From Marivibrio halodurans (lineage in GTDB: Bacteria; Pseudomonadota; Alphaproteobacteria; UBA8366; Aestuariispiraceae): a stretch of DNA of 64,000 nucleotides. This document shows, one piece after another, positions 1-64,000 of this stretch. The notes beneath the pieces were generated by a model. It was not told the DNA's origin and did not search any database. It saw nothing but the letters and a program-made list of their open reading frames with translations. The DNA lies in NCBI RefSeq assembly GCF_017963645.1, contig NZ_JAGMWN010000001.1:124001-188000 (forward strand), read 5' to 3'. A program made the translations under genes and the position numbers. The number at the start of each line of letters is the position of its first letter. The first letter of the stretch is position 1.

Positions 1-1023
1 GCCGGGGGCGAGCGTGACACGGCGATTCCGGCGACCGAATACCGCAACGAACTGGGACGCATGGCCAAGGCCGTGGATGTCTTCAAGGCGACGATGCAAC
101 AGGCCGAGGAGGCGGCGGCGGAACGGGAACGTGCCGCGAAGGCGCGGGAGCAGGAGGCACGGGAGCGTGCCGCGCGCGCCGAACAGCTCAGCAAGCTGAC
201 CCAGGCTTTCGACCGGGATGTCGCGCAGGTCCTGAATCAGGTGCGCGACGCGGTATCGATGATGAACGATACCTCCCGCGCGCTCTCGGAGGCGTCGAGC
301 GCCGTACGGGTCCAGGCATCCGAAGTCTCCGAGGCCGCCGTGCAGGCGACCGGCAACGTCCAGATGGTCGCGAGCGCCACGGAGGAACTGACCGCGTCGA
401 TCGGCGAGATCGGCGGGCAGATCCAGACCTCGACCGGCGTGGCGCGCGAGGCGGTCGATCAGGCGCGGACGACGGATACGCTGGTGAAGGAACTGGCCGA
501 CTCCGCTGAACGGATCGGCAGGACGATCGAGATCGTCTCGGCGATTTCGGAGCAGACCAATCTCCTCGCATTGAACGCCACGATCGAGGCGGCGCGCGCG
601 GGCGAGGCGGGCAAGGGCTTCGCTGTCGTCGCCAACGAGGTAAAAACCCTCGCCGCGCAGACCGGCAAGGCGACGGAGGAGATCACCGGCCATATCGCGA
701 AGGTTCAGCACAACACGACGGCGGTCGTCGGCGCGATCGTCGAGATCACGACGACGATCGAACGGGTGAACGAGGTGGCGGCGACCATCGCCGCGGCGAT
801 CGAGGAGCAGACCGCCGCCACGAACGAGATCGCCCGCAATGTCGAGGAGGCCGCGCGCGGCACCGAGACCGTCACGCAGAATATCGGCAGTGTCTCCGCG
901 TCAGCCACGACGACGGATGATTCCGCCGGGCAGGTGCGCGTCGCTTCGGATAATCTATCGAAGCAGTCGGACCGGTTGAGCGGGATCGTCGCGAATTTCC
1001 TGGAGGCCGTTCGGGCGGCTTGA
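1..1023 (+). CDS. Methyl-accepting chemotaxis protein, C-terminal part (5' end outside window)
   Basis: The reading frame is open from base 1, so the sensor part lies upstream of the window. The first 30 or so residues look like the end of a HAMP linker ([13 protein letters not shown]). A long coiled coil follows, with the highly conserved MCP signalling hairpin [20 protein letters not shown] and then [15 protein letters not shown]. This tip contacts CheA and CheW in the chemoreceptor array. Alanine-rich coiled coil continues to the C-terminus, and no CheR-binding pentapeptide is visible at the end. Ligand and membrane topology cannot be judged. The gene converges on gltA across a shared terminator. 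Confidence 0.95.
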
Positions 1024-1055
1024 TAGCCGGTCCATCTTCCGGAAGAAATTCGCGC

Positions 1056-1099
1056 AAGAAAAAGGCGGGAGGCCCTTCATGGTCCTCCCGCCTTTATTT
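1056..1099. terminator. Bidirectional intrinsic terminator between the chemoreceptor gene and gltA
   Basis: A perfect 12-bp stem (AAAGGCGGGAGG at 1061-1072 paired with CCTCCCGCCTTT at 1084-1095) has A residues on its left and T residues on its right. It can therefore end transcripts from both convergent genes. Confidence 0.85.
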
Positions 1100-1135
1100 C
1101 TGCCGCGTGCGCCCGGTCGTGGCGCGTTCGGGGTC

Positions 1136-2440
1136 TTAGCGCTGGTTGATCGGCACGAAATCGCGCTTCGTATTGCCGGTATAGAGCTGGCGCGGCCGGC
1201 CGATCTTCTGATTGGGGTCCGTGATCATCTCGTTCCACTGCGCGACCCAGCCGACGGTGCGCGCCAGCGCGAACAGCACGGTGAACATGCTGGTCGGGAA
1301 GCCGATCGCCTTCAGGATGATGCCGGAATAGAAATCGACGTTCGGGAACAGCTTACGCTCGACGAAATAATCGTCGCTCAGCGCGATCTGCTCCAGCTCC
1401 TGGGCAAGTTCCAGCAGCGGATCGCTGACATTGAGCTCCTTGAGCACTTCGTCGCAGCTCTTCTTCAGGACCTTCGCGCGCGGGTCGTAGTTCTTGTAGA
1501 CCCGGTGGCCGAAGCCCATCAGGCGGAAGGGGTCGTCCTTGTCCTTCGCGCGCTCCAGGAACTCGGGGATGTTCTTCTTATCCCCGATCTGGTTGAGCAT
1601 GTTCAGCACCGCCTCGTTCGCGCCGCCATGGGCAGGGCCCCAGAGGGAGGAAATGCCGGCGGCGATGCAGGCGAAGGGATTGGCGCCCGAGGATCCGGCG
1701 ATGCGCACGGTCGAGGTCGAGGCGTTCTGCTCGTGATCCGCATGCAGGATGAAGATGCGATCCATGGCGCGGGCCACGGCGGGGGAGCACTTATACTCCT
1801 CGCACGGCACGCCGAAGGTCATGTGCATGAAGTTCTCGGCATAGCCGAGATCGTTGCGCGGATACATGAAGGGCTGGCCGACGGAGTATTTGTAGGCCAT
1901 CGCGGCGATCGTCGGCATCTTGGCGATCAGCCGGTGCGAGGCGATCATCCGCTGCTCGGGATCGTTGATGTCCGTGCTGTCGTGATAGAAGGCGCTGAGC
2001 GCGCCGACCACGCCGACCATGACGGCCATCGGATGGGCATCGCGGCGGAAGCCACGGTAGAAGTTGCTCATCTGCTCATGGACCATCGTGTGATAGGTGA
2101 TGGTCGTCTTGAAGGTCTCCTTCTCCTGCGCGTTCGGCAGTTCGCCGCGCAGCAGCAGATAACAGACCTCCATGAAATCGCAGTGCTCGGCCAGATCCTC
2201 GATCGAATAGCCGCGGTGCAGCAGGATACCTTCGTCACCGTCGATATAGGTAACCTCGCTGTCGCAAGAGGCGGTCGAGGTGAATCCCGGATCATAGGTG
2301 AAATAGCCGGTCTGGGCGTAGAGCTTGCGGATGTCGATGACATCGGGGCCGGTCGAGCCCTGCAAGACCGACAGGTCCCAGCTGTCCCCGGTGTCCGGGT
2401 CGCTCAGCTTCAGGGTCTTCTTGGGTTCGGATTTGCTCAT
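1136..2440 (-). CDS. gltA: Citrate synthase
   Basis: Condenses oxaloacetate and acetyl-CoA to citrate, the entry step of the TCA cycle. The 434-residue length is that of type II (hexameric, NADH-sensitive) citrate synthases. The catalytic triad is visible: His271 in HGGANEAVL, His312 in GFGHRVYKN and Asp369 in NVDFYSG. The N-terminal domain of about 50 residues ([17 protein letters not shown]) is the extension typical of the Gram-negative type. It lies downstream of gltX on the same strand with a 180-bp gap, so it probably has its own promoter. No abnormal feature is seen. Confidence 0.98.
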
Positions 2441-2620
2441 GGTGCGGCCCCTCTCTTGCGTTCAGGGTGTTGGTCCGACGCGCGGCCGGTATCGGCGGCA
2501 CGGACAGGAGGCTGCGACCCACAGGATAGGGATCGGCAGCGTGCGCGGACAATAGCCGCTACTGCCGCACCGCACAATGCCTGAGTGCTTCCCCAGGGAA
2601 CGGGGTATAAACACTTGTAA

Positions 2621-4024
2621 TCAATCGTGATCGGGCGTCCGGGCAAGTCGTGCGAGGGTTTCCTCGCGGCCGAGAATGGCCATGACCTCGAACAGGCCGG
2701 GTGAAGCATTGGAGCCGGTGAGCGCCGCGCGCAGCGGTTGCGCGACCTTGCCGAAGCCGATCTCCTTCTCCTCCGCGAAACGCCTGAGTCGCGCCTCGAT
2801 ATCCTCCTCCAACCAGCGGTCGAGGTCGCGGAGCGCGCTACCCGCTTCGCGGGCGACAGCGGCCCCGCCGCCGGAAAGCAGCTTCGCGGCCTTCGGGTTC
2901 TCAAGGGGGAAGACCGGTCGGTCGATGTAGAATATAGCACTTTCAGCCAGTTGCGCGACGGTGTTCGCCCGCGCCTTGAGGCCGCCCATGCCGTCGCGCA
3001 GACGGGTCGTCGCCACGTCGTCGAGGGTGCGTTCACGGCTCAGCCGCTCGACCACGAGGTTGGTAAGGCGCGCGTCCTCTGCCTCGCGGAGGTAATGGCC
3101 GTTGAGGTTCTCCAGCTTCGCGAAATCGAACCGCGCGGCGGAGCGCCCGACCTGCGGCAGGTCGAACCAGTCGATCGCCTGCGCTTCGGAGATCACCTCG
3201 TCGTCGCCATGCGCCCAGCCCAGGCGCAGCAGATAGTTCTTCACCGCCTCCGGCAGATAGCCCATCTCGCGATAGGCATCGACACCCAGCGCGCCATGGC
3301 GTTTCGACAGCTTGGCGCCGTCCGGTCCGTGGATCAGCGGTATATGCGCGAAGACCGGCGGCTCCCAGCCGCAGAGCTTATAGAGGTGGTATTGCCGGAA
3401 GGCGTTGGTCAGGTGATCGTCCCCCCGGATCACATGCGTGATTCCCATATCGTGATCGTCGACCACGACGGAGAGCATATAGGTCGGGCTGCCGTCGCCG
3501 CGCAGCAGGATGAAATCGTCGAGTTGCTCATGATCGATCGTCACGTCGCCCTGCACCTTGTCGGCGATCGTCGTCTTCCCCTCGCGCGGCATCTTGATGC
3601 GCACGACGGGATCGATCCCGGCCGGTGCCTCCGACGGGTCGGCGTCGCGCCAAGGGCTGCGGATGCGCACCGGGCGGCCCTCGGCGCGCGCGGCCTCGCG
3701 TTCGGCGTCGAGTTCCGCCGTCGTCATGTAGCAGCGATAAGCCTGACCATCCGCCAGAAGCTGGCGCGCGACCTCGGCATGGCGCGTGGCATTGCGCGAT
3801 TGGAAGATCGCCGGCTCATCCCCCTCCAGGCCAAGCCAGGCGAGCCCGTCGCGGATCGCGGCGATCGCCTCCTCGGTCGAGCGCTGGCGGTCCGTATCCT
3901 CGATCCGGATCAGGTAGCGGCCACCGAAATGCCGTGCGTAGAGATAGTTGAAGAGCGCTGTGCGCGCGCCGCCGATATGCAGGAAGCCGGTGGGCGAGGG
4001 GGCGAAACGCGTGACGACCGTCAT
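2621..4024 (-). CDS. gltX: Glutamyl-tRNA synthetase
   Basis: Charges tRNA-Glu (and, in bacteria using the transamidation route, sometimes tRNA-Gln) with glutamate in the cytoplasm. Class I signatures are present: PSPTGFLHIGGARTALFN with the HIGH-type motif at residues 16-19, and the KMSKS-type motif GAKLSKRHG at about residue 240. The chosen start at 4024 (MTVVTRFAPS) has a GAAGAAG ribosome site just upstream. A longer frame to 4087 adds residues that do not look like the family. It diverges from comEC. Many alphaproteobacteria carry two GltX paralogues, and which one this is cannot be told here. Confidence 0.97.
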   Translation of the reverse strand: MTVVTRFAPSPTGFLHIGGARTALFNYLYARHFGGRYLIRIEDTDRQRSTEEAIAAIRDGLAWLGLEGDEPAIFQSRNATRHAEVARQLLADGQAYRCYMTTAELDAEREAARAEGRPVRIRSPWRDADPSEAPAGIDPVVRIKMPREGKTTIADKVQGDVTIDHEQLDDFILLRGDGSPTYMLSVVVDDHDMGITHVIRGDDHLTNAFRQYHLYKLCGWEPPVFAHIPLIHGPDGAKLSKRHGALGVDAYREMGYLPEAVKNYLLRLGWAHGDDEVISEAQAIDWFDLPQVGRSAARFDFAKLENLNGHYLREAEDARLTNLVVERLSRERTLDDVATTRLRDGMGGLKARANTVAQLAESAIFYIDRPVFPLENPKAAKLLSGGGAAVAREAGSALRDLDRWLEEDIEARLRRFAEEKEIGFGKVAQPLRAALTGSNASPGLFEVMAILGREETLARLARTPDHD

Positions 4025-4177
4025 GGGCTTCTTCTCTTTCTCCGGTGCTGTCGCGAAGGCTTTCGGGAATGGGCGGCGATGTAGCACGGGGCCGGGGCCC
4101 GGGCAAAAGGCTTTTGCCCGGCCATCCCCGCGTGAATTGCAAATCCCCGTTCGCTGCTTCCCATGCTAGAAGGCGGC

Positions 4178-6373
4178 ATGTGGCGCACGTTTCAAGAGGG
4201 CCGACGCGGGCCGCGCCGGTGGATCGACGGCAGGTTGGCGCGTCTCGGACGGCTCGGTTCGGCGCGCGCGATCGAACGCGCCCTAACGGCCGAGCGGGAA
4301 CGGTGGGCGCTCTGGGCGCCGGTGGCCTTCGGCGCGGGCATCGCCGTCTATTTCGCCTTGCCCCTGGAGCCGCCACCCTGGAGCGGCGCGGCGATCGCCG
4401 GGATCGCGGGGGCCGGTTTGCTGGCGATCCGGGGCGGTCGGTCGGCTATCCTCGTCCTTTTGCTCTCCGCGGTCTTGTGCGCCGGGCTGGGATTCCTCCG
4501 TGTCGGTCTGGAGACGCAGCGCGTGGCCGCCCCGACGCTTCACCGGGATGCCGGTGTCACCCGGATCGCCGGAACCGTGACGGCGGTGGAAGCCTTCGCG
4601 GACGGACCGCGCGTGGTGTTGAACCGGATCGATTATCGGTGGCGCGCGCCGGACCCGGCGCCGGAGACGGTTCGTATCCGCCTTTCGGCCGGAGATAGCG
4701 TGCGGATCGGCGAGCGGATCGAACTCCTCGCCATCCTGCGCGCGCCGCCCCGACCGGCCTATCCCGGCGCCTATGATTTCGCCCGGCGGGCCTGGTTCGA
4801 GGGGCTGGGCGCCGTCGGTTTCGCGCTCGGCGGGTCGGAACCGGTCGTCGGCGCCGGGGGGATGGACGATCTCGGCGGGGGGCTCCGCGCGCGGGCCTTC
4901 GTCGATGCGCGCCGGCAGGAGATTACCCGCGCGATCCGCGACGGGTTGGCGGGGGAGGCGGGCGCGGTCGCCGCGGCCCTCATCACCGGCGACCGCAGCG
5001 GTCTGTCGGAGGAGGCGGTGGAGGCGATGCGGCGCTCCGGCCTGGCCCATCTGCTGGCCATATCGGGGCTGCATATCGGGTTGGCGGCGGGGATCGTCTT
5101 CGTCGGGTTGCGGGCGCTGTTGGCCATGCATGAGGGCACGGCGCTGCGCCGGCCGATCAAGAAATGGGCGGCCGCCGCCGCGCTGGTCGCGGCCTTCGTC
5201 TATCTGCTGCTGGCGGGGGCGACGGTGCCGACTCAGCGCGCCTTCCTGATGACGGGCCTGGTCCTGATCGCGGTCATGCTGGACCGCAAGGCGATATCGC
5301 TGCGTCTCGTCGCCATCGCGGCGGCGGTCGTCCTGCTGCTCGCCCCGCAGAGCGTGCTGGGGGCGAGCTTCCAGCTTTCCTTCGCGGCCGTCACCGCGTT
5401 GGTCGCGGTCTATGAGGGGGGGCGGCCGCTCGCGCGGGAGGAGGGAGAAGGCGATGCCGACCGCACGGCGCGCTGGATGCGGCGTATCGTGCGCTATTTG
5501 CTGCTGATCGTGGCGACGACCCTGATCGCGGGCGCTGCGACGGCCCCCTTCGCCCTGCATCACTTCGGGCGGATGGCGAATTACGGCGTGATCGGCAATC
5601 TACTGGCGATTCCGCTGATGGCCTGGATGGTCATGCCGGCCGGGGTGCTGGCGATGTTGGCCATGCCCTTCGGGCTGGAAGCCTGGCCGCTCGCCGCGAT
5701 GGGGCAGGGGATCGAGTGGATCCTGGCGATCGCGCGGTTCGTCGCCGCGCTGCCGGGGGCCAGTATCCAGGTCGCGGCGAGCCCGGCCTGGGCGGCGGCC
5801 CTGATCGCGGGGGGCGGGTTATGGGCGGCGCTATGGCGCGGGCGCTGGCGGTTTTGGGGCGCGTTGCCGCTCGCCTGCGGCATGCTGCTGCCGCTGCTCG
5901 CGGATCAGCCGCACCTCATCGTCTCCGGCACGGGGCGTCAGATCGCGGTGACGGGGCCGGACGGCGGTTTCTGGCTGCAGCATCCCAGGCGGGAAAGTTT
6001 CGCGACCGGCGTCTGGTCGGAACGCACGGGCCGCGCCGTCGCGGGCGGCTGGGAGACGCTGTTGACGGGCGCGGGGCCGGGACCGCCGCTCGCCTGCGGG
6101 CCGCTCGGCTGCCATTATCGCTGGGGCGACCGGGTGGTCGCGATCTCCTATGACCCTCGCACCCTCGCGGAGGATTGCCGCCATGCCGATGTGGTCGTCT
6201 CCACCGTGGCGCCGCCCCGGGCGCTGCGCGAAGGGCTGTGCCGCGACCGCCGGCTGATCGATCCGGCGGCGCTCGCGCGTCAGGGCACGCACGCACTCAT
6301 CCTGCGCGATGATCGCCCGCCAGCGGTACGAACCGTGGAAGCCGCGCGCGGCGCGCGTCCCTGGAGCCGGTAA
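4178..6373 (+). CDS. comEC: ComEC/Rec2-family DNA uptake channel protein
   Basis: Polytopic inner-membrane protein that in competent bacteria moves single-stranded DNA across the cytoplasmic membrane. An N-terminal soluble OB-like part (about residues 100-220) is followed by the Competence domain. That domain carries the signature HLLAISGLHIGL, AGATVPTQRAFLM and the run of membrane helices from about residue 280 to 550. The C-terminal 150 residues are short and show no clear metallo-beta-lactamase motifs, as in many proteobacterial versions. The start could be 4163 or 4178; the latter (MWRTF) is used. No other competence genes are in the window, so uptake is inferred from the family only. It converges on lexA with only 22 bp between them. 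Confidence 0.93.
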   Translation: MWRTFQEGRRGPRRWIDGRLARLGRLGSARAIERALTAERERWALWAPVAFGAGIAVYFALPLEPPPWSGAAIAGIAGAGLLAIRGGRSAILVLLLSAVLCAGLGFLRVGLETQRVAAPTLHRDAGVTRIAGTVTAVEAFADGPRVVLNRIDYRWRAPDPAPETVRIRLSAGDSVRIGERIELLAILRAPPRPAYPGAYDFARRAWFEGLGAVGFALGGSEPVVGAGGMDDLGGGLRARAFVDARRQEITRAIRDGLAGEAGAVAAALITGDRSGLSEEAVEAMRRSGLAHLLAISGLHIGLAAGIVFVGLRALLAMHEGTALRRPIKKWAAAAALVAAFVYLLLAGATVPTQRAFLMTGLVLIAVMLDRKAISLRLVAIAAAVVLLLAPQSVLGASFQLSFAAVTALVAVYEGGRPLAREEGEGDADRTARWMRRIVRYLLLIVATTLIAGAATAPFALHHFGRMANYGVIGNLLAIPLMAWMVMPAGVLAMLAMPFGLEAWPLAAMGQGIEWILAIARFVAALPGASIQVAASPAWAAALIAGGGLWAALWRGRWRFWGALPLACGMLLPLLADQPHLIVSGTGRQIAVTGPDGGFWLQHPRRESFATGVWSERTGRAVAGGWETLLTGAGPGPPLACGPLGCHYRWGDRVVAISYDPRTLAEDCRHADVVVSTVAPPRALREGLCRDRRLIDPAALARQGTHALILRDDRPPAVRTVEAARGARPWSR

Positions 6374-6395
6374 CAGGCTATCTGACCGCCGCCGA

Positions 6396-7091
6396 TCAGT
6401 ACTTGCGCAGCAAACCGACGAGGCGCCCCTGCACATTCACCTGATCGGGATTGTAGGTGCGTGGCTGATAGCTGGCATTGGCCGGGCGCAATTCAATCAT
6501 GTCGCCGGCGCGCTTGTAGGTCTTGAGCGTGACTTCCGATCCTTCGACCAGCGCAACGACGATATCGCCGTTGTCCGCCGTCTCCGCCCGCTCGATCACG
6601 ACCGTGTCGCCATCCAGGATTCCGGCGTCGACCATCGAATCGCCGTCCACCTCCAGCGCATAGTGATCGCCCTTGCCCAGCAGGGTCGCGGGTACCTCCA
6701 CCATCATGGAGTGATCGCGCAGCGCCTCGATCGGCGTGCCGGCCGCGATCCGGCCATAGAGGGAGAGCTGCACCGAATTGCCGCCGCCGCGCATCATGGA
6801 TTTGCGCGTACCGACCTCCTTCGCGCGCAGCATGTCGACGCGCCGGTTGCGGATCGGAAGCTGTTCCGTGCCCGTATTCTCCGGCAGGCGCACGACTTCC
6901 AGCGCGCGGGCGCGGTTCGGCAGGCGGCGCAGGAAGCCCCGTTCCTCCAGCCCGGTGATCAGCCGGTGGATGCCCGATTTAGACTTCAGGTCGAGGGCTT
7001 CCTTCATCTCCTCGAAGGAGGGCGAGACGCCGGAGTCGTTCAACCGGTCATGGATGAACATCAACAGATCGTACTGCTTTCGCGTCAGCAT
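6396..7091 (-). CDS. lexA: LexA repressor
   Basis: Represses the SOS regulon and self-cleaves when RecA filaments form on single-stranded DNA. The 231-residue protein has an N-terminal winged helix ([20 protein letters not shown]) and a C-terminal S24 peptidase domain. The cleavage site AAG follows YGRI, the catalytic serine is in DGDSMVDAG, and the lysine is in VTLKTYKR. The start at 7091 matches the family; the longer frame to 7223 runs through the promoter. A perfect LexA box at 7228-7242 lies in its own promoter, so it should be autoregulated. Confidence 0.98.
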
Positions 7092-7227
7092 GGCGGTGTC
7101 GTCTCCTGTCCCGGTTCGCGATCGCCGTCCGGCCAAGGTCCGCATCGGGACGCGCACGGTACCAAGGCACAGGACCAAGGTTGGTCGCGCGAAGGGACCA
7201 TATGCCGAACAAACATAAAACAATAGC

Positions 7228-7242
7228 GTTCTATAAGTGTTC
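7228..7242 (-). promoter_or_regulatory. LexA (SOS) box in the lexA promoter
   Basis: The sequence GTTCTATAAGTGTTC is a perfect GTTC-N7-GTTC, the alphaproteobacterial LexA operator (GAAC-N7-GAAC read on the lexA strand). A TTGACA -35 element (7251-7256 read on the minus strand) stands just upstream, so the box covers the spacer and -10 region of the lexA promoter. Confidence 0.9.
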
Positions 7243-7324
7243 GCTTATGCTGTCAAGCAAGGGCCCCACGCGCTTTCAAGATCGCGCCAGGGCCGGCACC
7301 CGCCTCACGCCGCCGCGATCTTCA

Positions 7325-8542
7325 CTAGAAACCATCCGGGAACATAAGGATATCAACGGGATCACCGGTTTCGGCCGGCGGGGCACCGGGCGCCCGGCGG
7401 ATCAGACAGGTCGCCGCCGCGAGGCGGGACAGCATGGAACTGTCCTGGGTCTCGAAGGCGAAGGCGGCCATGGTTCCCGCCGAATCGGACCGCAGGGTCG
7501 CGCGTAGGTAATCCTCCCGCCGGTCGTTCGCTGCCAACGGCGCGCCGAGCGACACCCGCCGGGTCTCGACCGCGGGCGCATTCGCCGGATGCCCCGCGAG
7601 GCGCAGCAGCGCCGGGCGCACGAAGATCAGGAAGCAGACCAGGGTGGAGACCGGATTGCCGGGAAGCCCCAGCATCGGCGTGCCGTCGAAATCCCCGAAC
7701 ATCAAGGGCTTGCCGGGGCGCATCGCGATCTTCCAGAAATCGATGGAAAGGCCGGCCTCTCCCAGCACCTCCGCCACCAGATCGTGGTCGCCGACGGAGG
7801 CGCCGCCGGTCGTCACCAGCAGATCCGCCCCGCGCGCGCCCTCTGCCATCCGGCGCAGGGAATCGCGATCATCCCGCGCGATGCCGAGCAGGATGGGCTC
7901 GCCCCCCGCCGCGCGTACCGCCTCGGCTAGCGCGGGGCCGTTGGAACTGACGATCTGGTGCGGGCCGACCGGGTCGCCGGGCATGGCGATTTCGTCCCCC
8001 GTCGCCAGGATCGCGACCCGGGGGCGCCGATGCACGAAAAGCCAGGGCCGGTTCATAGCCGCCGCCAGCCCGATATCGCGCGCGGTGAGGCGCCGGCCGG
8101 CCGTCAGCAGCAGATCCCCCTCCGCGAAGTCCAGCCCGGCCTTGCGCACCCAGCGCCCCGCGACCGCAGCCTCGGCGAAGGTGGCGTGGCGTCCGTCCTC
8201 GGAACGCGTCGCGTCCTCCTGGATCAGAATGCTGTCGGCGCCCGGCGGCAGGGGCGCGCCGGTGAAGATGCGGGCGCATTCCCCGGGGGCGAGCGCCGTG
8301 TCGTGGCTGGTGCCCGCCGGGATCTCCGCGACGACGGAGAGGGTGGCGCCGGCCACCGCCGCGTCGGCGGCGCGCAGCGCATAACCGTCCATGGCGGAGA
8401 CGTCGCGCGGCGGCTGTGTCCGGCGCGATGCCGTATCTTCCGCCAGGACGCGGCCCAGGGCCTGGGGCAGCGATACTTGCTCCCCCGGCACCGGCTCCAG
8501 GCCGGTCAGGATGCGGGTTCGGGCTTCCTCGACGGAGATCAT
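7325..8542 (-). CDS. moeA: Molybdopterin molybdenumtransferase
   Basis: Inserts molybdate into adenylylated molybdopterin, the last step of molybdenum cofactor assembly. The 405 residues show the MoeA order: N-terminal domain with DVSAMDGYALRAAD, a MoCF-like domain with TTGGASVGDHDLV at about residues 245-258, LPGNPVSTLVCF at about 295, and a C-terminal beta domain. It follows moaC by 25 bp in the same direction, within the trpD-trpC-moaC-moeA run. lexA follows downstream but has its own promoter. Confidence 0.97.
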   Translation of the reverse strand: MISVEEARTRILTGLEPVPGEQVSLPQALGRVLAEDTASRRTQPPRDVSAMDGYALRAADAAVAGATLSVVAEIPAGTSHDTALAPGECARIFTGAPLPPGADSILIQEDATRSEDGRHATFAEAAVAGRWVRKAGLDFAEGDLLLTAGRRLTARDIGLAAAMNRPWLFVHRRPRVAILATGDEIAMPGDPVGPHQIVSSNGPALAEAVRAAGGEPILLGIARDDRDSLRRMAEGARGADLLVTTGGASVGDHDLVAEVLGEAGLSIDFWKIAMRPGKPLMFGDFDGTPMLGLPGNPVSTLVCFLIFVRPALLRLAGHPANAPAVETRRVSLGAPLAANDRREDYLRATLRSDSAGTMAAFAFETQDSSMLSRLAAATCLIRRAPGAPPAETGDPVDILMFPDGF

Positions 8543-8567
8543 CGCTCGTCCACGCTTCCGCGCGCCC

Positions 8568-9071
8568 TCAATTGCCGTGGAACTCGCCGGACTTGCCGCC
8601 GGCCTTGTGCAGCAGGCGGATATCGGTGATTCGCATACCCTTATCCACGGCCTTGGCCATGTCGTAGACGGTCAACGCCGCGACGGAAACGGCGGTCAGC
8701 GCCTCCATCTCCACGCCGGTGCGGCCGGTGATCTTGCAGGTCGCCTCGATCTCCACCGCCGGCATGTCCTCCACGAGGCGCAGCGTTACCTTGACCGAAC
8801 TCAAGGCCAGCGGATGACAGAGCGGGATCAGGTCCGGCGTGCGCTTCGCCCCCATGATGCCCGCCAATTGCGCGACGGAGAGCACATCGCCCTTCTTGAG
8901 CCCGCCCCGGCGGATCAGGTCGGCCGTCTCCGGCGCCATCTCGACCCGGCCGGCGGCGGTCGCGGTGCGCGCCGTCTCGTCCTTGGGCGAGACATCGACC
9001 ATCACCGCGTTGCCCTCGGCATCGAAATGGGTGAGGGCGCTCGGCGCGCCCTGCTGTCCGTCGTCGCTCAT
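8568..9071 (-). CDS. moaC: Cyclic pyranopterin monophosphate synthase
   Basis: Together with MoaA, turns GTP into cyclic pyranopterin monophosphate in the first step of molybdenum cofactor synthesis. The 167-residue protein has the family signatures [29 protein letters not shown] and the C-terminal [19 protein letters not shown]. The ATG at 9071 overlaps the trpC stop codon by four bases (ATGA), so translation is probably coupled to trpC. No moaA is in the window. Confidence 0.97.
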
Positions 9072-9871
9072 GCCGCGGTCTCGCGGGTAAGGATGACGCG
9101 GGTCGCCTCGGCGACATCGGCCTGCCGCATCAGCGATTCCCCGATCAGGAAGCAATGGGCGCCGCAATCCGCCATGCGGGCAAGGTCGGCGGGCGCGAAC
9201 AGGCCGCTTTCGGCGACCGCGATACGATCCGGCCCGATGGTTGGAATGAGTTGCGCTCCCGTTTCAAGAGAGACGTCCAGGGTCTTGAGGTTTCTATTAT
9301 TTACGCCGATCAGCTTGGATTTCAGCTTGAGCGCGCGGGCGAGTTCCTCCGCATCATGCACCTCGACCAGCACGTCCATCCCGAGGGTATGCGCGATCTC
9401 CTCCAGTTGCGCCGCCCGGTCGTCGGAAAGCGCGGCCATGATCAGCAGGATGGCGTCGGCGCCAATCGCCCGGCTTTCATGGATCTGATAGGGGTCCAGC
9501 ATGAAGTCCTTGCGCAATACCGGCAGATCGACGGCCGTACGCGCCGCCGTCAGATAGCGGTCGCGGCCCTGGAAATAGGGCTCGTCCGTCAGGATGGACA
9601 GGCACGCCGCGCCCCCCTGGCGGTAGGCGCGGGCCAGATCGACCGGGGCGAAGTCCTCCCGGATCACGCCCTTCGAGGGGCTGGCCTTCTTGATTTCCGC
9701 GATCAGGCCATAGGCGCCGGCGGCGATTTTCGCCTCCAACGCGGCGGCGAAACCGCGCGGACGCGGCGCGGCGGCGGCGGCCTCCCGCACGGCCTCCAGC
9801 GGGGTATCCTTCTTGCGCGCGGCGACGAAGTCGCGCTTATCGGCGCAGATTTTATCGAGCACGTCGCTCAT
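9068..9871 (-). CDS. trpC: Indole-3-glycerol phosphate synthase
   Basis: Closes the indole ring in tryptophan synthesis, converting CdRP to indole-3-glycerol phosphate. The 267-residue single-domain TIM barrel has [45 protein letters not shown] and [12 protein letters not shown], in which the catalytic Glu and Lys residues lie. It is not fused to TrpF. It follows trpD by 50 bp and overlaps moaC by 4 bp. Confidence 0.98.
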
Positions 9872-9921
9872 CGATATCCTTTCCGTCCGGGGCGCGGCAC
9901 GCCCTCAACCGAGGAGGGGAC

Positions 9922-10953
9922 TCAGACGCCGACCCCGGCGATCTTCAGTAATTTACCCAGCGCGGCGTCGGCCTGGCCGGCGTCGATGGCGGCGGCCGCC
10001 CGTTCCACCCCGGAGCGGATATCCGCGACGGCTTCGTGCACCACCAGGGCCGCGGCCGCGTTCAGCAGCACGACGTCGCGATAGGGGCCTTTCTGACCGA
10101 TCAGCAGGGCGCGGATCGCGGCCGCGTTCTCCTCCGGCGTGCCGCCCTTGAGGTCTTCTAGCTCCGCGCGCGGCAGGCCGGCTTCCTCCGGCGTTACCTC
10201 GAAGGTTCGGACGGCACCGTCCTTGAGCTCCGCCACCTTGTTCGTGCCCGTCGTGCTCAGTTCGTCCAGCCCGTCCGCGCCATGCACGACCCAGGCCCGC
10301 TTCGCCCCGAGATTGCCTAGCGTCTCGGCCATCGGCACGATCAATTTCTCCTGGAAAACGCCGAGCAGATAGCGATCCACCATCGCCGGGTTGGAGAGGG
10401 GGCCCAGGATGTTGAAGATCGTGCGCGTACCGAGTTCGACCCGCGTCGGGCCGACATTGCGCATGGCCCCGTGATGGCGCGGGGCCATCAGGAAGCCGAT
10501 GCGGGCTTCCTCCATCGCGTGGCGCACCGCCTCGATCGGTGCCTCGATATCGAGGCCGAGGGCGGTCAGCACGTCCGCCGCCCCGGATTTCGACGAGAAG
10601 GCGCGGTTGCCGTGCTTCGCCACCGAAACGCCGCAACCGGCCACGACGAGCGCCGTCGCGGTCGAGATATTGTAGGTGCCGACACCATCGCCCCCGGTGC
10701 CGACAATATCCATCGCATCGGCCGGGGCCTGGATATGAAGCGCCTTGGCGCGCATCGCCTTGGCGGCGCCGGTGATCTCGTCGACGGTTTCGCCGCGCAC
10801 GCGCAGCGCCATCAGGAAGCCACCCATCTGGGAGGGCGTGGCGTCGCCCGACATCATGATGTCGAAGGCGCGCTCCGCCTCCGCCTGCGTCAGTGTCGCG
10901 CCGTCCGCCACCTTGGCGATCAGCTGCTTGATGTCCTTCAGTTCTCCGGCCAT
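9922..10953 (-). CDS. trpD: Anthranilate phosphoribosyltransferase
   Basis: Transfers phosphoribose from PRPP to anthranilate in tryptophan synthesis. The 343-residue protein has the PRPP-binding loop [17 protein letters not shown] at about residues 86-102, [17 protein letters not shown], and [13 protein letters not shown]. It is the first gene of the minus-strand trpD-trpC-moaC-moeA run. The anthranilate synthase genes trpE and trpG, often just upstream in related genomes, are not here; a divergent deacetylase gene takes that place. Confidence 0.98.
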
Positions 10954-11226
10954 GGCTTCCGTGTCGCTCCCGCCCTCGCATGTCGGAGGCCCGGCGCCGA
11001 GACGCCGGCCTTCGACGGTGCGTTCTTTCCCGTCGCTCCGCCTGTCCGTCGCGGCGAGGCTTTTCGCGCCGCTTGCGCGCGGTTATAGCAGGGCCGAACC
11101 GGGCTGGAAAAGCCGTGAAGCGCGCACCATGTGGCGGCGGGACGGCGACTCGCCCTAGGATTCCGAGACCTCCGCCCCACCGGTCGGCCATGCTGGCGCC
11201 CTCGTATCGAGCTTCTGGGAAGAAGG

Positions 11227-12549
11227 ATGCCTCGTCACCAATCCCGGTCCCGTCCTCCGGGGGACCCGCGCGGCAAGGCCGGCCCGACCCGTGGCTTGAC
11301 CCGTGGCGCGGCCCGGCGGACGGCCGTCCGTGCCAAGCGCGCGGCGACGCGCAACGCGACACGGCGCCGCGCGGTGTGGGCGGGGGCGCTGGCCGCCGTG
11401 TTCCTGCTGGGTATCGGCCTCGGGGTGTTGGGGGGCTATGGCGCTGGATTCTTCGATCGCTCGGGCTCGCGTGTCGCCATCGAGGCCGAGTCGGCCGGAG
11501 AAGCCGCGATCCGTCGCGATCCGCCACGCGAGACGCTCTATGACCTGCCGGTCACCGTGCGCTCGTCCGATCGGGCACGGAAGGCCTATCTCGACGCCTA
11601 TGAGGAGGATCTGCGCGCCGCGCCCCCACCGCCGAGATTGTCGATACCGTCTGGTCCGGCGCCGCCCGTCCCAAGCGGTCATGCGCCGGAGAAGCATCCG
11701 GCTCCCGGCGCGCCCATGGCGGATACGCCGGATCAACCGACCCCCCAGCCACCGCGGGCCGAATCGCCTGGCGGACTGGATCGGCATGGCCCCTCGACCC
11801 CGATGGGTGAGGCGAGCGAAGCACGGCCCGCCTGGATCGCCAATGCGCGCGCGGTGCCGCTCGACCCGTCGCGGCCGATCCTGGCGATCGTGATCGACGA
11901 TGTCGGGGTCGATGTCGCGCATAGCCGGGAGGCGGTGCGCCTGCCGGCGCCGCTTACCTTCGCCTTCCTGCCCTATGGCTACGACCTGCCGGCGATGACC
12001 CGGACGGCACGCGAGGGAGGGCACGAAATCATGGTCCATCTGCCGATGGAGCCTGAGAACCGGGAGGTCGATCCCGGTCCGCACGCCCTAATGACGGACC
12101 TGCCGCCGGAGGAGATCGACCGGCGCATTGCCTGGAACCTGGCCCGCATCGACGGGCCGGTCGGCCTCAACAACCATATGGGCAGCAAGTTCTCGGCCCG
12201 GCCGGAGGGGATGCGCCGGGTGCTGCGCGCGCTGTCCGACCGGGGGCTGTTCTTCCTCGACAGCGTCACCAGCGCGCGAACGACCGGCTATCGACTGGCC
12301 GAGGAGATGGGCGTGCCTTTCGCCGTGCGCGACATCTTCATCGACCATACGCTCGACAAGGCGACGATCCGCGCGCAACTGGAAAAGGCCGTGGAGACGG
12401 CGAAGCGCCAGGGCCATGCCGTCGCGATCGGCCATCCGCATGACGAGACGATCGACGTGCTCCGCGACTGGCTGCCCACGGTGGCGGGGCAGGGGGTGCA
12501 ACTCGTCCCGATGAGCGCCGTCATCCGGCGGCGCTACGGCATGGGATAG
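11227..12549 (+). CDS. Divergent polysaccharide deacetylase (YibQ-type), membrane-anchored
   Basis: The 440-residue protein starts with a basic, Arg-rich cytoplasmic stretch, then one membrane segment (AGALAAVFLLGIGLGVLGG, about residues 57-76). A low-complexity Pro/Ser region to about residue 210 leads to a divergent polysaccharide deacetylase domain to the end. Visible domain signatures are LAIVIDDVGV, EIMVHLPMEP, GLNNHMGSKF, FFLDSVTS and AIGHPHDETI. The family is thought to act on cell-wall or envelope glycans, but its substrate is not established. The start at 11227 has an AAGAAGG just before it; a longer frame from 11131 is less likely. It diverges from trpD and converges on the PpiD-like gene. 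Confidence 0.88.
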   Translation: MPRHQSRSRPPGDPRGKAGPTRGLTRGAARRTAVRAKRAATRNATRRRAVWAGALAAVFLLGIGLGVLGGYGAGFFDRSGSRVAIEAESAGEAAIRRDPPRETLYDLPVTVRSSDRARKAYLDAYEEDLRAAPPPPRLSIPSGPAPPVPSGHAPEKHPAPGAPMADTPDQPTPQPPRAESPGGLDRHGPSTPMGEASEARPAWIANARAVPLDPSRPILAIVIDDVGVDVAHSREAVRLPAPLTFAFLPYGYDLPAMTRTAREGGHEIMVHLPMEPENREVDPGPHALMTDLPPEEIDRRIAWNLARIDGPVGLNNHMGSKFSARPEGMRRVLRALSDRGLFFLDSVTSARTTGYRLAEEMGVPFAVRDIFIDHTLDKATIRAQLEKAVETAKRQGHAVAIGHPHDETIDVLRDWLPTVAGQGVQLVPMSAVIRRRYGMG

Positions 12550-12577
12550 GGCCCGGCCGCGATCATGGGGCCAAGGA

Positions 12578-14467
12578 TCAGTAGACGCGATCGACCACGC
12601 CTTCGTTCACGGTGACGTCGAACCGGGTCCGCAGGGCGGCGGCGAGTTCGTCGACGATCTCGCCCTGCAAGCCGGCCGCAAGACTTTGGGCGATATTCTC
12701 GCGCAGGCTGGCATCGGCGGCTTCGCTTGCCGGCGTGCGGCCGGTGACCTCCGCGACGACATAACCGCCCTCGGGATCGGCGGCATAGTCGATCCCGCCG
12801 ACCTCAAGGTCGAAAAGGGCGGTGGCGAGCGCGCGGGGCAGATTCCCCTGGTCGCCGCCGCCGTCGCGCCCGAAGCCGTCGATCTCGGTCAGCGCATGGC
12901 CCTCGGCCTCGGCGGCCTGGCGCAGAGAGCCGCCGTTCCGCGCGGCATCCGCCAGTACCTCGGCCCGCTCTTCCGCCAGCGCGTCGCGCCGGTCCTCGCG
13001 CCAAGCATCCTCAACCCGCTCGGTAATCTCGCTCAAGGGCGGTACGCGCGGGGCCATCACCTCGTCGACGCGCAGCACGAAATAGCCGTTATTGGCGGTT
13101 TCCTCCAGGAAACTGGCCTCACCGGCCGGCGTATTCCAGGCGGTTTCCAGGAAGCTGACGCCCGGCGGCAGTCCCTCGACCGGCTCGCCCGCCGGGTCGC
13201 GGCCCTGGCGGCTCACGGCGTCCACCGTCTTGACGGGAAGGGCGACGCGCTCCGCCGTTTCCTCCAGCGTCAGACCCTCGCCGAAGGCCTCGTCGATCCG
13301 CTTGGAGAGGTCGTAGACCGCATCGATCGCCTCGTCGAGCGCGAGGTCGTTGCGAATCTCGTCGCGTACCTGGGCGAGCGGCGTCACCGCGCCTTGCTCG
13401 ACGGATGTCACTTTCACGAGGAACCAACCGAAGGCGCCCTGGACAGGCTCCGAGACACCGCCTTCCGGCAGGGCGAAGGCGGTTTCGGCCAGGGTTTCGT
13501 CCGGAATTTCACCCTGCGTGAAGGTGCCGAGATCAAGACCGGCGGGATCGACGCCCGCGATTTCCTCAGCCACGCTCTCGATCGTCCGGCCTTCCTCGAT
13601 CATCGCGGCCGCACGCTGGGCCGTTTCCTCGTCGGGTAGCAGGAGTTGCTGCAGCGCGCGGCGTTCCGGTCTGGTGTAAGTGTCGCGTCGGGCCTCGTAG
13701 GTCGCTTGAATCTCCTCTTCCGGTACCGCGACTTCCTCGATCAGGTCCTGCGGGGCGAGGTGGATATAGGAGAGGCGCCGGAATTCGGGCAATTGGAAGC
13801 TGTCCTTGTTGGCATCGTAGAACGCTTGCAAATCGCCCTCGTCCGGTGCCGGGACCGATGCGGCATCCGGTAAGGGGACCGTCGCGCTGACGGCGGAAAG
13901 ACGGGCACCGTGATATTGGAACAGCGCGTCCACCAGCGCGGGGCTAGCGCTCGTCCCGGCGGCGGCGGCGCTCAGCAACTGTTGGCGGGAGAGGTCGTTG
14001 CGCACGCCCGCGACATAGGATTGCTCCGTGATGCCGGCGGCGGCCAGCGTATTCTGGAACAGTTCCCGGTCGAAGCTGCCGAACTGGTTGCGGAACTGGT
14101 CGGTCGACTGGATATCCTGGCGCACCATCGCGTCGGTCGCGGTAAGGCCGAGAGCCGAGGCCTCCGCGTCGAAGAGCGCGCGTGTCACCATGCCGTCCAA
14201 GGTGCGTCGGGCTAGGCCCAGCTGGCGCGCCGTCTCGGAATCGACGGATTGCAGGTTATTGCGGCGAAGCTCCGTGCGATAGGCCTGCGACAACTCGTTG
14301 ATACCGATCTGCTGATCGCCGACCTCGGCCGCGACATTGCCGCCGCCGCCGGGGCCGCTGGCATTCATATAGTCCTGAACGCCCCAGCCCGCGAAGCTGA
14401 GCACGACGATCGCGAGAATCCCCTTCGCCACCCAGGAGGCGACGCCGGTGCGCATGGCCTGAAGCAT
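12578..14467 (-). CDS. PpiD-like periplasmic peptidyl-prolyl isomerase (SurA_N/parvulin)
   Basis: The 629-residue protein is anchored by one N-terminal membrane helix (VAKGILAIVVLSFAGWGVQDY, about residues 11-31). A SurA_N-like chaperone region follows, then a parvulin domain at about residues 240-360 with AAMIEEGRTIESVA, LGTFTQGEIPDETL and PVQGAFGWFLVKV. A second, degenerate parvulin-like segment lies in the C-terminal half. PpiD-type proteins help newly exported proteins fold at the outer face of the inner membrane. The start at 14467 (MLQAMRTG) has a GAAAAGG ribosome site. The position beside trp genes matches other alphaproteobacteria. Confidence 0.93.
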   Translation of the reverse strand: MLQAMRTGVASWVAKGILAIVVLSFAGWGVQDYMNASGPGGGGNVAAEVGDQQIGINELSQAYRTELRRNNLQSVDSETARQLGLARRTLDGMVTRALFDAEASALGLTATDAMVRQDIQSTDQFRNQFGSFDRELFQNTLAAAGITEQSYVAGVRNDLSRQQLLSAAAAGTSASPALVDALFQYHGARLSAVSATVPLPDAASVPAPDEGDLQAFYDANKDSFQLPEFRRLSYIHLAPQDLIEEVAVPEEEIQATYEARRDTYTRPERRALQQLLLPDEETAQRAAAMIEEGRTIESVAEEIAGVDPAGLDLGTFTQGEIPDETLAETAFALPEGGVSEPVQGAFGWFLVKVTSVEQGAVTPLAQVRDEIRNDLALDEAIDAVYDLSKRIDEAFGEGLTLEETAERVALPVKTVDAVSRQGRDPAGEPVEGLPPGVSFLETAWNTPAGEASFLEETANNGYFVLRVDEVMAPRVPPLSEITERVEDAWREDRRDALAEERAEVLADAARNGGSLRQAAEAEGHALTEIDGFGRDGGGDQGNLPRALATALFDLEVGGIDYAADPEGGYVVAEVTGRTPASEAADASLRENIAQSLAAGLQGEIVDELAAALRTRFDVTVNEGVVDRVY

Positions 14468-14709
14468 GGATATCGCTGCCTTTTCTCGGTCCTTCGGGTC
14501 GAGCCCCTGATTTGAGCGGCGCGGATCATAGAAGGGGCGACGGGTCCCCGCAACCGCCGGGTCGGCGGGACTTGGCGGTCGGTCGGCGCCGGCGCGACGG
14601 CGTTGGCGCGGCCGCGCGGCAATGCTATTGAACCCCAGCCTGGACCACGCCCTGTTTTCGGGGCATGCGATGGCGCAGGATCGAGCAAGATCGAGGAGGA
14701 GCCCCGACC

Positions 14710-15477
14710 ATGGCGCGTACACCGCTGATCGCCGGAAATTGGAAGATGAACATGCTACGCGCGCCGGCGGCCGCGCTGGTGGAGGCGCTGGCGGATGGGC
14801 TGTCCGGCGAGGCATGGAGGGCGGAGGTGCTGATCTGCCCGCCGGCGGTGCTGCTGGCCCCGCTCGCCGGTCTGCTGGCGGAGAAGGGGGCGGCGGGCCG
14901 AATTCAACTCGGTGGGCAGGATTGCCACCAGGCGGGTTCCGGCGCGCATACCGGTGATATCGCCGCGGAGATGCTGGCGGATATCGGCGCGCGCCACGTC
15001 ATTCTGGGCCATTCGGAACGGCGCCAGGATCACGGCGAGACCGACGCGATCGTCCGCGCCAAGGCCGAGGCGGCGCACGCCGCGGGCCTGACCGCGATCG
15101 TCTGCGTCGGCGAGACGCGGGCCGAGCGCGATGCCGGCACCGCGTTGGAGGTGATCGCCCGGCAACTGGGTGCCTCTCTTCCGGCCGGCGCGACGGCGGG
15201 GAACACCGTCGTCGCCTATGAACCGGTCTGGGCCATCGGCACCGGGCTGACCGCGACCCCCCAGGACGCGCAGGAGGTTCACCACCATATCCGCAGCGAG
15301 ATCGCCGATAGCCACGGGGAGGCGGTTTCGGACGGAATGCGGGTGCTCTACGGTGGATCGATGAAACCCGGCAACGCGGCCGATCTACTCGCCCAGGCGG
15401 ATATCGACGGCGGCCTGATCGGCGGCGCCAGCCTCGTGGCGGAGGATTTCCTGAAGATCGTCGCCTCCGCTGACTAG
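14710..15477 (+). CDS. tpiA: Triose-phosphate isomerase
   Basis: Interconverts dihydroxyacetone phosphate and glyceraldehyde-3-phosphate in glycolysis and gluconeogenesis. The 255-residue TIM barrel has the substrate lysine in IAGNWKMN, the catalytic His in ILGHSERR, the catalytic Glu in VAYEPVWAIGTG, and the phosphate loop LYGGSMKPGNA. The start at 14710 follows a GAGGAGG ribosome site. It diverges from the PpiD-like gene and heads the tpiA-secG-pyrG-kdsA series. Confidence 0.98.
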   Translation: MARTPLIAGNWKMNMLRAPAAALVEALADGLSGEAWRAEVLICPPAVLLAPLAGLLAEKGAAGRIQLGGQDCHQAGSGAHTGDIAAEMLADIGARHVILGHSERRQDHGETDAIVRAKAEAAHAAGLTAIVCVGETRAERDAGTALEVIARQLGASLPAGATAGNTVVAYEPVWAIGTGLTATPQDAQEVHHHIRSEIADSHGEAVSDGMRVLYGGSMKPGNAADLLAQADIDGGLIGGASLVAEDFLKIVASAD

Positions 15478-15594
15478 GCCGGGACGGCCTCGTCCCGTCA
15501 CCGGCGACGGGGGCGCGCATTTCCGGTCTGGAAATCACCGCCCTTAGGCGTTACATAGCGCGCGCAAGAGATAAGGAACGAACGGGTTCGATCC

Positions 15595-15939
15595 ATGGAA
15601 AACATCCTGCTGGTCATTCATCTGCTGATCGCGCTGGCGCTCGTCGGCACGGTACTCATGCAGCGCTCCGAGGGGGGCGCGCTCGGTATCGGCGGCGGTG
15701 GCGGCGGCGGCGCCGGGGGACCCGGGATGTTCTCCGCGCGCGGGGCCGCCAACGCGTTGACGCGCACGACGGCGATCCTGGCCGCGGCCTTCATGGCGAC
15801 GAGCCTGGCCTTGGCGATCCTGGCCGGCACGGAGACCGAGCACGACTCGATTTTCAATTCCGCCACGCCCGAGGCGTCGCAGGAGGCGCCGGCCGCGCCC
15901 GCCGCCGACGAGGGACCGAGCGTACCGCTCTCCGAATAA
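15595..15939 (+). CDS. secG: SecG, preprotein translocase subunit
   Basis: Small inner-membrane subunit of the SecYEG channel. The 114 residues hold an N-terminal helix (LLVIHLLIALALVGTVLMQ), the family signature QRSEGGALGIGGGGGG, a second helix (TTAILAAAFMATSLALAIL) and an acidic Ala/Pro-rich tail. Position directly after tpiA and before pyrG is the common alphaproteobacterial arrangement. Confidence 0.95.
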   Translation: MENILLVIHLLIALALVGTVLMQRSEGGALGIGGGGGGGAGGPGMFSARGAANALTRTTAILAAAFMATSLALAILAGTETEHDSIFNSATPEASQEAPAAPAADEGPSVPLSE

Positions 15940-15998
15940 GTCGCTTTTTCAATCGGTTGGAAATTGGCGTCGGGTTCCGGGCGGAACCCGGACGCTAG

Positions 15999-17678
<1,680 letters not shown>

Positions 17679-17729
17679 TCCGCCGTCCTTCGCTAGGATG
17701 CGGTCGCCCGTGAAGGAGGGGCGCCACCC

Positions 17730-18578
17730 ATGAGCCTGTCGCCGCACCGCATATCGCTCGGCCCGGTCGAGATCGCCAACGACCGGCCCTTCACGCTGAT
17801 CGCCGGCCCCTGCCAGATGGAGAGCCGCGAGCATGCGCTGATGACGAGCCAGCGGCTGAAGGATATCTGCGGGCGCCTCGGTATTCCGCTGATCTACAAG
17901 ACCAGCTACGACAAGGCCAACCGCACCAGCCTCAAGGGAAAGCGCGGGGTGGGGCTGGAGGCGGCGATGTCCGTCTTCGACGAGATCCGGGAGACGCTGG
18001 GCCTGCCCGTCCTGACCGACGTGCATGAACCGGGACAGTGCGCCGTCGTCGCGCCGCATGTGGATGTATTGCAGATTCCGGCCTTCCTGTGCCGACAAAC
18101 CGACCTTCTCGTCGCGGCGGCGGCGACCGGCAAGGCCGTCAATGTCAAGAAGGGCCAGTTCCTCGCCCCGTGGGACATGAAGAACGTGGTCGATAAGCTG
18201 GAAGCCTCCGGCTGTTCCGACGTGCTGGTGACGGAGCGCGGGGTGAGCTTCGGCTACAACACGCTGGTCAATGATTTCCGCGCCCTGCCGATCATGGCGG
18301 CGGAAACCGGCAAGCCGCTGGTTTTCGATGCTACCCATTCGGTGCAGCAGCCGGGCGGGCAGGGGACGGCCTCCGGCGGCAAGCGGGAATTCGTGCCGGT
18401 CCTGGCCCGCGCGGCGATCGCGGTGGGCGTCGCGGCGGTCTTCATGGAAACGCACGAGGACCCGGACAACGCGCCCAGCGATGGCCCGAACATGGTGCCG
18501 CTCGACAAGATGGAGGCGCTATTGGCGGATCTCATGGCATTCGACCGCCTGGCGAAGGCACGGCCCATCACGCTCTGA
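17730..18578 (+). CDS. kdsA: 2-dehydro-3-deoxyphosphooctonate aldolase (KDO-8-phosphate synthase)
   Basis: Condenses phosphoenolpyruvate and arabinose-5-phosphate to KDO-8-phosphate, the first committed step towards the KDO of lipopolysaccharide. This implies an outer membrane with LPS. The 282-residue protein shows [39 protein letters not shown] and [12 protein letters not shown], all family signatures. eno, which often follows kdsA in related genomes, is replaced here by a convergent fabI. Confidence 0.98.
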
Positions 18579-18587
18579 CGGACCCGC

Positions 18588-19349
18588 TTACCCCAGCGTA
18601 TTGTAGCCGTTGTCGACGAAGATCGTCTGGCCGGTGATATGCCGGGATTTGTCGGAAAGCAGGAAGGCGGCGGCTTCCCCGATCTGTTCGATCGAGACGA
18701 GCGAGTGGATCGGCGCTTCCCGCGCGGCCTTCTCCATCAGCGCGTCGAAATGGCTGAGACCCGAGGCCGCGCGCGTCGCGACCGGGCCCGGGGAAAGCGC
18801 ATTCACCCGGATTCCCCGTGACCCAAGATCGTGCGCGAGATAGCGGACGGAGGCCTCCAGCGCCGCCTTGACCGGCCCCATCAGATTATAGTTCGCGATC
18901 ACCTTCTCCGCGCCGTAATAGCTCATGGTCAGGATCGAGCCGCCGTCGGCCATCAGAGGTTCCGCGCGGCGCGCTAGACGGATCAGGGAATGGCAGGAGA
19001 TGTCCATCGCCGTCCGGAACCCCTCGGCGGAACTGTCGACGACCCGGCCCTGGAGATCCGCCTTCGGGGCGAAGGCGATCGAGTGGAGCAGGAAGTCGAG
19101 ACGCCCCCAATGCGCCTCGATCGCGGCGAAGACCGCTTCGGTTTGCTCCGGATCGGTGACGTCGAGCGGCAGGTAAAGCGGGGCGTTCACCCGTTGAATC
19201 AGCGGCTCGGTGAAACGGCGCGTCTTCTCGTTCAAATAGGTGACGGCCAGTTCGGCTCCCTGGGCATGCAGGGCCTCGATACAGCCCCAGGCGATGGATT
19301 GATCATTGGCGAGGCCGACGATCAGCCCCCTGGTCGGCGTACTGCTCAT
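18588..19349 (-). CDS. fabI: Enoyl-[acyl-carrier-protein] reductase, FabI type
   Basis: Reduces enoyl-ACP in the last step of each fatty-acid elongation cycle, using NADH. The 253-residue protein has the FabI form of the Rossmann motif (GLIVGLANDQSIAWG). Catalytic tyrosine and lysine stand in the Y-x6-K spacing in NYNLMGPVK. The FabI ending is LLSDKSRHITGQTIFVDNGY. This is the triclosan-target family rather than FabV or FabL. It converges with kdsA, 9 bp apart. The FrnE-like gene is upstream on the same strand. Confidence 0.95.
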   Translation of the reverse strand: MSSTPTRGLIVGLANDQSIAWGCIEALHAQGAELAVTYLNEKTRRFTEPLIQRVNAPLYLPLDVTDPEQTEAVFAAIEAHWGRLDFLLHSIAFAPKADLQGRVVDSSAEGFRTAMDISCHSLIRLARRAEPLMADGGSILTMSYYGAEKVIANYNLMGPVKAALEASVRYLAHDLGSRGIRVNALSPGPVATRAASGLSHFDALMEKAAREAPIHSLVSIEQIGEAAAFLLSDKSRHITGQTIFVDNGYNTLG

Positions 19350-19411
19350 GCCACGCGTGGTCCTTCGGCGTTCACATGGTGAAAATCAGGCGATCCAGGT
19401 GAATCGGCGCT

Positions 19412-20074
19412 TTATCCGCTTGATTGCGGTTCGGTCTCTATTCGCTCTTGCCGGGCCATGTCGAAGAGCGGCAGGAAGCTCTCCGGTTCCTGGGCGCCGG
19501 AGAGTGCGTATTTCCCGTTCACGATGAAGCAGGGAACACCGCCGATGCCGATACGTCGCGCGTAATTATCCTCCGCCCGGATTTCGTCGGCATAGTCGTC
19601 ACCGTCGAGGAGGGCGCGCGCTTCCTCCTCCGCCATGCCGGCGGCGGTCGCGCGCTCGATGAGAACCGCGCGGTCACCGATATCGCGCGCCTGAAGGAAA
19701 TAGGCGTCGAACAGGGTTTCCACCAAACGTTCGGCGACCTCCGACCCGATATGCTGGGCGTGGCGGATCAATCGGTGGGCGGCCAATGTGTTCGGCGTGC
19801 GGGGGATCGAGTCGAAATCGAAGGGGATACCCACATCCTCGCCCACGCGCCGGATATGGCCATAGAGTTCATGCGCCCGATCCGGTCCGCCGAACTTCAC
19901 ATTGAGGTAGGTTTGCCGGTCCATGCCGCCGGACGGCATGTCGGGGTTCAACTGGAACGCCCGCCAGCGCACGGTGACGCTCACGCCCGGACGCAGTTTA
20001 CGCGCGGCGTCGAGGCGCTTCTTGCCGATGAAGCACCAGGGACAGATCGGATCGGAGAAGATATCTATCTGCAT
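19412..20074 (-). CDS. DsbA-family oxidoreductase, FrnE-like
   Basis: A 220-residue thioredoxin-fold protein with the active-site CPWC near the N-terminus (FSDPICPWCFIGKKRL, residues 6-21), a helical insertion, and the cis-proline loop GIGGVPCFIVNGKYALSGAQ. There is no signal peptide, which fits cytoplasmic FrnE proteins rather than periplasmic DsbA. FrnE proteins are linked to thiol redox work and polyketide or oxidative-stress functions, but the substrate cannot be read here. It may share a transcript with fabI, which begins 62 bp downstream. Confidence 0.9.
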   Translation of the reverse strand: MQIDIFSDPICPWCFIGKKRLDAARKLRPGVSVTVRWRAFQLNPDMPSGGMDRQTYLNVKFGGPDRAHELYGHIRRVGEDVGIPFDFDSIPRTPNTLAAHRLIRHAQHIGSEVAERLVETLFDAYFLQARDIGDRAVLIERATAAGMAEEEARALLDGDDYADEIRAEDNYARRIGIGGVPCFIVNGKYALSGAQEPESFLPLFDMARQERIETEPQSSG

Positions 20075-20120
20075 GGTCTCAGTATGGGGGCTCGCGGGCG
20101 CGATGATAAGGGGCGATCCG

Positions 20121-21479
20121 TCACAGGCACGCGCGGCGCGCCCGTTCGATCATGCGGTCCGCATCATCTCCATCGCCGGCGGCGACCACGCCGACGCTGG
20201 GCCAGACGCGAATCGGTTCCATCACCTCCTCGGTCAGGTGGAATTCGGACTGATGCAGGATGCCGGCGATTCGGTGAAGTACGCGCTCCGCCTCGGCGAT
20301 CGATGTTTCCGGCATGAGGATCGCGAAACCGTTCGCGTCCATCCGGCAGACGCAATCCTCGATTCGCGTCATGCCGGTGATCCAGGCGGCCATTTGCTGC
20401 ATTAGGATACGCGCGGCTTCGTCGCCATGTGTGTCGCGCACCCCCTCGGCATTGTCGATTACCGCGAGGCCGAGGGAAAGCATGCCCTCGCGCACCGCGC
20501 GGGCCTGCAACAGCCTTGCCAGATGCTCCTCCATGAAGGCCGGGCCGTAGACCCCGTTCAACTCCACGTCGGCCGTTCCGGAAGACAGCGTCGCCTTGAA
20601 GGGATCGCGCATCGTCCATCGCCAGCGCTGCCGGTTCACCAGCATATGCATATAGGGGATGAAGCCGGTCGAGGGGGTGGGCACGACGGGTTCGTTCAGC
20701 ACGATACTGACCCCGGCTTTGTAGAGGGTCTCCGACGCGGCATCGTCGATCGCCGGACCGACGATCAGGGTCGGCAGGTTGAATAGGCGCGGGTTGGCGC
20801 GAATATGGGCGGCCAGGGAGGCGGCGCGCGCGATATCGCGCGGTCCCTCGACGCCGATTATGGCGGCATCGACGCGTTCGTCATCGATCCGTTCCCCGGC
20901 ACGGAAGGCGCTGCGTTCCGGAATCGCGTGGAAGCCGGCCATCAGCAGGGCCTGTTGCAGATCGGTCAGGATCGCCCCGTTCTCGCACACCGTCATGATG
21001 CGGGGGCGCAGCGCGTAGTTCCGGCTGAATCCGGTGGGGTCGACATCCACGCCGAACCGGCCCGCGCTTTCGACTCGCCGGGAAAGTTCCGTCTGCATTA
21101 CGGACGCGCGGACCAGGCGCGGCAGCCGGGCGGCGATTTCCTTCGTCGCGCTGTCGGCGGGAAGAAGATCGTCGACACCCGCGGCAAGCGCGCCGTCGCG
21201 CATCCGCCGGTCCGTAGCGTCCGTCAGGATTATCGGAATGGCCGCCGTGATGGGGTCATGCTTCAAGATGTCGACGAGGTGAAGAGCCTCCGCGTCCTCC
21301 GCTTCGCCGTCCGAGGCGATCAGGATCACGTCCGGCGCCCGCGTGCGCGCCTGTTCCGGCAGGGCGGCCCGGTCGCTCACAGCAAGACAGCGATAGCCAA
21401 GCGCGTGCAGGGCGCCCTGGCGCGCCTCCACCCGTTCGGGCGACGGGTCGCCCAACAGGATCAACCCATGTTTGCTCAT
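20121..21479 (-). CDS. Receiver-like protein with a degenerate GGDEF domain (PleD-like layout)
   Basis: The 452-residue protein begins with a receiver-like domain (LILLGDPSPERVEARQGAL; DVILIAS) that lacks the usual acidic pocket and phosphoacceptor Asp. A second receiver-like region spans about residues 155-275. The C-terminal 160 residues follow the GGDEF fold, but the signature position reads RMDANGFAIL instead of GGDEF, so cyclase activity is unlikely. This layout resembles PleD, with both receiver and output parts decayed. It may act as an adaptor or nucleotide sensor. The start at 21479 (MSKHGLILLG) is chosen over an upstream one at 21530. Confidence 0.75.
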   Translation of the reverse strand: MSKHGLILLGDPSPERVEARQGALHALGYRCLAVSDRAALPEQARTRAPDVILIASDGEAEDAEALHLVDILKHDPITAAIPIILTDATDRRMRDGALAAGVDDLLPADSATKEIAARLPRLVRASVMQTELSRRVESAGRFGVDVDPTGFSRNYALRPRIMTVCENGAILTDLQQALLMAGFHAIPERSAFRAGERIDDERVDAAIIGVEGPRDIARAASLAAHIRANPRLFNLPTLIVGPAIDDAASETLYKAGVSIVLNEPVVPTPSTGFIPYMHMLVNRQRWRWTMRDPFKATLSSGTADVELNGVYGPAFMEEHLARLLQARAVREGMLSLGLAVIDNAEGVRDTHGDEAARILMQQMAAWITGMTRIEDCVCRMDANGFAILMPETSIAEAERVLHRIAGILHQSEFHLTEEVMEPIRVWPSVGVVAAGDGDDADRMIERARRACL

Positions 21480-21696
21480 CGCGCTTTTCGCCCCGCTTCC
21501 AGATCCGTCTTCCAAGATCCGTGACCGCATGGTCGGCCGCGACTTGACCTGATGCGCCGATCACGGGACAAACTCTACCGTTCCGCCGGGCCATTGAAAG
21601 CCCAATCGGAGCCGACGTCAGCCCCCTAATCCCCGGGGTCACGAACGAGAGTGGGGCCGAGATAGAGCCGGGGCCAAGAACAGGGAGACACGATTC

Positions 21697-23340
21697 GTGA
21701 GCGAATCCGAGAGTATGTATGATCGCGACCTAGACCGGACTCCGGCCAATTTCGTGCCGTTGTCCCCGATCAGCTTCCTGGAGCGGGCGGCCAATCTCTA
21801 TCCCGATCGTGTCGCGATCATCCACGGCGCGCGGCGGATCACCTATGGCGAGTTCCTGAAGCGTGTGCGCCGCTTCGCCTCGGCGCTCGCCAAGCGCGGG
21901 ATCGGCAAGGGGGATACGGTCAGCGTCATGGCCCTCAACACTCCGGCGTTGCTGGAGGCGCATTACGCGGTGCCGATGGTGGGCGCGGTGTTGAACGCGA
22001 TCAATACGCGGCTCGACCCGGCGACGGTCGCCTTCATCCTGACCCATGGCGAGGCCAAGGCGGTCTTCACCGACCGTGAACTGAACCCTATCATGGGACC
22101 GGCGCTGGAGCAGTTGGACAGGAAGCCGGATTTCGTCGTCGATATCGACGATGCGGAAGCCGCCGAGGGTGAGTTCGTCGGCGAGATAGAATACGAGGCA
22201 TTCCTGGAACAGGGCGATCCCGATCACCCGATAACCCTGCCGGCGGATGAATGGGATTCGCTCTGCCTCAACTATACCTCCGGCACCACGGGCAACCCGA
22301 AGGGGGTCGTCTATCATCACCGCGGCGCCTATCTGAACGCGCTGTCCAATGCGATGACCTTCAACCTGACGCGTGAATCGGTCTATCTCTGGACCTTGCC
22401 GATGTTCCACTGCAACGGCTGGACCTATACCTGGGCCGTGACGGCGGCTTGCGGCACGCATGTCTGTCTGCGCAAGGTCGATCCGGCGAAGATCTTTCCG
22501 ATGATCGCGGAACATGGCGTCACCCACATGTGCGGCGCGCCGATCGTGTTGACCATGCTGATCCATGCGCCCGGGGAGCAGAAGCGCACCTTCCCCCAGC
22601 GGGTCGAGGTCGCGACCGGCGGTGCGGCGCCGCCCTCGGCGGTTATTTCCAAGATGGAGAATATGGGCTTCAACGTCACCCATCTCTATGGCATGACGGA
22701 ATGCTACGGTCCCGCGACCGTCTGCGCGTGGCAGGACGATTGGGACGATATGGAGCTGGAGGCGCGCGCCGCCCGGATGGCCCGCCAGGGCACGAACATG
22801 GTGGCGGTTGCCGGCTATCGCGTGGCCGACGAGGAAAGCTTCGAGGACGTACCGCGCGACGGCAAGACGGTCGGCATGCTGATGCTGCGCTCGAACACCG
22901 TCATGAAGGGCTATCTGAAAAACCCGGAGGCGACGCGCGAGGCGCTGCGCAACGGGTGGCTTTCGACCGGCGACCTAGCGGTGATGCATCCCGACGGCTA
23001 TGTCGAGATCAAGGACCGCGCGAAGGATATCATCATCTCCGGCGGGGAGAACATATCCTCCCTGGAGGTGGAGGAGGTGCTCTACAAGCACCCGGACATC
23101 GTGGAGGCCGCCGTCGTCGCCGCGCCACACGAGAAATGGGGCGAGACGCCCGTCGCCTATGTCACGCCCAAGCCGGAAGCGGTGGGGCGGCTAACCGCCG
23201 ATGCGGTCATCGATTATTGCAAGGAGCACATGGCGCGGTTCAAGGCGCCGACGCGCATCGTCTTCGGCCCGCTGCCCAAGACCTCTACCGGCAAGATTCA
23301 GAAATTCGTGTTGCGCGAGCAGGCGAAAGAGACAGGCTAG
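21697..23340 (+). CDS. Acyl-CoA synthetase (AMP-forming)
   Basis: Activates a carboxylic acid to its CoA thioester through an acyl-adenylate. The 547-residue ANL-family enzyme has the P-loop LNYTSGTTGNPKGVVYHHRG, the second motif LYGMTECYGPAT, STGDLAVMHPDGYVEIKDRAKD, and the C-terminal catalytic lysine in KTSTGKIQKF. The sequence type resembles medium-chain or methylthiopropionate (DmdB-like) ligases; exact substrate is uncertain. It starts with GTG behind a GGGAGA site. A NIPSNAP gene and a phosphotransferase gene follow closely, a context typical of fatty-acid or aromatic-acid breakdown. Confidence 0.92.
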   Translation: MSESESMYDRDLDRTPANFVPLSPISFLERAANLYPDRVAIIHGARRITYGEFLKRVRRFASALAKRGIGKGDTVSVMALNTPALLEAHYAVPMVGAVLNAINTRLDPATVAFILTHGEAKAVFTDRELNPIMGPALEQLDRKPDFVVDIDDAEAAEGEFVGEIEYEAFLEQGDPDHPITLPADEWDSLCLNYTSGTTGNPKGVVYHHRGAYLNALSNAMTFNLTRESVYLWTLPMFHCNGWTYTWAVTAACGTHVCLRKVDPAKIFPMIAEHGVTHMCGAPIVLTMLIHAPGEQKRTFPQRVEVATGGAAPPSAVISKMENMGFNVTHLYGMTECYGPATVCAWQDDWDDMELEARAARMARQGTNMVAVAGYRVADEESFEDVPRDGKTVGMLMLRSNTVMKGYLKNPEATREALRNGWLSTGDLAVMHPDGYVEIKDRAKDIIISGGENISSLEVEEVLYKHPDIVEAAVVAAPHEKWGETPVAYVTPKPEAVGRLTADAVIDYCKEHMARFKAPTRIVFGPLPKTSTGKIQKFVLREQAKETG

Positions 23341-23392
23341 GCTCGGTTCCCATGCCCGTCCCGCTCACAGAGGTTGGAAGGATACCGCATCC

Positions 23393-23743
23393 ATGATCGT
23401 CGATCACCGTACCTATACGCTGCATCCGGGCAAGTTGCCGGCCTTCCTCAAGGTCTATCGCGAGAAGGGCTATCCCGTTCAGTCGAAGCATCTGGGCAAG
23501 CCGGTCGGGTGGTATCTCTCGATGGATATCGGGGAACTCAATCAGGTGGTTCACATGTGGGCCTATGACGATCTGAACCAGCGCGCGGATCGTCGCGCGG
23601 CGTTGAACGCCGATCCGGATTGGCAGGCTTATCTCGCCGAGGCGACCCCCTTCGTGCAGCATATGGAGAACAAGATCCTGACCGCCGCGCCCTTCTTCGA
23701 GGACCCGCCGGCGGTGCCCGAGGCGTTCTCCGAGTCCGAGTGA
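23393..23743 (+). CDS. NIPSNAP family protein
   Basis: A 116-residue ferredoxin-like-fold protein with the family start VDHRTYTLHPGKLPAFLKVY and the central VVHMWAYDDLNQRADRR. NIPSNAP proteins have no settled biochemical role in bacteria and often sit beside CoA-ligase and acyl-CoA genes, as here. It follows the CoA ligase by 52 bp and probably belongs to the same transcript. Confidence 0.88.
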   Translation: MIVDHRTYTLHPGKLPAFLKVYREKGYPVQSKHLGKPVGWYLSMDIGELNQVVHMWAYDDLNQRADRRAALNADPDWQAYLAEATPFVQHMENKILTAAPFFEDPPAVPEAFSESE

Positions 23744-23765
23744 CCGGGCCGGAACGGGCGGGCCC

Positions 23766-25304
23766 ATGGATCTGTCCGACCTGAAGCGTCTGGGGCATCG
23801 ATCCGGCACTGGCGGGTGGGGGCTTGGCGGCCTTCATGAGACAGGGCTGGAGGAGGTGCGGCCCGTCGGCGTCGGCGGTCCGTGGGCGGCTTCCGGGACG
23901 CGCGCTTCCGATGCGGGAGAACCTGGGAACAGCACTGCCATCGCGGCGCTGATACGTGACGCGCTTTCGGCCGATCAAGTCGTCGTCCGTGAGGTGTCCG
24001 CGCTGACGGGCGGCGCGATTCATGCCCATCACGCGATCGATCTTCGGGCGGAGGGGGGGACGGTTCCCGGCGACAGCGCCTGGGTGATCCGGTTCCCCGC
24101 CGATCCTTCCTTTCGGATCGGCCATCCGCCGGATGTCGAGGCCGCGGTCATGCGCCGCGCGGCACGCGTCGGCGTGCCGGTTCCCGAGGTTTTGAAGACG
24201 GGGCAGGCACGCGCGCCGGGGTCGGTGGCGATGGACCGTCCCTATCTGATTATGCGTCGCGTGGTGGGGCGCGCCGTGGCGTCGGAACTGGTGGGGCTTG
24301 GGACGGCTGATGGGGTGCGTGTCGGGCGACGGGCCGGCGAGGTGCTCGGCCGTCTGCATGGAATCGCGCCCGACGCGGGCGTGGTCGACGGCCTTATACC
24401 CCCGCCGGAGGACCCGGCGGGGGCGCGGCTCGCGAATCTGAGCCGCGCCCTGGACGCGACGGGGGCGGTGGAGCCCGGCCTGGAATGGGTGCTTGCCTGG
24501 CTGACCCGAAACCGCCCCGCGCCGGTCCCACCGCGTCTCGTTCATGGTGATTTCCGTAGCGGCAACCTGATGATCGACGGTGGATCGGGGAAGGCCCGCC
24601 TCGTCGCGGTGCTGGATTGGGAGTTCGCACGCTGGTCCGATCCGCATGAGGATCTGGGCTGGCTCTCCGCGCCGTGCTGGCGCTATGGCCGGCGCGACAG
24701 GCCGGTTGGCGGCTTCGCGGACTGGGCGTCGTTCGAGGCCGGATATCGCGCGGCCGGCGGCGTGGCGATCGAGCCCGCGCGCCTGCGCTTCTGGCAGGTT
24801 CTCGCGCTCTTGAACTGGGCGATCATCGCGCTCGGCCAGGCGGGGCGCTTCCGGCGGGATAGGCCCGAAACCCTCGATCTGGGGTTAACCGGTTGGCGGC
24901 TGCCCGAACTCTTGTTCGAGATGTTGCGCGCCACGGCGCCGGAGGCACGGGCGGAGGGGGCGGATGCGCCACCGCCCGCCTCGGATGCGGTCGTGTTGCC
25001 GGCTCCGGTGCCGGGCGTGGAGGATTTACTCCACGCGGTACGGCGGGCGCTGTCGAACGGGCTTCCCGCCGGACCGGAGGAAATGGGACTGCTGATCAAC
25101 GCCATCGGCATCGCGGAGCGGGCGACGGCGGCGGGCGGCATGGCACGGGCCGGCGCGGATTGGGGCGACCGGGCCCGATCGATCCGACGGGACGGCATTC
25201 CGGCGGGGCGCTCGGCTGCCCATCACGGGCGCCTCCTGGCGGAAACCCGGGCGCGGCTCACGCTCGCCAATCCGCGTTATTTGATCGCGCTCGGCTTGGA
25301 TTGA
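23766..25304 (+). CDS. Phosphotransferase-fold kinase with C-terminal helical domain (DUF6285-like)
   Basis: The 512-residue protein has an aminoglycoside-phosphotransferase/choline-kinase fold at about residues 55-370. The catalytic loop is LVHGDFRSGNLMIDG and the metal-binding DWEFARWSDPHEDLGW. The N-terminal nucleotide loop is weak (SALTGGAIHAHHAI). After a Pro/Ala linker, the last 115 residues (VPGVEDLLHAVRRALSNGL onwards) look like the small helical protein, DUF6285 as I recall it, usually encoded next to such kinases. Here the two appear fused. These kinases accompany acyl-CoA dehydrogenases; the substrate is unknown. It begins 22 bp after the NIPSNAP gene. The first 50 residues are Gly-rich and may not all be translated. 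Confidence 0.82.
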   Translation: MDLSDLKRLGHRSGTGGWGLGGLHETGLEEVRPVGVGGPWAASGTRASDAGEPGNSTAIAALIRDALSADQVVVREVSALTGGAIHAHHAIDLRAEGGTVPGDSAWVIRFPADPSFRIGHPPDVEAAVMRRAARVGVPVPEVLKTGQARAPGSVAMDRPYLIMRRVVGRAVASELVGLGTADGVRVGRRAGEVLGRLHGIAPDAGVVDGLIPPPEDPAGARLANLSRALDATGAVEPGLEWVLAWLTRNRPAPVPPRLVHGDFRSGNLMIDGGSGKARLVAVLDWEFARWSDPHEDLGWLSAPCWRYGRRDRPVGGFADWASFEAGYRAAGGVAIEPARLRFWQVLALLNWAIIALGQAGRFRRDRPETLDLGLTGWRLPELLFEMLRATAPEARAEGADAPPPASDAVVLPAPVPGVEDLLHAVRRALSNGLPAGPEEMGLLINAIGIAERATAAGGMARAGADWGDRARSIRRDGIPAGRSAAHHGRLLAETRARLTLANPRYLIALGLD

Positions 25305-25355
25305 CGGGTGGGGCGAGGGAGAGCGCGGGCGGAGAGAACGGCCCCGACGAAGGGG

Positions 25356-25865
25356 TCAAAGATCGATCATGTCCGCCTGGGCCCGGCGTTCGCGACCGTC
25401 ATAGCCCGCGCCCTTGCGGCGGCGTCTGTCGGGACCGATGAAGCCGCGGGCGCGCACGAAGGGGCGCGGCCGCTCGATGATGGCGACGATTCGGTCATAG
25501 ACGGCCCGGGCGGTCACCGGCTTGGCCAGGAATTCGGTGACGCCCGCATCGCGCGCGGCGGCGACATGATCGGTCTCGGAATGGCCGGTCAGCATGATGA
25601 TCGGTTGGAAGGGGTCGATTCCGCAGTCGCCGCGCCGTACCAGGCGGGTGAATTCAAGCCCGTCCATCGGCTCCATCAATAGATCGGCGATGACGATATC
25701 GATTTCCCACCCGCTTGCCTGCAGGGTGTGAAGCGCTTCATGGCCGTTCGCGGCGTGGTGGATATTGCGGACGCCGAAGCCGAAAAGCACATCCTTGATA
25801 AGGCGCTTCATCAACATGTCGTCGTCGATGAGCAGAATGGACAAGCCACTAATGTCGTAGGCCAT
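25356..25865 (-). CDS. Single-domain response regulator with basic tail
   Basis: The 169-residue protein is a CheY-like receiver: acidic pair in LLIDDDMLMKRL, phosphoacceptor Asp in IVIADLLMEPMDGLEF, conserved Thr in IIMLTGHS and Lys in FLAKPV. A 40-residue Arg-rich tail follows the receiver (PDRRRRKGAGYDGRERRAQ). No output domain or partner histidine kinase is nearby. It converges with the phosphotransferase gene and diverges from infA. Similar stand-alone receivers with an FLAKPVTARAVYDRI ending occur widely in Rhodospirillales; the pathway is unknown. Confidence 0.9.
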   Translation of the reverse strand: MAYDISGLSILLIDDDMLMKRLIKDVLFGFGVRNIHHAANGHEALHTLQASGWEIDIVIADLLMEPMDGLEFTRLVRRGDCGIDPFQPIIMLTGHSETDHVAAARDAGVTEFLAKPVTARAVYDRIVAIIERPRPFVRARGFIGPDRRRRKGAGYDGRERRAQADMIDL

Positions 25866-26154
25866 CGCTCGGGTTCCCGTCGACGCTGGTTACTGGGTGC
25901 CCCTCCCGTGTCCGGCGTCCGTCCAGGGACGGAACTATACCGCGTCGTCGCGCGCGGTGGAACCATGCGCGACGAACGATCCGACAACCGGATTGGAGCG
26001 GCCGCACCCTGCCATATGACGGGGCGTCGGCCAATGGCCCTTGTCATTCTGGGTCGTATGTCGCATATGGGGGCCGGTTCGAGGGGCACGGTCGCATCGC
26101 ATGCGGCCCGATCCCTTCGAAACCGATTCTAGCCAGCCGATGGACGGAGCGTTT

Positions 26155-26373
26155 ATGTCGAAGGAAGAGCTGATCGAGTTCAAGGGCGTCGTGACGGAAA
26201 AGCTTCCGAACGCCATGTTCCGTGTCGAACTCGAGAACGGCCATCAGATCATCGCTCACACGGCGGGTAAGATGCGCAAGTTCCGCATCCGCGTCATGGT
26301 CGGGGATCAGGTGGATGTCGAGATGACGCCCTATGATCTGACCAAGGGCCGCATCACCTTCCGCCACAAATAA
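26155..26373 (+). CDS. infA: Translation initiation factor IF-1
   Basis: Binds the ribosomal A site during initiation. The 72-residue OB-fold protein has the near-invariant sequence [20 protein letters not shown] and ends in [15 protein letters not shown]. Start at 26155 gives the standard length; the longer frame has no family similarity. tRNA-Ser follows 95 bp downstream on the same strand. Confidence 0.98.
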
Positions 26374-26468
26374 CCCGCCGCTCCACGCTCCCTTGCGCGC
26401 GAACGGATGCCGCGGCTAGGCTCCCGGCGCGCCGTCATCGGGGCCGGTATTTCCGGTGCGGGCGTTAC

Positions 26469-26558
26469 GGATGGGTGGCCGAGTGGTTGAAGGCAGCGGT
26501 CTTGAAAACCGCCAGGGGTTCACGCCTCTCGTGGGTTCGAATCCCACCCCATCCGCCA
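26469..26558 (+). tRNA. tRNA-Ser (TGA anticodon)
   Basis: A 90-nt cloverleaf with a long variable arm typical of serine tRNA. The acceptor stem GGATGGG pairs with CCCATCC, discriminator G, and the CCA end is encoded. The anticodon loop CTTGAAA gives TGA at 26503-26505. The T arm is GTGGG-TTCGAAT-CCCAC. Confidence 0.97.
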
Positions 26559-26727
26559 TTTTGCATATCTCACGGCAACTCGCTTCGCTCGTGCCTCCGA
26601 TGGGGCGCGCTGACCGCGCGGCGCCCGGTCGGGCGCTTTGCGAAGCGTTTGAGCCTTGTCCCGCCGTCTCCGCCAATCCCCATATCCCACGGCACTTCGC
26701 GTCGCTCATGCCCCCGATAGGGGGCTG
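26552..26727 (+). repeat. Imperfect direct repeat starting in the 3' end of tRNA-Ser
   Basis: Copy A (about 26552-26610) begins with the tRNA end TCCGCCA and continues CATATCTCACGGCAACTCGC. Copy B (about 26669-26727) starts with the same TCCGCCA and continues CATATCCCACGGCACTTCGC. Both run on to a shared CCGAT-GGGG segment. The copies are 117 bp apart and differ at scattered positions. Bases just before copy B (CCCGCCGTCTCCGCCA) look like the end of another tRNA-Ser, but no full second tRNA is present. No gene is seen in this 218-bp stretch up to the HxlR gene. Confidence 0.7.
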
Positions 26728-26776
26728 GCCGGCTGCGAGGATATCCATTGATCATACCCGAGGGCGCACCGGGTTC

Positions 26777-27178
26777 TCATGTATCCGGAAGAGAGGTCGT
26801 AGGCGCCATTTCCTCGCGCCGCGCGGCCCAGGACAGCAGCGCGTCTAGGGCCGGGCATAGCGCCTGCCCCCAGTCTGTGAGGCCGTATTCGACCTTTGGC
26901 GGCACTTGATGGTGAACGATGCGGCGCACGATGCCATCGCTTTCCATCTGTCGAAGCTGCTGGATCAGCATCTTCTGGGACACGGCGGGAATGGCCCGCT
27001 CAAGCTCGGAAAATCGCATGACGTTGCCGCCGAACAGGTGGAACAGAATAATCAGCTTCCACCGCCCCTCGAGCAGCTTCAGGACGTTCTCCACGCCCTC
27101 GGCCGCCGTCTCGCGCGTATAGGGGTGATCTGCCTTACCTTTTGGTAAGTACCTTACTTTTTTGTCCGTTCTTGTCAT
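26777..27178 (-). CDS. HxlR-family transcriptional regulator
   Basis: A 133-residue winged-helix protein with the HxlR signature ENVLKLLEGRWKLIILFHLFGG, RFSELERAIPAVSQKMLIQQL and LTDWGQALCPALDALLSW. Members act as dimeric sensors of thiol, aldehyde or quinone stress and usually control an adjacent divergent gene. The SnoaL/SDR pair starts 55 bp away in the opposite direction and is the likely target. No cysteine occurs in the N-terminal sensing position of YodB-type members. Palindromic sequence that could be the operator falls inside its first codons. Confidence 0.92.
   Translation of the reverse strand: MTRTDKKVRYLPKGKADHPYTRETAAEGVENVLKLLEGRWKLIILFHLFGGNVMRFSELERAIPAVSQKMLIQQLRQMESDGIVRRIVHHQVPPKVEYGLTDWGQALCPALDALLSWAARREEMAPTTSLPDT
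27134..27157. promoter_or_regulatory. Candidate HxlR operator (alternating palindromes)
   Basis: CTTACC-TTTT-GGTAAG (27134-27149) is a perfect inverted repeat and overlaps a second one, GGTAAG-TA-CCTTAC (27144-27157, one offset). The three half-sites lie about 80 bp upstream of the SnoaL start and within codons 8-15 of the HxlR gene. The GTAAG/CTTAC half-site type fits HxlR-family operators, and the position fits joint control of both directions. Confidence 0.45.
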
Positions 27179-27232
27179 TCAGTGAGGCTAAGGCGACTTA
27201 TTCTCCCGAACAACGGAAATCGGAGAGTCGTC

Positions 27233-27559
27233 ATGTCGATCACCCTGCCGGAACCTGTCGCGGCCTATTTCGCCGCCGACCGTAAGGACGGCGATGCCGT
27301 CGCCCATTGCTTCACCGAGGACGCCGTCGTCACGGATGAGCGCCGGACCCATGTCGGCCGCGACGCCATCCGCCGGTGGCGGGCGGACGCATCGGCGGCG
27401 TTCAGTTACACCGTCGCCCCCTTCGCGGTCAGCGAGGAAGGCGGCCAGACCGTGGTCACCGCCCATGTCTCGGGAAACTTTCCGGGCAGCCCGGTCGATC
27501 TGCGCTACGCCTTCGTCCTGGAAGGCGACCGGATCGCGCGATTGGAGATAACGCCATGA
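27233..27559 (+). CDS. SnoaL-like (NTF2-fold) small protein
   Basis: A 108-residue protein with the NTF2/SnoaL pattern: helix [41 protein letters not shown], then beta strands with [20 protein letters not shown]. Such folds act as isomerases, hydrolases or binding proteins; its substrate is unknown. The last codon and stop overlap the next gene by 4 bp (ATGA), so it is co-translated with the SDR gene. Probably under HxlR control. Confidence 0.87.
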
Positions 27560-28338
27560 GTTTCGATCTCGGCTTGCGGGGCGCGCGCGCCCTGGTAACG
27601 GGCGGGACGAAGGGGATCGGCGCGGCAGTGGTCGAGACCTTGAAGGAGGCCGGGGCCCATGTGGTGACGACCGCGCGCGGCGTGCCGGCCGGCGCCACGG
27701 ACGGTGTCCGGTTCATTGCCGCCGATATCTCGACCGCCGAAGGGTGCGCCGCCGTCGCTGCGGGCCTGTTGGATCGTCTCGGTGGCGTCGACATTATCGT
27801 GCATGTCGTGGGCGGTTCGTCCGCGTCCGGTGGCGGGTTCGCGGCGCTGGACGATGCGGAATGGTCAAGGGCATTGGACGTGAACCTCATGCCGGCCGTG
27901 CGGCTGGACCGTGCGCTCTTGCCTGGAATGATCGCGCGTGGCTCGGGCGTGATCGTGCATGTGACCTCTATCCAGAGTCGTTTGCCGCTTCCGGAGTCGA
28001 CGACCGCATATGCGGCTGCGAAGGCCGCCCTTTCGACCTATAGCAAGAGCCTGTCCAAGGAGGTCGCGCCGAAGGGAATTCGGGTGATGCGGGTTTCGCC
28101 CGGCTGGGTGGAGACGGAGGCGGCGGAGGCAATGGTCAAGCGCCTGGCAGAAAAGGCGGCCACCGATTACGAGGGCGGCAAGCGGATCGTCATGGAGTCG
28201 CTGGGCGGAATCCCCCTTGGCCGTCCAGCCAGCCCGGCCGAGGTCGCGGATTTGGTCGCGTTCGTCGTCTCCCCGCGCGCGGGCGCGGTGACCGGTGCCG
28301 AGTTCGTCATGGATGGCGGCACGGTCCCGACCGCGTAA
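27556..28338 (+). CDS. Short-chain dehydrogenase/reductase
   Basis: A 260-residue classical SDR: cofactor motif [16 protein letters not shown] at residues 14-29, the VHVVGG segment in the NNAG position, catalytic Ser in HVTSIQS, Tyr and Lys in [11 protein letters not shown], and a C-terminal ending [14 protein letters not shown]. Substrate not known. With the SnoaL-like partner and the divergent HxlR regulator it forms a small inducible cassette of the sort used against reactive carbonyl or quinone compounds (inference). Confidence 0.93.
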
Positions 28339-28381
28339 TAGCATGGAGGCCGATGAACAACGGGTTCAGTGAAACCTGACC

Positions 28382-28474
28382 AAATCGGTGCGTGCCGTTT
28401 CAGGGCACCAATTTCAAATCGCTGGGGTGCCCGCCACTCTCACTCTTATGGCCGGTGGGCTTATGGCCGGTGGG
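28382..28474. repeat. Inverted repeat and 15-bp tandem duplication in a gene-free stretch
   Basis: The 323-bp stretch between the SDR gene and the PAS gene (28339-28661) has no convincing gene. It holds an inverted repeat, AAATCGGTGC (28382-28391) and GCACCAATTT (28405-28414), one mismatch. It also holds two perfect tandem copies of CTTATGGCCGGTGGG (28445-28459 and 28460-28474). No promoter with good -35/-10 is obvious. Confidence 0.6.
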
Positions 28475-28661
28475 GATGCTTGGTGTCGTCGAAGGATTTG
28501 GTCGGCAGGCGCGCCGGCCTCGCGTGCGCGCTTGCTCCCTCGGGACGGGGCGGTATCGATGCCGTCGTTTCTGGTCAATCCCGTCGTCACCGTCTTTCAA
28601 AGCGGGCGGCGCTCCCCTAGGCTTGAACCGGGAGGGGCACGACGAAAAGGCTGATATATGG

Positions 28662-29237
28662 ATGGTGTCCCAGGATGAAACACTGGCAGCCCTGCGCGCG
28701 ATCGCGCAGGCGGGCCGGGATATCCCATCGGATTGGCTAAGTGGTCAGGCGACGCATGCGCTCGCGATCGAGCCGGCCGTCCAGGCCGCCGGTTTCGCGC
28801 GCACTCATGACCGCCTGATGGCCGCGATGCGCGACGGCGCGATCGACTGGCGGCGGTTCGATATCGCGGAGTTCGTCGATATCATGCCGTCGCTCGCCTA
28901 TCTCGACCGGGTCGAGACGGATGCGGGCGCGGATTTCCGATATCGTTTCGTCGGGGAGGGGATCAATGCCGTGGCACGCCGACCGCTTCGCGGCCTGCTG
29001 TTGAGCGAGGTGCTGACAGGCACCGCGGCACGACAGATTATCGCGGAATATGAACGCGTGATCACGGATCGGGCGCCGCGTGCCAGCGCCGGCCGGGTCG
29101 TGGTCTCGGACATGTCCTGGATCAGCTATTTGCGGCTGCTCTATCCGGTTCGCACCGGAGAGCGCATCGACCGATTGCTGCTCGTCATGCTATTCGCTAC
29201 CGACAAGAACGCGTGGGGAGCCGGGCCGCCCCGATAG
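28662..29237 (+). CDS. PAS domain protein (PAS_5 type), no output domain
   Basis: A 191-residue protein. After a helical N-terminus it has a PAS-like core: IMPSLAYLDRVE, ADFRYRFVGEGIN, LRGLLLSEVLTG, and the ending WISYLRLLYPVRTGERIDRL. This pattern is the PAS_5 family found in many Rhodospirillales proteins of unknown role. There is no kinase or cyclase domain. The frame is open back to 28392, but the sequence before 28662 is not protein-like, so the ATG at 28662 is used. No neighbour reveals its pathway. Confidence 0.75.
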   Translation: MVSQDETLAALRAIAQAGRDIPSDWLSGQATHALAIEPAVQAAGFARTHDRLMAAMRDGAIDWRRFDIAEFVDIMPSLAYLDRVETDAGADFRYRFVGEGINAVARRPLRGLLLSEVLTGTAARQIIAEYERVITDRAPRASAGRVVVSDMSWISYLRLLYPVRTGERIDRLLLVMLFATDKNAWGAGPPR

Positions 29238-29326
29238 GCACGGAGGGCCACCCCGACCGATCCGCGCGGCCAAGGTAGCCGGGGCCATAACGGGCCCGGG
29301 ACGATAAAATACAAAGGGAGTATCCG

Positions 29327-30301
29327 ATGAGCGACAAGCCGGTGCTGTTCGTCACCCGCAAGCTGCCCGACGCGGTCGAGGCTAGAATCCAGCGTGACTT
29401 CGATGCGATCCTCAACCCGGATGACCGGCTCTACGGCCCCGAGGATCTGATCGACATGTCCGCCAAGGCGGATGCGATCATGCCCTGCCATTCGGAGCAT
29501 TTTACAGCGGATGTGATCCGGCGCCTGGATGGACGCGTCAAGGTGATCGCCAATTTCTCGGTCGGTTACGACCATGTCGATGTCGCCGCGGCGAAGGAAA
29601 AAGGGATCGTCGTCACCAACACACCCGATGTGTTGAGCGACGCGACCGCCGAGATCGCGATGCTCTGCATGCTGGGTGCCGCGCGCCGGGCGACGGAAGG
29701 CGTCGGGCTGGTCCGTGAAGCCGGGTGGAAGGATTGGAGCCCGGCCTTCATGGTCGGACGGCAGGTGACGGCCAAGCGATTCGGCGTGATCGGCATGGGC
29801 CGCGTCGGCCAGGTGACGGCCAAGCGTGCGCGGGGCTTCGACATGGCGGTTCACTATACCAAGCGCTCGCGCCTCGATTCGGAGGTCGAACATGCGCTGG
29901 GCGCCACCTATCATGAAACCATCGAGGATTTGCTGCCGCATTGCGACGTCCTCTCGCTGCATTGTCCCGCGACGCCCGATACGAAGGGGCTGTTGAACGC
30001 GGAGCGCATTGCCTTGTTGCCGGAGGGGGCGATCGTCGTGAATACCGCGCGCGGCGCGATTATCGATGATGCGGCTTTGATCGCCGCCTTGAAGAGCGGG
30101 CATGTCGGGGCCGCCGGACTTGACGTCTATAATGGTGAACCGCGCGATATCGCCGAGGAGTACCGCCGCCTGCCGAACGTGTTCGGCCTGCCTCATATCG
30201 GCAGCGCGACGGAGGAAACGCGGATCGCGATGGGCAACCGTGCCCTCGATAATCTCGATGCTTTCTTTCGGGGCGAGGCGCCGGGCGACCGGGTGGCCTG
30301 A
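29327..30301 (+). CDS. D-2-hydroxyacid dehydrogenase (glyoxylate/hydroxypyruvate reductase-like)
   Basis: A 324-residue NAD(P)-dependent dehydrogenase. The Rossmann motif is GVIGMGRVGQVTAKRARGFD (about residue 146), and the catalytic set is Arg in NTARGAIIDD, Glu in DVYNGEP and His in LPHIGSATEETR. The family reduces glyoxylate, hydroxypyruvate or other 2-keto acids. It stands just before the TRAP transporter genes on the same strand and could act on the imported acid. Ribosome site GGGAG lies 8 bp before the ATG. Confidence 0.92.
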   Translation: MSDKPVLFVTRKLPDAVEARIQRDFDAILNPDDRLYGPEDLIDMSAKADAIMPCHSEHFTADVIRRLDGRVKVIANFSVGYDHVDVAAAKEKGIVVTNTPDVLSDATAEIAMLCMLGAARRATEGVGLVREAGWKDWSPAFMVGRQVTAKRFGVIGMGRVGQVTAKRARGFDMAVHYTKRSRLDSEVEHALGATYHETIEDLLPHCDVLSLHCPATPDTKGLLNAERIALLPEGAIVVNTARGAIIDDAALIAALKSGHVGAAGLDVYNGEPRDIAEEYRRLPNVFGLPHIGSATEETRIAMGNRALDNLDAFFRGEAPGDRVA

Positions 30302-30370
30302 CAGTGGGGGGAGATTTCGCCGGGGGATTTCAAGGATTTCCGAGATGATGGCCGGGAATGCCGATGAATT

Positions 30371-30389
30371 GCGTCAACTCTATTGACGC
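30371..30389. repeat. Perfect inverted repeat upstream of the TRAP promoter
   Basis: GCGTCAA-CTCTA-TTGACGC is a perfect 7-5-7 inverted repeat whose right arm contains the candidate -35 hexamer TTGACG. It could be a second protein-binding site overlapping the promoter. Confidence 0.5.
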
Positions 30390-30422
30390 GGTAACACGTT
30401 GTCCCTAGCGTTGGTATTACCA
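30383..30422 (+). promoter_or_regulatory. Candidate promoter with a GntR (FadR-type) operator for the TRAP genes
   Basis: TTGACG (30383-30388) and TAGCGT (30406-30411) are 17 bp apart and form a plausible sigma-70 promoter. Immediately downstream, TGGTATTACCA (30412-30422) is a perfect match to TGGT-N3-ACCA, the operator type of FadR-subfamily GntR repressors, sitting at the transcription start. TRAP operons are often controlled by such regulators. The regulator gene is not in the window. The remaining leader to 30663 (about 240 bp) shows no gene. Confidence 0.55.
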
Positions 30423-30663
30423 TTGCAGGCCGGTCGCGTAAGAACCGGTGGAAGGCGAGCGCCGTTAACGGTGCCGTGGAACGGGGAGACGTGGCGGATT
30501 AGGTCCGCGTCATAAGAATTATTCCCCAAAACCAAGGGGTCGACGACACGGGTCCGTAAAAAGGGCGCGGTCGGCGGCCAGACAAGAATGGGTCACGTCG
30601 TGTCGTCATGCGAAGGCGACAGCGCGGAATGGGCCCAAGAATGAACGCTTACGGGAGGATGTA

Positions 30664-31797
30664 ATGTCCAAGAGCACGAAGAAGTCGGAAAGCGGCGTTT
30701 CGCGTCGCAAATTTCTGCGCGGCGGCGCCGTCGCCGCGGCGGCCGCGCCGGCCGCGATGCTGTCCGCCCCGCATATCGCGAAGGCGGCGACGACGCTGAA
30801 GGTTCAGGCCGCCTGGGGTGGTGGTATCTTTCTGGAATTCGCGCAGGATTACGTCGATCGCGTGAACAAGATGGCCGGCGGTGCGATGAAGATCGACCTG
30901 CTGGGCGTCGGCGCGGTCGTGAAGACGGCCGAGATGCAGACCGCCGTGCATAACGGCGTGCTGGACGGCGCGCATCTGGTGACGGCCTATTGGTATTCGA
31001 AGAGCCCGGTCGCCTCGCTTTTCGGTACCGGCCCGTGCTTCGGCTGGACCGCGAACGAGATGATGGGCTGGGTCCAGTATGGTGGCGGCCGTGAGCTTTA
31101 TAACGAGTTGATGCACGACATGCTGGGCCTCGATCTGGTCGGCTTCTTCTCCGGCCCGATGCCGGCGCAGCCGCTCGGCTGGTTCAAGGAGCAGATCACC
31201 GACGCCGCGCAGATGCAGGGCCTGAAGTATCGGACCGTCGGCTTGGCCGCGGACGTGCTGCAGGAGATGGGCATGTCGGTTGTTCAGCTTCCGGGCGGTG
31301 AAATCCAGCCGGCCATGAAGTCCGGCCTGATCGACGCGGCCGAATTCAACAACCCGACCGCCGACCGCGACTTCGGCATGCAGGACGTCTCGAAGCATTA
31401 CCATCTGGGCAGCTTCCACCAGTCCCAGGAATCCTTCGAGATCATCTTCAACAAGACGCTCTTCGATAATCTGTCGGAGGAGCAGCGGGCGATTCTCGAA
31501 TACGCGTCCGAGGCCGCCTCGACCGACATGGCCTGGAAGGCGATGGAGCGGTATTCGCAGGATCTCGTCGCGCTGCGCGAGGAATTCGGTGTCAATGTCT
31601 ATCGCACGCCGGACGCCGTGATGAAGCAGCAGCTCGAGGCCTGGGACGTCGTCGTCGACCGGATCAGCAGCGAGGATCCGTTCTTCGCGAAGGTCGTCGA
31701 GTCGCAGAAGAACTGGGCGCAGCGTCACGGCGCCTACGCGCTTCAGAACGCGCCGGACTATCGCGCGGCCTACGAGCACTATTTCGGCGCTCTGTAG
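30664..31797 (+). CDS. TRAP transporter substrate-binding protein (DctP-type, COG4663-like)
   Basis: Periplasmic receptor that binds the solute for the TRAP transporter. The 377-residue protein begins with a Tat signal (SRRKFLRGGAVAAAAAPAA, cleavage near AKA-AT). The mature part is of the mannitol/chloroaromatic or keto-acid subtype (LKVQAAWGGGIFLEFA; LGWFKEQITDAAQMQGLKYR; FNNPTADRDFGM). The Arg in KYRTVGL is the residue that pairs with a substrate carboxylate in this family. This points to an organic-acid solute, probably a 2-keto or hydroxy acid. Ribosome site GGGAGG is 6 bp before the ATG. The membrane subunits follow. Confidence 0.94.
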   Translation: MSKSTKKSESGVSRRKFLRGGAVAAAAAPAAMLSAPHIAKAATTLKVQAAWGGGIFLEFAQDYVDRVNKMAGGAMKIDLLGVGAVVKTAEMQTAVHNGVLDGAHLVTAYWYSKSPVASLFGTGPCFGWTANEMMGWVQYGGGRELYNELMHDMLGLDLVGFFSGPMPAQPLGWFKEQITDAAQMQGLKYRTVGLAADVLQEMGMSVVQLPGGEIQPAMKSGLIDAAEFNNPTADRDFGMQDVSKHYHLGSFHQSQESFEIIFNKTLFDNLSEEQRAILEYASEAASTDMAWKAMERYSQDLVALREEFGVNVYRTPDAVMKQQLEAWDVVVDRISSEDPFFAKVVESQKNWAQRHGAYALQNAPDYRAAYEHYFGAL

Positions 31798-31946
31798 GAC
31801 CGCTGGCCGGCCGCCCGCGCGGGCCGTCGGCACGGTCGATCCACCGGGGGGCGGCGCCAGGGACGGCGTCGCCCCTCGCGGCGTGCTTCCGGGCATGCCG
31901 TTCCGCCGGACTCCGGCTCACACCGCGTTGAACGGGATTTCGTCCG

Positions 31947-32555
31947 ATGACCCGTATAATGTATTTCATCGATGGGTTGAGCGCTTGGACGGGCAAGGCA
32001 TTCGCCTGGTGCATCGTCATCCTGACGCTCTCGACCTGCTATGAAGTGTTCGTCCGCTATGCGTTGAATGCGCCGACCGTCTGGGCCTTCGATATGAGCG
32101 TTCAGATGTATGGCGCGCTCTTCATGATGGCGGGTGCCTACGCGCTCGCGCAGGATGCCCATGTGCGCGGCGATGTCGTCTATCGACTGCTGCCGATCAA
32201 GGCGCAGGCGGGCATCGACCTCACGCTCTATATCCTGTTCCTCGCGCCGGGTGCGCTGGCGCTGATCTATTACGGGGCCTCGTTCGCCGCGGATAGCTGG
32301 CGTTACAACGAGGTGAGCTGGAGCTCGCCGGCCCGTATCCAGATCTACTTCTTCAAGACGCTCATTCCGATCGCCGGCGCGCTGGTGCTGCTGCAGGGGA
32401 TTTCGGAAGCGGGGCGTTGCGTGAAATGCATCCGAGACGGTTTCTGGCCGCCTCGGTTGAGCGATGTTCAGGAAACGGAAACCGTCATGATGCATGAACA
32501 GGCCGATCTCGAAGAGACCGACCATAAGCCGGGCGCAGGGGAGAACCGGCAATGA
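31947..32555 (+). CDS. TRAP transporter small membrane subunit (DctQ type)
   Basis: A 202-residue protein with four predicted membrane helices, the first GKAFAWCIVILTLSTCYEVF with the DctQ-type motif FVRYALNAPTVWAFD after it, and AYALAQDAHVRGDVVY. It pairs with the large subunit to form the sodium-driven permease. The stop overlaps the start of the large-subunit gene by 4 bp (ATGA). It follows the DctP gene after 149 bp. Confidence 0.93.
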   Translation: MTRIMYFIDGLSAWTGKAFAWCIVILTLSTCYEVFVRYALNAPTVWAFDMSVQMYGALFMMAGAYALAQDAHVRGDVVYRLLPIKAQAGIDLTLYILFLAPGALALIYYGASFAADSWRYNEVSWSSPARIQIYFFKTLIPIAGALVLLQGISEAGRCVKCIRDGFWPPRLSDVQETETVMMHEQADLEETDHKPGAGENRQ

Positions 32556-33907
32556 CCGATCCGCAAATCGCCCTCCTGATGCTGGGTCTGTTCATCTTCG
32601 TGGTGCTGCTCGGCTTTCCGATCGCTTTCACCCTGGTCGCCATGGGCCTCGGGTTCGGCTACTACGCCTATTACGACCCGCTGCGCATGCAGACGATCTT
32701 CGACAATCGAATATTCGATCTGTTCGTCCAGAATACATTCTCCGTGATGTCCAACGAGGTGTTGGTCGCGGTCCCATTGTTCTTGTTCATGGGATATGTG
32801 GTCGAACGGGCGAATATCGTGAACCGGCTGTTCTTCAGCTTCCAGCTGGCCGCGCGGCATCTTCCGGGCTCGATGGCGGTGGCCGCGCTCGCCACTTGCG
32901 CCGTGTTCGCGACGGCGACCGGTATCATCGGCGCGGTCGTGACGTTGATGGGAATGCTCGCCTTCCCGGCGATGATGGAAGCGCGCTACAACATTCGCTT
33001 CGCCTCCGGCGTGATCTGCGCGGGTGGGTGCCTCGGCATTCTGATTCCGCCCAGCATCATGCTGATCGTCTATGCGGCGATCGCGGAAATCTCACCGTTG
33101 CGGCTCTATGCCGGTGCGCTGTTCCCGGGTTTGATGCTGGCCGGTTTCTACATGATCTATGTGGTGACGCGGGCGGCCTTGAATCCTTCGCTCGCCCCGA
33201 AACCGAAGGCGGAGGACATTCCGCTCACGACGGTCCTCTCGGAGTTGGGCAAGAGCTTCGTGCCGCTCTTCGTGCTGATCCTCTCGGTGCTGGGCGCGAT
33301 CCTGATGGGGCTCGCAACTCCGGCGGAGGCGGCCGCGGTCGGTGCCGCCGGCGGGTTGCTGCTGGCCTTCATCTACCGTTCCCTCAGTTGGGAACGGTTG
33401 AAGGAATCGGTCTTCCTGACGGCGAAGACCTCGGCGATGGTGTGCTGGCTCTTCGTCGGAAGCTGGACCTTCGCGGCCGTTTTCTCCTATCTGGGCGGCC
33501 ACGACATCATCAAGGAATGGTTCCTGCACCATGATCTCAGTACGGTCGGATTCCTGGTGCTGGCGCAGACGACCATCTTCTTGCTGGGCTGGCCGCTGGA
33601 GTGGACGGAGATCATCATCATCTTCGTGCCGATCTTCCTGCCGATGCTGGCGACCTTCAGCGTGGAACCGCTATTCTTCGGCATGTTGGTCGCGCTCAAT
33701 CTGCAGACCTCGTTCCTGACGCCACCCATGGCGATGGCCGCCTATTATCTGAAGGGCGTGGCACCGTCCTATGTGAAGTTGACCGACATCTTCTCGGGGA
33801 TCATGCCCTATCTGGCGATCGTGATCTTCACGATGGTGTTGCTGTACAACTTCCCGGGGATCGCTCTGTGGCTACCGGAGTATCTATTCGGTCCGCCGAG
33901 CTATTGA
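32552..33907 (+). CDS. TRAP transporter large membrane subunit (DctM type)
   Basis: The 451-residue permease has about 12 membrane helices across two inverted halves, with DctM signatures such as VPLFLFMGYVVERANI, TATGIIGAVVTLMGMLAFP, GGCLGILIPPSIMLIVYA and GLATPAEAAAVGAAGGLLL. The Gly/Pro-rich GILIPPS and TPAEAAA hairpins are the ion-site region in known structures. It carries solute inward with sodium. Together with the two preceding genes it makes a complete TRAP system. Confidence 0.95.
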   Translation: MTDPQIALLMLGLFIFVVLLGFPIAFTLVAMGLGFGYYAYYDPLRMQTIFDNRIFDLFVQNTFSVMSNEVLVAVPLFLFMGYVVERANIVNRLFFSFQLAARHLPGSMAVAALATCAVFATATGIIGAVVTLMGMLAFPAMMEARYNIRFASGVICAGGCLGILIPPSIMLIVYAAIAEISPLRLYAGALFPGLMLAGFYMIYVVTRAALNPSLAPKPKAEDIPLTTVLSELGKSFVPLFVLILSVLGAILMGLATPAEAAAVGAAGGLLLAFIYRSLSWERLKESVFLTAKTSAMVCWLFVGSWTFAAVFSYLGGHDIIKEWFLHHDLSTVGFLVLAQTTIFLLGWPLEWTEIIIIFVPIFLPMLATFSVEPLFFGMLVALNLQTSFLTPPMAMAAYYLKGVAPSYVKLTDIFSGIMPYLAIVIFTMVLLYNFPGIALWLPEYLFGPPSY

Positions 33908-33944
33908 TCGGGCCATTCGGCCGATGGAGTAGAGGTGTTTGGTG

Positions 33945-35297
33945 ATGGCGGCGAAGCAGGCCGAGCAGTTGAATTTCTCCGCGGTCGAGACCGCGCGCGC
34001 GATCCGGGCCGGGGAGGTCACGGCCGAGGAGGTGACACGCGCGTGCCTCGACCGTATCGAGGAGATCGAACCGACGATCCATGCTTGGGCCCATCTGGCG
34101 CCCGAGGTGGCGATGGAACAGGCCCGGCAGGCGGATGCGCGTCGCCGGGCCGGGAAGACCACCGGTCCACTTCACGGCGTGCCGGTCGGGATCAAGGACA
34201 TCCTCGATACCAAGGATTTCCCGACCGAATACGGCACGCCGATCCATGCCGGGCGCCGCCCGGCGGAGGATGCCACGGCGGTTGCCCTGCTGCGGCAGGC
34301 AGGGGCGGTGATCCTGGGGAAGACGGTCACCACGGAATTCGCCACCATGCACCCCGGGCCGACGGCCAATCCGCATGATCCGTCGCGCACGCCGGGCGGG
34401 TCGTCCAGCGGGTCGGCGGCGGCGGTGGCCGCGGGGATGGTGCCGGTCGCGATCGGCACGCAGACCAATGGGTCCGTCATCCGGCCCGCGTCCTTTTGCG
34501 GTGTCGTCGGCTATAAGCCGAGTTTCGGGCTGATCCCGCGTCACCGGGTGCTGAAGCAATCGCCGCCGCTCGATCAAATCGGCAGTTTCGGGCGCACGGT
34601 GGAGGATGCGGCGCTGGCTGCGCAATGCGCCATGGGCTTCGATTCGCGTGATCCGGCGAGCCGACCCGTCGCGGTGCCCGATCTCTGGGGCTTGTGTGCG
34701 TCCGAACCGCCGATGCCGCCCACGCTCGCGCTCTTCAAGGGGCCGGTCTGGGACCAGGCGGAAGCGACGACGCACGAGGCGTTCGAGGAGTTAGCCGAAT
34801 TTCTCGGCGATGGCGCGGGCGAGGCCGAGGTCGCGCCGGTCTTCGGCGAGGCGGCGGAACTCCACCGGAGAATCATGGAAGCGGATATCGCGAAGAACTA
34901 TGCGGCCGATTATGGCCGGGCCCCGGATCGGTTCAGCGAGGTTTTGTCCGGCATCATAGAACGGGGCAGGGAGGTTCGCGCGGTTGACTACAATATCGCG
35001 ATGGACCGGATCGACCTGTTCGCGCGTTCGCTTGAACCGCTTTTCGAGGAATATGACGCCCTGTTAACTCCCGCCGTCGCGGGCGAGGCCCCGATGGGGC
35101 TGGATAGTACCGGAAGCCCGGCCTTCTGTACGCTATGGACCTACTGCGGCATGCCGGCGGTCTCCTTGCCCATCCTGCATGGGCCGGCGGGGATGCCGCT
35201 CGGCGTTCAACTCGTTGGTCGCCGGGGCGATGACGGCAAGCTTTTGCGCACCGCGCGCTGGTTGATGGACAAGGTCACGGCCGAGGCCGAGGCCTGA
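33945..35297 (+). CDS. Amidase (amidase signature family)
   Basis: A 450-residue hydrolase with the Ser-Ser-Lys triad. The lysine is in VGIKDILDTKD, the glycine/serine box is RTPGGSSSGSAAAVAAGM, and the nucleophile region is GTQTNGSVIRPASFCGVVG. Hydrolyses amides; the substrate is unknown and it is not GatA, since gatB and gatC are absent and the C-terminal part differs. The ATG at 33945 is used; in-frame TTG and GTG lie a few bases upstream. It follows the TRAP genes by 37 bp, so the imported compound may be an amide or be released as one. Confidence 0.92.
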   Translation: MAAKQAEQLNFSAVETARAIRAGEVTAEEVTRACLDRIEEIEPTIHAWAHLAPEVAMEQARQADARRRAGKTTGPLHGVPVGIKDILDTKDFPTEYGTPIHAGRRPAEDATAVALLRQAGAVILGKTVTTEFATMHPGPTANPHDPSRTPGGSSSGSAAAVAAGMVPVAIGTQTNGSVIRPASFCGVVGYKPSFGLIPRHRVLKQSPPLDQIGSFGRTVEDAALAAQCAMGFDSRDPASRPVAVPDLWGLCASEPPMPPTLALFKGPVWDQAEATTHEAFEELAEFLGDGAGEAEVAPVFGEAAELHRRIMEADIAKNYAADYGRAPDRFSEVLSGIIERGREVRAVDYNIAMDRIDLFARSLEPLFEEYDALLTPAVAGEAPMGLDSTGSPAFCTLWTYCGMPAVSLPILHGPAGMPLGVQLVGRRGDDGKLLRTARWLMDKVTAEAEA

Positions 35298-35315
35298 TCG
35301 AGAAGGAACGACGTC

Positions 35316-35498
35316 ATGGGCAATATCCTTACCGGACTGTTCGCGATCACGGTTTTCCTGTTGTTCGTCGGGGGGCTCGCGGAATCGATCGGCGCGTTAC
35401 CGTTCATCCTGATCGTGGTCTTCGTCAGCGTGCTCGCGGTCGTCGCGCTGTGGGAGGAAATCCGGGGCGATATCCTGCGCTGGCGCGGCAAATCCTGA
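35316..35498 (+). CDS. Small two-helix membrane protein of unknown function
   Basis: A 60-residue protein, almost entirely two hydrophobic helices (GLFAITVFLLFVGGLAESI and LPFILIVVFVSVLAVVALWE) and a short basic end RGDILRWRGKS. I do not recognise the family. It has a GAAGGAACG site before ATG and follows the amidase by 18 bp in the same direction, so it probably belongs to the same transcript. Confidence 0.6.
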   Translation: MGNILTGLFAITVFLLFVGGLAESIGALPFILIVVFVSVLAVVALWEEIRGDILRWRGKS

Positions 35499-35630
35499 TA
35501 CCGCGCCCGGCTTCCAAAGGGGGCGTTCACGCGCATGGAATTCGTTCCCCCTTCCGGGATCGAGCTTGAATACGGGGTGGGGACGGGCAGCCGGCAGGTC
35601 AGCTCGATCGCCGCCCGTCCCCGATATCCA

Positions 35631-36053
35631 TCAGCTTCGCGCTTCCCATGCGGCGATACCGGCGTCGGCGCATTGGATATCCTCTTCCGGTTTGCCGCCA
35701 CTGACGCCGATCGCGCCAACGAATTCCCCGTCGACCACGACGGGGACGCCACCGCCCACGAGGCTGAACCGCCCGCCCATCGCGGTGTTCATGCCGTTGG
35801 CCAAGTTACCGGGCTGGCAGGCCGCGTTATGAGCCTCCGTGGATTTCCGGGAGATGGCGGCGGTAAAGGCCTTGTCCTGGGCGAGGTGGGTGGACAGTGC
35901 CTTGCAGCCGTTGATCCGTTCGAAGGCGATCAGAAAGCCGGAGTCGTCGACGACCGCGATACACATCGCGACACCAAGAGCATTCGCCTTTTCCGTGGCG
36001 GCCTTGATCATCACGCGGGCGTCGTCGAGATCCAACCTTTTGATGGTCAGCAT
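35631..36053 (-). CDS. GlcG/HbpS-family protein
   Basis: A 140-residue protein with family features: MLTIKRLDLDDARVMIKAA, AVVDDSGFLIAFERING, DKAFTAAISRKSTEA, GGGVPVVVDGEFVGAIGVSG and a C-terminal AGIAAWEARS. GlcG-like proteins accompany glycolate and other organic-acid genes; HbpS relatives bind haem. Its chemical role is unsettled. The start at 36053 has AGGAGG 8 bp upstream; a GTG two codons earlier is too close to that site. It faces the TRAP/amidase cluster convergently, which suggests a linked substrate. Confidence 0.88.
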   Translation of the reverse strand: MLTIKRLDLDDARVMIKAATEKANALGVAMCIAVVDDSGFLIAFERINGCKALSTHLAQDKAFTAAISRKSTEAHNAACQPGNLANGMNTAMGGRFSLVGGGVPVVVDGEFVGAIGVSGGKPEEDIQCADAGIAAWEARS

Positions 36054-36115
36054 GGGCACTCTCCTCCTATAAGGGCCGTGTCGGCCGAAACATTCATCGC
36101 AGATTACTAGACCGC

Positions 36116-36439
36116 ATGATCGAGTCCATAAAAGCCTATCTGCGCGTGCCCTTCTCCATGATCGTTTGGGTGATGGAGACCTATGCGGCGAATCGCGAAC
36201 GTCTCGCCCGGTTCATGGCGCGTCCCTTGGTCGCGCGTATCTTCAAGGGGGCGGTGCTTATAACCTTCCTCGCCTGGCTGGGGATTGCCTTTCTGATCGC
36301 GGATGATGAGGCGGGGGGGCGCCTAGAGGATGCCGTCCGGACCTATGTGCCGCAGGCCGTCGATTGGGGATTGATGGACGAGGCGGGCGCGCCTGAGGAT
36401 GGCGCGAAGCCCACGGGCGGGACGTCCGGTACCGAATAG
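36116..36439 (+). CDS. Single-helix membrane protein of unknown function
   Basis: A 107-residue protein with a basic amphipathic N-terminus (SIKAYLRVPFSMIVWVMETY), Arg-rich stretch, one membrane helix (GAVLITFLAWLGIAFLIAD), and an acidic Gly/Pro-rich tail. I recognise no family. It starts 63 bp upstream of and divergent from the GlcG-like gene. A MITE-like repeat follows immediately. Confidence 0.6.
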   Translation: MIESIKAYLRVPFSMIVWVMETYAANRERLARFMARPLVARIFKGAVLITFLAWLGIAFLIADDEAGGRLEDAVRTYVPQAVDWGLMDEAGAPEDGAKPTGGTSGTE

Positions 36440-36444
36440 CGGTT

Positions 36445-36596
36445 ATATGCCAATCTTGTCGATCATGACCCATGAGGATCGTTCACCTCCCTCCTGAATG
36501 GACGGGGGAGGATAAGTGGCGCCAGGCGACGCGGCAGCGCGCGGAGAACCCGGGCGGGACGTCCCCATGGGTCATGATCAACAAGAGTTGGTATTA
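36445..36596. mobile_element. MITE-like element with long terminal inverted repeats
   Basis: The left arm (36445-36478, containing TCTTGTCGATCATGACCCAT) and the right arm (36562-36596, reverse complement containing TCTTGTTGATCATGACCCAT) match over about 33 bases with three mismatches and one gap. They enclose about 83 bp with a smaller CCTCCC...GGGAGG hairpin. No transposase is encoded. A TA dinucleotide flanks each arm, which would fit an IS630/mariner-type duplication but is weak evidence. The right end supplies the TAA stop of the neighbouring PAS gene. Confidence 0.5.
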
Positions 36597-38099
36597 GTCC
36601 TTAAAAAGTTCGGGGAAAATCGCCGGACCGCCGATGCAGATATCCGGCACGTCCTTGAGCGCCAGCGCCGTGCTCGTATCGCTTACGCCATTCACATAGA
36701 GGGAGACGGAACGCGTGGCGCAGAGCCGGGCGATCTGGCGGAAGTCCCGGGCCGCCGCCGTCGGATCGTCCCCGAATCGGCTTTCGGGCACCCGGATGAA
36801 CTCCAGGCTGTCCGTCTTTGCGATCAGGCGTTGCAATGCGCTCGACGTGGCGAGGTCCGTTCCATCCACGATCGTTCGGCTGGCATGGCAGAAGACGGCG
36901 GCGAACCGTTCGCCGTCCCTGGGGGAAAGCCGGCCTACGCCGGTGGCCAGCACCAGTACGTCCTCTCGGAAGCTCTCGACCGCGCGGCGTCCCAGGCGGG
37001 CCAGCATCGTCGCGTCCATGGCGACGCAAGCCGGGACGCCTCGTTCCACGGCAACCGCGCTGGCCTGTTCCATGCGTATCGCGAGGAGGTCCCCGGCCAT
37101 TCGGATTTCGCCCTTGGTCGGCGTTTCGCCGATGGCGTTCATCGCGCCGTGGAAGGTCAGCAGGGCAAGCCGGGGACGGCCGTCGTCCGTCGCGTGCGCG
37201 ATCTCCAGATCATAGCGGGGACCGGCACCCGGCCCCGTCAGGTCGGTTGCGATGGCGGTACGCGCCTCGCCGGCCGATAACATGGTTCCGTCGGGCATGG
37301 TGAAAGCCGCGAAGCGAGCCGCCGTGATCGTCGATTCGATCAGGTCCAGCTTTTCCTGCACGTCGAGATCGGCGTCGGAAAGGTCGATGCCCGCGCGCCC
37401 GACCGCGAAGGAGGGGCCTGCCGCGCGCGAGGCCTTGGTCGACGCCGCCTCGGCATCGAAATCCGTGCCATGCAGGACCGAGACCGTGTTGCGGTCGACG
37501 CGGAAGCTTGTCGCGCGACCGGCCGCCGTCCGGTGGACGGATTTCGCCATACGCTCCGCCGCGGCGACGATGGCGTCCACGTCGGTTTCATCGCCTGCCT
37601 CGATATCGAGGGAGAAGATCGACAGGGTCGGGCTGTCATATCGATCCCCGCGCAGCCCGTCCTCCACCTCCTCCAGGATGCCGGACAGGTCGTTGATCCC
37701 ATCGGTCTCGAACGTACCGAGCGTGAGCGCGTCGCCCTCGTCCCGCATGGCGTGGAGTTGAACACGGCGGGCGCGGGCCGCCCGGTCATGGGATGCGATC
37801 TTCACCCGAAAGGGCACGACATTCCCGCCGTGATCGTTGAAGCCAACTCGGTCCTCGTAGGAACCGCCATTGGTCATCACGGTTTCGACCGCGTCGCTCG
37901 CCAACCAGATATCGTCCTCGCTCACGAGATCATAGAGGCTGATCCCTTGGAGCGCGGCCGGCGAGAGGCCGAGTGTCTCGTAGGTTCGGCCGATGCATCG
38001 CAGGATAGTGCCGGCCTCATCGATATCCATGACGAAAGTGGCACCGGCCTCGACATCAGCTAGGGCGATCATGGCAATATCCGTGCGGTTGCAGGGCAT
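36594..38099 (-). CDS. PAS-domain protein with degenerate GGDEF/EAL-like output
   Basis: The 501-residue protein starts with a PAS domain (about residues 15-125: FVMDIDEAGTILRCIGRTYE, LVSEDDIWLASDAVETV, PFRVKIASHD). The middle (about 150-260) has a GGDEF-like alternation of strands but no GG(D/E)EF motif. The C-terminal 230 residues resemble an EAL fold only in outline (FIRVPESRF where DxIKxD would be; LYVNGVSDTSTALALKDVP in the place of the GVE motif). No EAL motif is present. If real, the output is not an active phosphodiesterase. The stop codon lies in the end of the MITE-like element. A Crp/Fnr gene lies upstream on the same strand. Confidence 0.65.
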   Translation of the reverse strand: MPCNRTDIAMIALADVEAGATFVMDIDEAGTILRCIGRTYETLGLSPAALQGISLYDLVSEDDIWLASDAVETVMTNGGSYEDRVGFNDHGGNVVPFRVKIASHDRAARARRVQLHAMRDEGDALTLGTFETDGINDLSGILEEVEDGLRGDRYDSPTLSIFSLDIEAGDETDVDAIVAAAERMAKSVHRTAAGRATSFRVDRNTVSVLHGTDFDAEAASTKASRAAGPSFAVGRAGIDLSDADLDVQEKLDLIESTITAARFAAFTMPDGTMLSAGEARTAIATDLTGPGAGPRYDLEIAHATDDGRPRLALLTFHGAMNAIGETPTKGEIRMAGDLLAIRMEQASAVAVERGVPACVAMDATMLARLGRRAVESFREDVLVLATGVGRLSPRDGERFAAVFCHASRTIVDGTDLATSSALQRLIAKTDSLEFIRVPESRFGDDPTAAARDFRQIARLCATRSVSLYVNGVSDTSTALALKDVPDICIGGPAIFPELFKD

Positions 38100-38179
38100 C
38101 AGGAACGGCGGTCCGGCTTCCCGGCCCCGCTCCGGGGTGAATATCGCTCCGCGCGGTAAAGGAATGGTTACGGGGGCGG

Positions 38180-38878
38180 TCAGTCCCCCCGAAACTCCTC
38201 CACCATATCCTGTAGAATCGTGAGATCGCTGATCTCCAGGATGTTTCCCTTGCGTTTTACCAGGCCCTTGCGCGCGAGGTCGCTCATCACCCGCGCGACG
38301 GTCTCGCGCGTGGTGCTGACACGGCTCGCGATCTCACCATGGATGGGGACCGGGCTGATGATCGCGCGGTCACCTTCCTGATCGCTTTTCTTGGCGAGGC
38401 GCAGGATCTCCGCATAGACTCGGTTGTTCGCGCCGAGCGTGCTGAGATCCATGATTCGTTCGACGGAAATACGGATGATCCGCGCCAGACGCCGCATCAG
38501 GCGCAGGGCGATGTCCGGCTTGGCTAGCAGCATGTCTTGAAAGGCGGCCGGGCTCATGCTGGCGACGGTCGTCGGCGTGATGGCGACGATGTTGGCCGAG
38601 CGCCGCTCCCCGTCAAGCGCCGCCAGTTCACCGAATATCTGACCCGCCTGGATATCATCAAACGTTACTTCGCGCCCGGAAATCGAATAGTTCACGACGC
38701 GAACGGTGCCGCGTGTCACGAAGAAAACGTCTTTGGACTCATCCTGAAAGTCGATGATTTGCTCTTGCGGTGCATAATTACGCCATCTGCAACGCGCCTC
38801 GATATCACTGAGCGTGTCCGCGTCCAGATCGCTAAAAATCGTGATGTCCGCGAGAGACCGCTGATCGGTGTCAGCCAT
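38180..38878 (-). CDS. Crp/Fnr-family transcriptional regulator
   Basis: A 232-residue protein with an N-terminal cyclic-nucleotide-binding beta roll (FFVTRGTVRVVNYSISGREV, GQIFGELAALDGERRSANI), dimer helix, and a C-terminal winged helix with recognition segment SRVSTTRETVARVMSDLARK. The GELAALDGERRSA segment resembles the phosphate-binding cassette, so cAMP or another nucleotide could bind. No cysteines are placed for an FNR iron-sulfur cluster. The effector and targets are unknown. It may be cotranscribed with the PAS gene, which begins 80 bp downstream. Confidence 0.92.
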   Translation of the reverse strand: MADTDQRSLADITIFSDLDADTLSDIEARCRWRNYAPQEQIIDFQDESKDVFFVTRGTVRVVNYSISGREVTFDDIQAGQIFGELAALDGERRSANIVAITPTTVASMSPAAFQDMLLAKPDIALRLMRRLARIIRISVERIMDLSTLGANNRVYAEILRLAKKSDQEGDRAIISPVPIHGEIASRVSTTRETVARVMSDLARKGLVKRKGNILEISDLTILQDMVEEFRGD

Positions 38879-38979
38879 GCGCTGAAAATCCTCCGCCCCT
38901 TATACGCCGGCGCCATTTTATCGAATGGGAACGGACGAAGCGAGCCGCTTGTCGGTCGATGACCGGCGGCCCGTTCGAC

Positions 38980-39020
38980 ATGGTCGACCATTTCCACATG
39001 TGGGCTTGATTGGGCTTGAT
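38980..39020. repeat. 12-bp palindrome and tandem decamer between the Crp/Fnr gene and the DUF502 gene
   Basis: ATGGTCGACCAT (38980-38991) is a perfect palindrome, and TGGGCTTGAT occurs twice in tandem at 39001-39020. They sit in the 300-bp divergent region 38879-39178, where no gene is seen, and could be regulator sites for either direction. Confidence 0.4.
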
Positions 39021-39178
39021 CACGGCCTGGTCGCGGGCTTTCCCCCGATACAACGCTTCCCCAGAGGCCCCGTGTTCCCTATATATCAGTCGGGGTTTTC
39101 GCGGGTGCAGCAATCGCGGCGGTTCTATCCGGGGTATATGGATATCTTGGTCCCGGGACCGGCCGGCGGGAGGAATGA

Positions 39179-39976
39179 GTGACCAAGGACAAGGGCGAAA
39201 AATCAGCACATGGCGTTGGGTTTCTCGCCCGGTTGCGGGCGTATTTCCTGGCCGGTGTGCTGGTCACGGCACCGATCGGTATCACCGCCGCGCTCGCTTG
39301 GTGGGTGGTCGAGTTCATCGACAGTCAGGTCGTGCCGCTGATTCCGGATCGTTACAATCCGGATACCTATTTCCGGGATTATCTGGGGGTCAGCTTCGGC
39401 CTGCCCGGGCTGGGGCTGGTCGTGCTGGTCGTCGTGATCTCGCTGATCGGGTTCCTGGCTGCGGGGCTGGTCGGGCGCTGGGTTTTCGGATTGGGAGAGA
39501 AGCTGCTGGACCGGATGCCGGTGATCCGCAGCCTCTACAAGCTGACCAAGCAGATCTTCGAGACGGTGCTTCGCAATCAGTCCGACGCCTTCCGGCAGGC
39601 GGTTCTGGTCGAATATCCGCGCCGCGGGCTCTGGGCGATCGCCTTCCTGACCGCCGGCACGAAGGGGGAGATTAGAGAGAAGCTGGCCCGCGACCACGTC
39701 AATGTCTTCCTGCCGACGACTCCGAATCCGACCTCCGGCTTTTTGCTGTTCGTGCCGAGCGATGAGTTGATCGTGCTCGATATGCCGGTGGAAGACGCGG
39801 TGAAGCTTGTCATTTCCGCCGGTATCGTGACGCCGGGATTGGCCGGCGCGGACGAGGCCGCCACGCGCGAGCCGAGGGCGACGACGGAGAAGGCGCCCCG
39901 GACAGGTTCGAAACTCCGAACGCGGGGTGAGATGGAGGCGGAAATCGCCCGTTCAAAGCCGCATGAGGAGGTGTGA
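39179..39976 (+). CDS. DUF502 membrane protein
   Basis: A 265-residue protein with two N-terminal membrane helices (AYFLAGVLVTAPIGITAALAW and LVVLVVVISLIGFLAAGLVG), then the family signatures IPVIRSLY-type RMPVIRSLYKLTKQIFETVL, LVEYPRRGLWAIAFLT, FLPTTPNPTSGFLLFV and MPVEDAVKLVISAGIV. The tail is charged. DUF502 proteins are widespread in bacteria and chloroplast-bearing plants; function in bacteria is not established. GTG start with GGAGG five bases upstream. It converges on the NGG synthetase gene across an AT-rich 65-bp spacer. Confidence 0.9.
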   Translation: MTKDKGEKSAHGVGFLARLRAYFLAGVLVTAPIGITAALAWWVVEFIDSQVVPLIPDRYNPDTYFRDYLGVSFGLPGLGLVVLVVVISLIGFLAAGLVGRWVFGLGEKLLDRMPVIRSLYKLTKQIFETVLRNQSDAFRQAVLVEYPRRGLWAIAFLTAGTKGEIREKLARDHVNVFLPTTPNPTSGFLLFVPSDELIVLDMPVEDAVKLVISAGIVTPGLAGADEAATREPRATTEKAPRTGSKLRTRGEMEAEIARSKPHEEV

Positions 39977-40041
39977 CCGCATATTTTCCAGCATGATTAA
40001 GAACATAAAGTTTTCCATATAATATATTGAAATATGATGGA

Positions 40042-41787
40042 TTACCTTCCACCGCGACGCGTTGTTTGTGGGAACAGCATATCGACGAAGCGCGCGGCGG
40101 CCGGTTGCGGTTGGTGATGCGCCAGGCTCGGTCTGGGATCGGCGCCGATCAGCGCGAAGTCGGGCTCCGTCGGATTGTCGACCATGAAATCGATACCCAC
40201 GACCGGCGCTCCCAGCATGCGCGAGGCGGTGGTTGCCGCATCCACCAACTGATGGTGCATCATCGCGGTCACGTCGTGGATTGTTCCACCGAAACGCAGG
40301 TTGGGCGTTCGGCGGACCCGCAGGATTTCGCCGTCTCCCGGCACGCCGTCGAGGCTGTAGCCGGCGGCTAGGATGCAGCCCCGCGTCTCCTCGTCCCAGG
40401 GGATGCGACTTTCCCCGCCGGTGGCGGCGGCGCGGCGGCGGCTCTGGACCTCCACCAGTTGGCGCACGCTGGCCCGGCCGTTGCCGACGATCTCCGCCGG
40501 GCGTCGCAGGGCGCCGGCGATCACCCGGTTCTCGATCACCAGCACGCGCAGATGGTCGCCCGGCAGCATCTCCTCCAGCAGGACACGGGGGGATTGCGCG
40601 CCGATCTCCGCCACCGCGTGCTCCAACGCGTCGAGATTGGCGATATCGACCATCACCGGCGCATGGGAGGATCGACGCGCCGGCTTGGCGATGATCCTGC
40701 CGTTGCGTTCCAGGAAGGCGCGCTCCTCGTCGGGATCGCCGGCCTCGATCTGCTCGGGCACCGGCAGGCCGGCGCGGATGAAGAGGCGTCGGGAGAGTTG
40801 CCGATCCTCGCAGCGCCGCTCCGCCAGCGCGCTGGTGAAATCGCTCAAGGATTCGTCGCAGCAGATCGCCCGCCCGCCGAACGTCAATTGGAACAGGCCG
40901 CTCTCGCTGTCCTCGATCTCGACCGCGATGCCGCGCCGGCGGGCCTCGCGGATGATGACCTCGGCATCCTGTTTCAGGCGGTCGCGGGGCTCCGGCGCGG
41001 TATAGAGCGGTTCGTTGAAGGAATTCCGGCATTTGACGGAGAAAAGAGGAATCCGTTCGAAACCGAGCTTTTCATAAAGCGCGATGGCCGGCTCGTTGTC
41101 GTGCATGACGGAGAGGTCGAGGAACCGACGCTCGCGCGCCTGGAAATGTTCCGCCAGCGCGCGGATCAGTGCTTCCCCCACGCCCGGAAGCTGGCCGTGC
41201 GGATCGACGGCCAGGCTCCACAGGCTCGCCCCGTGCTCCGGTTCGTTGAAGCAGAGCAGATGGTCGAGGCCGGTTACCGTGCCGAGCGCGGCGCCGGTCG
41301 TCCGATCCTCCGCGACGAGATGGACGATGCGGTCGCTCTCCAGATTGGCCATGAAGCGCTCGATCGGTGCCTGAACCATGCCGCAGGCGGAATAGAGCCG
41401 GTTGATCTCCTGGGCATCACGCTTGGAGCGCATCGGGCGGACCGTGAAACCGTGCTGGACCTCGCCGCCGGGCCGATATGCCGAAAGGTCGAGGCGGTAG
41501 GTGTGGGACGGGTCGAGGAACAGCGATTCCGGTGCCGCCGCGAGCACCAGATGAGGGTCGCGAACATAGATCGCGATATCGCGCTCGCCGTCGCGTTCGG
41601 CCAGCAGGGTCTCGGCGATCCGCTCCGCCGATTCGAAGCTGTGGGAGAATAGCACGCGGCCCCAGCCGAGCGAGACCACGGCCTCCTCGTCGGGACCGTC
41701 ATCGGGGGCGCCACCGCCTTGCGGGGAGGGCGCGCGGTCTTCCGTCGTCGCGACGGTGGGCCGCGTTGGGTGGGTCGTGCCGGTCAT
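40042..41787 (-). CDS. ngg: N-acetylglutaminylglutamine synthetase (GNAT plus ATP-grasp)
   Basis: Part of the pathway for the osmoprotectant dipeptide N-acetylglutaminylglutamine amide. The protein (581 residues from 41787) has a GNAT acetyltransferase domain (about 95-245: SLAVDPHGQLPGVGEALIRA, FLDLSVMHDNEPAIALYEKL). An ATP-grasp ligase domain follows (about 300-575: GRIIAKPARRSSHAPVMVDI, VLLEEMLPGDHLRVLVI, GAPVVGIDFMVDNPTEPDF). This two-domain layout is diagnostic. The usual partner, the AsnO-like amidotransferase, and the osmoprotectant peptidase are not beside it. The start could be 41865; 41787 is chosen because it gives the usual length. Confidence 0.88.
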   Translation of the reverse strand: MTGTTHPTRPTVATTEDRAPSPQGGGAPDDGPDEEAVVSLGWGRVLFSHSFESAERIAETLLAERDGERDIAIYVRDPHLVLAAAPESLFLDPSHTYRLDLSAYRPGGEVQHGFTVRPMRSKRDAQEINRLYSACGMVQAPIERFMANLESDRIVHLVAEDRTTGAALGTVTGLDHLLCFNEPEHGASLWSLAVDPHGQLPGVGEALIRALAEHFQARERRFLDLSVMHDNEPAIALYEKLGFERIPLFSVKCRNSFNEPLYTAPEPRDRLKQDAEVIIREARRRGIAVEIEDSESGLFQLTFGGRAICCDESLSDFTSALAERRCEDRQLSRRLFIRAGLPVPEQIEAGDPDEERAFLERNGRIIAKPARRSSHAPVMVDIANLDALEHAVAEIGAQSPRVLLEEMLPGDHLRVLVIENRVIAGALRRPAEIVGNGRASVRQLVEVQSRRRAAATGGESRIPWDEETRGCILAAGYSLDGVPGDGEILRVRRTPNLRFGGTIHDVTAMMHHQLVDAATTASRMLGAPVVGIDFMVDNPTEPDFALIGADPRPSLAHHQPQPAAARFVDMLFPQTTRRGGR

Positions 41788-41939
41788 ATCCTGTTCGATG
41801 TGTCCTCGATCTTCCGGGGTTGGGGACGCTCCTGTCCGCCCGGGTCGTTCGGGGCCCTTGATCATGCCCTATCGGGATCGGCGATGGCAAATCGACCCGC
41901 CCCAACGCCACCAGCCCATTGGCTCCACCCATTGACAGG

Positions 41940-41981
41940 GACGAAACCGGAGAGACGAAACCGGAGAGACGAAACCGGAGA
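41940..41981 (+). repeat. Three tandem copies of a 14-bp unit downstream of mnmC
   Basis: GACGAAACCGGAGA is repeated perfectly three times at 41940-41953, 41954-41967 and 41968-41981, 12 bp beyond the mnmC stop. Such short tandem arrays can change copy number by slippage. Confidence 0.9.
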
Positions 41982-41992
41982 CCGGGGAGGGG

Positions 41993-44050
41993 CTATTCCC
42001 GGGCCATCGCCCGGATCAGGAAACGGCCGGGGTGAAGCGCGGCCATATCCTCCGCCGTCAACGGCGAGACGCCGCCGGTCAGTTCGGCCGCCAGCATGTC
42101 CGCCAGCAGCGGGGCCAGTTGGTACCCGCGTGCGCCCAGCATCGCAACCGTGAAGAGCCCGGGACGATCCCAAGCCGTGATCTTTGTTTCGTCGCCATCG
42201 GGCGGGCTGTCGCGCCGAACCCCGCGTGCCCCCCGCGCCAATCCGCGGAGCGATCGGCGATAGGCCCTGTCGTCCGGCACCGGCCCCGCCATCGGCAGAT
42301 GGTCGGGTGTGGTGGCGCGCACGCCGGTCCAGCTCTCCGGGACCGCGCCGGAGAACGCGTCGGCGATTCGCGCGGCGGTGTCCGGACGGCTCATCGCGAT
42401 GCGGTCGAGGCACATGCGCAGGCTCTCGTCATGCAGGCCGGATTCGGCCGCCAAGGCATCGTCCGGCGTGGCACCAGGGCGCGCGCTCGCCCCCAGGACG
42501 GCGCGCTCGCCATATTGCGCACCGAGCGGTTGGGTCAGGAATCCGACGCGATTGACCGCATGGGCGAGGTCCGAGCCGGGGACGAGGAACAGCCGGCCAC
42601 CGGCATGGCGCGCGACGCCGCGAATATCGCTCTCCGGCAGCAGGTCGAGGCTCCAGGGGCCGGCGGCCAGGATCGCGACCGGCGCCGAGGTGACCGCTTC
42701 CCCGTCGGCGTCGAGTGCTCGCCACAGGCCGTTGTGCCGGTCCAGCCGCGTGACGGTAGCGGCGATCGTGGCGCCGCCGAGGGCGGCGGTTCGCGTATCC
42801 AGCCAATCGTGCAAGACCGCCGGGTCGATGACGCCCGCGCGTGGGTGGTGCAGGTCCTTCCCGTCGTGGGTCAGCAGGCTCTCCGGCCAGTCGAGAGCGT
42901 CGACGAGCGCCGCGTGGCGCCCCCGCCAATCGGTCTTGCCGGCCCGTGCCGGTTCGCTCACGCCGCGCGCGAGCCACAGGCCGGGCTTTTCCGCCGCGAT
43001 GGTCTCGTAACGCCGCAGCGCATCGAGGTAGGCGAGGGCCGAGAGCCGCGCATAGGCATCGCCGCCGCGCACCAGCTTCGGCGCAAGCAGTATCGCGGGC
43101 GGGTGCGGGACCGCCCCGCCGTCCGGTGTCCGCGGGGCGATTCGGGTGACGGCCATGCCGTATTCCGCCAGGGCATGCGCGCAGCACCGCGCCGCGATCC
43201 CATCGCCGACGACCAGCATGGCCGTTCCGCCGGGCCGGGCCGTCGGACGCTGGTGCCAGGGCGCGCGGCGCGGCGCGGGGGCCGGGGTTCCGGGACGCGA
43301 AGGGGCGGTGCCGTCCCCCTCGGGAAACCGCGCCATGAGGCAATGGCGCTTTCGCCCGAATCCCGGGCGGCGCGTGACCTGCGCGCCTGCCTGTTGGAGC
43401 GCGCGGCGCACCGCGCCGGCGGCCGTGAAGCTGGCCAGCCGCGCGCCGGGGGCGCAAAGCCGCGTTACCTGACCGATCACCGTCTCGGTCCACATATCCG
43501 GATTGGCGGCGGGCGCGAACCCGTCGAGGAACCAAGCATCGGCCGCCGCCTCCATGCGGGAAAGACCGGCCGCCGCCTCGTCCAGCATCAGCGTCAGGCG
43601 AACGCCGGCCTCCGGAAACGCGATCCGATGCGGACCGCGATAGGGGGGCGGCCATTGGGCGCGCAGTTCGGCGGCGTCCGTCGCCAGATCTTCCGGCAAG
43701 AGCCGGTGCGCACGGGCCAGATCCGGGCCGTCGAGCGGATAGCCCTCGACCGACAGGATATCCAGCAGCGCCCCGGCCGGCCGCCGGTTACGCGTCTTCC
43801 GCCAGGCGTCGATCAACAGCAGGACGCTCAAGCCGGTGCCGAATCCGGTCTCGCCGACCGTGAAGCGCTCACGTCCCGTCCAGGCCTCCGGCAGGCCGCA
43901 TCCTTCGAGGAAGACGTGCCGCCGCTCCCCCACCGGGTCCGCGCCGTCGAAATAGGCATCGCCGAACCCCTCGGCGCGGGGAATACCGTTGTCGTCCCAT
44001 GTCAGGCCAGGGTGCGGCACGCGCGGGTCGGTGGGCGCGGATCGGCTCAT
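41993..44050 (-). CDS. mnmC: Bifunctional tRNA mnm5s2U34 biosynthesis protein MnmC
   Basis: Finishes the wobble-uridine modification mnm5s2U34 in several tRNAs. The 685-residue protein has an N-terminal methyltransferase domain MnmD (about residues 1-240; FTVGETGFGTGLSVLLLIDA, WFLDGFAPAANPDMWTETV). A C-terminal FAD-dependent oxidoreductase domain follows (about 265-660; MLVVGDGIAARCCAHALAEYG for FAD binding). The dinucleotide motif reads GDGIAA where most have GxGIAG. The two domains are fused as in E. coli. Position between the NGG synthetase and nnr genes suggests no functional link. The gene is bordered on both sides by short triple tandem repeats. Confidence 0.95.
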   Translation of the reverse strand: MSRSAPTDPRVPHPGLTWDDNGIPRAEGFGDAYFDGADPVGERRHVFLEGCGLPEAWTGRERFTVGETGFGTGLSVLLLIDAWRKTRNRRPAGALLDILSVEGYPLDGPDLARAHRLLPEDLATDAAELRAQWPPPYRGPHRIAFPEAGVRLTLMLDEAAAGLSRMEAAADAWFLDGFAPAANPDMWTETVIGQVTRLCAPGARLASFTAAGAVRRALQQAGAQVTRRPGFGRKRHCLMARFPEGDGTAPSRPGTPAPAPRRAPWHQRPTARPGGTAMLVVGDGIAARCCAHALAEYGMAVTRIAPRTPDGGAVPHPPAILLAPKLVRGGDAYARLSALAYLDALRRYETIAAEKPGLWLARGVSEPARAGKTDWRGRHAALVDALDWPESLLTHDGKDLHHPRAGVIDPAVLHDWLDTRTAALGGATIAATVTRLDRHNGLWRALDADGEAVTSAPVAILAAGPWSLDLLPESDIRGVARHAGGRLFLVPGSDLAHAVNRVGFLTQPLGAQYGERAVLGASARPGATPDDALAAESGLHDESLRMCLDRIAMSRPDTAARIADAFSGAVPESWTGVRATTPDHLPMAGPVPDDRAYRRSLRGLARGARGVRRDSPPDGDETKITAWDRPGLFTVAMLGARGYQLAPLLADMLAAELTGGVSPLTAEDMAALHPGRFLIRAMARE

Positions 44051-44097
44051 GGGGTGGGTTGTAGGACGGGAGGCGCCGATTTGGAACCGCCCGGTTG

Positions 44098-44136
44098 GAG
44101 CTAGCGGCTGGAGCTAGCGGCTGGAGCTAGCGGCTG
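44098..44136 (+). repeat. Three tandem copies of a 13-bp unit upstream of mnmC
   Basis: GAGCTAGCGGCTG is repeated perfectly three times at 44098-44110, 44111-44123 and 44124-44136. The array lies 48 bp upstream of the mnmC ATG, between it and the minus-strand terminator, so it is within the mnmC promoter or leader. The unit differs from the array beyond the gene's other end. Confidence 0.9.
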
Positions 44137-44181
44137 GAGCCACCTAGGGCGCCGTGTTCGTCATCGGGGCCGGGCACGTGC

Positions 44182-44245
44182 AAAAAAAAAGCGACGAAGC
44201 ACGCCCAGCCTACACTTAATCTCATCGGCTGGGTGCGCTCGTCGC
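44182..44245 (-). terminator. Strong intrinsic terminator on the minus strand, upstream of mnmC
   Basis: On the minus strand a stem of about 20 bp ends directly in nine T residues (A run at 44182-44190 on the plus strand). It is formed by GCGACGA and CCAGCC blocks with a short internal mismatch, and the arms lie at 44191-44210 and 44227-44245. A second hairpin, GCCCGT-TCT-ACGGGC, lies just before it at 44251-44265. The terminator points towards mnmC but ends before it, so it closes a separate short transcript or acts as a leader stop. Confidence 0.8.
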
Positions 44246-44358
44246 CAGTAGCCCGTAGAACGGGCGGTTGGTCGATGGGAAGACGGTAATGCCCGGTCTT
44301 TACATCGCAGTGACAGTGATATGGCACGCAAGTGACCATGTCCGGCGGTGTTTTGGAG
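44182..44358 (-). ncRNA. Candidate small RNA ending at the strong terminator
   Basis: No gene is found in 44051-44507, but the minus strand has a well-formed terminator at 44182-44245, a preceding hairpin at 44251-44265, and a TATAGT hexamer (44366-44371) that could serve as a -10. A transcript from there would be about 180 nt and rich in structure. The -35 element is poor, and no known RNA family is recognised, so this is an inference from structure alone. Confidence 0.3.
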
Positions 44359-44507
44359 TCTTGTAACTATATTTCTTCTGCTTGATGGAATAGGCAATTC
44401 GGCTTATATCGAAAGATGGCTTGCTTTGGGGCCGGTCGGGCCGGCCCCGCTCGGCGGACAGGTCGCGGCGGCCTGGATATCACGCTGGCCGGGATGAGGT
44501 CTGGACC

Positions 44508-44855
44508 ATGTCGTTGTTCGGCGGATTGTTCGGCGCGCGTCGTGGCGCGGAGGAGCGGGAGCACGATCGCGCGCCCGGTCACGGCGTGCGGGTGCGGATC
44601 GACCGGAACACCTATCAGGTGGAGGATTTGTCGGCCGTCGGCTTCCGCATCAATCCCTATGACGGGGATTTGATCGCGCGGCAGCAGTTCACCTTTCGCT
44701 TCCAGCTCGTTCTGAACGGGGAATCACATGATTTCCCCTGCCAGGGATATGTGGTGCGAATCGACGAGAATGGCCTCGCGGCAAAGTATCAGCGCCCGCA
44801 GCCCTATTACCAGCACGTCCTGGTCGAGTTTCTGCGCGCCACCGCCCGCGCCTGA
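44508..44855 (+). CDS. PilZ-domain protein
   Basis: A 115-residue protein. After a short N-terminal segment, REHDR (residues 17-21) matches the RxxxR motif and DLSAVG (residues 40-45) matches DxSxxG, the two motifs by which PilZ domains hold cyclic-di-GMP. Beta strands follow (FRFQLVLNGESHDFPCQGYV and RIDENGLAAKY). With both motifs intact it probably binds c-di-GMP. Partner unknown; no flagellar, cellulose or pilus gene is near. The ATG at 44508 is used; an upstream in-frame stretch is not protein-like. Confidence 0.8.
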   Translation: MSLFGGLFGARRGAEEREHDRAPGHGVRVRIDRNTYQVEDLSAVGFRINPYDGDLIARQQFTFRFQLVLNGESHDFPCQGYVVRIDENGLAAKYQRPQPYYQHVLVEFLRATARA

Positions 44856-44954
44856 CCCGATCTCGCCGCGCCGCGAAGCGCGCCCTTGGAAGGCCCTCCA
44901 TGGCCTGCGATGATCCTGCATGGTCCGACCCGATCCACCTTGGATATATTCCCC

Positions 44955-46508
44955 ATGGAAGACTCTCTCCGGCACGATATCGCCCATGATCATGCCTTGC
45001 TGACGACGGCGGAAATGTATGCGGCCGACCGCGCGGCGGTCGCGGGCGGCCGGGCCGGGATCGATCTGATGGAGGCGGCGGGCGCGGCGGTTGCCGAGAC
45101 GGTGCTGGAGCGTTTCGAGCCTGGCGCGGTCGCCGTCCTCTGCGGTCCTGGAAATAACGGCGGCGACGGGTTCGTAGCCGCGCGCCGGCTGGTCGAGGCG
45201 GGGTGGACCGTCCGTCTGGGGCTGCTGGGCGAGCGGGCGAAGCTCTCCGGCGACGCGGCGGTGGCGGCCGCGCGCTGGACCGGTGCCGTCGAGCCGCTCT
45301 CGCCCGCGCTCCTGGACGGGGCGGGAATCGTGATCGACGCGCTGTTCGGCGCCGGGCTCGATCGCCCGCCGGAGGGCGCGGCGGCGGAGACCCTTCGCGC
45401 CATAGGGGATCGGGCGATCCTGGCCGTCGACATGCCGAGCGGCATCGCCGGCGACAGTGGGGCCGACCTCTCCGCCCGGGCCGACCCATCCCATCCAGCC
45501 CCCCGGGCGGATGTTACGGTCACCTTCTTCCGCGCCAAGCCGGGACATTTCCTACTGCCAGGGCGGATAGCGCGGGGCGATCTGGTGGTGCGTGATATCG
45601 GTATTTCCGCGCGCGTGCTGGACACGATCGGGCCGCGCATCGCGTTGAACGATCCGGCATCGTGGCGCGCGCTCTTTCCCCTGCCGACGCCGGAGCAGCA
45701 TAAGTACGGGCGCGGCCATCTGCTCGTCGCCGGCGGTCCGGAAATGCTGGGTGCCAGCCGGCTCGCCGCCCGCGCGGCGCAGCGCGTCGGGGCCGGCATG
45801 GTGACATTGGCCGCGCCGCATCAGGCGGCCCCGCTCTACCGTGTCTCGCTCGACAGCGCGGTCGTGCGGGCCTACCGCGATACCAAGACCTTCGTCGACA
45901 TGGTCGATGAGCGTCGGGTTTCCGCCGCGTTGATTGGCCCCGGCCTGGGGGAGGGGACGCTGGCCGCGCGCGAGAAGGCGCTGGCCATCCTGCGCACGGG
46001 CAAGCCGTCGGTGCTGGATGCCGACGCCTTGAGTCTCTTCGAAGGAGGGGCGGACCTGTTGTTCGGGGCCGTCACGGGGCCGGTGCTGCTGACCCCGCAT
46101 GAGGGGGAATTCCACCGTCTGTTCCCGGATCTCGCGGACGACCCGGCTCTCTCGAAGCTCGACCGCGCCCGCCAGGCTGCCGCGCGGGCCGGCGGGGTCC
46201 TGGTGCTGAAGGGCTTCGATAGCGTGATCGCCGCCCCCGACGGCCGCGCCGCGATCAACGCGAACGCGCCGCCGACGCTCGCCACCGCCGGCAGCGGGGA
46301 CGTGCTGGCCGGGCTCGCCGGCGGGCTGATGGCGCAGGGCATGCCGGCCTTCGAGGCGGGGTGCGCCGCGTGCTGGTTGCACGGCGCGGCGGCCACCGGC
46401 TTCGGGCCCGGGTTGGTGGCCGACGATTTGCCGGAAAGAATACCGGCGGCGCTGCGCCTGCTTGGCGGTTGGGACCATCGCGCGGCCGAGCAAGGGGGGT
46501 ACGAGTGA
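44955..46508 (+). CDS. nnr: Bifunctional NAD(P)HX epimerase and ADP-dependent dehydratase
   Basis: Repairs hydrated NADH and NADPH. The protein (517 residues from 44955) has an N-terminal YjeF_N epimerase domain (LLTTAEMYAADRAAV, CGPGNNGGDGFVAARRL, IVIDALFGAGLDRPPEG, VDMPSGIAGDSG). A C-terminal ribokinase-fold dehydratase domain follows from about residue 225 (KYGRGHLLVAGGPEMLGASR, VLLTPHEGEFHRLFPD, and ATAGSGDVLAGLAGGL with the catalytic Asp). TTG at 44886 and ATG at 44910 are also possible starts. In many relatives glnB and glnA follow; they do not here. Confidence 0.94.
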   Translation: MEDSLRHDIAHDHALLTTAEMYAADRAAVAGGRAGIDLMEAAGAAVAETVLERFEPGAVAVLCGPGNNGGDGFVAARRLVEAGWTVRLGLLGERAKLSGDAAVAAARWTGAVEPLSPALLDGAGIVIDALFGAGLDRPPEGAAAETLRAIGDRAILAVDMPSGIAGDSGADLSARADPSHPAPRADVTVTFFRAKPGHFLLPGRIARGDLVVRDIGISARVLDTIGPRIALNDPASWRALFPLPTPEQHKYGRGHLLVAGGPEMLGASRLAARAAQRVGAGMVTLAAPHQAAPLYRVSLDSAVVRAYRDTKTFVDMVDERRVSAALIGPGLGEGTLAAREKALAILRTGKPSVLDADALSLFEGGADLLFGAVTGPVLLTPHEGEFHRLFPDLADDPALSKLDRARQAAARAGGVLVLKGFDSVIAAPDGRAAINANAPPTLATAGSGDVLAGLAGGLMAQGMPAFEAGCAACWLHGAAATGFGPGLVADDLPERIPAALRLLGGWDHRAAEQGGYE

Positions 46509-46552
46509 CGATCAGAAGGCACGATCGAGAGTGGCGAGGAATTCATTATATA

Positions 46553-46573
46553 TAGAATTAAAGATAAATTCTA
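46553..46573. repeat. Perfect AT-rich inverted repeat after nnr
   Basis: TAGAATT-AAAGATA-AATTCTA is a perfect 7-7-7 inverted repeat in an unusually AT-rich stretch (about 46535-46620) of this GC-rich region. It could be an operator or a weak terminator for nnr. Confidence 0.55.
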
Positions 46574-46584
46574 TTCAATCCCAA

Positions 46585-46614
46585 TTGACACGACCTGTGG
46601 ATAACTCCGATTGT
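46585..46614 (+). promoter_or_regulatory. Candidate promoter with an internal perfect DnaA box
   Basis: TTGACA (46585-46590) and GATTGT (46609-46614) are 18 bp apart and can be read as a promoter for the small gene at 46726. The spacer holds TGTGGATAA (46596-46604), a perfect DnaA box (TTATCCACA on the minus strand). DnaA bound there would cover the promoter. No further boxes are seen nearby, so an origin is unlikely. Confidence 0.4.
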
Positions 46615-46725
46615 ATTTGACAGGGAGACGGAATCGGCCGGACTGCTCCGCCAGTTCGGCATGCCGAAGACCGCCTTTCTCGATGCGATGACGATAGATG
46701 GGGCGATGGGTCGGGGAGATCGGGG

Positions 46726-46974
46726 ATGTTCTTCAAACGCGCGAACGCCATGGATTTCGTCAAGGCCGGTTCCGCCTTCCGGCGTATCCGGCCCGATAGG
46801 ATGATCGAGACCGCTCGCATCCTCTCCATCGCCGCCGACGGGTTCGGTATCCCGCATGTAAAATACGAGCTGACCGTGGAAAAGCCGTCGGCCCTGCCGC
46901 GCATGGTGGAGGGGCATCGAATGTTGTCGCTCAGCGCCTTCACCGACACTTATAGCGAACGTGTCGCGGGGTGA
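46726..46974 (+). CDS. Small conserved-looking protein of unknown function
   Basis: An 82-residue protein without membrane helix or signal. The sequence has balanced composition (MDFVKAGSAFRRIRPDRMIE, IAADGFGIPHVKYELTVEKP, SLSAFTDTYSERV) unlike the Arg/Ala-biased shadow frames, so it is probably real. I recognise no family, though its size and beta-rich end resemble small regulatory proteins. A GGGGAGATCGGGG stretch precedes the ATG. It stands after an AT-rich promoter region containing a DnaA box, and before a terminator. Confidence 0.6.
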   Translation: MFFKRANAMDFVKAGSAFRRIRPDRMIETARILSIAADGFGIPHVKYELTVEKPSALPRMVEGHRMLSLSAFTDTYSERVAG

Positions 46975-47111
46975 TCGGCGCGCCGGTGCCGCGCCGCGCC
47001 GGGGCGGATGCCGGAACGCCGGGCGGGACCGCGCCGCGACCCCCCGAAAATCCCTGCAATCTACGCTTTGACGCGCCCCCGGCGCGTTGCTATAGAAGCG
47101 CCGCTTCGACG

Positions 47112-47130
47112 GGGGCAGGCGCCCCTTTTT
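47112..47130 (+). terminator. Intrinsic terminator upstream of tRNA-Leu
   Basis: GGGGC-AGGC-GCCCC is followed directly by TTTTT. It would end transcripts coming from the small gene at 46726 just before the tRNA gene. Confidence 0.65.
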
Positions 47131-47150
47131 GTCTCGGCCCGGTTTACGTC

Positions 47151-47235
47151 GCGGGCGTGGCGGAATTGGTAGACGCGTCAGGTTTAGGTCCTGGTGGGGA
47201 AACCCGTGGGGGTTCAAGTCCCTCCGCCCGCACCA
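47151..47235 (+). tRNA. tRNA-Leu (TAG anticodon)
   Basis: An 85-nt class II tRNA. The acceptor stem GCGGGCG pairs with CGCCCGC, and the CCA end is encoded. The anticodon loop TTTAGGT gives TAG at 47185-47187. The long variable arm and GGGGG-TTCAAGT-CCCTC T arm are typical of leucine tRNAs. Confidence 0.97.
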
Positions 47236-47372
47236 ATTCGGCCTCGCGGTCGCGCGGCTCCGGAGCGGGAGACGGGCCGGGAGGCGCCGAGCGCTAGGGG
47301 GCGGCTTCATGCGCCCCGTCGAAGTCACGGACGTTCGCCCTATGCATTCCCAACGACAATGGTCAGCATCTC

Positions 47373-48830
47373 ATGCAGGTAGAGGAAACCAAGAACGACG
47401 GCCTGAGCCGGGAATTCTCGATCACAGTCCCGGCCGATGAGCTTGAGCGCCGCGTGGAAGAGCAGCTCGGCGAGGTCGGCCAGAAGGTCAATATCCCGGG
47501 CTTCCGGCCGGGTAAGGTCCCGATGAAGATCCTCAAGCAGCGCTACGGCGACGACATGCTGGGCGAGGTCATCAAGCAGGCCGTGAGCGAGACCAGCGAG
47601 ACCGCGCTTACCGAGCGCGAGTTGAAGCCGGCGATGCAGCCGAACATCTCGATCACCAGCTTCGAGAAAGGCCAGGATCTGGTCTATAAGCTCGAAGTGG
47701 TCCTGATGCCGGCGATCGAGCCGATGGACTTCTCCAAGTTGTCCGTTACCCGGCTGACGCCGAAGATCTCCGACGAGGAGGTGACGCAGGCGCTCGAGGG
47801 GATCGCCAAGGATTACCGGTCTAGCGCGCCGATCGAAGGCGACCGCCCGGCCAAGGAAGGCGACGTCGTGGTCATCGATTTCGTCGGTAAGGTGGATGGT
47901 GAGGCGTTCGAGGGCGGCTCGGCGGAGGATTTCCGTCTCGAACTCGGCAGCGGTCGCTTCATTCCCGGCTTCGAGGACCAACTCGTCGGCGCCAAGGCCG
48001 GCTCCGATGTGGAGGTGAAGGTTACCTTCCCGGAGGAATATGGCAGCGAGGCGCTGGCCGGAAAGGATGCGGTCTTCGAGGTGAAGGTGAAGTCGATCGA
48101 GGAGTATCAGGACACCAAGATCGACGACGAGTTCGCCACCAGCCTCGGCATGGAATCGCTCGACCAGCTCAAGGACATGATCCGCGAGAAGCTGGCCGGC
48201 GACTACAGCGAACTCGCGCGCGGGAAAATGAAGCGCTCGCTTCTCGACCAGCTCTATGACGGCCATGAGTTCGAGGTGCCGGAGCCTATGGTCGAGCAGG
48301 AGTTCAACCAGATCTGGGAGCAGTTCGAGAAGGCCCGCGAGCAGGGCGAGATCGACGAGGAAGACCAGGAGAAGGGCGACGAGGACCTCAAGGAGGAGTA
48401 CCGCGGAATCGCCCATCGCCGCGTCCAACTCGGCCTGTTGTTGAGCCATGTCGGCGAAACGGCGAAGATCGAGATCACCCAGGACGAACTCAACCGCGCG
48501 GTCGTCCGCGAGGCCCAGCGCTATCCGGGGCAGGAGCAGCAGGTCTTCGAGGCCTATTCCAAGAATCCGGAACTGATGGCCCAGCTTCGCGCGCCGATCT
48601 TCGAGGACAAGACGATCGACTATATCGTCGAGCAAGCGCAGGTCGAGGAGAAGGAGGTTCCGGTCGAGGAGCTTCTCGCCGAGGATGGCGAGGACGACGA
48701 AAAGTCCGGCGCCAAGAAGGGGGCCGCCAAGAAGGGCGGCGCGAAGAAGGCGGCGAAGAAATCAAGCGCCAAGAAAAGCGCCGCGAAAAAGGGCGACGCC
48801 AAGAAGGCGGAGGCGAAAAAGGCCGAATAG
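47373..48830 (+). CDS. tig: Trigger factor with Lys/Ala-rich C-terminal tail
   Basis: Ribosome-bound chaperone and prolyl isomerase that receives nascent chains. Domains in order: N-terminal ribosome-binding domain with the signature GFRPGKVPMKILKQRYG (about residues 44-60), FKBP-type isomerase domain (about 160-245; GDVVVIDFVGKVDGEAFEGG), and the helical C-terminal chaperone domain. It then carries an acidic patch (EDGEDDEKS) and a tail of 41 residues with eight Lys-Lys pairs, like histone H1 (residues 445-485), beyond the usual end. It is followed by clpP, clpX and lon in the same direction, a conserved protein-quality-control order. Confidence 0.96.
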   Translation: MQVEETKNDGLSREFSITVPADELERRVEEQLGEVGQKVNIPGFRPGKVPMKILKQRYGDDMLGEVIKQAVSETSETALTERELKPAMQPNISITSFEKGQDLVYKLEVVLMPAIEPMDFSKLSVTRLTPKISDEEVTQALEGIAKDYRSSAPIEGDRPAKEGDVVVIDFVGKVDGEAFEGGSAEDFRLELGSGRFIPGFEDQLVGAKAGSDVEVKVTFPEEYGSEALAGKDAVFEVKVKSIEEYQDTKIDDEFATSLGMESLDQLKDMIREKLAGDYSELARGKMKRSLLDQLYDGHEFEVPEPMVEQEFNQIWEQFEKAREQGEIDEEDQEKGDEDLKEEYRGIAHRRVQLGLLLSHVGETAKIEITQDELNRAVVREAQRYPGQEQQVFEAYSKNPELMAQLRAPIFEDKTIDYIVEQAQVEEKEVPVEELLAEDGEDDEKSGAKKGAAKKGGAKKAAKKSSAKKSAAKKGDAKKAEAKKAE

Positions 48831-48843
48831 GCCGACACGAAAT

Positions 48844-48874
48844 GAACGCCGGCGGCCTTTAACCGCCGGCGTTC
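48844..48874 (+). terminator. Strong hairpin after tig
   Basis: GAACGCCGGCGG and CCGCCGGCGTTC form a perfect 12-bp stem with the 7-base loop CCTTTAA, 13 bp after the tig stop. There is no T run, so it may be a factor-dependent or attenuating hairpin between tig and clpP rather than a classic terminator. Confidence 0.6.
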
Positions 48875-48991
48875 CCGCTTAGATCGGAGAGACACGCCAT
48901 CGACGTCCCGGCCGTAGTGGGCGCGCGGACGCGGGCGAGGGGAAAGGTGCCGTGCATCGGTCCCGCGCCCGATCAGGGAAAGAGGACAATC

Positions 48992-49636
48992 ATGCAAGAT
49001 CGCGATCCGATCGATCTCTATATGAACACGCTGGTGCCGATGGTGGTCGAGCAGACCAACCGCGGCGAACGCGCCTATGACATCTATTCGCGCCTGCTGA
49101 AGGAGCGCATCATCTTCCTGACGGGCGGCGTCGACGATCATGTCGCGAGCCTGATCTGCGCGCAGCTCCTGTTCCTGGAATCGGAGAACCCGACGAAGGA
49201 TATCGCCTTCTATATCAACTCGCCGGGCGGCGTGGTGACCTCGGGACTCTCGATCTACGATACGATGCAGTACGTCCGTCCGAAGGTCTCGACCGTGTGC
49301 CTCGGTCAGGCGGCATCGATGGGCTCGCTGCTGCTGACGGCCGGTGAGGCGGGCAAGCGTTTCGCCCTGCCGAACAGCCGGATCATGGTTCACCAACCCT
49401 CCGGCGGGGCGCAGGGCCAAGCGACGGACATCGAGATCCAGGCGCGGGAAATCCTTCGTATCCGTGAACGCCTGAATGAAATCTATGTCCGGCATACCGG
49501 CCAGACGTTGGAGACGATCGAGCAGTCGATGGAGCGCGACAAGTTCATGAGTGCCGACGAGGCCAAGAGCTTCGGCATCATCGACGAGGTCATGTCCAGC
49601 CGGCCCGATTCGGTGGAAGGCGGCGATAAGGCCTAG
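48992..49636 (+). CDS. clpP: ATP-dependent Clp protease, proteolytic subunit
   Basis: Serine protease that forms the degradation chamber docked by ClpX or ClpA. The 214-residue protein shows the catalytic Ser in [17 protein letters not shown], His in [12 protein letters not shown], and Asp in the following [10 protein letters not shown] region. The start at 48992 lies behind AGAGGACA. clpX follows after a 536-bp spacer with a large palindrome at its beginning. Confidence 0.98.
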
Positions 49637-49640
49637 TATA

Positions 49641-49664
49641 TCGCGCCCGGCGCGCCGGGCGCGA
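49641..49664. repeat. 24-bp perfect palindrome after clpP
   Basis: The half-site TCGCGCCCGGCG is followed directly by its reverse complement, with no loop bases. It lies 4 bp after the clpP stop. It could be a termination or binding site. The rest of the clpP-clpX spacer, 49665-50172, shows no gene or clear promoter. Confidence 0.8.
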
Positions 49665-50172
49665 ACCGAACCGCGCCCGCGCCGAATTCACCGGGGGCCC
49701 GGGCAATGCGACCGGGGAACGGTCGGCCCCGCCGATAAGGGGTTGCGCGACCGGGCCTTGATCGATTGTCTTAGGTTGACGCGGTGGGCCGGGGCGCGTT
49801 CCCGTTCCGCTGGAAGGTGTCCGATCACGCCTGATGATGCTTTTGGCGTTGAAGGGTACGGATTTCAGCGGATACGATTATCGCCTTGGTTTTCCGGCTT
49901 CGGTCGGATGCCACCCAACGCGGACGCGAGGCGCGGGGCTAGGGCGCGGTGTCGGACGTGGTCTTGGGTACGGGTTTCGATGGGACCTCTGAATATCCGG
50001 TCGATGTCGGCCGGGACGGGACATCGCGGGAAACGGGTTCGGGCGGGGATCGGCGGATAGCGCCGTTCGAATTCATCGCGCGGAGCGTCATACGGGGATC
50101 CGCCCGAACAGGGCGTGCCGAACGAAACCTGGGGCGCCCTGAAAAACAGGTCGAGACGAAAGAGTAGCGACG

Positions 50173-51441
<1,269 letters not shown>

Positions 51442-51586
51442 TCCTGGGTGACGCCGCATTCCGGTCGGATCGGCGTTCAGTCTTCCGCGCGGGGTTGCTG
51501 TCGCGGGCGGAAAGACCATCTAGAAGGGACGCCGAGAGCGTCGGCCCACCCAGCGCCCGGCAAGAGGGCCGGGTCGGCGACTTCCG

Positions 51587-51614
51587 CTTGAAATGAACGG
51601 CCATCGGCCACATT
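51587..51614 (+). promoter_or_regulatory. Candidate sigma-32 heat-shock promoter for lon
   Basis: CTTGAAA (51587-51593) matches the RpoH -35 exactly, and CCACATT (51608-51614), 14 bp later, resembles the CCCATNT -10. It sits 67 bp before the lon start. Lon is heat-inducible by sigma-32 in other proteobacteria, so the placement is sensible. Confidence 0.5.
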
Positions 51615-51680
51615 GTTTAGTATGATGGGTGCCGCTGCCCACAATATGCAGCTTTGGCGCCACGCTTGGAGAGCCATGCC

Positions 51681-54119
51681 ATGACAGAGAGTCCGACCGG
51701 GACCCCCACCAGTTCGTCGAGCGCGCTCTATCCGGTTCTGCCGCTGCGCGACATCGTCGTCTTTCCGCACATGATCGTGCCGTTGTTCGTCGGGCGCGAT
51801 AAATCCGTGCGTGCCTTGGAAGACGTGATGAACGACGACAAGCAGATTCTTCTCGTGACGCAGAAGAATCCGGGCGACGACGACCCCGCGCCGGAAGAGA
51901 TTTACGAAACCGGGACGATCGCGACCGTGTTGCAGCTTCTCAAGCTGCCGGACGGCACGGTGAAGGTTCTGGTCGAGGGCGGGCAGCGCGCGCGGATCGA
52001 TCGCTATACGCATACCGACTCCTTCTTCCAGGCTGAAGCCAGCCTGATCGAGGACCCGGCGGAGGACGAGGCGGAGTTGAAGGCGCTCGGCCGCGCGGTC
52101 GTCAGCCAGTTCGAGCAATATATCAAGCTCAACAAGAAAGTGCCGGCGGAGGTCCTGATCTCGGTCAATCAGATCGAGGAATCCTCGAAGCTCGCCGACA
52201 CGGTGGCGCAGCATCTGGCGCTCAAGATCGCGGACAAGCAGGAGCTGCTGGAACTCGGCACGGTCTCCGAGCGGCTGGAGAAGATCTACGGCTTCATGGA
52301 GGGCGAGATCAGCGTCCTTCAGGTCGAGAAGCGCATCCGCAACCGCGTCAAGCGGCAGATGGAGAAGACCCAGCGCGAGTATTATCTGAACGAGCAGATG
52401 AAGGCCATTCAGAAGGAGCTCGGCGAGGGCGAGGACGGCCGCGACGAACTGGCCGAGCTCGAGGAGAAAATCCGCAAGACGAAGCTCTCCAAGGAAGCGC
52501 GCGAGAAGGCGACGGCCGAGCTCAAGAAACTGCGCGCCATGAGCCCGATGTCGGCCGAGGCGACGGTCGTGCGCAATTACCTCGACTGGTTGCTCGGCAT
52601 TCCATGGAAGAAGCGCTCGCGCATCAAGAGCGATATCGGGGATGCCGAGGAAATCCTGAACGCGGATCACTATGGTCTGGAGAAGGTGAAGGAGCGCATC
52701 CTGGAGTATCTCGCCGTGCAGGCGCGGCAGAAGAAACTCAAGGGGCCCATCCTGTGCCTCGTCGGCCCGCCCGGTGTCGGCAAGACCTCGCTCGGCAAGT
52801 CGATCGCGCGGTCCACGGGGCGCGAGTTCGTGCGCATGAGCCTGGGCGGCGTGCGCGACGAGTCGGAGATTCGCGGCCACCGCCGGACCTATATCGGCTC
52901 CATGCCCGGCAAGGTGATCCAGGGCATGAAGAAGGCGAAGAAGTCGAATCCGCTCTTCCTGCTCGACGAGATCGACAAGCTGGGCGCCGACTGGCGGGGC
53001 GATCCGTCCTCGGCGCTGCTGGAGGTGCTCGATCCGGAGCAGAACAACAGCTTCAACGACCATTATCTGGAGGTCGATTACGATCTCTCGGACGTGATGT
53101 TCGTGACCACGGCCAACACGCTGCACATGCCGCAGCCGCTGATGGACCGCATGGAGATCATCCGCATCCCCGGCTATACCGAGGATGAGAAGGTCGAGAT
53201 CGCCAAGCGCCACCTGATCGCCAAGCAGCTTCAGGAGAACGGCCTGAAGCAGGAGGAGTGGTCGATCTCCGACAACGCGTTGCGCGACCTGATCCGCTAC
53301 TACACGCGGGAGGCCGGCGTCCGCAATCTGGAGCGCGAGATCGCCAAGCTTTGCCGCAAGGCGGTGAAGGAGTTGATGACCGACAAGAACCGTGACGCGA
53401 TCAAGGTCACGACGGCCAATCTCGGCGATTACGCGGGCGTGAAGAAGTTCCGCTATGGCGAGATCGAGGACGAGGACATGGTCGGGGTCGTCACCGGCCT
53501 GGCCTGGACCGAGGTCGGCGGCGAGTTGCTGCAGATCGAGGCGGTGACGGTGCCCGGCAAGGGCCGTGTCACGATGACCGGCAAGCTCGGCGACGTGATG
53601 AAGGAATCGGTCCAGGCGGCCGAGCATTTCGTCAAGAGCCGCGCCCAGGCCTTCGGCATCAAGCCGTCGCTGTTCCAGCGCAACGACATCCACGTCCATG
53701 TGCCGGAGGGGGCGACGCCGAAGGACGGTCCATCGGCGGGGATCGCCATGGTGACGTCGATCGTCTCCACCTTGACTGGAACGCCGGTGCGCCGCGACGT
53801 CGCCATGACCGGCGAGATCACGCTGCGCGGTCGGGTGCTGCCGATCGGCGGGCTGAAGGAGAAGCTTCTCGCCGCCCTTCGCGCCGGCATCAAGACGGTG
53901 CTGATCCCGAAGGACAACGAGAAGGATCTGGCCGAAATTCCGGACAATGTGACCAAGGCGCTGACCATCGTGCCGGTCGCCTCGGTCGAGGAGGTCATGG
54001 CGAACGCGTTGAGCGAGCCGCTGACGCCACTCAAGGCGGAGGACATGGAAGCCGATCTGCGCGCGCTCGCCGCCGGGAACGGGGCCCATGGCGGCCCCCC
54101 GGAAATGACGACCCACTGA
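51681..54119 (+). CDS. lon: ATP-dependent protease Lon
   Basis: Degrades misfolded and selected regulatory proteins. The 812-residue protein has the N-terminal substrate-binding domain ([20 protein letters not shown]), a coiled-coil helix region, the AAA+ module with Walker [16 protein letters not shown] and Walker [14 protein letters not shown], and the C-terminal protease domain. The catalytic Ser is in [11 protein letters not shown] and the catalytic Lys in [14 protein letters not shown]. The start at 51681 (MTESPTG) is chosen; ATG at 51654 adds nine unlikely residues. A sigma-32-like promoter is upstream, and hup follows. Confidence 0.99.
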
Positions 54120-54168
54120 TCGCCGATTCGCGGATGGGGTGTTCGTCCGCGACTCACGAAAGGATTAT

Positions 54169-54202
54169 CCCCCGGGCCTCCATGGCTCGGGGGCTTTCTT
54201 TT
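54169..54202 (+). terminator. Intrinsic terminator after lon
   Basis: CCCCCGGGCC and GGCTCGGGGG form a 10-bp stem (one mismatch) with the loop TCCAT, followed by CTTTCTTTT. It separates lon from hup, leaving hup with its own promoter in 54203-54429. Confidence 0.85.
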
Positions 54203-54429
54203 CACGCCCGCGCACGATGCGTCCCGCAATTGTTCGGGCATATATGCCGAACCATGCCGAGGCGATTCAGTTTCGCGGCTTTCGAGGCAAAATCCCCGGA
54301 AAACTGGCGTTTTTGGCGGCTTTCCGATTGACGCTTCTTCGCCGGCTCGCCTACACTCCGTGCCGTTCCGGATGAATCGATCCGCGACACGCTTTCACTT
54401 CAATCCCGATATGCAAGGGGGGTTCCAAC

Positions 54430-54702
54430 GTGAACAAAAACGACCTTGTCGCCAGCGTGGCCAGTGCGGCCGGTCTGTCGAAGAATGACGCCACCGCCGC
54501 CGTCGATGCGGTGTTCGATTCGATCACCGGCGCGCTGAAGGGCGGCTCCGAGGTTCGTCTGGTCGGCTTCGGCACCTTCTCCGTCAGCCATCGCGCGGCC
54601 TCCACCGGGCGCAACCCGCAGAACGGCGAGACGATCCAGATTCCGGCCTCCAATCAGCCGAAGTTCAAGGCCGGCAAGGCCTTGAAGGACGCCGTCAACT
54701 AA
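54430..54702 (+). CDS. hup: DNA-binding protein HU
   Basis: Nucleoid-associated protein that bends and compacts DNA. The 90-residue sequence has the HU/IHF signature ([20 protein letters not shown], the loop motif [20 protein letters not shown]) with the conserved proline at the tip. GTG start behind AAGGGGGG. A terminator follows directly. Confidence 0.97.
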
Positions 54703-54728
54703 TCACGGTTCACGGCCGTTTCGCGAAG

Positions 54729-54758
54729 AGCCGACCGTCCTGGGACGGTCGGCTTTTT
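54729..54758 (+). terminator. Intrinsic terminator after hup
   Basis: AGCCGACCGTC and GACGGTCGGCT form a perfect 11-bp stem with a four-base loop, followed by a run of five T residues. Confidence 0.95.
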
Positions 54759-54836
54759 CGTTGTGCGCGATCGCGCGGTCGGTGCCCGAATGCTTGTCAC
54801 GCCGGCGCCCGGACGCTATTCCCATCGTCGAACCAA

Positions 54837-54912
54837 GGGCGGTTAGCTCAGCTGGGAGAGCGCCTCGTTTACACCGAGGAAGTCGGGAGTTCGATCCTCT
54901 CACCGCCCACCA
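54837..54912 (+). tRNA. tRNA-Val (TAC anticodon)
   Basis: A 76-nt cloverleaf. The acceptor stem GGGCGGT pairs with ACCGCCC, discriminator A, and the CCA end is encoded. The anticodon loop TTTACAC gives TAC at 54870-54872. D arm and T arm (GGAG-TTCGATC-CTCT region) are normal. Confidence 0.97.
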
Positions 54913-55050
54913 TATCCTTCGCGCGCGGCATATTGGCCGCTTCCGGTGCCGGCTTATCGTTCCCGAAGGGCCTGGGCCCGGAATGGCGAAGTCACGGACG
55001 CGTTCGGGCGATCCGACGGCGGTTCCGCGCGGAACCGAAGCGGACAAGGC

Positions 55051-55461
55051 ATGGCGCGCGCGCTGATCGTCGATGACAACGCGACCAATCGGAAGCTCCT
55101 GGAGGCGTTCTGCGATGCCTTCGGGCTGGCGGTCGATTGCGCGCGATCGGGAGTCCAGGCCCTGGAACTCGTGACACGGTCGTTCGGACATGATGCCGCG
55201 CCGGAAAGCGCCGCGGCGTGCCGGGACCATCGGTACGGCCTCGTCCTCCTCGATATCCACATGCCGGAAATGGACGGCGTGGAGACGGCGCGCCGTATCC
55301 GCGAACAGGTGGGCGATAGCCTGCCGATCGTCGCGGTGACGGCCGACACGACCGCGGAGAATCGCGCGCGCTGCTTCGCCGCGGGACTCGCGGATGTGAT
55401 ATACAAACCCGTCAGCGCCGAAATTCTGGTGCCCGTCCTTGGCCGTTTCCTGCCGCTGTGA
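55051..55461 (+). CDS. Single-domain response regulator between two tRNA genes
   Basis: A 136-residue receiver: DD pair in ALIVDDNATNRKLL, phosphoacceptor Asp in LVLLDIHMPEMDGVET, Thr/Ala switch in IVAVTADTTAEN, and Lys in VIYKPVSAEIL. The form resembles receivers of hybrid kinases or of the CckA/DivK type, but no kinase is near. The start at 55051 is chosen because the earlier frame is Arg/Ser-rich and not family-like. It lies between tRNA-Val and tRNA-Asp. Confidence 0.88.
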   Translation: MARALIVDDNATNRKLLEAFCDAFGLAVDCARSGVQALELVTRSFGHDAAPESAAACRDHRYGLVLLDIHMPEMDGVETARRIREQVGDSLPIVAVTADTTAENRARCFAAGLADVIYKPVSAEILVPVLGRFLPL

Positions 55462-55607
55462 GGGGCCGTTTCGGAAAATCGTAACAAAGCGACATTGGCT
55501 TGCTTGACAGGGCGGCGGCGACGGATTACCTAGCCGCCACCCGACGATGAACGGGCCGCCGACGACCTCCCGATGGGGGGAGACGGGGGGTCGGATCAGC
55601 GTCATGC

Positions 55608-55684
55608 GGGGGTGTAGCTCAGTTGGTTAGAGTGCCGGCCTGTCACGCCGGAGGTCGCGGGTTCGAGCCCCGTCACTCCCGCCA
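55608..55684 (+). tRNA. tRNA-Asp (GTC anticodon)
   Basis: A 77-nt cloverleaf. The acceptor stem GGGGGTG pairs with CACTCCC (one G-T pair), discriminator G, and the CCA end is encoded. The anticodon stem-loop CCGGC-CTGTCAC-GCCGG gives GTC. The 281 bp up to nuoA hold no other gene but must contain the nuo promoter. Confidence 0.97.
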
Positions 55685-55965
55685 TTTCCTTCCTTCCCAA
55701 TCGTCGAACAGGGCGCGCGCGCGGACCATGGCGCGCGCCGCGCCGGGCTGCTTTCGCTTGTCCGGGAAGGCGCGGTTTCCCTATAGTCGTGGCGGGTTTC
55801 GCACCGCACCATCGCTTCGGATTGTCGCAAGCGGCCCGGCTTGACCGATCGTCGTGGAAGTGCGACGAAGACGATGCCTTCGGAACGGGAACGGCGGCGT
55901 GCTGCGACACGCGCCGGTTCGCTACGGCCCGGGAGGGCGGGCCGAACCAGGGAGCACGCACGGGA

Positions 55966-56340
55966 ATGCAAGACTTGCAGGGTCTTCTCGCGGAATATCT
56001 TCCGATCCTGATCTTCATCGGTATCGCGGCGGGGCTGTCGGTCGCCATGATCGTCGGCAGCATGATCGTCTCGCGCCAACATCCCGATTCGGAAAAGCTT
56101 TCGGCCTATGAATGCGGTTTCGAGGCGTTCGACGATGCGCGCCAGCGCTTCGATGTGCGCTTCTATCTGGTGACCCTCCTGTTCATCATCTTCGACCTGG
56201 AAGTGGCCTTCCTCTTCCCCTGGGCCGTGGCGCTGGGTGATATCGGTGTCTTCGGCTTCTGGTCGATGGTGGTGTTCCTGGGTATCCTGACAATCGGGTT
56301 CGTCTATGAATGGCGGAAGGGAGCGCTCGAATGGGAGTGA
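55966..56340 (+). CDS. nuoA: NADH-quinone oxidoreductase subunit A
   Basis: Membrane-arm subunit of respiratory complex I. The 124-residue protein has three membrane helices ([55 protein letters not shown]) and the family signature [21 protein letters not shown]. The start at 55966 is chosen; the longer frame is not protein-like. First gene of the nuo operon. The stop overlaps nuoB by 10 bp. Confidence 0.97.
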
Positions 56341-56984
56341 GCAGCGATCAAAAGGCCGCCGACCTCAAGACGGACGACCTGAAGGCCGATCCGCAGGTCG
56401 CGCTGAACCGGGGCGAGCTGGTCGCCGGTACCGACAATGATCCGTTCGGCCGGCGCACGGAGGATGGCCTGGTCGGCCCCGGCGCGGGACAGGATGCGAT
56501 CATCCGCGGCGTCAATCAGGAGTTGACGGACAAGGGCTTCGTCGTCGCCAATCTCGACAAGCTGGTGAATTGGGCGCGCACGGGCTCGATGTGGCCGATG
56601 ACCTTCGGGCTCGCCTGCTGCGCGGTCGAGATGATGCATGCCTATATGCCGCGCTACGATCTCGACCGATTCGGCGTGGTGGTTCGCGCCAGTCCGCGCC
56701 AGTCGGACGTGATGATCGTGGCCGGCACGCTGTGCAACAAGATGGCGCCGGCGCTGCGCAAGGTCTACGACCAGATGGCGGAGCCGCGCTGGGTCATATC
56801 GATGGGAAGCTGCGCCAATGGCGGCGGCTATTATCACTACAGCTATTCGGTGACGCGGGGCTGCGACCGGATCGTGCCGGTCGATATCTACGTGCCCGGC
56901 TGTCCGCCGACGGCGGAGGCGTTGGTCTACGGCATCCTGCAATTGCAGAAGAAGATCCGGCGGACCGGAACGATCGCGCGCTAG
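56331..56984 (+). CDS. nuoB: NADH-quinone oxidoreductase subunit B
   Basis: Peripheral-arm subunit holding the N2 [4Fe-4S] cluster that passes electrons to quinone. The 217-residue protein has the cluster ligands in [22 protein letters not shown] and the CPGCPP-type segment [15 protein letters not shown]. The N-terminal 60 residues are a loosely conserved charged extension. The start at 56331 overlaps the nuoA end; GGAAGGGAG precedes it. Confidence 0.98.
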
Positions 56985-57047
56985 CGGCGGGCGGGCGCCC
57001 GGGCGGCGGGATCGGAAGAGGCAGGAAGCGCGACAGCAGCGGATGGA

Positions 57048-57728
57048 ATGATGAGCGCGACGGGGGATAAGGCGATCGACGCCCTTCAGGACTTGGCCGA
57101 TTACATCGAATCCAAGTTTCCGAACGAAATCGACGAACGGCGAATCGCCAATGACGAGCTTTCGCTCGTCGTGCCGGCCAGTTCCCTGGTGCGGCTGTGC
57201 AAGTTCCTGCGGGACGACGCCAACTGTCTCTTCAAGCAGTGCATGGATATCTGCGGCGTCGATTTCCCGGACCGGGAAAAGCGCTTCGAGATCGTCTACA
57301 ACCTGCTCAGCATGAAGCATAATCTCCGGCTGCGCCTGAAGGTGGAGACGGATGACGAGATGCCGGTTCCCTCGGTCACGGGCGTCTGGCCCTCGGCCGG
57401 CTGGTGGGAGCGCGAGACCTGGGATCTCTATGGCGTCTTCTTCTCCGACCATCCGGATCTTCGGCGCATCCTCACCGATTACGGGTTCGAGGGCCATCCG
57501 CTGCGCAAGGATTTCCCACTGACCGGGTTCGTCGAGCCGCGCTACGACGCCGAGCAGCGCCGCGTCGTCTATGAGCCGGTGCGGCTGACGCAGGAGTTCC
57601 GAACCTTCGATTTCCTCTCGCCCTGGGAAGGCATGACGCAGGACCTGCCGGGCGACGAGAAGGCCGGCGAGGGGGCGGGCAGTCAGCAAGGTGCCCCGGG
57701 CGCCGCCGGTGAAGGGGGCAAGTCATGA
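57048..57728 (+). CDS. nuoC: NADH-quinone oxidoreductase subunit C
   Basis: Peripheral-arm subunit near the quinone site. The 226-residue protein has the signature [20 protein letters not shown] and [19 protein letters not shown]. It ends in an acidic Gly-rich tail of about 30 residues. It is a separate protein here, not fused to NuoD. ATG at 57048 or 57051. The stop overlaps nuoD by 4 bp (ATGA). Confidence 0.98.
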
Positions 57729-58957
57729 GCATCAACACGGTCGTCGCGGGCTCCACGGCGGGCATGCCGGAATCGTCGGATCAGGACCCGACGATCAAGA
57801 ACATGACCATCAATTTCGGGCCGCAGCATCCGGCGGCCCACGGCGTGCTGCGCATGGTCATGGAGATGGACGGCGAGGTGATCGAGCGTGTCGATCCCCA
57901 TATCGGCCTGCTGCATCGCGGCACCGAGAAGCTGATCGAATACAAGACCTACATGCAGGCGATCCCCTATTTCGACCGCCTGGATTACGTCTCGCCGATG
58001 TGCCAGGAACATGCCTTCGTGCGCGCGGCGGAGAAGCTTCTCGGCATCACGCCGCCGGAGCGCGCGCTCTATATCCGCACGCTGTTCGATGAGATCACGC
58101 GTATCCTGAACCATCTGCTCAACGTGCCCGCCTTCGCCATGGATGTCGGCGCGATGACGCCGATGCTCTGGGCCTTCGAGGAGCGCGAGAAGCTGATGGA
58201 GTTCTATGATGCCGTCTGCGGCGCGCGGCTCCACGCGGCCTATTACCGCGTCGGCGGGGTGCATCAGGACATGCCGGCCGACCTGCCGGAGAAGATCCTG
58301 ACCTGGGCGGAGCAGTTCCCGAAATTCATGGACGACATGGAATCGCTGCTGACCGAGAACCGGATCTTCAAGCAGCGTTCCGTCGATATCGGCGTCATCA
58401 CCCAGGAGGAGGCGCTGGCCTGGGGCATGACGGGGCCGGTACTGCGTGCCTCCGGCGTGCCGTGGGATCTGCGCCGGGCGCAGCCCTATGCCATGTACGA
58501 GCGGATGGATTTCGAGATCCCGGTCGGCAAGAGCGGCGATTGCTATAGCCGCTATCTCGTCCGGGTGGAGGAGATGCGCCAGTCGCTGCGCATCATCCAT
58601 CAGTGCCTGGAGCAGATGAAGGAAGGCCCGGTGCTGACCGACGACGCCAAGATCGCGCCGCCGCGCCGGGGCGAGATGAAGCGGTCGATGGAAGCGCTGA
58701 TCCATCACTTCAAGCTCTATACCGAAGGCGTGCACGTGCCCGCCGGCGAGACCTATACGGCCGTCGAGGCGCCGAAGGGCGAATTCGGCGTCTATCTCGT
58801 CGCCGATGGCACGAACAAGCCCTATCGCTGCAAGATTCGCGCGCCGGGTTTCGCGCATCTGCAGGCGATGGACCATGTCTGCCGAGGCCATATGCTGGCG
58901 GATTCCGTGGCCATCCTGGGTGCCTTCGACATCGTGTTCGGGGAGATCGACCGGTGA
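57725..58957 (+). CDS. nuoD: NADH-quinone oxidoreductase subunit D
   Basis: Forms the quinone pocket of complex I together with NuoB. The 410-residue protein, related to [NiFe]-hydrogenase large subunits without the metal ligands, has [56 protein letters not shown], and ends in DIVFGEIDR. Complete and standard. The stop overlaps the nuoE start by 4 bp (GTGA). Confidence 0.99.
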
Positions 58958-59634
58958 GTGCCGAGACGTTCGAGTTCGAGGGCAAGTTCAAGGCGGAAGC
59001 CGAGCGGAACCTTGCCAAATATCCGCATGAGCGTCGTCAGTCGGCGATCCTGGCGCTGCTGTTCCTGGCGCAGGAGCAGCGCGCCGCCAAGGCTGGGGCC
59101 GGCAAGGGCGGGCGCTGGGTCGACGAGACCGCGATGCGCGCCATCGCCGACATGCTGGGCATGCCCTATATCCGCGTGATGGAGGTCGCGACCTTCTTCA
59201 CCCAGATCAATCTGGCGCCGGTCGGCGATCATCATATCCAGCTTTGCGGCACCACGCCCTGCATGCTGCGCGGGGCGGAGAGCTTGCGCGCGGCGGTCGA
59301 GAAGCATCTCGGCATCCATGAGGGCGAGACGACCGAGGACGGCAGGTTCACCCTGAGCGAGGTCGAGTGCCTGGGCGCCTGCTGCAACGCGCCGATGGTG
59401 CAGATCAACGACGACTATTACGAGGATCTGACGGAGGAGAGCCTGCTGGCCATCATCGACAAGCTGGCGAAGGGCGAGAAGCCGGTGCCGGGCTCGCAGA
59501 TCGGTCGGCGCTGCTCGGAGCCGGAGGGGGGGCCGCATGTGTTGAAGGACGGCCCCTCGCCGCAGGGACCGGCCGATCCGAAGGGTGGCCCCCACGGCAA
59601 CATGCCGGCGGGCGAGCCGGAAAAGCTTTACTGA
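58954..59634 (+). CDS. nuoE: NADH-quinone oxidoreductase subunit E
   Basis: Carries the N1a [2Fe-2S] cluster, close to the FMN of NuoF. The 226-residue protein has ligands in [13 protein letters not shown] and [11 protein letters not shown] with a thioredoxin-like fold. The last 45 residues (from about [20 protein letters not shown]) are a Gly/Pro-rich tail beyond the family core, as in some other alphaproteobacteria. GTG start, coupled to nuoD. nuoF follows after 22 bp. Confidence 0.96.
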
Positions 59635-59656
59635 GGCAAGGCGGGACACGAAGGCC

Positions 59657-60976
59657 ATGGCAAGCGCGACCTGGACGCCGCTCAAGGACGAGGACCGGAT
59701 CTTCGGGAACCTCTACGGCTATGATTCCTGGCGGCTGGAAGCGGCCAGGAAGCGTGGGTCCTGGGACAACACCAAGGATCTGATCCTCCTCGGCCGCGAG
59801 AAGATCGTGGAGATCGTGAAGGGCTCCGGCCTGCGCGGGCGCGGCGGCGCGGGCTTCCCGACCGGCATGAAATGGTCCTTCATGCCGAAGGATACGGGCG
59901 GGCGTCCCTGCTATCTGATCGTCAACGCGGATGAGTCCGAGCCCGGTACCTGCAAGGACCGGGAGATCATGCGCAACGATCCGCATACGCTGGTGGAGGG
60001 CTGCCTTCTCGCCGGTGTCGGGATCGGCGCGACGGCGGCCTATATCTATATCCGCGGCGAGTACCGCGCGGAATACCGCGTGATGGAAGCCGCGATCCAG
60101 GAGGCGTACGACGCCGGGCTCCTGGGCAAGAACGCCTGCGGCTCGGGCTATGATTTCGACGTGATCATGCATCACGGCGCCGGTGCCTATATCTGCGGCG
60201 AGGAAACGGCCCTGCTGGAGAGCCTGGAGGGCAAGAAGGGCCAGCCGCGCCTGAAGCCGCCTTTCCCCGCGATGGCCGGCCTCTGGGGCTGTCCGTCGAC
60301 GGTCAACAATGTCGAATCGATCGCTGTGACGCCGACCATCCTGCGCAAGGGCTCGGACTGGTTCGCGGGCTTCGGCCGGGAGAAGAACGAGGGCACGAAG
60401 CTCTTCTGCATCTCCGGCCATGTCGAGAAGCCGTGCAATATCGAGGAGGCGATGTCGATCCCGCTCAAGGAGTTGCTGGAGCGGCATTGCGGCGGCGTGC
60501 GCGGCGGCTGGGACAATCTGAAGGCGGTGGTGCCGGGCGGCTCCTCCGTGCCGTTGATCCCGCGGTCGATCTGCGACGATGTGTTGATGGATTTCGACGC
60601 CCTCAAGGAGGTCAAGTCGGGCCTCGGCACGGCGGCCGTGATCGTCATGGATCAGTCGACGGACATCGTGAAGGCGATCGCGCGCTTCGCCTATTTCTAC
60701 AAGCATGAGAGCTGCGGCCAGTGCACGCCCTGTCGCGAGGGCACGGGCTGGATGTGGCGCGTGATCACGCGCATGGCCGAGGGCCGGGCGGAGATCGAGG
60801 AGATCGACATGCTCCTCGACGTCTCCAAGCAGGTCGAGGGTCATACGATCTGCGCCTTGGGCGATGCGGCGGCCTGGCCGATCCAGGGGCTGATCCGCCA
60901 TTTCCGGGACGAGATCGAGGATCGCATCAAGAACCGCACGCGCGTTCAGGTACGCGGCACGGTGGCGGCCGAATGA
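59657..60976 (+). CDS. nuoF: NADH-quinone oxidoreductase subunit F
   Basis: Binds NADH and FMN and starts electron transfer. The 439-residue protein has the FMN/NADH site [33 protein letters not shown], the loop [16 protein letters not shown], and the N3 [4Fe-4S] ligands in [13 protein letters not shown] with a fourth Cys in [13 protein letters not shown]. The start at 59657 (MASATWTPL) has GAAGG just before. Standard length. Confidence 0.99.
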
Positions 60977-60997
60977 CGGGCCGGTAAGGGAACGACC

Positions 60998-61065
60998 GAT
61001 GGCCGGTTGCGATAGGGTCGATTGAGATAGGCCGCTTCGGATGGGCCGTTTGAGATAGGGACGAG
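60998..61065 (+). repeat. Imperfect repeats in the nuoF-nuoG spacer
   Basis: GATGG-CCGGTTGCGATAGGG (60998 onwards) and GATGGGCCGTTTGAGATAGG (61040 onwards) are imperfect copies. A partial third GATTGAGATAGG lies between them. The 96-bp gap has no gene. The repeats may be slippage products or a structured leader of nuoG. Confidence 0.5.
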
Positions 61066-61072
61066 GGGATCG

Positions 61073-63157
61073 ATGCCCACAGTCAAGATCAACGGGGAAG
61101 AGCACGAGGTCGAGGCCGGCATGACCGTGCTTCAGGCGTGCGAGCAGGCCGGGGTCGAAATCCCGCGTTTCTGCTATCACGAGCGTCTCTCGATCGCCGG
61201 AAACTGCCGCATGTGTTTGGTCGAGGTGAAGCCCGGCCCGCCGAAGCCCCAAGCCTCCTGCGCGCTGCCGGTCCAGGATGGGCAGGAGATCACCACCGAC
61301 AGCCCGATGGTGCACAAGGCGCGCAAGGGCGTGATGGAATTCCTGCTGATCAATCATCCGCTCGATTGCCCGATCTGCGATCAGGGCGGGGAATGCGACC
61401 TGCAGGATCAGTCCATGGCCTACGGCTTCAAGGGCTCGCGCTACGAGGAGAACAAGCGCGCCGTCGCCGACAAGTATATGGGCCCGCTGATCAAGACGAT
61501 CATGACGCGTTGCATCCATTGCACGCGCTGTGTCCGCTTCGCCGCCGAGGTCGCGGGCGTCGAGGAGATCGGCCTGCTGAACCGGGGCGAGAACGCGGAG
61601 ATTTCCAGCCTGGAGAAGGCCGTCGACAGCGAGATGTCGGCCAATGTGATCGATCTCTGCCCGGTCGGCGCGCTGACCTCCAAGCCCTATGCCTTCGAGG
61701 CCCGGCCGTGGGAACTGCGCAAGACCGAATCCGTCGATGTGATGGACGCCGTCGGCTCCAACATCCGGGTGGATGCGCGCGGTAACGAGGTGTTGCGCGT
61801 TCTGCCGCGCCTCAACGAGGAGGTCAACGAGGAGTGGATCTCCGACAAGACGCGCTATGCCTGCGACGGGCTGGCGCGCCAGCGGTTGGACCGCCCCTAT
61901 GTGCGCGGCGAGGATGGTAAGCTGAAACCGGCCGATTGGTCGACCGCGCTTCAGGTGGTGGCCGACAAGCTGAAGGCGACGGCGGCGGACGGGATCGCCG
62001 CCATCGCGGGCGATACCGCCGATGTCGAGAGCCTTTACGCCCTGAAGGCGCTGATGCAGCGCCTGGGTGTCGCCAATATCGACTGCCGGCAGGATGGCGC
62101 CCGGATCGAGGCCTCGCCGCGCGCGCAATATCTCTTCAACAGCGGCATCGCCGGGATCGATCAGGCGGACGCCCTGCTGATCGTGGGCTCGAACGTTCGT
62201 TGGGAAGCGCCGATCGTGAATGCGCGCATCCGCAAGCGGTGGATGACGGGGCAGCTTTCGGTCGGCGTCATCGGCCCGAACGTGGAGACGACCTTCGATT
62301 CGGACTATCTCGGCGCCGGGCCGGAGACCCTGACGGATGTCGCCGAGGGCAAGCATCCCTTCGCCGAAATCCTTCGCAAGGCCGAGCGTCCGATGATCAT
62401 CGTGGGGCAGGGCGCGCTTGCCCGCGAGGACGGCGCGCAGGTCCTGGCGACCGCCCGCGCGATCGCGGAGACGTTCGGCATGGTCGCCGACGGGTGGAAC
62501 GGCTTCAATGTCCTGCACACGGCCGCCGCGCGCGTCGGCGCGATGGAGATAGGCTTCCTGCCGGGCGAGGGCGGACGGAGCGTGCCGGAAATCCTTGATG
62601 GCGCGAAGTCCGGCGCGGTGGAGGTCGTCTATCTCCACGGCGCGGACGAGGTGGATATGTCGGCCCTGGAGAAGGCCTTCGTGATCTATCAGGGCCATCA
62701 CGGCGACAAGGGCGCGCACGCGGCCGATGTCGTCCTGCCGGGCGCGGCCTATACCGAGAAGAACGGCACCTATGTGAACACGGAAGGTCGGGTGCAACTC
62801 GGTCGGCGCGCGGTCTTCCCGCCGGGCGAGGCGCGGGAGGATTGGGCGATCCTGCGCGCGCTGTCCGAGCGCGCGGGCGCGACGCTGCCCTTCGACAACC
62901 TGGATGCGTTGCGCCAGCAGATGCGCGACGCGCATCCCGGGCTCGCCCGCCTCGACATGGTGGAGCCGGGGGAATGGGGCGAATTCGGCGCGGCCGGCGC
63001 GATGAAGAGCGACCTGCCCTTCGCCTCGCCGATCGAGAATTTCTACATGACGGACCCGGTTTCGCGGTCCTCGCAAACCATGGCGCAATGCACGCAAACC
63101 TTCGTGCTGGATCGTCGGAAGGCGCTTGAATCCGGGGGGACGGGCACCGATGGCTGA
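61073..63157 (+). CDS. nuoG: NADH-quinone oxidoreductase subunit G
   Basis: Large iron-sulfur subunit of complex I. The 694-residue protein has a [2Fe-2S] ferredoxin domain ([19 protein letters not shown]), the His-Cys3 cluster ([18 protein letters not shown]), a [4Fe-4S] motif ([12 protein letters not shown]), and a molybdopterin-oxidoreductase-like domain without its cofactor (from about 220; [20 protein letters not shown]). Overlaps nuoH by 8 bp. Confidence 0.98.
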
Positions 63158-64000
63158 GTTGTTCGACGGCATCTGGTGGTCGGGATACGTCTTCCCGACA
63201 CTCAAGATCGTGGCCCTGATCCTGGCGATCACCGTGCCGATCCTGGTGTCGGTCGCCTATCTGACGCTGGCGGAGCGCAAGGTCATCGGCTGGATGCAGC
63301 TTCGCAAGGGGCCGAACGTGGTCGGGCCCTTCGGCCTGCTGCAACCCTTCGCGGACGGGCTGAAGCTGCTGCTGAAGGAGACGATCATCCCGTCGGGCGC
63401 GAACCGGGTGTTGTTCCTGGTGGCGCCGATGCTGACCTTCGTGCTGGCGCTGGTCGCCTGGGCGGTGATTCCGTTCGACGACGGCTGGGTGCTGGCTGAC
63501 ATCAATGTCGGGGTGCTCTATCTCTTCGCGATCAGTTCGCTCGGCGTTTACGGCATCATCGTCGCGGGCTGGGCCTCGAATTCGAAATACGCCTTCCTGG
63601 GGGCCTTGCGTTCGGCGGCCCAGATGGTCTCCTACGAGGTGTCGATCGGCTTCGTGATCGTCAGTGTGCTGCTTTGCGTCGGCTCGCTGCGCCTGACCGA
63701 CGTGGTGGAGGCGCAGCGCACCATCTGGTTCTTCATCCCGTTGCTGCCGATGTTCGTGGTCTTCCTGATCTCGGCCCTGGCGGAAACGAACCGCGCGCCC
63801 TTCGACCTGCCGGAAGCGGAGGCGGAGCTCGTCTCGGGCTATAACGTCGAATATTCGGCGATGGCCTTCGCGCTCTTCTTCCTCGGCGAATACGCCAATA
63901 TGATCCTGATGAGCGGCATGACGGCGGTTCTGTTCCTCGGCGGGTGGCTGCCGCCGGTGGATGTGGCGCCCTTCAACTGGATTCCGGGCGTGATCTGGTT
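63150..64000 (+). CDS. nuoH: NADH-quinone oxidoreductase subunit H (3' end outside window)
   Basis: Membrane subunit beside the quinone pocket, linking the peripheral and membrane arms. The 283 codons in view show many helices and the conserved quinone-side loops: [52 protein letters not shown] and [20 protein letters not shown]. The ATG at 63150 overlaps the end of nuoG. The window ends before the gene does; the rest of the nuo operon (I to N) is expected beyond. Confidence 0.97.

Follow-up and report, generated by a model that had tools for sequence, protein, structure and literature searches.

The gene-free interval 44051-44507 of the window (the whole analysed stretch of 64,000 nucleotides of Marivibrio halodurans DNA) raises the question of whether the terminator within it ends an RNA of its own, and of what such an RNA would do. 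On one side the interval is bounded by mnmC, a minus-strand gene that starts at 44050, and on the other by the next plus-strand gene at 44508, as the first-pass annotation had described, and the lower GC content reported for this region is also borne out (53.7% over 44182-44371 vs 65.8% for the whole window). That annotation had suggested a possible small RNA (sRNA) encoded on the minus strand, and our analysis supports such a gene with its end at the terminator. The best explanation of the locus is a free-standing sRNA gene that is switched on by PhoB under phosphate scarcity, a reading to which we assign a probability of about 0.72. It draws on four properties that we computed: the conservation of the element, its covarying structure, the Pho-box-like architecture of its promoter and its independence from mnmC. 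By sequence the element has its own promoter and an intrinsic terminator, and it stands alone as a gene.

Anatomy and folding of the predicted RNA

The predicted sRNA gene spans 44182-44276 on the minus strand, with A 44276 as the predicted +1, and would yield an RNA of ~95 nt. These limits follow from a covariance model, from matches in the family and from single folds, and they do not support the length of ~180-190 nt that had been suggested. The RNA opens with an unpaired 5' end, AUCGACCAACC (44266-44276), a candidate seed that is identical in 10 of the 11 homologues; the corresponding segment of G007, AUCGACCGACC, carries one substitution. It is followed by the perfect hairpin GCCCGT-TCT-ACGGGC at 44265-44251, present on the minus strand as first described, whose pairs 1, 3, 5 and 6 show two-sided changes in relatives. 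The terminator hairpin (44246-44190, minus strand) likewise matches its earlier description, as its stem of 19 bp in the window encloses a 16-nt loop and leads into nine T at 44190-44182, a tract that constitutes the terminator and, judged by its sequence, a potential Hfq-binding tail. The loop, GAUGAGAUUAAGNGUA (44211-44226, minus strand), is variable at N only in 10 of the 11 homologues, and this conservation makes it a second candidate seed or a candidate protein site.

The 96-nt stretch 44277-44182 folds with an energy of -46.2 kcal/mol, as compared to -28.1 (sd 3.05) for 200 dinucleotide shuffles, which corresponds to a z of -5.93, and none of the 200 shuffles folds as low. All nine sequences that were folded singly, a set from which G013 and G007 were left out, adopt one common plan that consists of 12 unpaired 5' bases, a hairpin, a linker and a terminator hairpin that is long and bears the conserved loop; their z values range from -1.87 to -5.93, the weakest being that of G011, for which 14 of 200 shuffles are as good. 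In its longer versions the 5' hairpin contains an inner stem. A simple terminator scan, which admits loops of only 3-8 nt, returned just a 5-pair version and did no better than on shuffles (1 vs a mean of 0.8).

The first-pass annotation had named compensatory changes as a check, and they are found among relatives in both hairpins. In the terminator stem 98.2% of cells are paired and 7 of the 15 modelled pairs have changed on both sides; its covariation score of 0.422, obtained from an alignment that was fitted to the structure and thus leans towards it, compares with 0.190 (sd 0.027) after shuffling and is reached by 0 of 500 shuffles. The count of further pair types is matched by 14 of 500 shuffles, and the score falls to at most 0.135 when the partners are displaced by 1 to 3 columns. 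Covariation of the 5' hairpin was counted on hand-picked arms, and three of its variants, found in closely related genomes, may represent one event. Stems that drift with compensation while the loops do not vary are expected where the unpaired parts of an RNA carry its activity, and conserved unpaired segments for pairing are present here in the 5' end and the loop.

Several other readings of these segments were tried and rejected. A pseudoknot between CAUCG at the 5' end and CGAUG in the loop can be drawn in ten sequences (some with G-U pairs); it is ruled against by G007, in which two of the five pairs are lost without compensation, and by the position of its C, which lies 5' of the predicted +1. 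The loop reads CUGAUGAG in some homologues, which we take to resemble a hammerhead motif, but no partner core was seen and the window gave no Rfam match to one. A short peptide starting at the AUG of the loop is likewise rejected, as G011 has Arg in place of Ser at codon 4 and the sequence of G007 is one base shorter.

Distribution within the family

Of 59 genomes searched at the DNA level, 13 contained matches. One element is common to the window's own genome (G000) and nine others, all of the same GTDB family; the remaining three matches (L011-L013) are short, were attributed to chance and were not used. A covariance model built from the 10 sequences of this element matches 11 of the 14 family genomes, with E values from 5.7e-8 to 3.6e-28, and these include an eleventh homologue, that of G007, which stands outside the model and is detected independently at 5.7e-8. 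Scans of 43 genomes of the order and of 385 genomes sampled from the class, run with stricter filters that may lose weak matches, gave 11 and 3 matches, respectively, all within the family, and no homologue outside the GTDB family was found in these sampled genomes.

Three family genomes have no detected copy of the RNA. G002 and G004 give only matches at an E of 0.5 or worse, none of them at nnr, and G006 gives no match to the covariance model; around nnr in all three there are isolated motif-like matches and no correctly arranged pair. Each has phoB, PstS-like genes and nnr, so the RNA is not a necessary component of the Pho response.

When the GTDB r220 contigs were scanned with an exact pattern, 9 matched; the species-named isolates among these are Hwanghaeella grinnelliae Gri0909 and Pacificispira spongiicola KN72; NCBI places both genera in the Aestuariispiraceae. 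Another contig (L030) has a public record under the flavobacterial title Mesoflavibacter sp., which looks wrong because the contig carries the alphaproteobacterial sRNA locus. A blastn search of plasmids gave no match.

Search for targets

Candidate targets were sought as near-exact complements of the conserved segments, excluding G-U pairs, and none emerged from this shallow search. The pattern TACNCTTAATCTCATC, with up to 2 mismatches, occurs at 46 places in 14 genomes and GGTTGGTCGAT, matched exactly, at 85; in each case 10 of the places are the RNA gene itself. Reversed-pattern controls are far lower (7 and 11, respectively). Markov models trained on 222 kb expect 20-31 places for TACNCTTAATCTCATC and 43-107 for GGTTGGTCGAT, so that the 36 and 75 places outside the RNA gene represent no clear excess. 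Reading covered 20 of the 36 loci and 26 of the 75, and among those read no gene start recurs; three pairs of related ORFs were encountered (L078/L095, L091/L100 and L110/L135, the last within one genome, G003), in all of which the match lies well within the ORF. At the starts of phoB and pstS, duplex energies are no better than those of controls, and at pstS starts the 5' segment pairs more weakly than controls do (-8.0 vs -10.4, sd of mean 0.74).

A protein-binding role stays in consideration because the complements occur at Markov expectation, no gene start recurs among those read and the phoB and pstS starts show no pairing beyond that of controls. In such a role a PhoB-activated RNA would act by titrating a protein through its large, nearly invariant loop, in place of base-pairing, and the length of the loop is suggestive, as base-pairing seeds usually need less than such a conserved stretch. 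The lack of a recurrent target start points the same way. Set against this, the target search was shallow, being confined to near-exact complements without G-U pairs and to the part of the matches that was read, and no known protein-binding motif was recognised. Overall, we consider titration unlikely.

Promoter architecture and the case for PhoB

The hexamer TATAGT, formerly offered as a promoter element, is present at 44371-44366, but nothing links it to this RNA; it is not supported as the promoter, because the conserved promoter consists of a Pho box and a -10 element that lead to a predicted +1 at ~44276. The hexamer is ~90 nt further upstream than this start, which is conserved, and does not fall within the conserved register. 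On the minus strand the candidate -10, TACCGT (44288-44283), is located 6 nt before the +1 and 10 nt after the predicted Pho box CTGTCAC-N4-ATGTAAA (44316-44299), whose two half-sites, recognised with a matrix from pstS promoters, have an 11-bp period. Two more half-site positions, a weak GTGCCAT (44327-44321) and TGGTCAC (44338-44332), continue the same 11-bp register (44338-44321, minus strand).

GTCAC/GTAAC repeats with an 11-base period are common to the upstream sequences of the homologues. PhoB-box-like repeats precede all 11 homologues, in one register in 10 and shifted by one base in G001, and a weak -10 hexamer comes next, in which -12 is T in 9 of the 11 homologues, -11 is A in 10 and -7 is T in 6. 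The box overlaps the -35 position at a fixed distance from the -10 and the predicted start in 10 of the 11, G001 being one off. A canonical sigma-70 scan found no promoter. In the available text of a Sinorhizobium meliloti study, mapped starts are found 22-25 nt downstream of PhoB boxes that overlap -35 (PMC3616915), and excerpts of an E. coli PhoB study describe a strict spacing that is required for activation (PMC10294691). The promoter resembles pstS-type promoters as the excerpted text of PMC3616915 describes them, in which 11-bp repeats shortly before a weak -10 replace the -35; it differs from them in what is driven, a transporter gene there and a non-coding RNA here.

In order to avoid circularity, the motif was learned from sequences upstream of 14 pstS-like genes (PF12849), 13 of which share a contig with phoB and are within 7 kb of it. 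All 14 family genomes encode PhoB (TIGR02154) and PstS-like proteins (PF12849) above the curated cut-offs. The three best of 12 sampler runs were equal in score and the best was used; the half-site matrix derives from 13 pstS promoters, as the G003 pstS site, whose position is doubtful, was dropped. With this matrix, the best site within 120 nt upstream of the sRNA ranks 1st of 6,110-6,166 positions in 10 of the 11 loci and 2nd in G005, and in the 64-kb window the sRNA site ranks 2nd of 127,936 positions, after 7205-7237. The latter, on the plus strand, is by the pstS matrix the window's best PhoB-type triple half-site (9.7 vs 7.2 for the sRNA site).

Summed over the 11 loci, the period-11 score is 116.6 vs -45.7 (sd 16.0) in shuffles, and 0 of 500 shuffles reach it. 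For periods of 9, 10, 12 and 13, the observed sum is reached by 51, 223, 96 and 10 of 500 shuffles, respectively, which places periods 9, 10 and 12 within about 1.3 sd and period 13 at about 2 sd. At single loci the observed score is reached by 0 to 24 of 500 shuffles and by 0 to 100 of 5,418 control stretches (GC 0.35-0.60), bearing in mind that these controls overlap, that many come from loci picked by the target-search patterns TACNCTTAATCTCATC and GGTTGGTCGAT, and that the upstream stretch of G001, with a GC content of 0.71, falls outside their range. For the site in the window, 24 of 500 shuffles of its upstream stretch score as high, and so do 75 of the 5,418 controls. The result is little affected when the pstS of the genome being scored is excluded, and a matrix from only G002, G004 and G006, which have no detected copy of the RNA, gives a weaker separation (0 to 426 of 5,418, the 426 belonging to G001). 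Single Pho-box sites are thus only moderate, the window's own being among the weaker, and for this reason the case for PhoB rests on the 11 related genomes jointly.

OmpR/PhoB-type regulators commonly bind direct repeats of similar spacing, and the half-sites here are degenerate, so an sRNA under another response regulator of this type that recognises 11-bp direct repeats deserves to be weighed. However, a matrix made solely from pstS promoters, which are classical PhoB targets, found one register in 10 of the 11 loci and a register one base off in the other. The GTCAC/GTAAC repeats also resemble the S. meliloti PhoB query CTGTCAT-N4-CTGTCAT, as given in the available part of PMC2573895. We therefore regard control by such a regulator, and not by PhoB, as distinctly improbable.

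Independence from mnmC and the neighbouring genes

The gene nnr is divergent on the upstream side of the RNA in all 11 genomes. On the downstream side, 8 of the 11 RNA-bearing genomes have mnmC as the next gene, oriented like the RNA, and this arrangement is what speaks for a PhoB-controlled leader or attenuator of mnmC that would act by signal-dependent readthrough of the terminator, an idea close to the regulated leader of the first-pass annotation. The association is not constant, as mnmC is located ~578 kb from the RNA in G003 and on another contig in G007 and G008, yet in these three genomes the RNA, its terminator and the Pho box are kept. The RNA is therefore not an mnmC leader; these genomes largely refute the idea, no conserved alternative pairing was noticed in the structures inspected, and we judge it very improbable indeed. 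The G008 contig that carries the RNA (5,152 bases) has no mnmC in the 3.4 kb downstream. In G007 the RNA is followed first by a tRNA-His gene, which is encoded on the other strand, and then by an aminotransferase gene with the orientation of the RNA; the gene that comes after the terminator in Hwanghaeella grinnelliae (L032) is convergent and encodes a hybrid histidine kinase. That the locus is a mere transcription terminator of a neighbour, without a functional RNA, is barely credible despite the strength of the terminator, as no minus-strand gene was seen up to 44508 (only short mechanically called ORFs), the 5' segment and the loop are conserved and neither is needed by a terminator, and the promoter repeats keep their register.

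Two further features of the neighbourhood were recorded. A tandem array of the 13-bp unit CGGCTGGAGCTAG (3.8 copies, 44092-44140) occupies part of the space between the terminator and mnmC. A small protein is encoded between the sRNA promoter and nnr (44508-44855, plus strand); read from 44508 it has no domain match at an E of 0.001, and read from an upstream start at 44421 it shows a weak PilZ-domain match (E 0.0052) below the Pfam cut-off, as does its orthologue in G001, also below the cut-off. Hwanghaeella has a different small ORF, without a Pfam match, at this position.

Proposed mechanism

The likely PhoB sites that precede the gene suggest that the RNA is probably made when the cell is short of phosphate. 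Taken together, the features of the locus point to what is probably a PhoB-activated, trans-acting sRNA that is assisted by Hfq. In the mechanism that we infer, phosphorylated PhoB would bind the array of 11-bp repeats that stands in for a -35 element and would recruit sigma-70 polymerase to the weak -10. Transcription in the cell would then begin at ~A 44276 and stop at the nine-U terminator, giving the RNA of ~95 nt. Its 3' hairpin and U tail may bind Hfq, which is encoded in the window's genome (the one genome checked); the U-rich tail itself is present. Target mRNAs would be contacted by base-pairing through the 5' end AUCGACCAACC and the loop GAUGAGAUUAAGNGUA, and this pairing would retune their translation under phosphate limitation.

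Relation to known sRNAs

An Rfam 15 search, which the first-pass annotation had recommended, assigns no family to the RNA at gathering score: the four matches in the window at this threshold are all tRNA. Raising the limit to an E of 10 gives four matches, all far below threshold, of which only MH_s10 overlaps the RNA, on the opposite strand and with 12.6 bits vs a threshold of 81. No relevant mention of the conserved segments was found in the open-licence papers searched.

As far as the available excerpts go, sRNAs linked to phosphate are reported in this literature from enteric bacteria, Pseudomonas and rhizobia. S. meliloti, also an alphaproteobacterium, has 45 sRNAs that change in nitrogen or phosphate stress (PMC8829014), and sRNAs whose levels respond to phosphate limitation are described in this species (PMC8829014, PMC2573895). 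In the accessible text of PMC2573895, a putative PhoB site is listed for the predicted candidates smrC15/smrC16, sm25 and sm30, whereas for transcripts raised by starvation the authors see no evident PhoB site. The likeness of these sRNAs to the RNA described here is one of description; no Rfam family is assigned to the latter at gathering score. For the sRNA EsrL of E. coli, control by PhoB is reported (PMC10294691, PMC12351708, both in excerpt), but the control described is repression by PhoB when phosphate is low (PMC12351708), whereas the box position here fits activation; the available text of PMC10294691 states that PhoB binding was not detected in that E. coli study. The same partial source that covers the S. 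meliloti stress responses cites an E. coli sRNA that is induced by PhoB and acts on rpoS with Hfq (PMC8829014), which parallels the PhoB induction proposed here, although it is gammaproteobacterial and the resemblance is again by description. Excerpts of two other papers describe sRNAs that act on phoB (PMC12506140, PMC8565329).

PhoB- or phosphate-linked sRNAs are thus already known as a kind, and the RNA described here is apparently an unnamed member, which we call a new sRNA family because it has no Rfam match at gathering score and its segments have no relevant mention in the literature searched. A precise gene, its promoter and two candidate seeds are now available in the named strains Gri0909 and KN72, and PhoB control and targets are therefore directly testable. 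Phosphate is often limiting for marine bacteria. We give an even chance to the broader view that this RNA founds an undescribed sRNA family confined to one marine alphaproteobacterial family, that of Hwanghaeella and Pacificispira, in which it would form a dedicated RNA arm of the phosphate response under PhoB, with the long and nearly invariant terminator loop as its main interaction surface.
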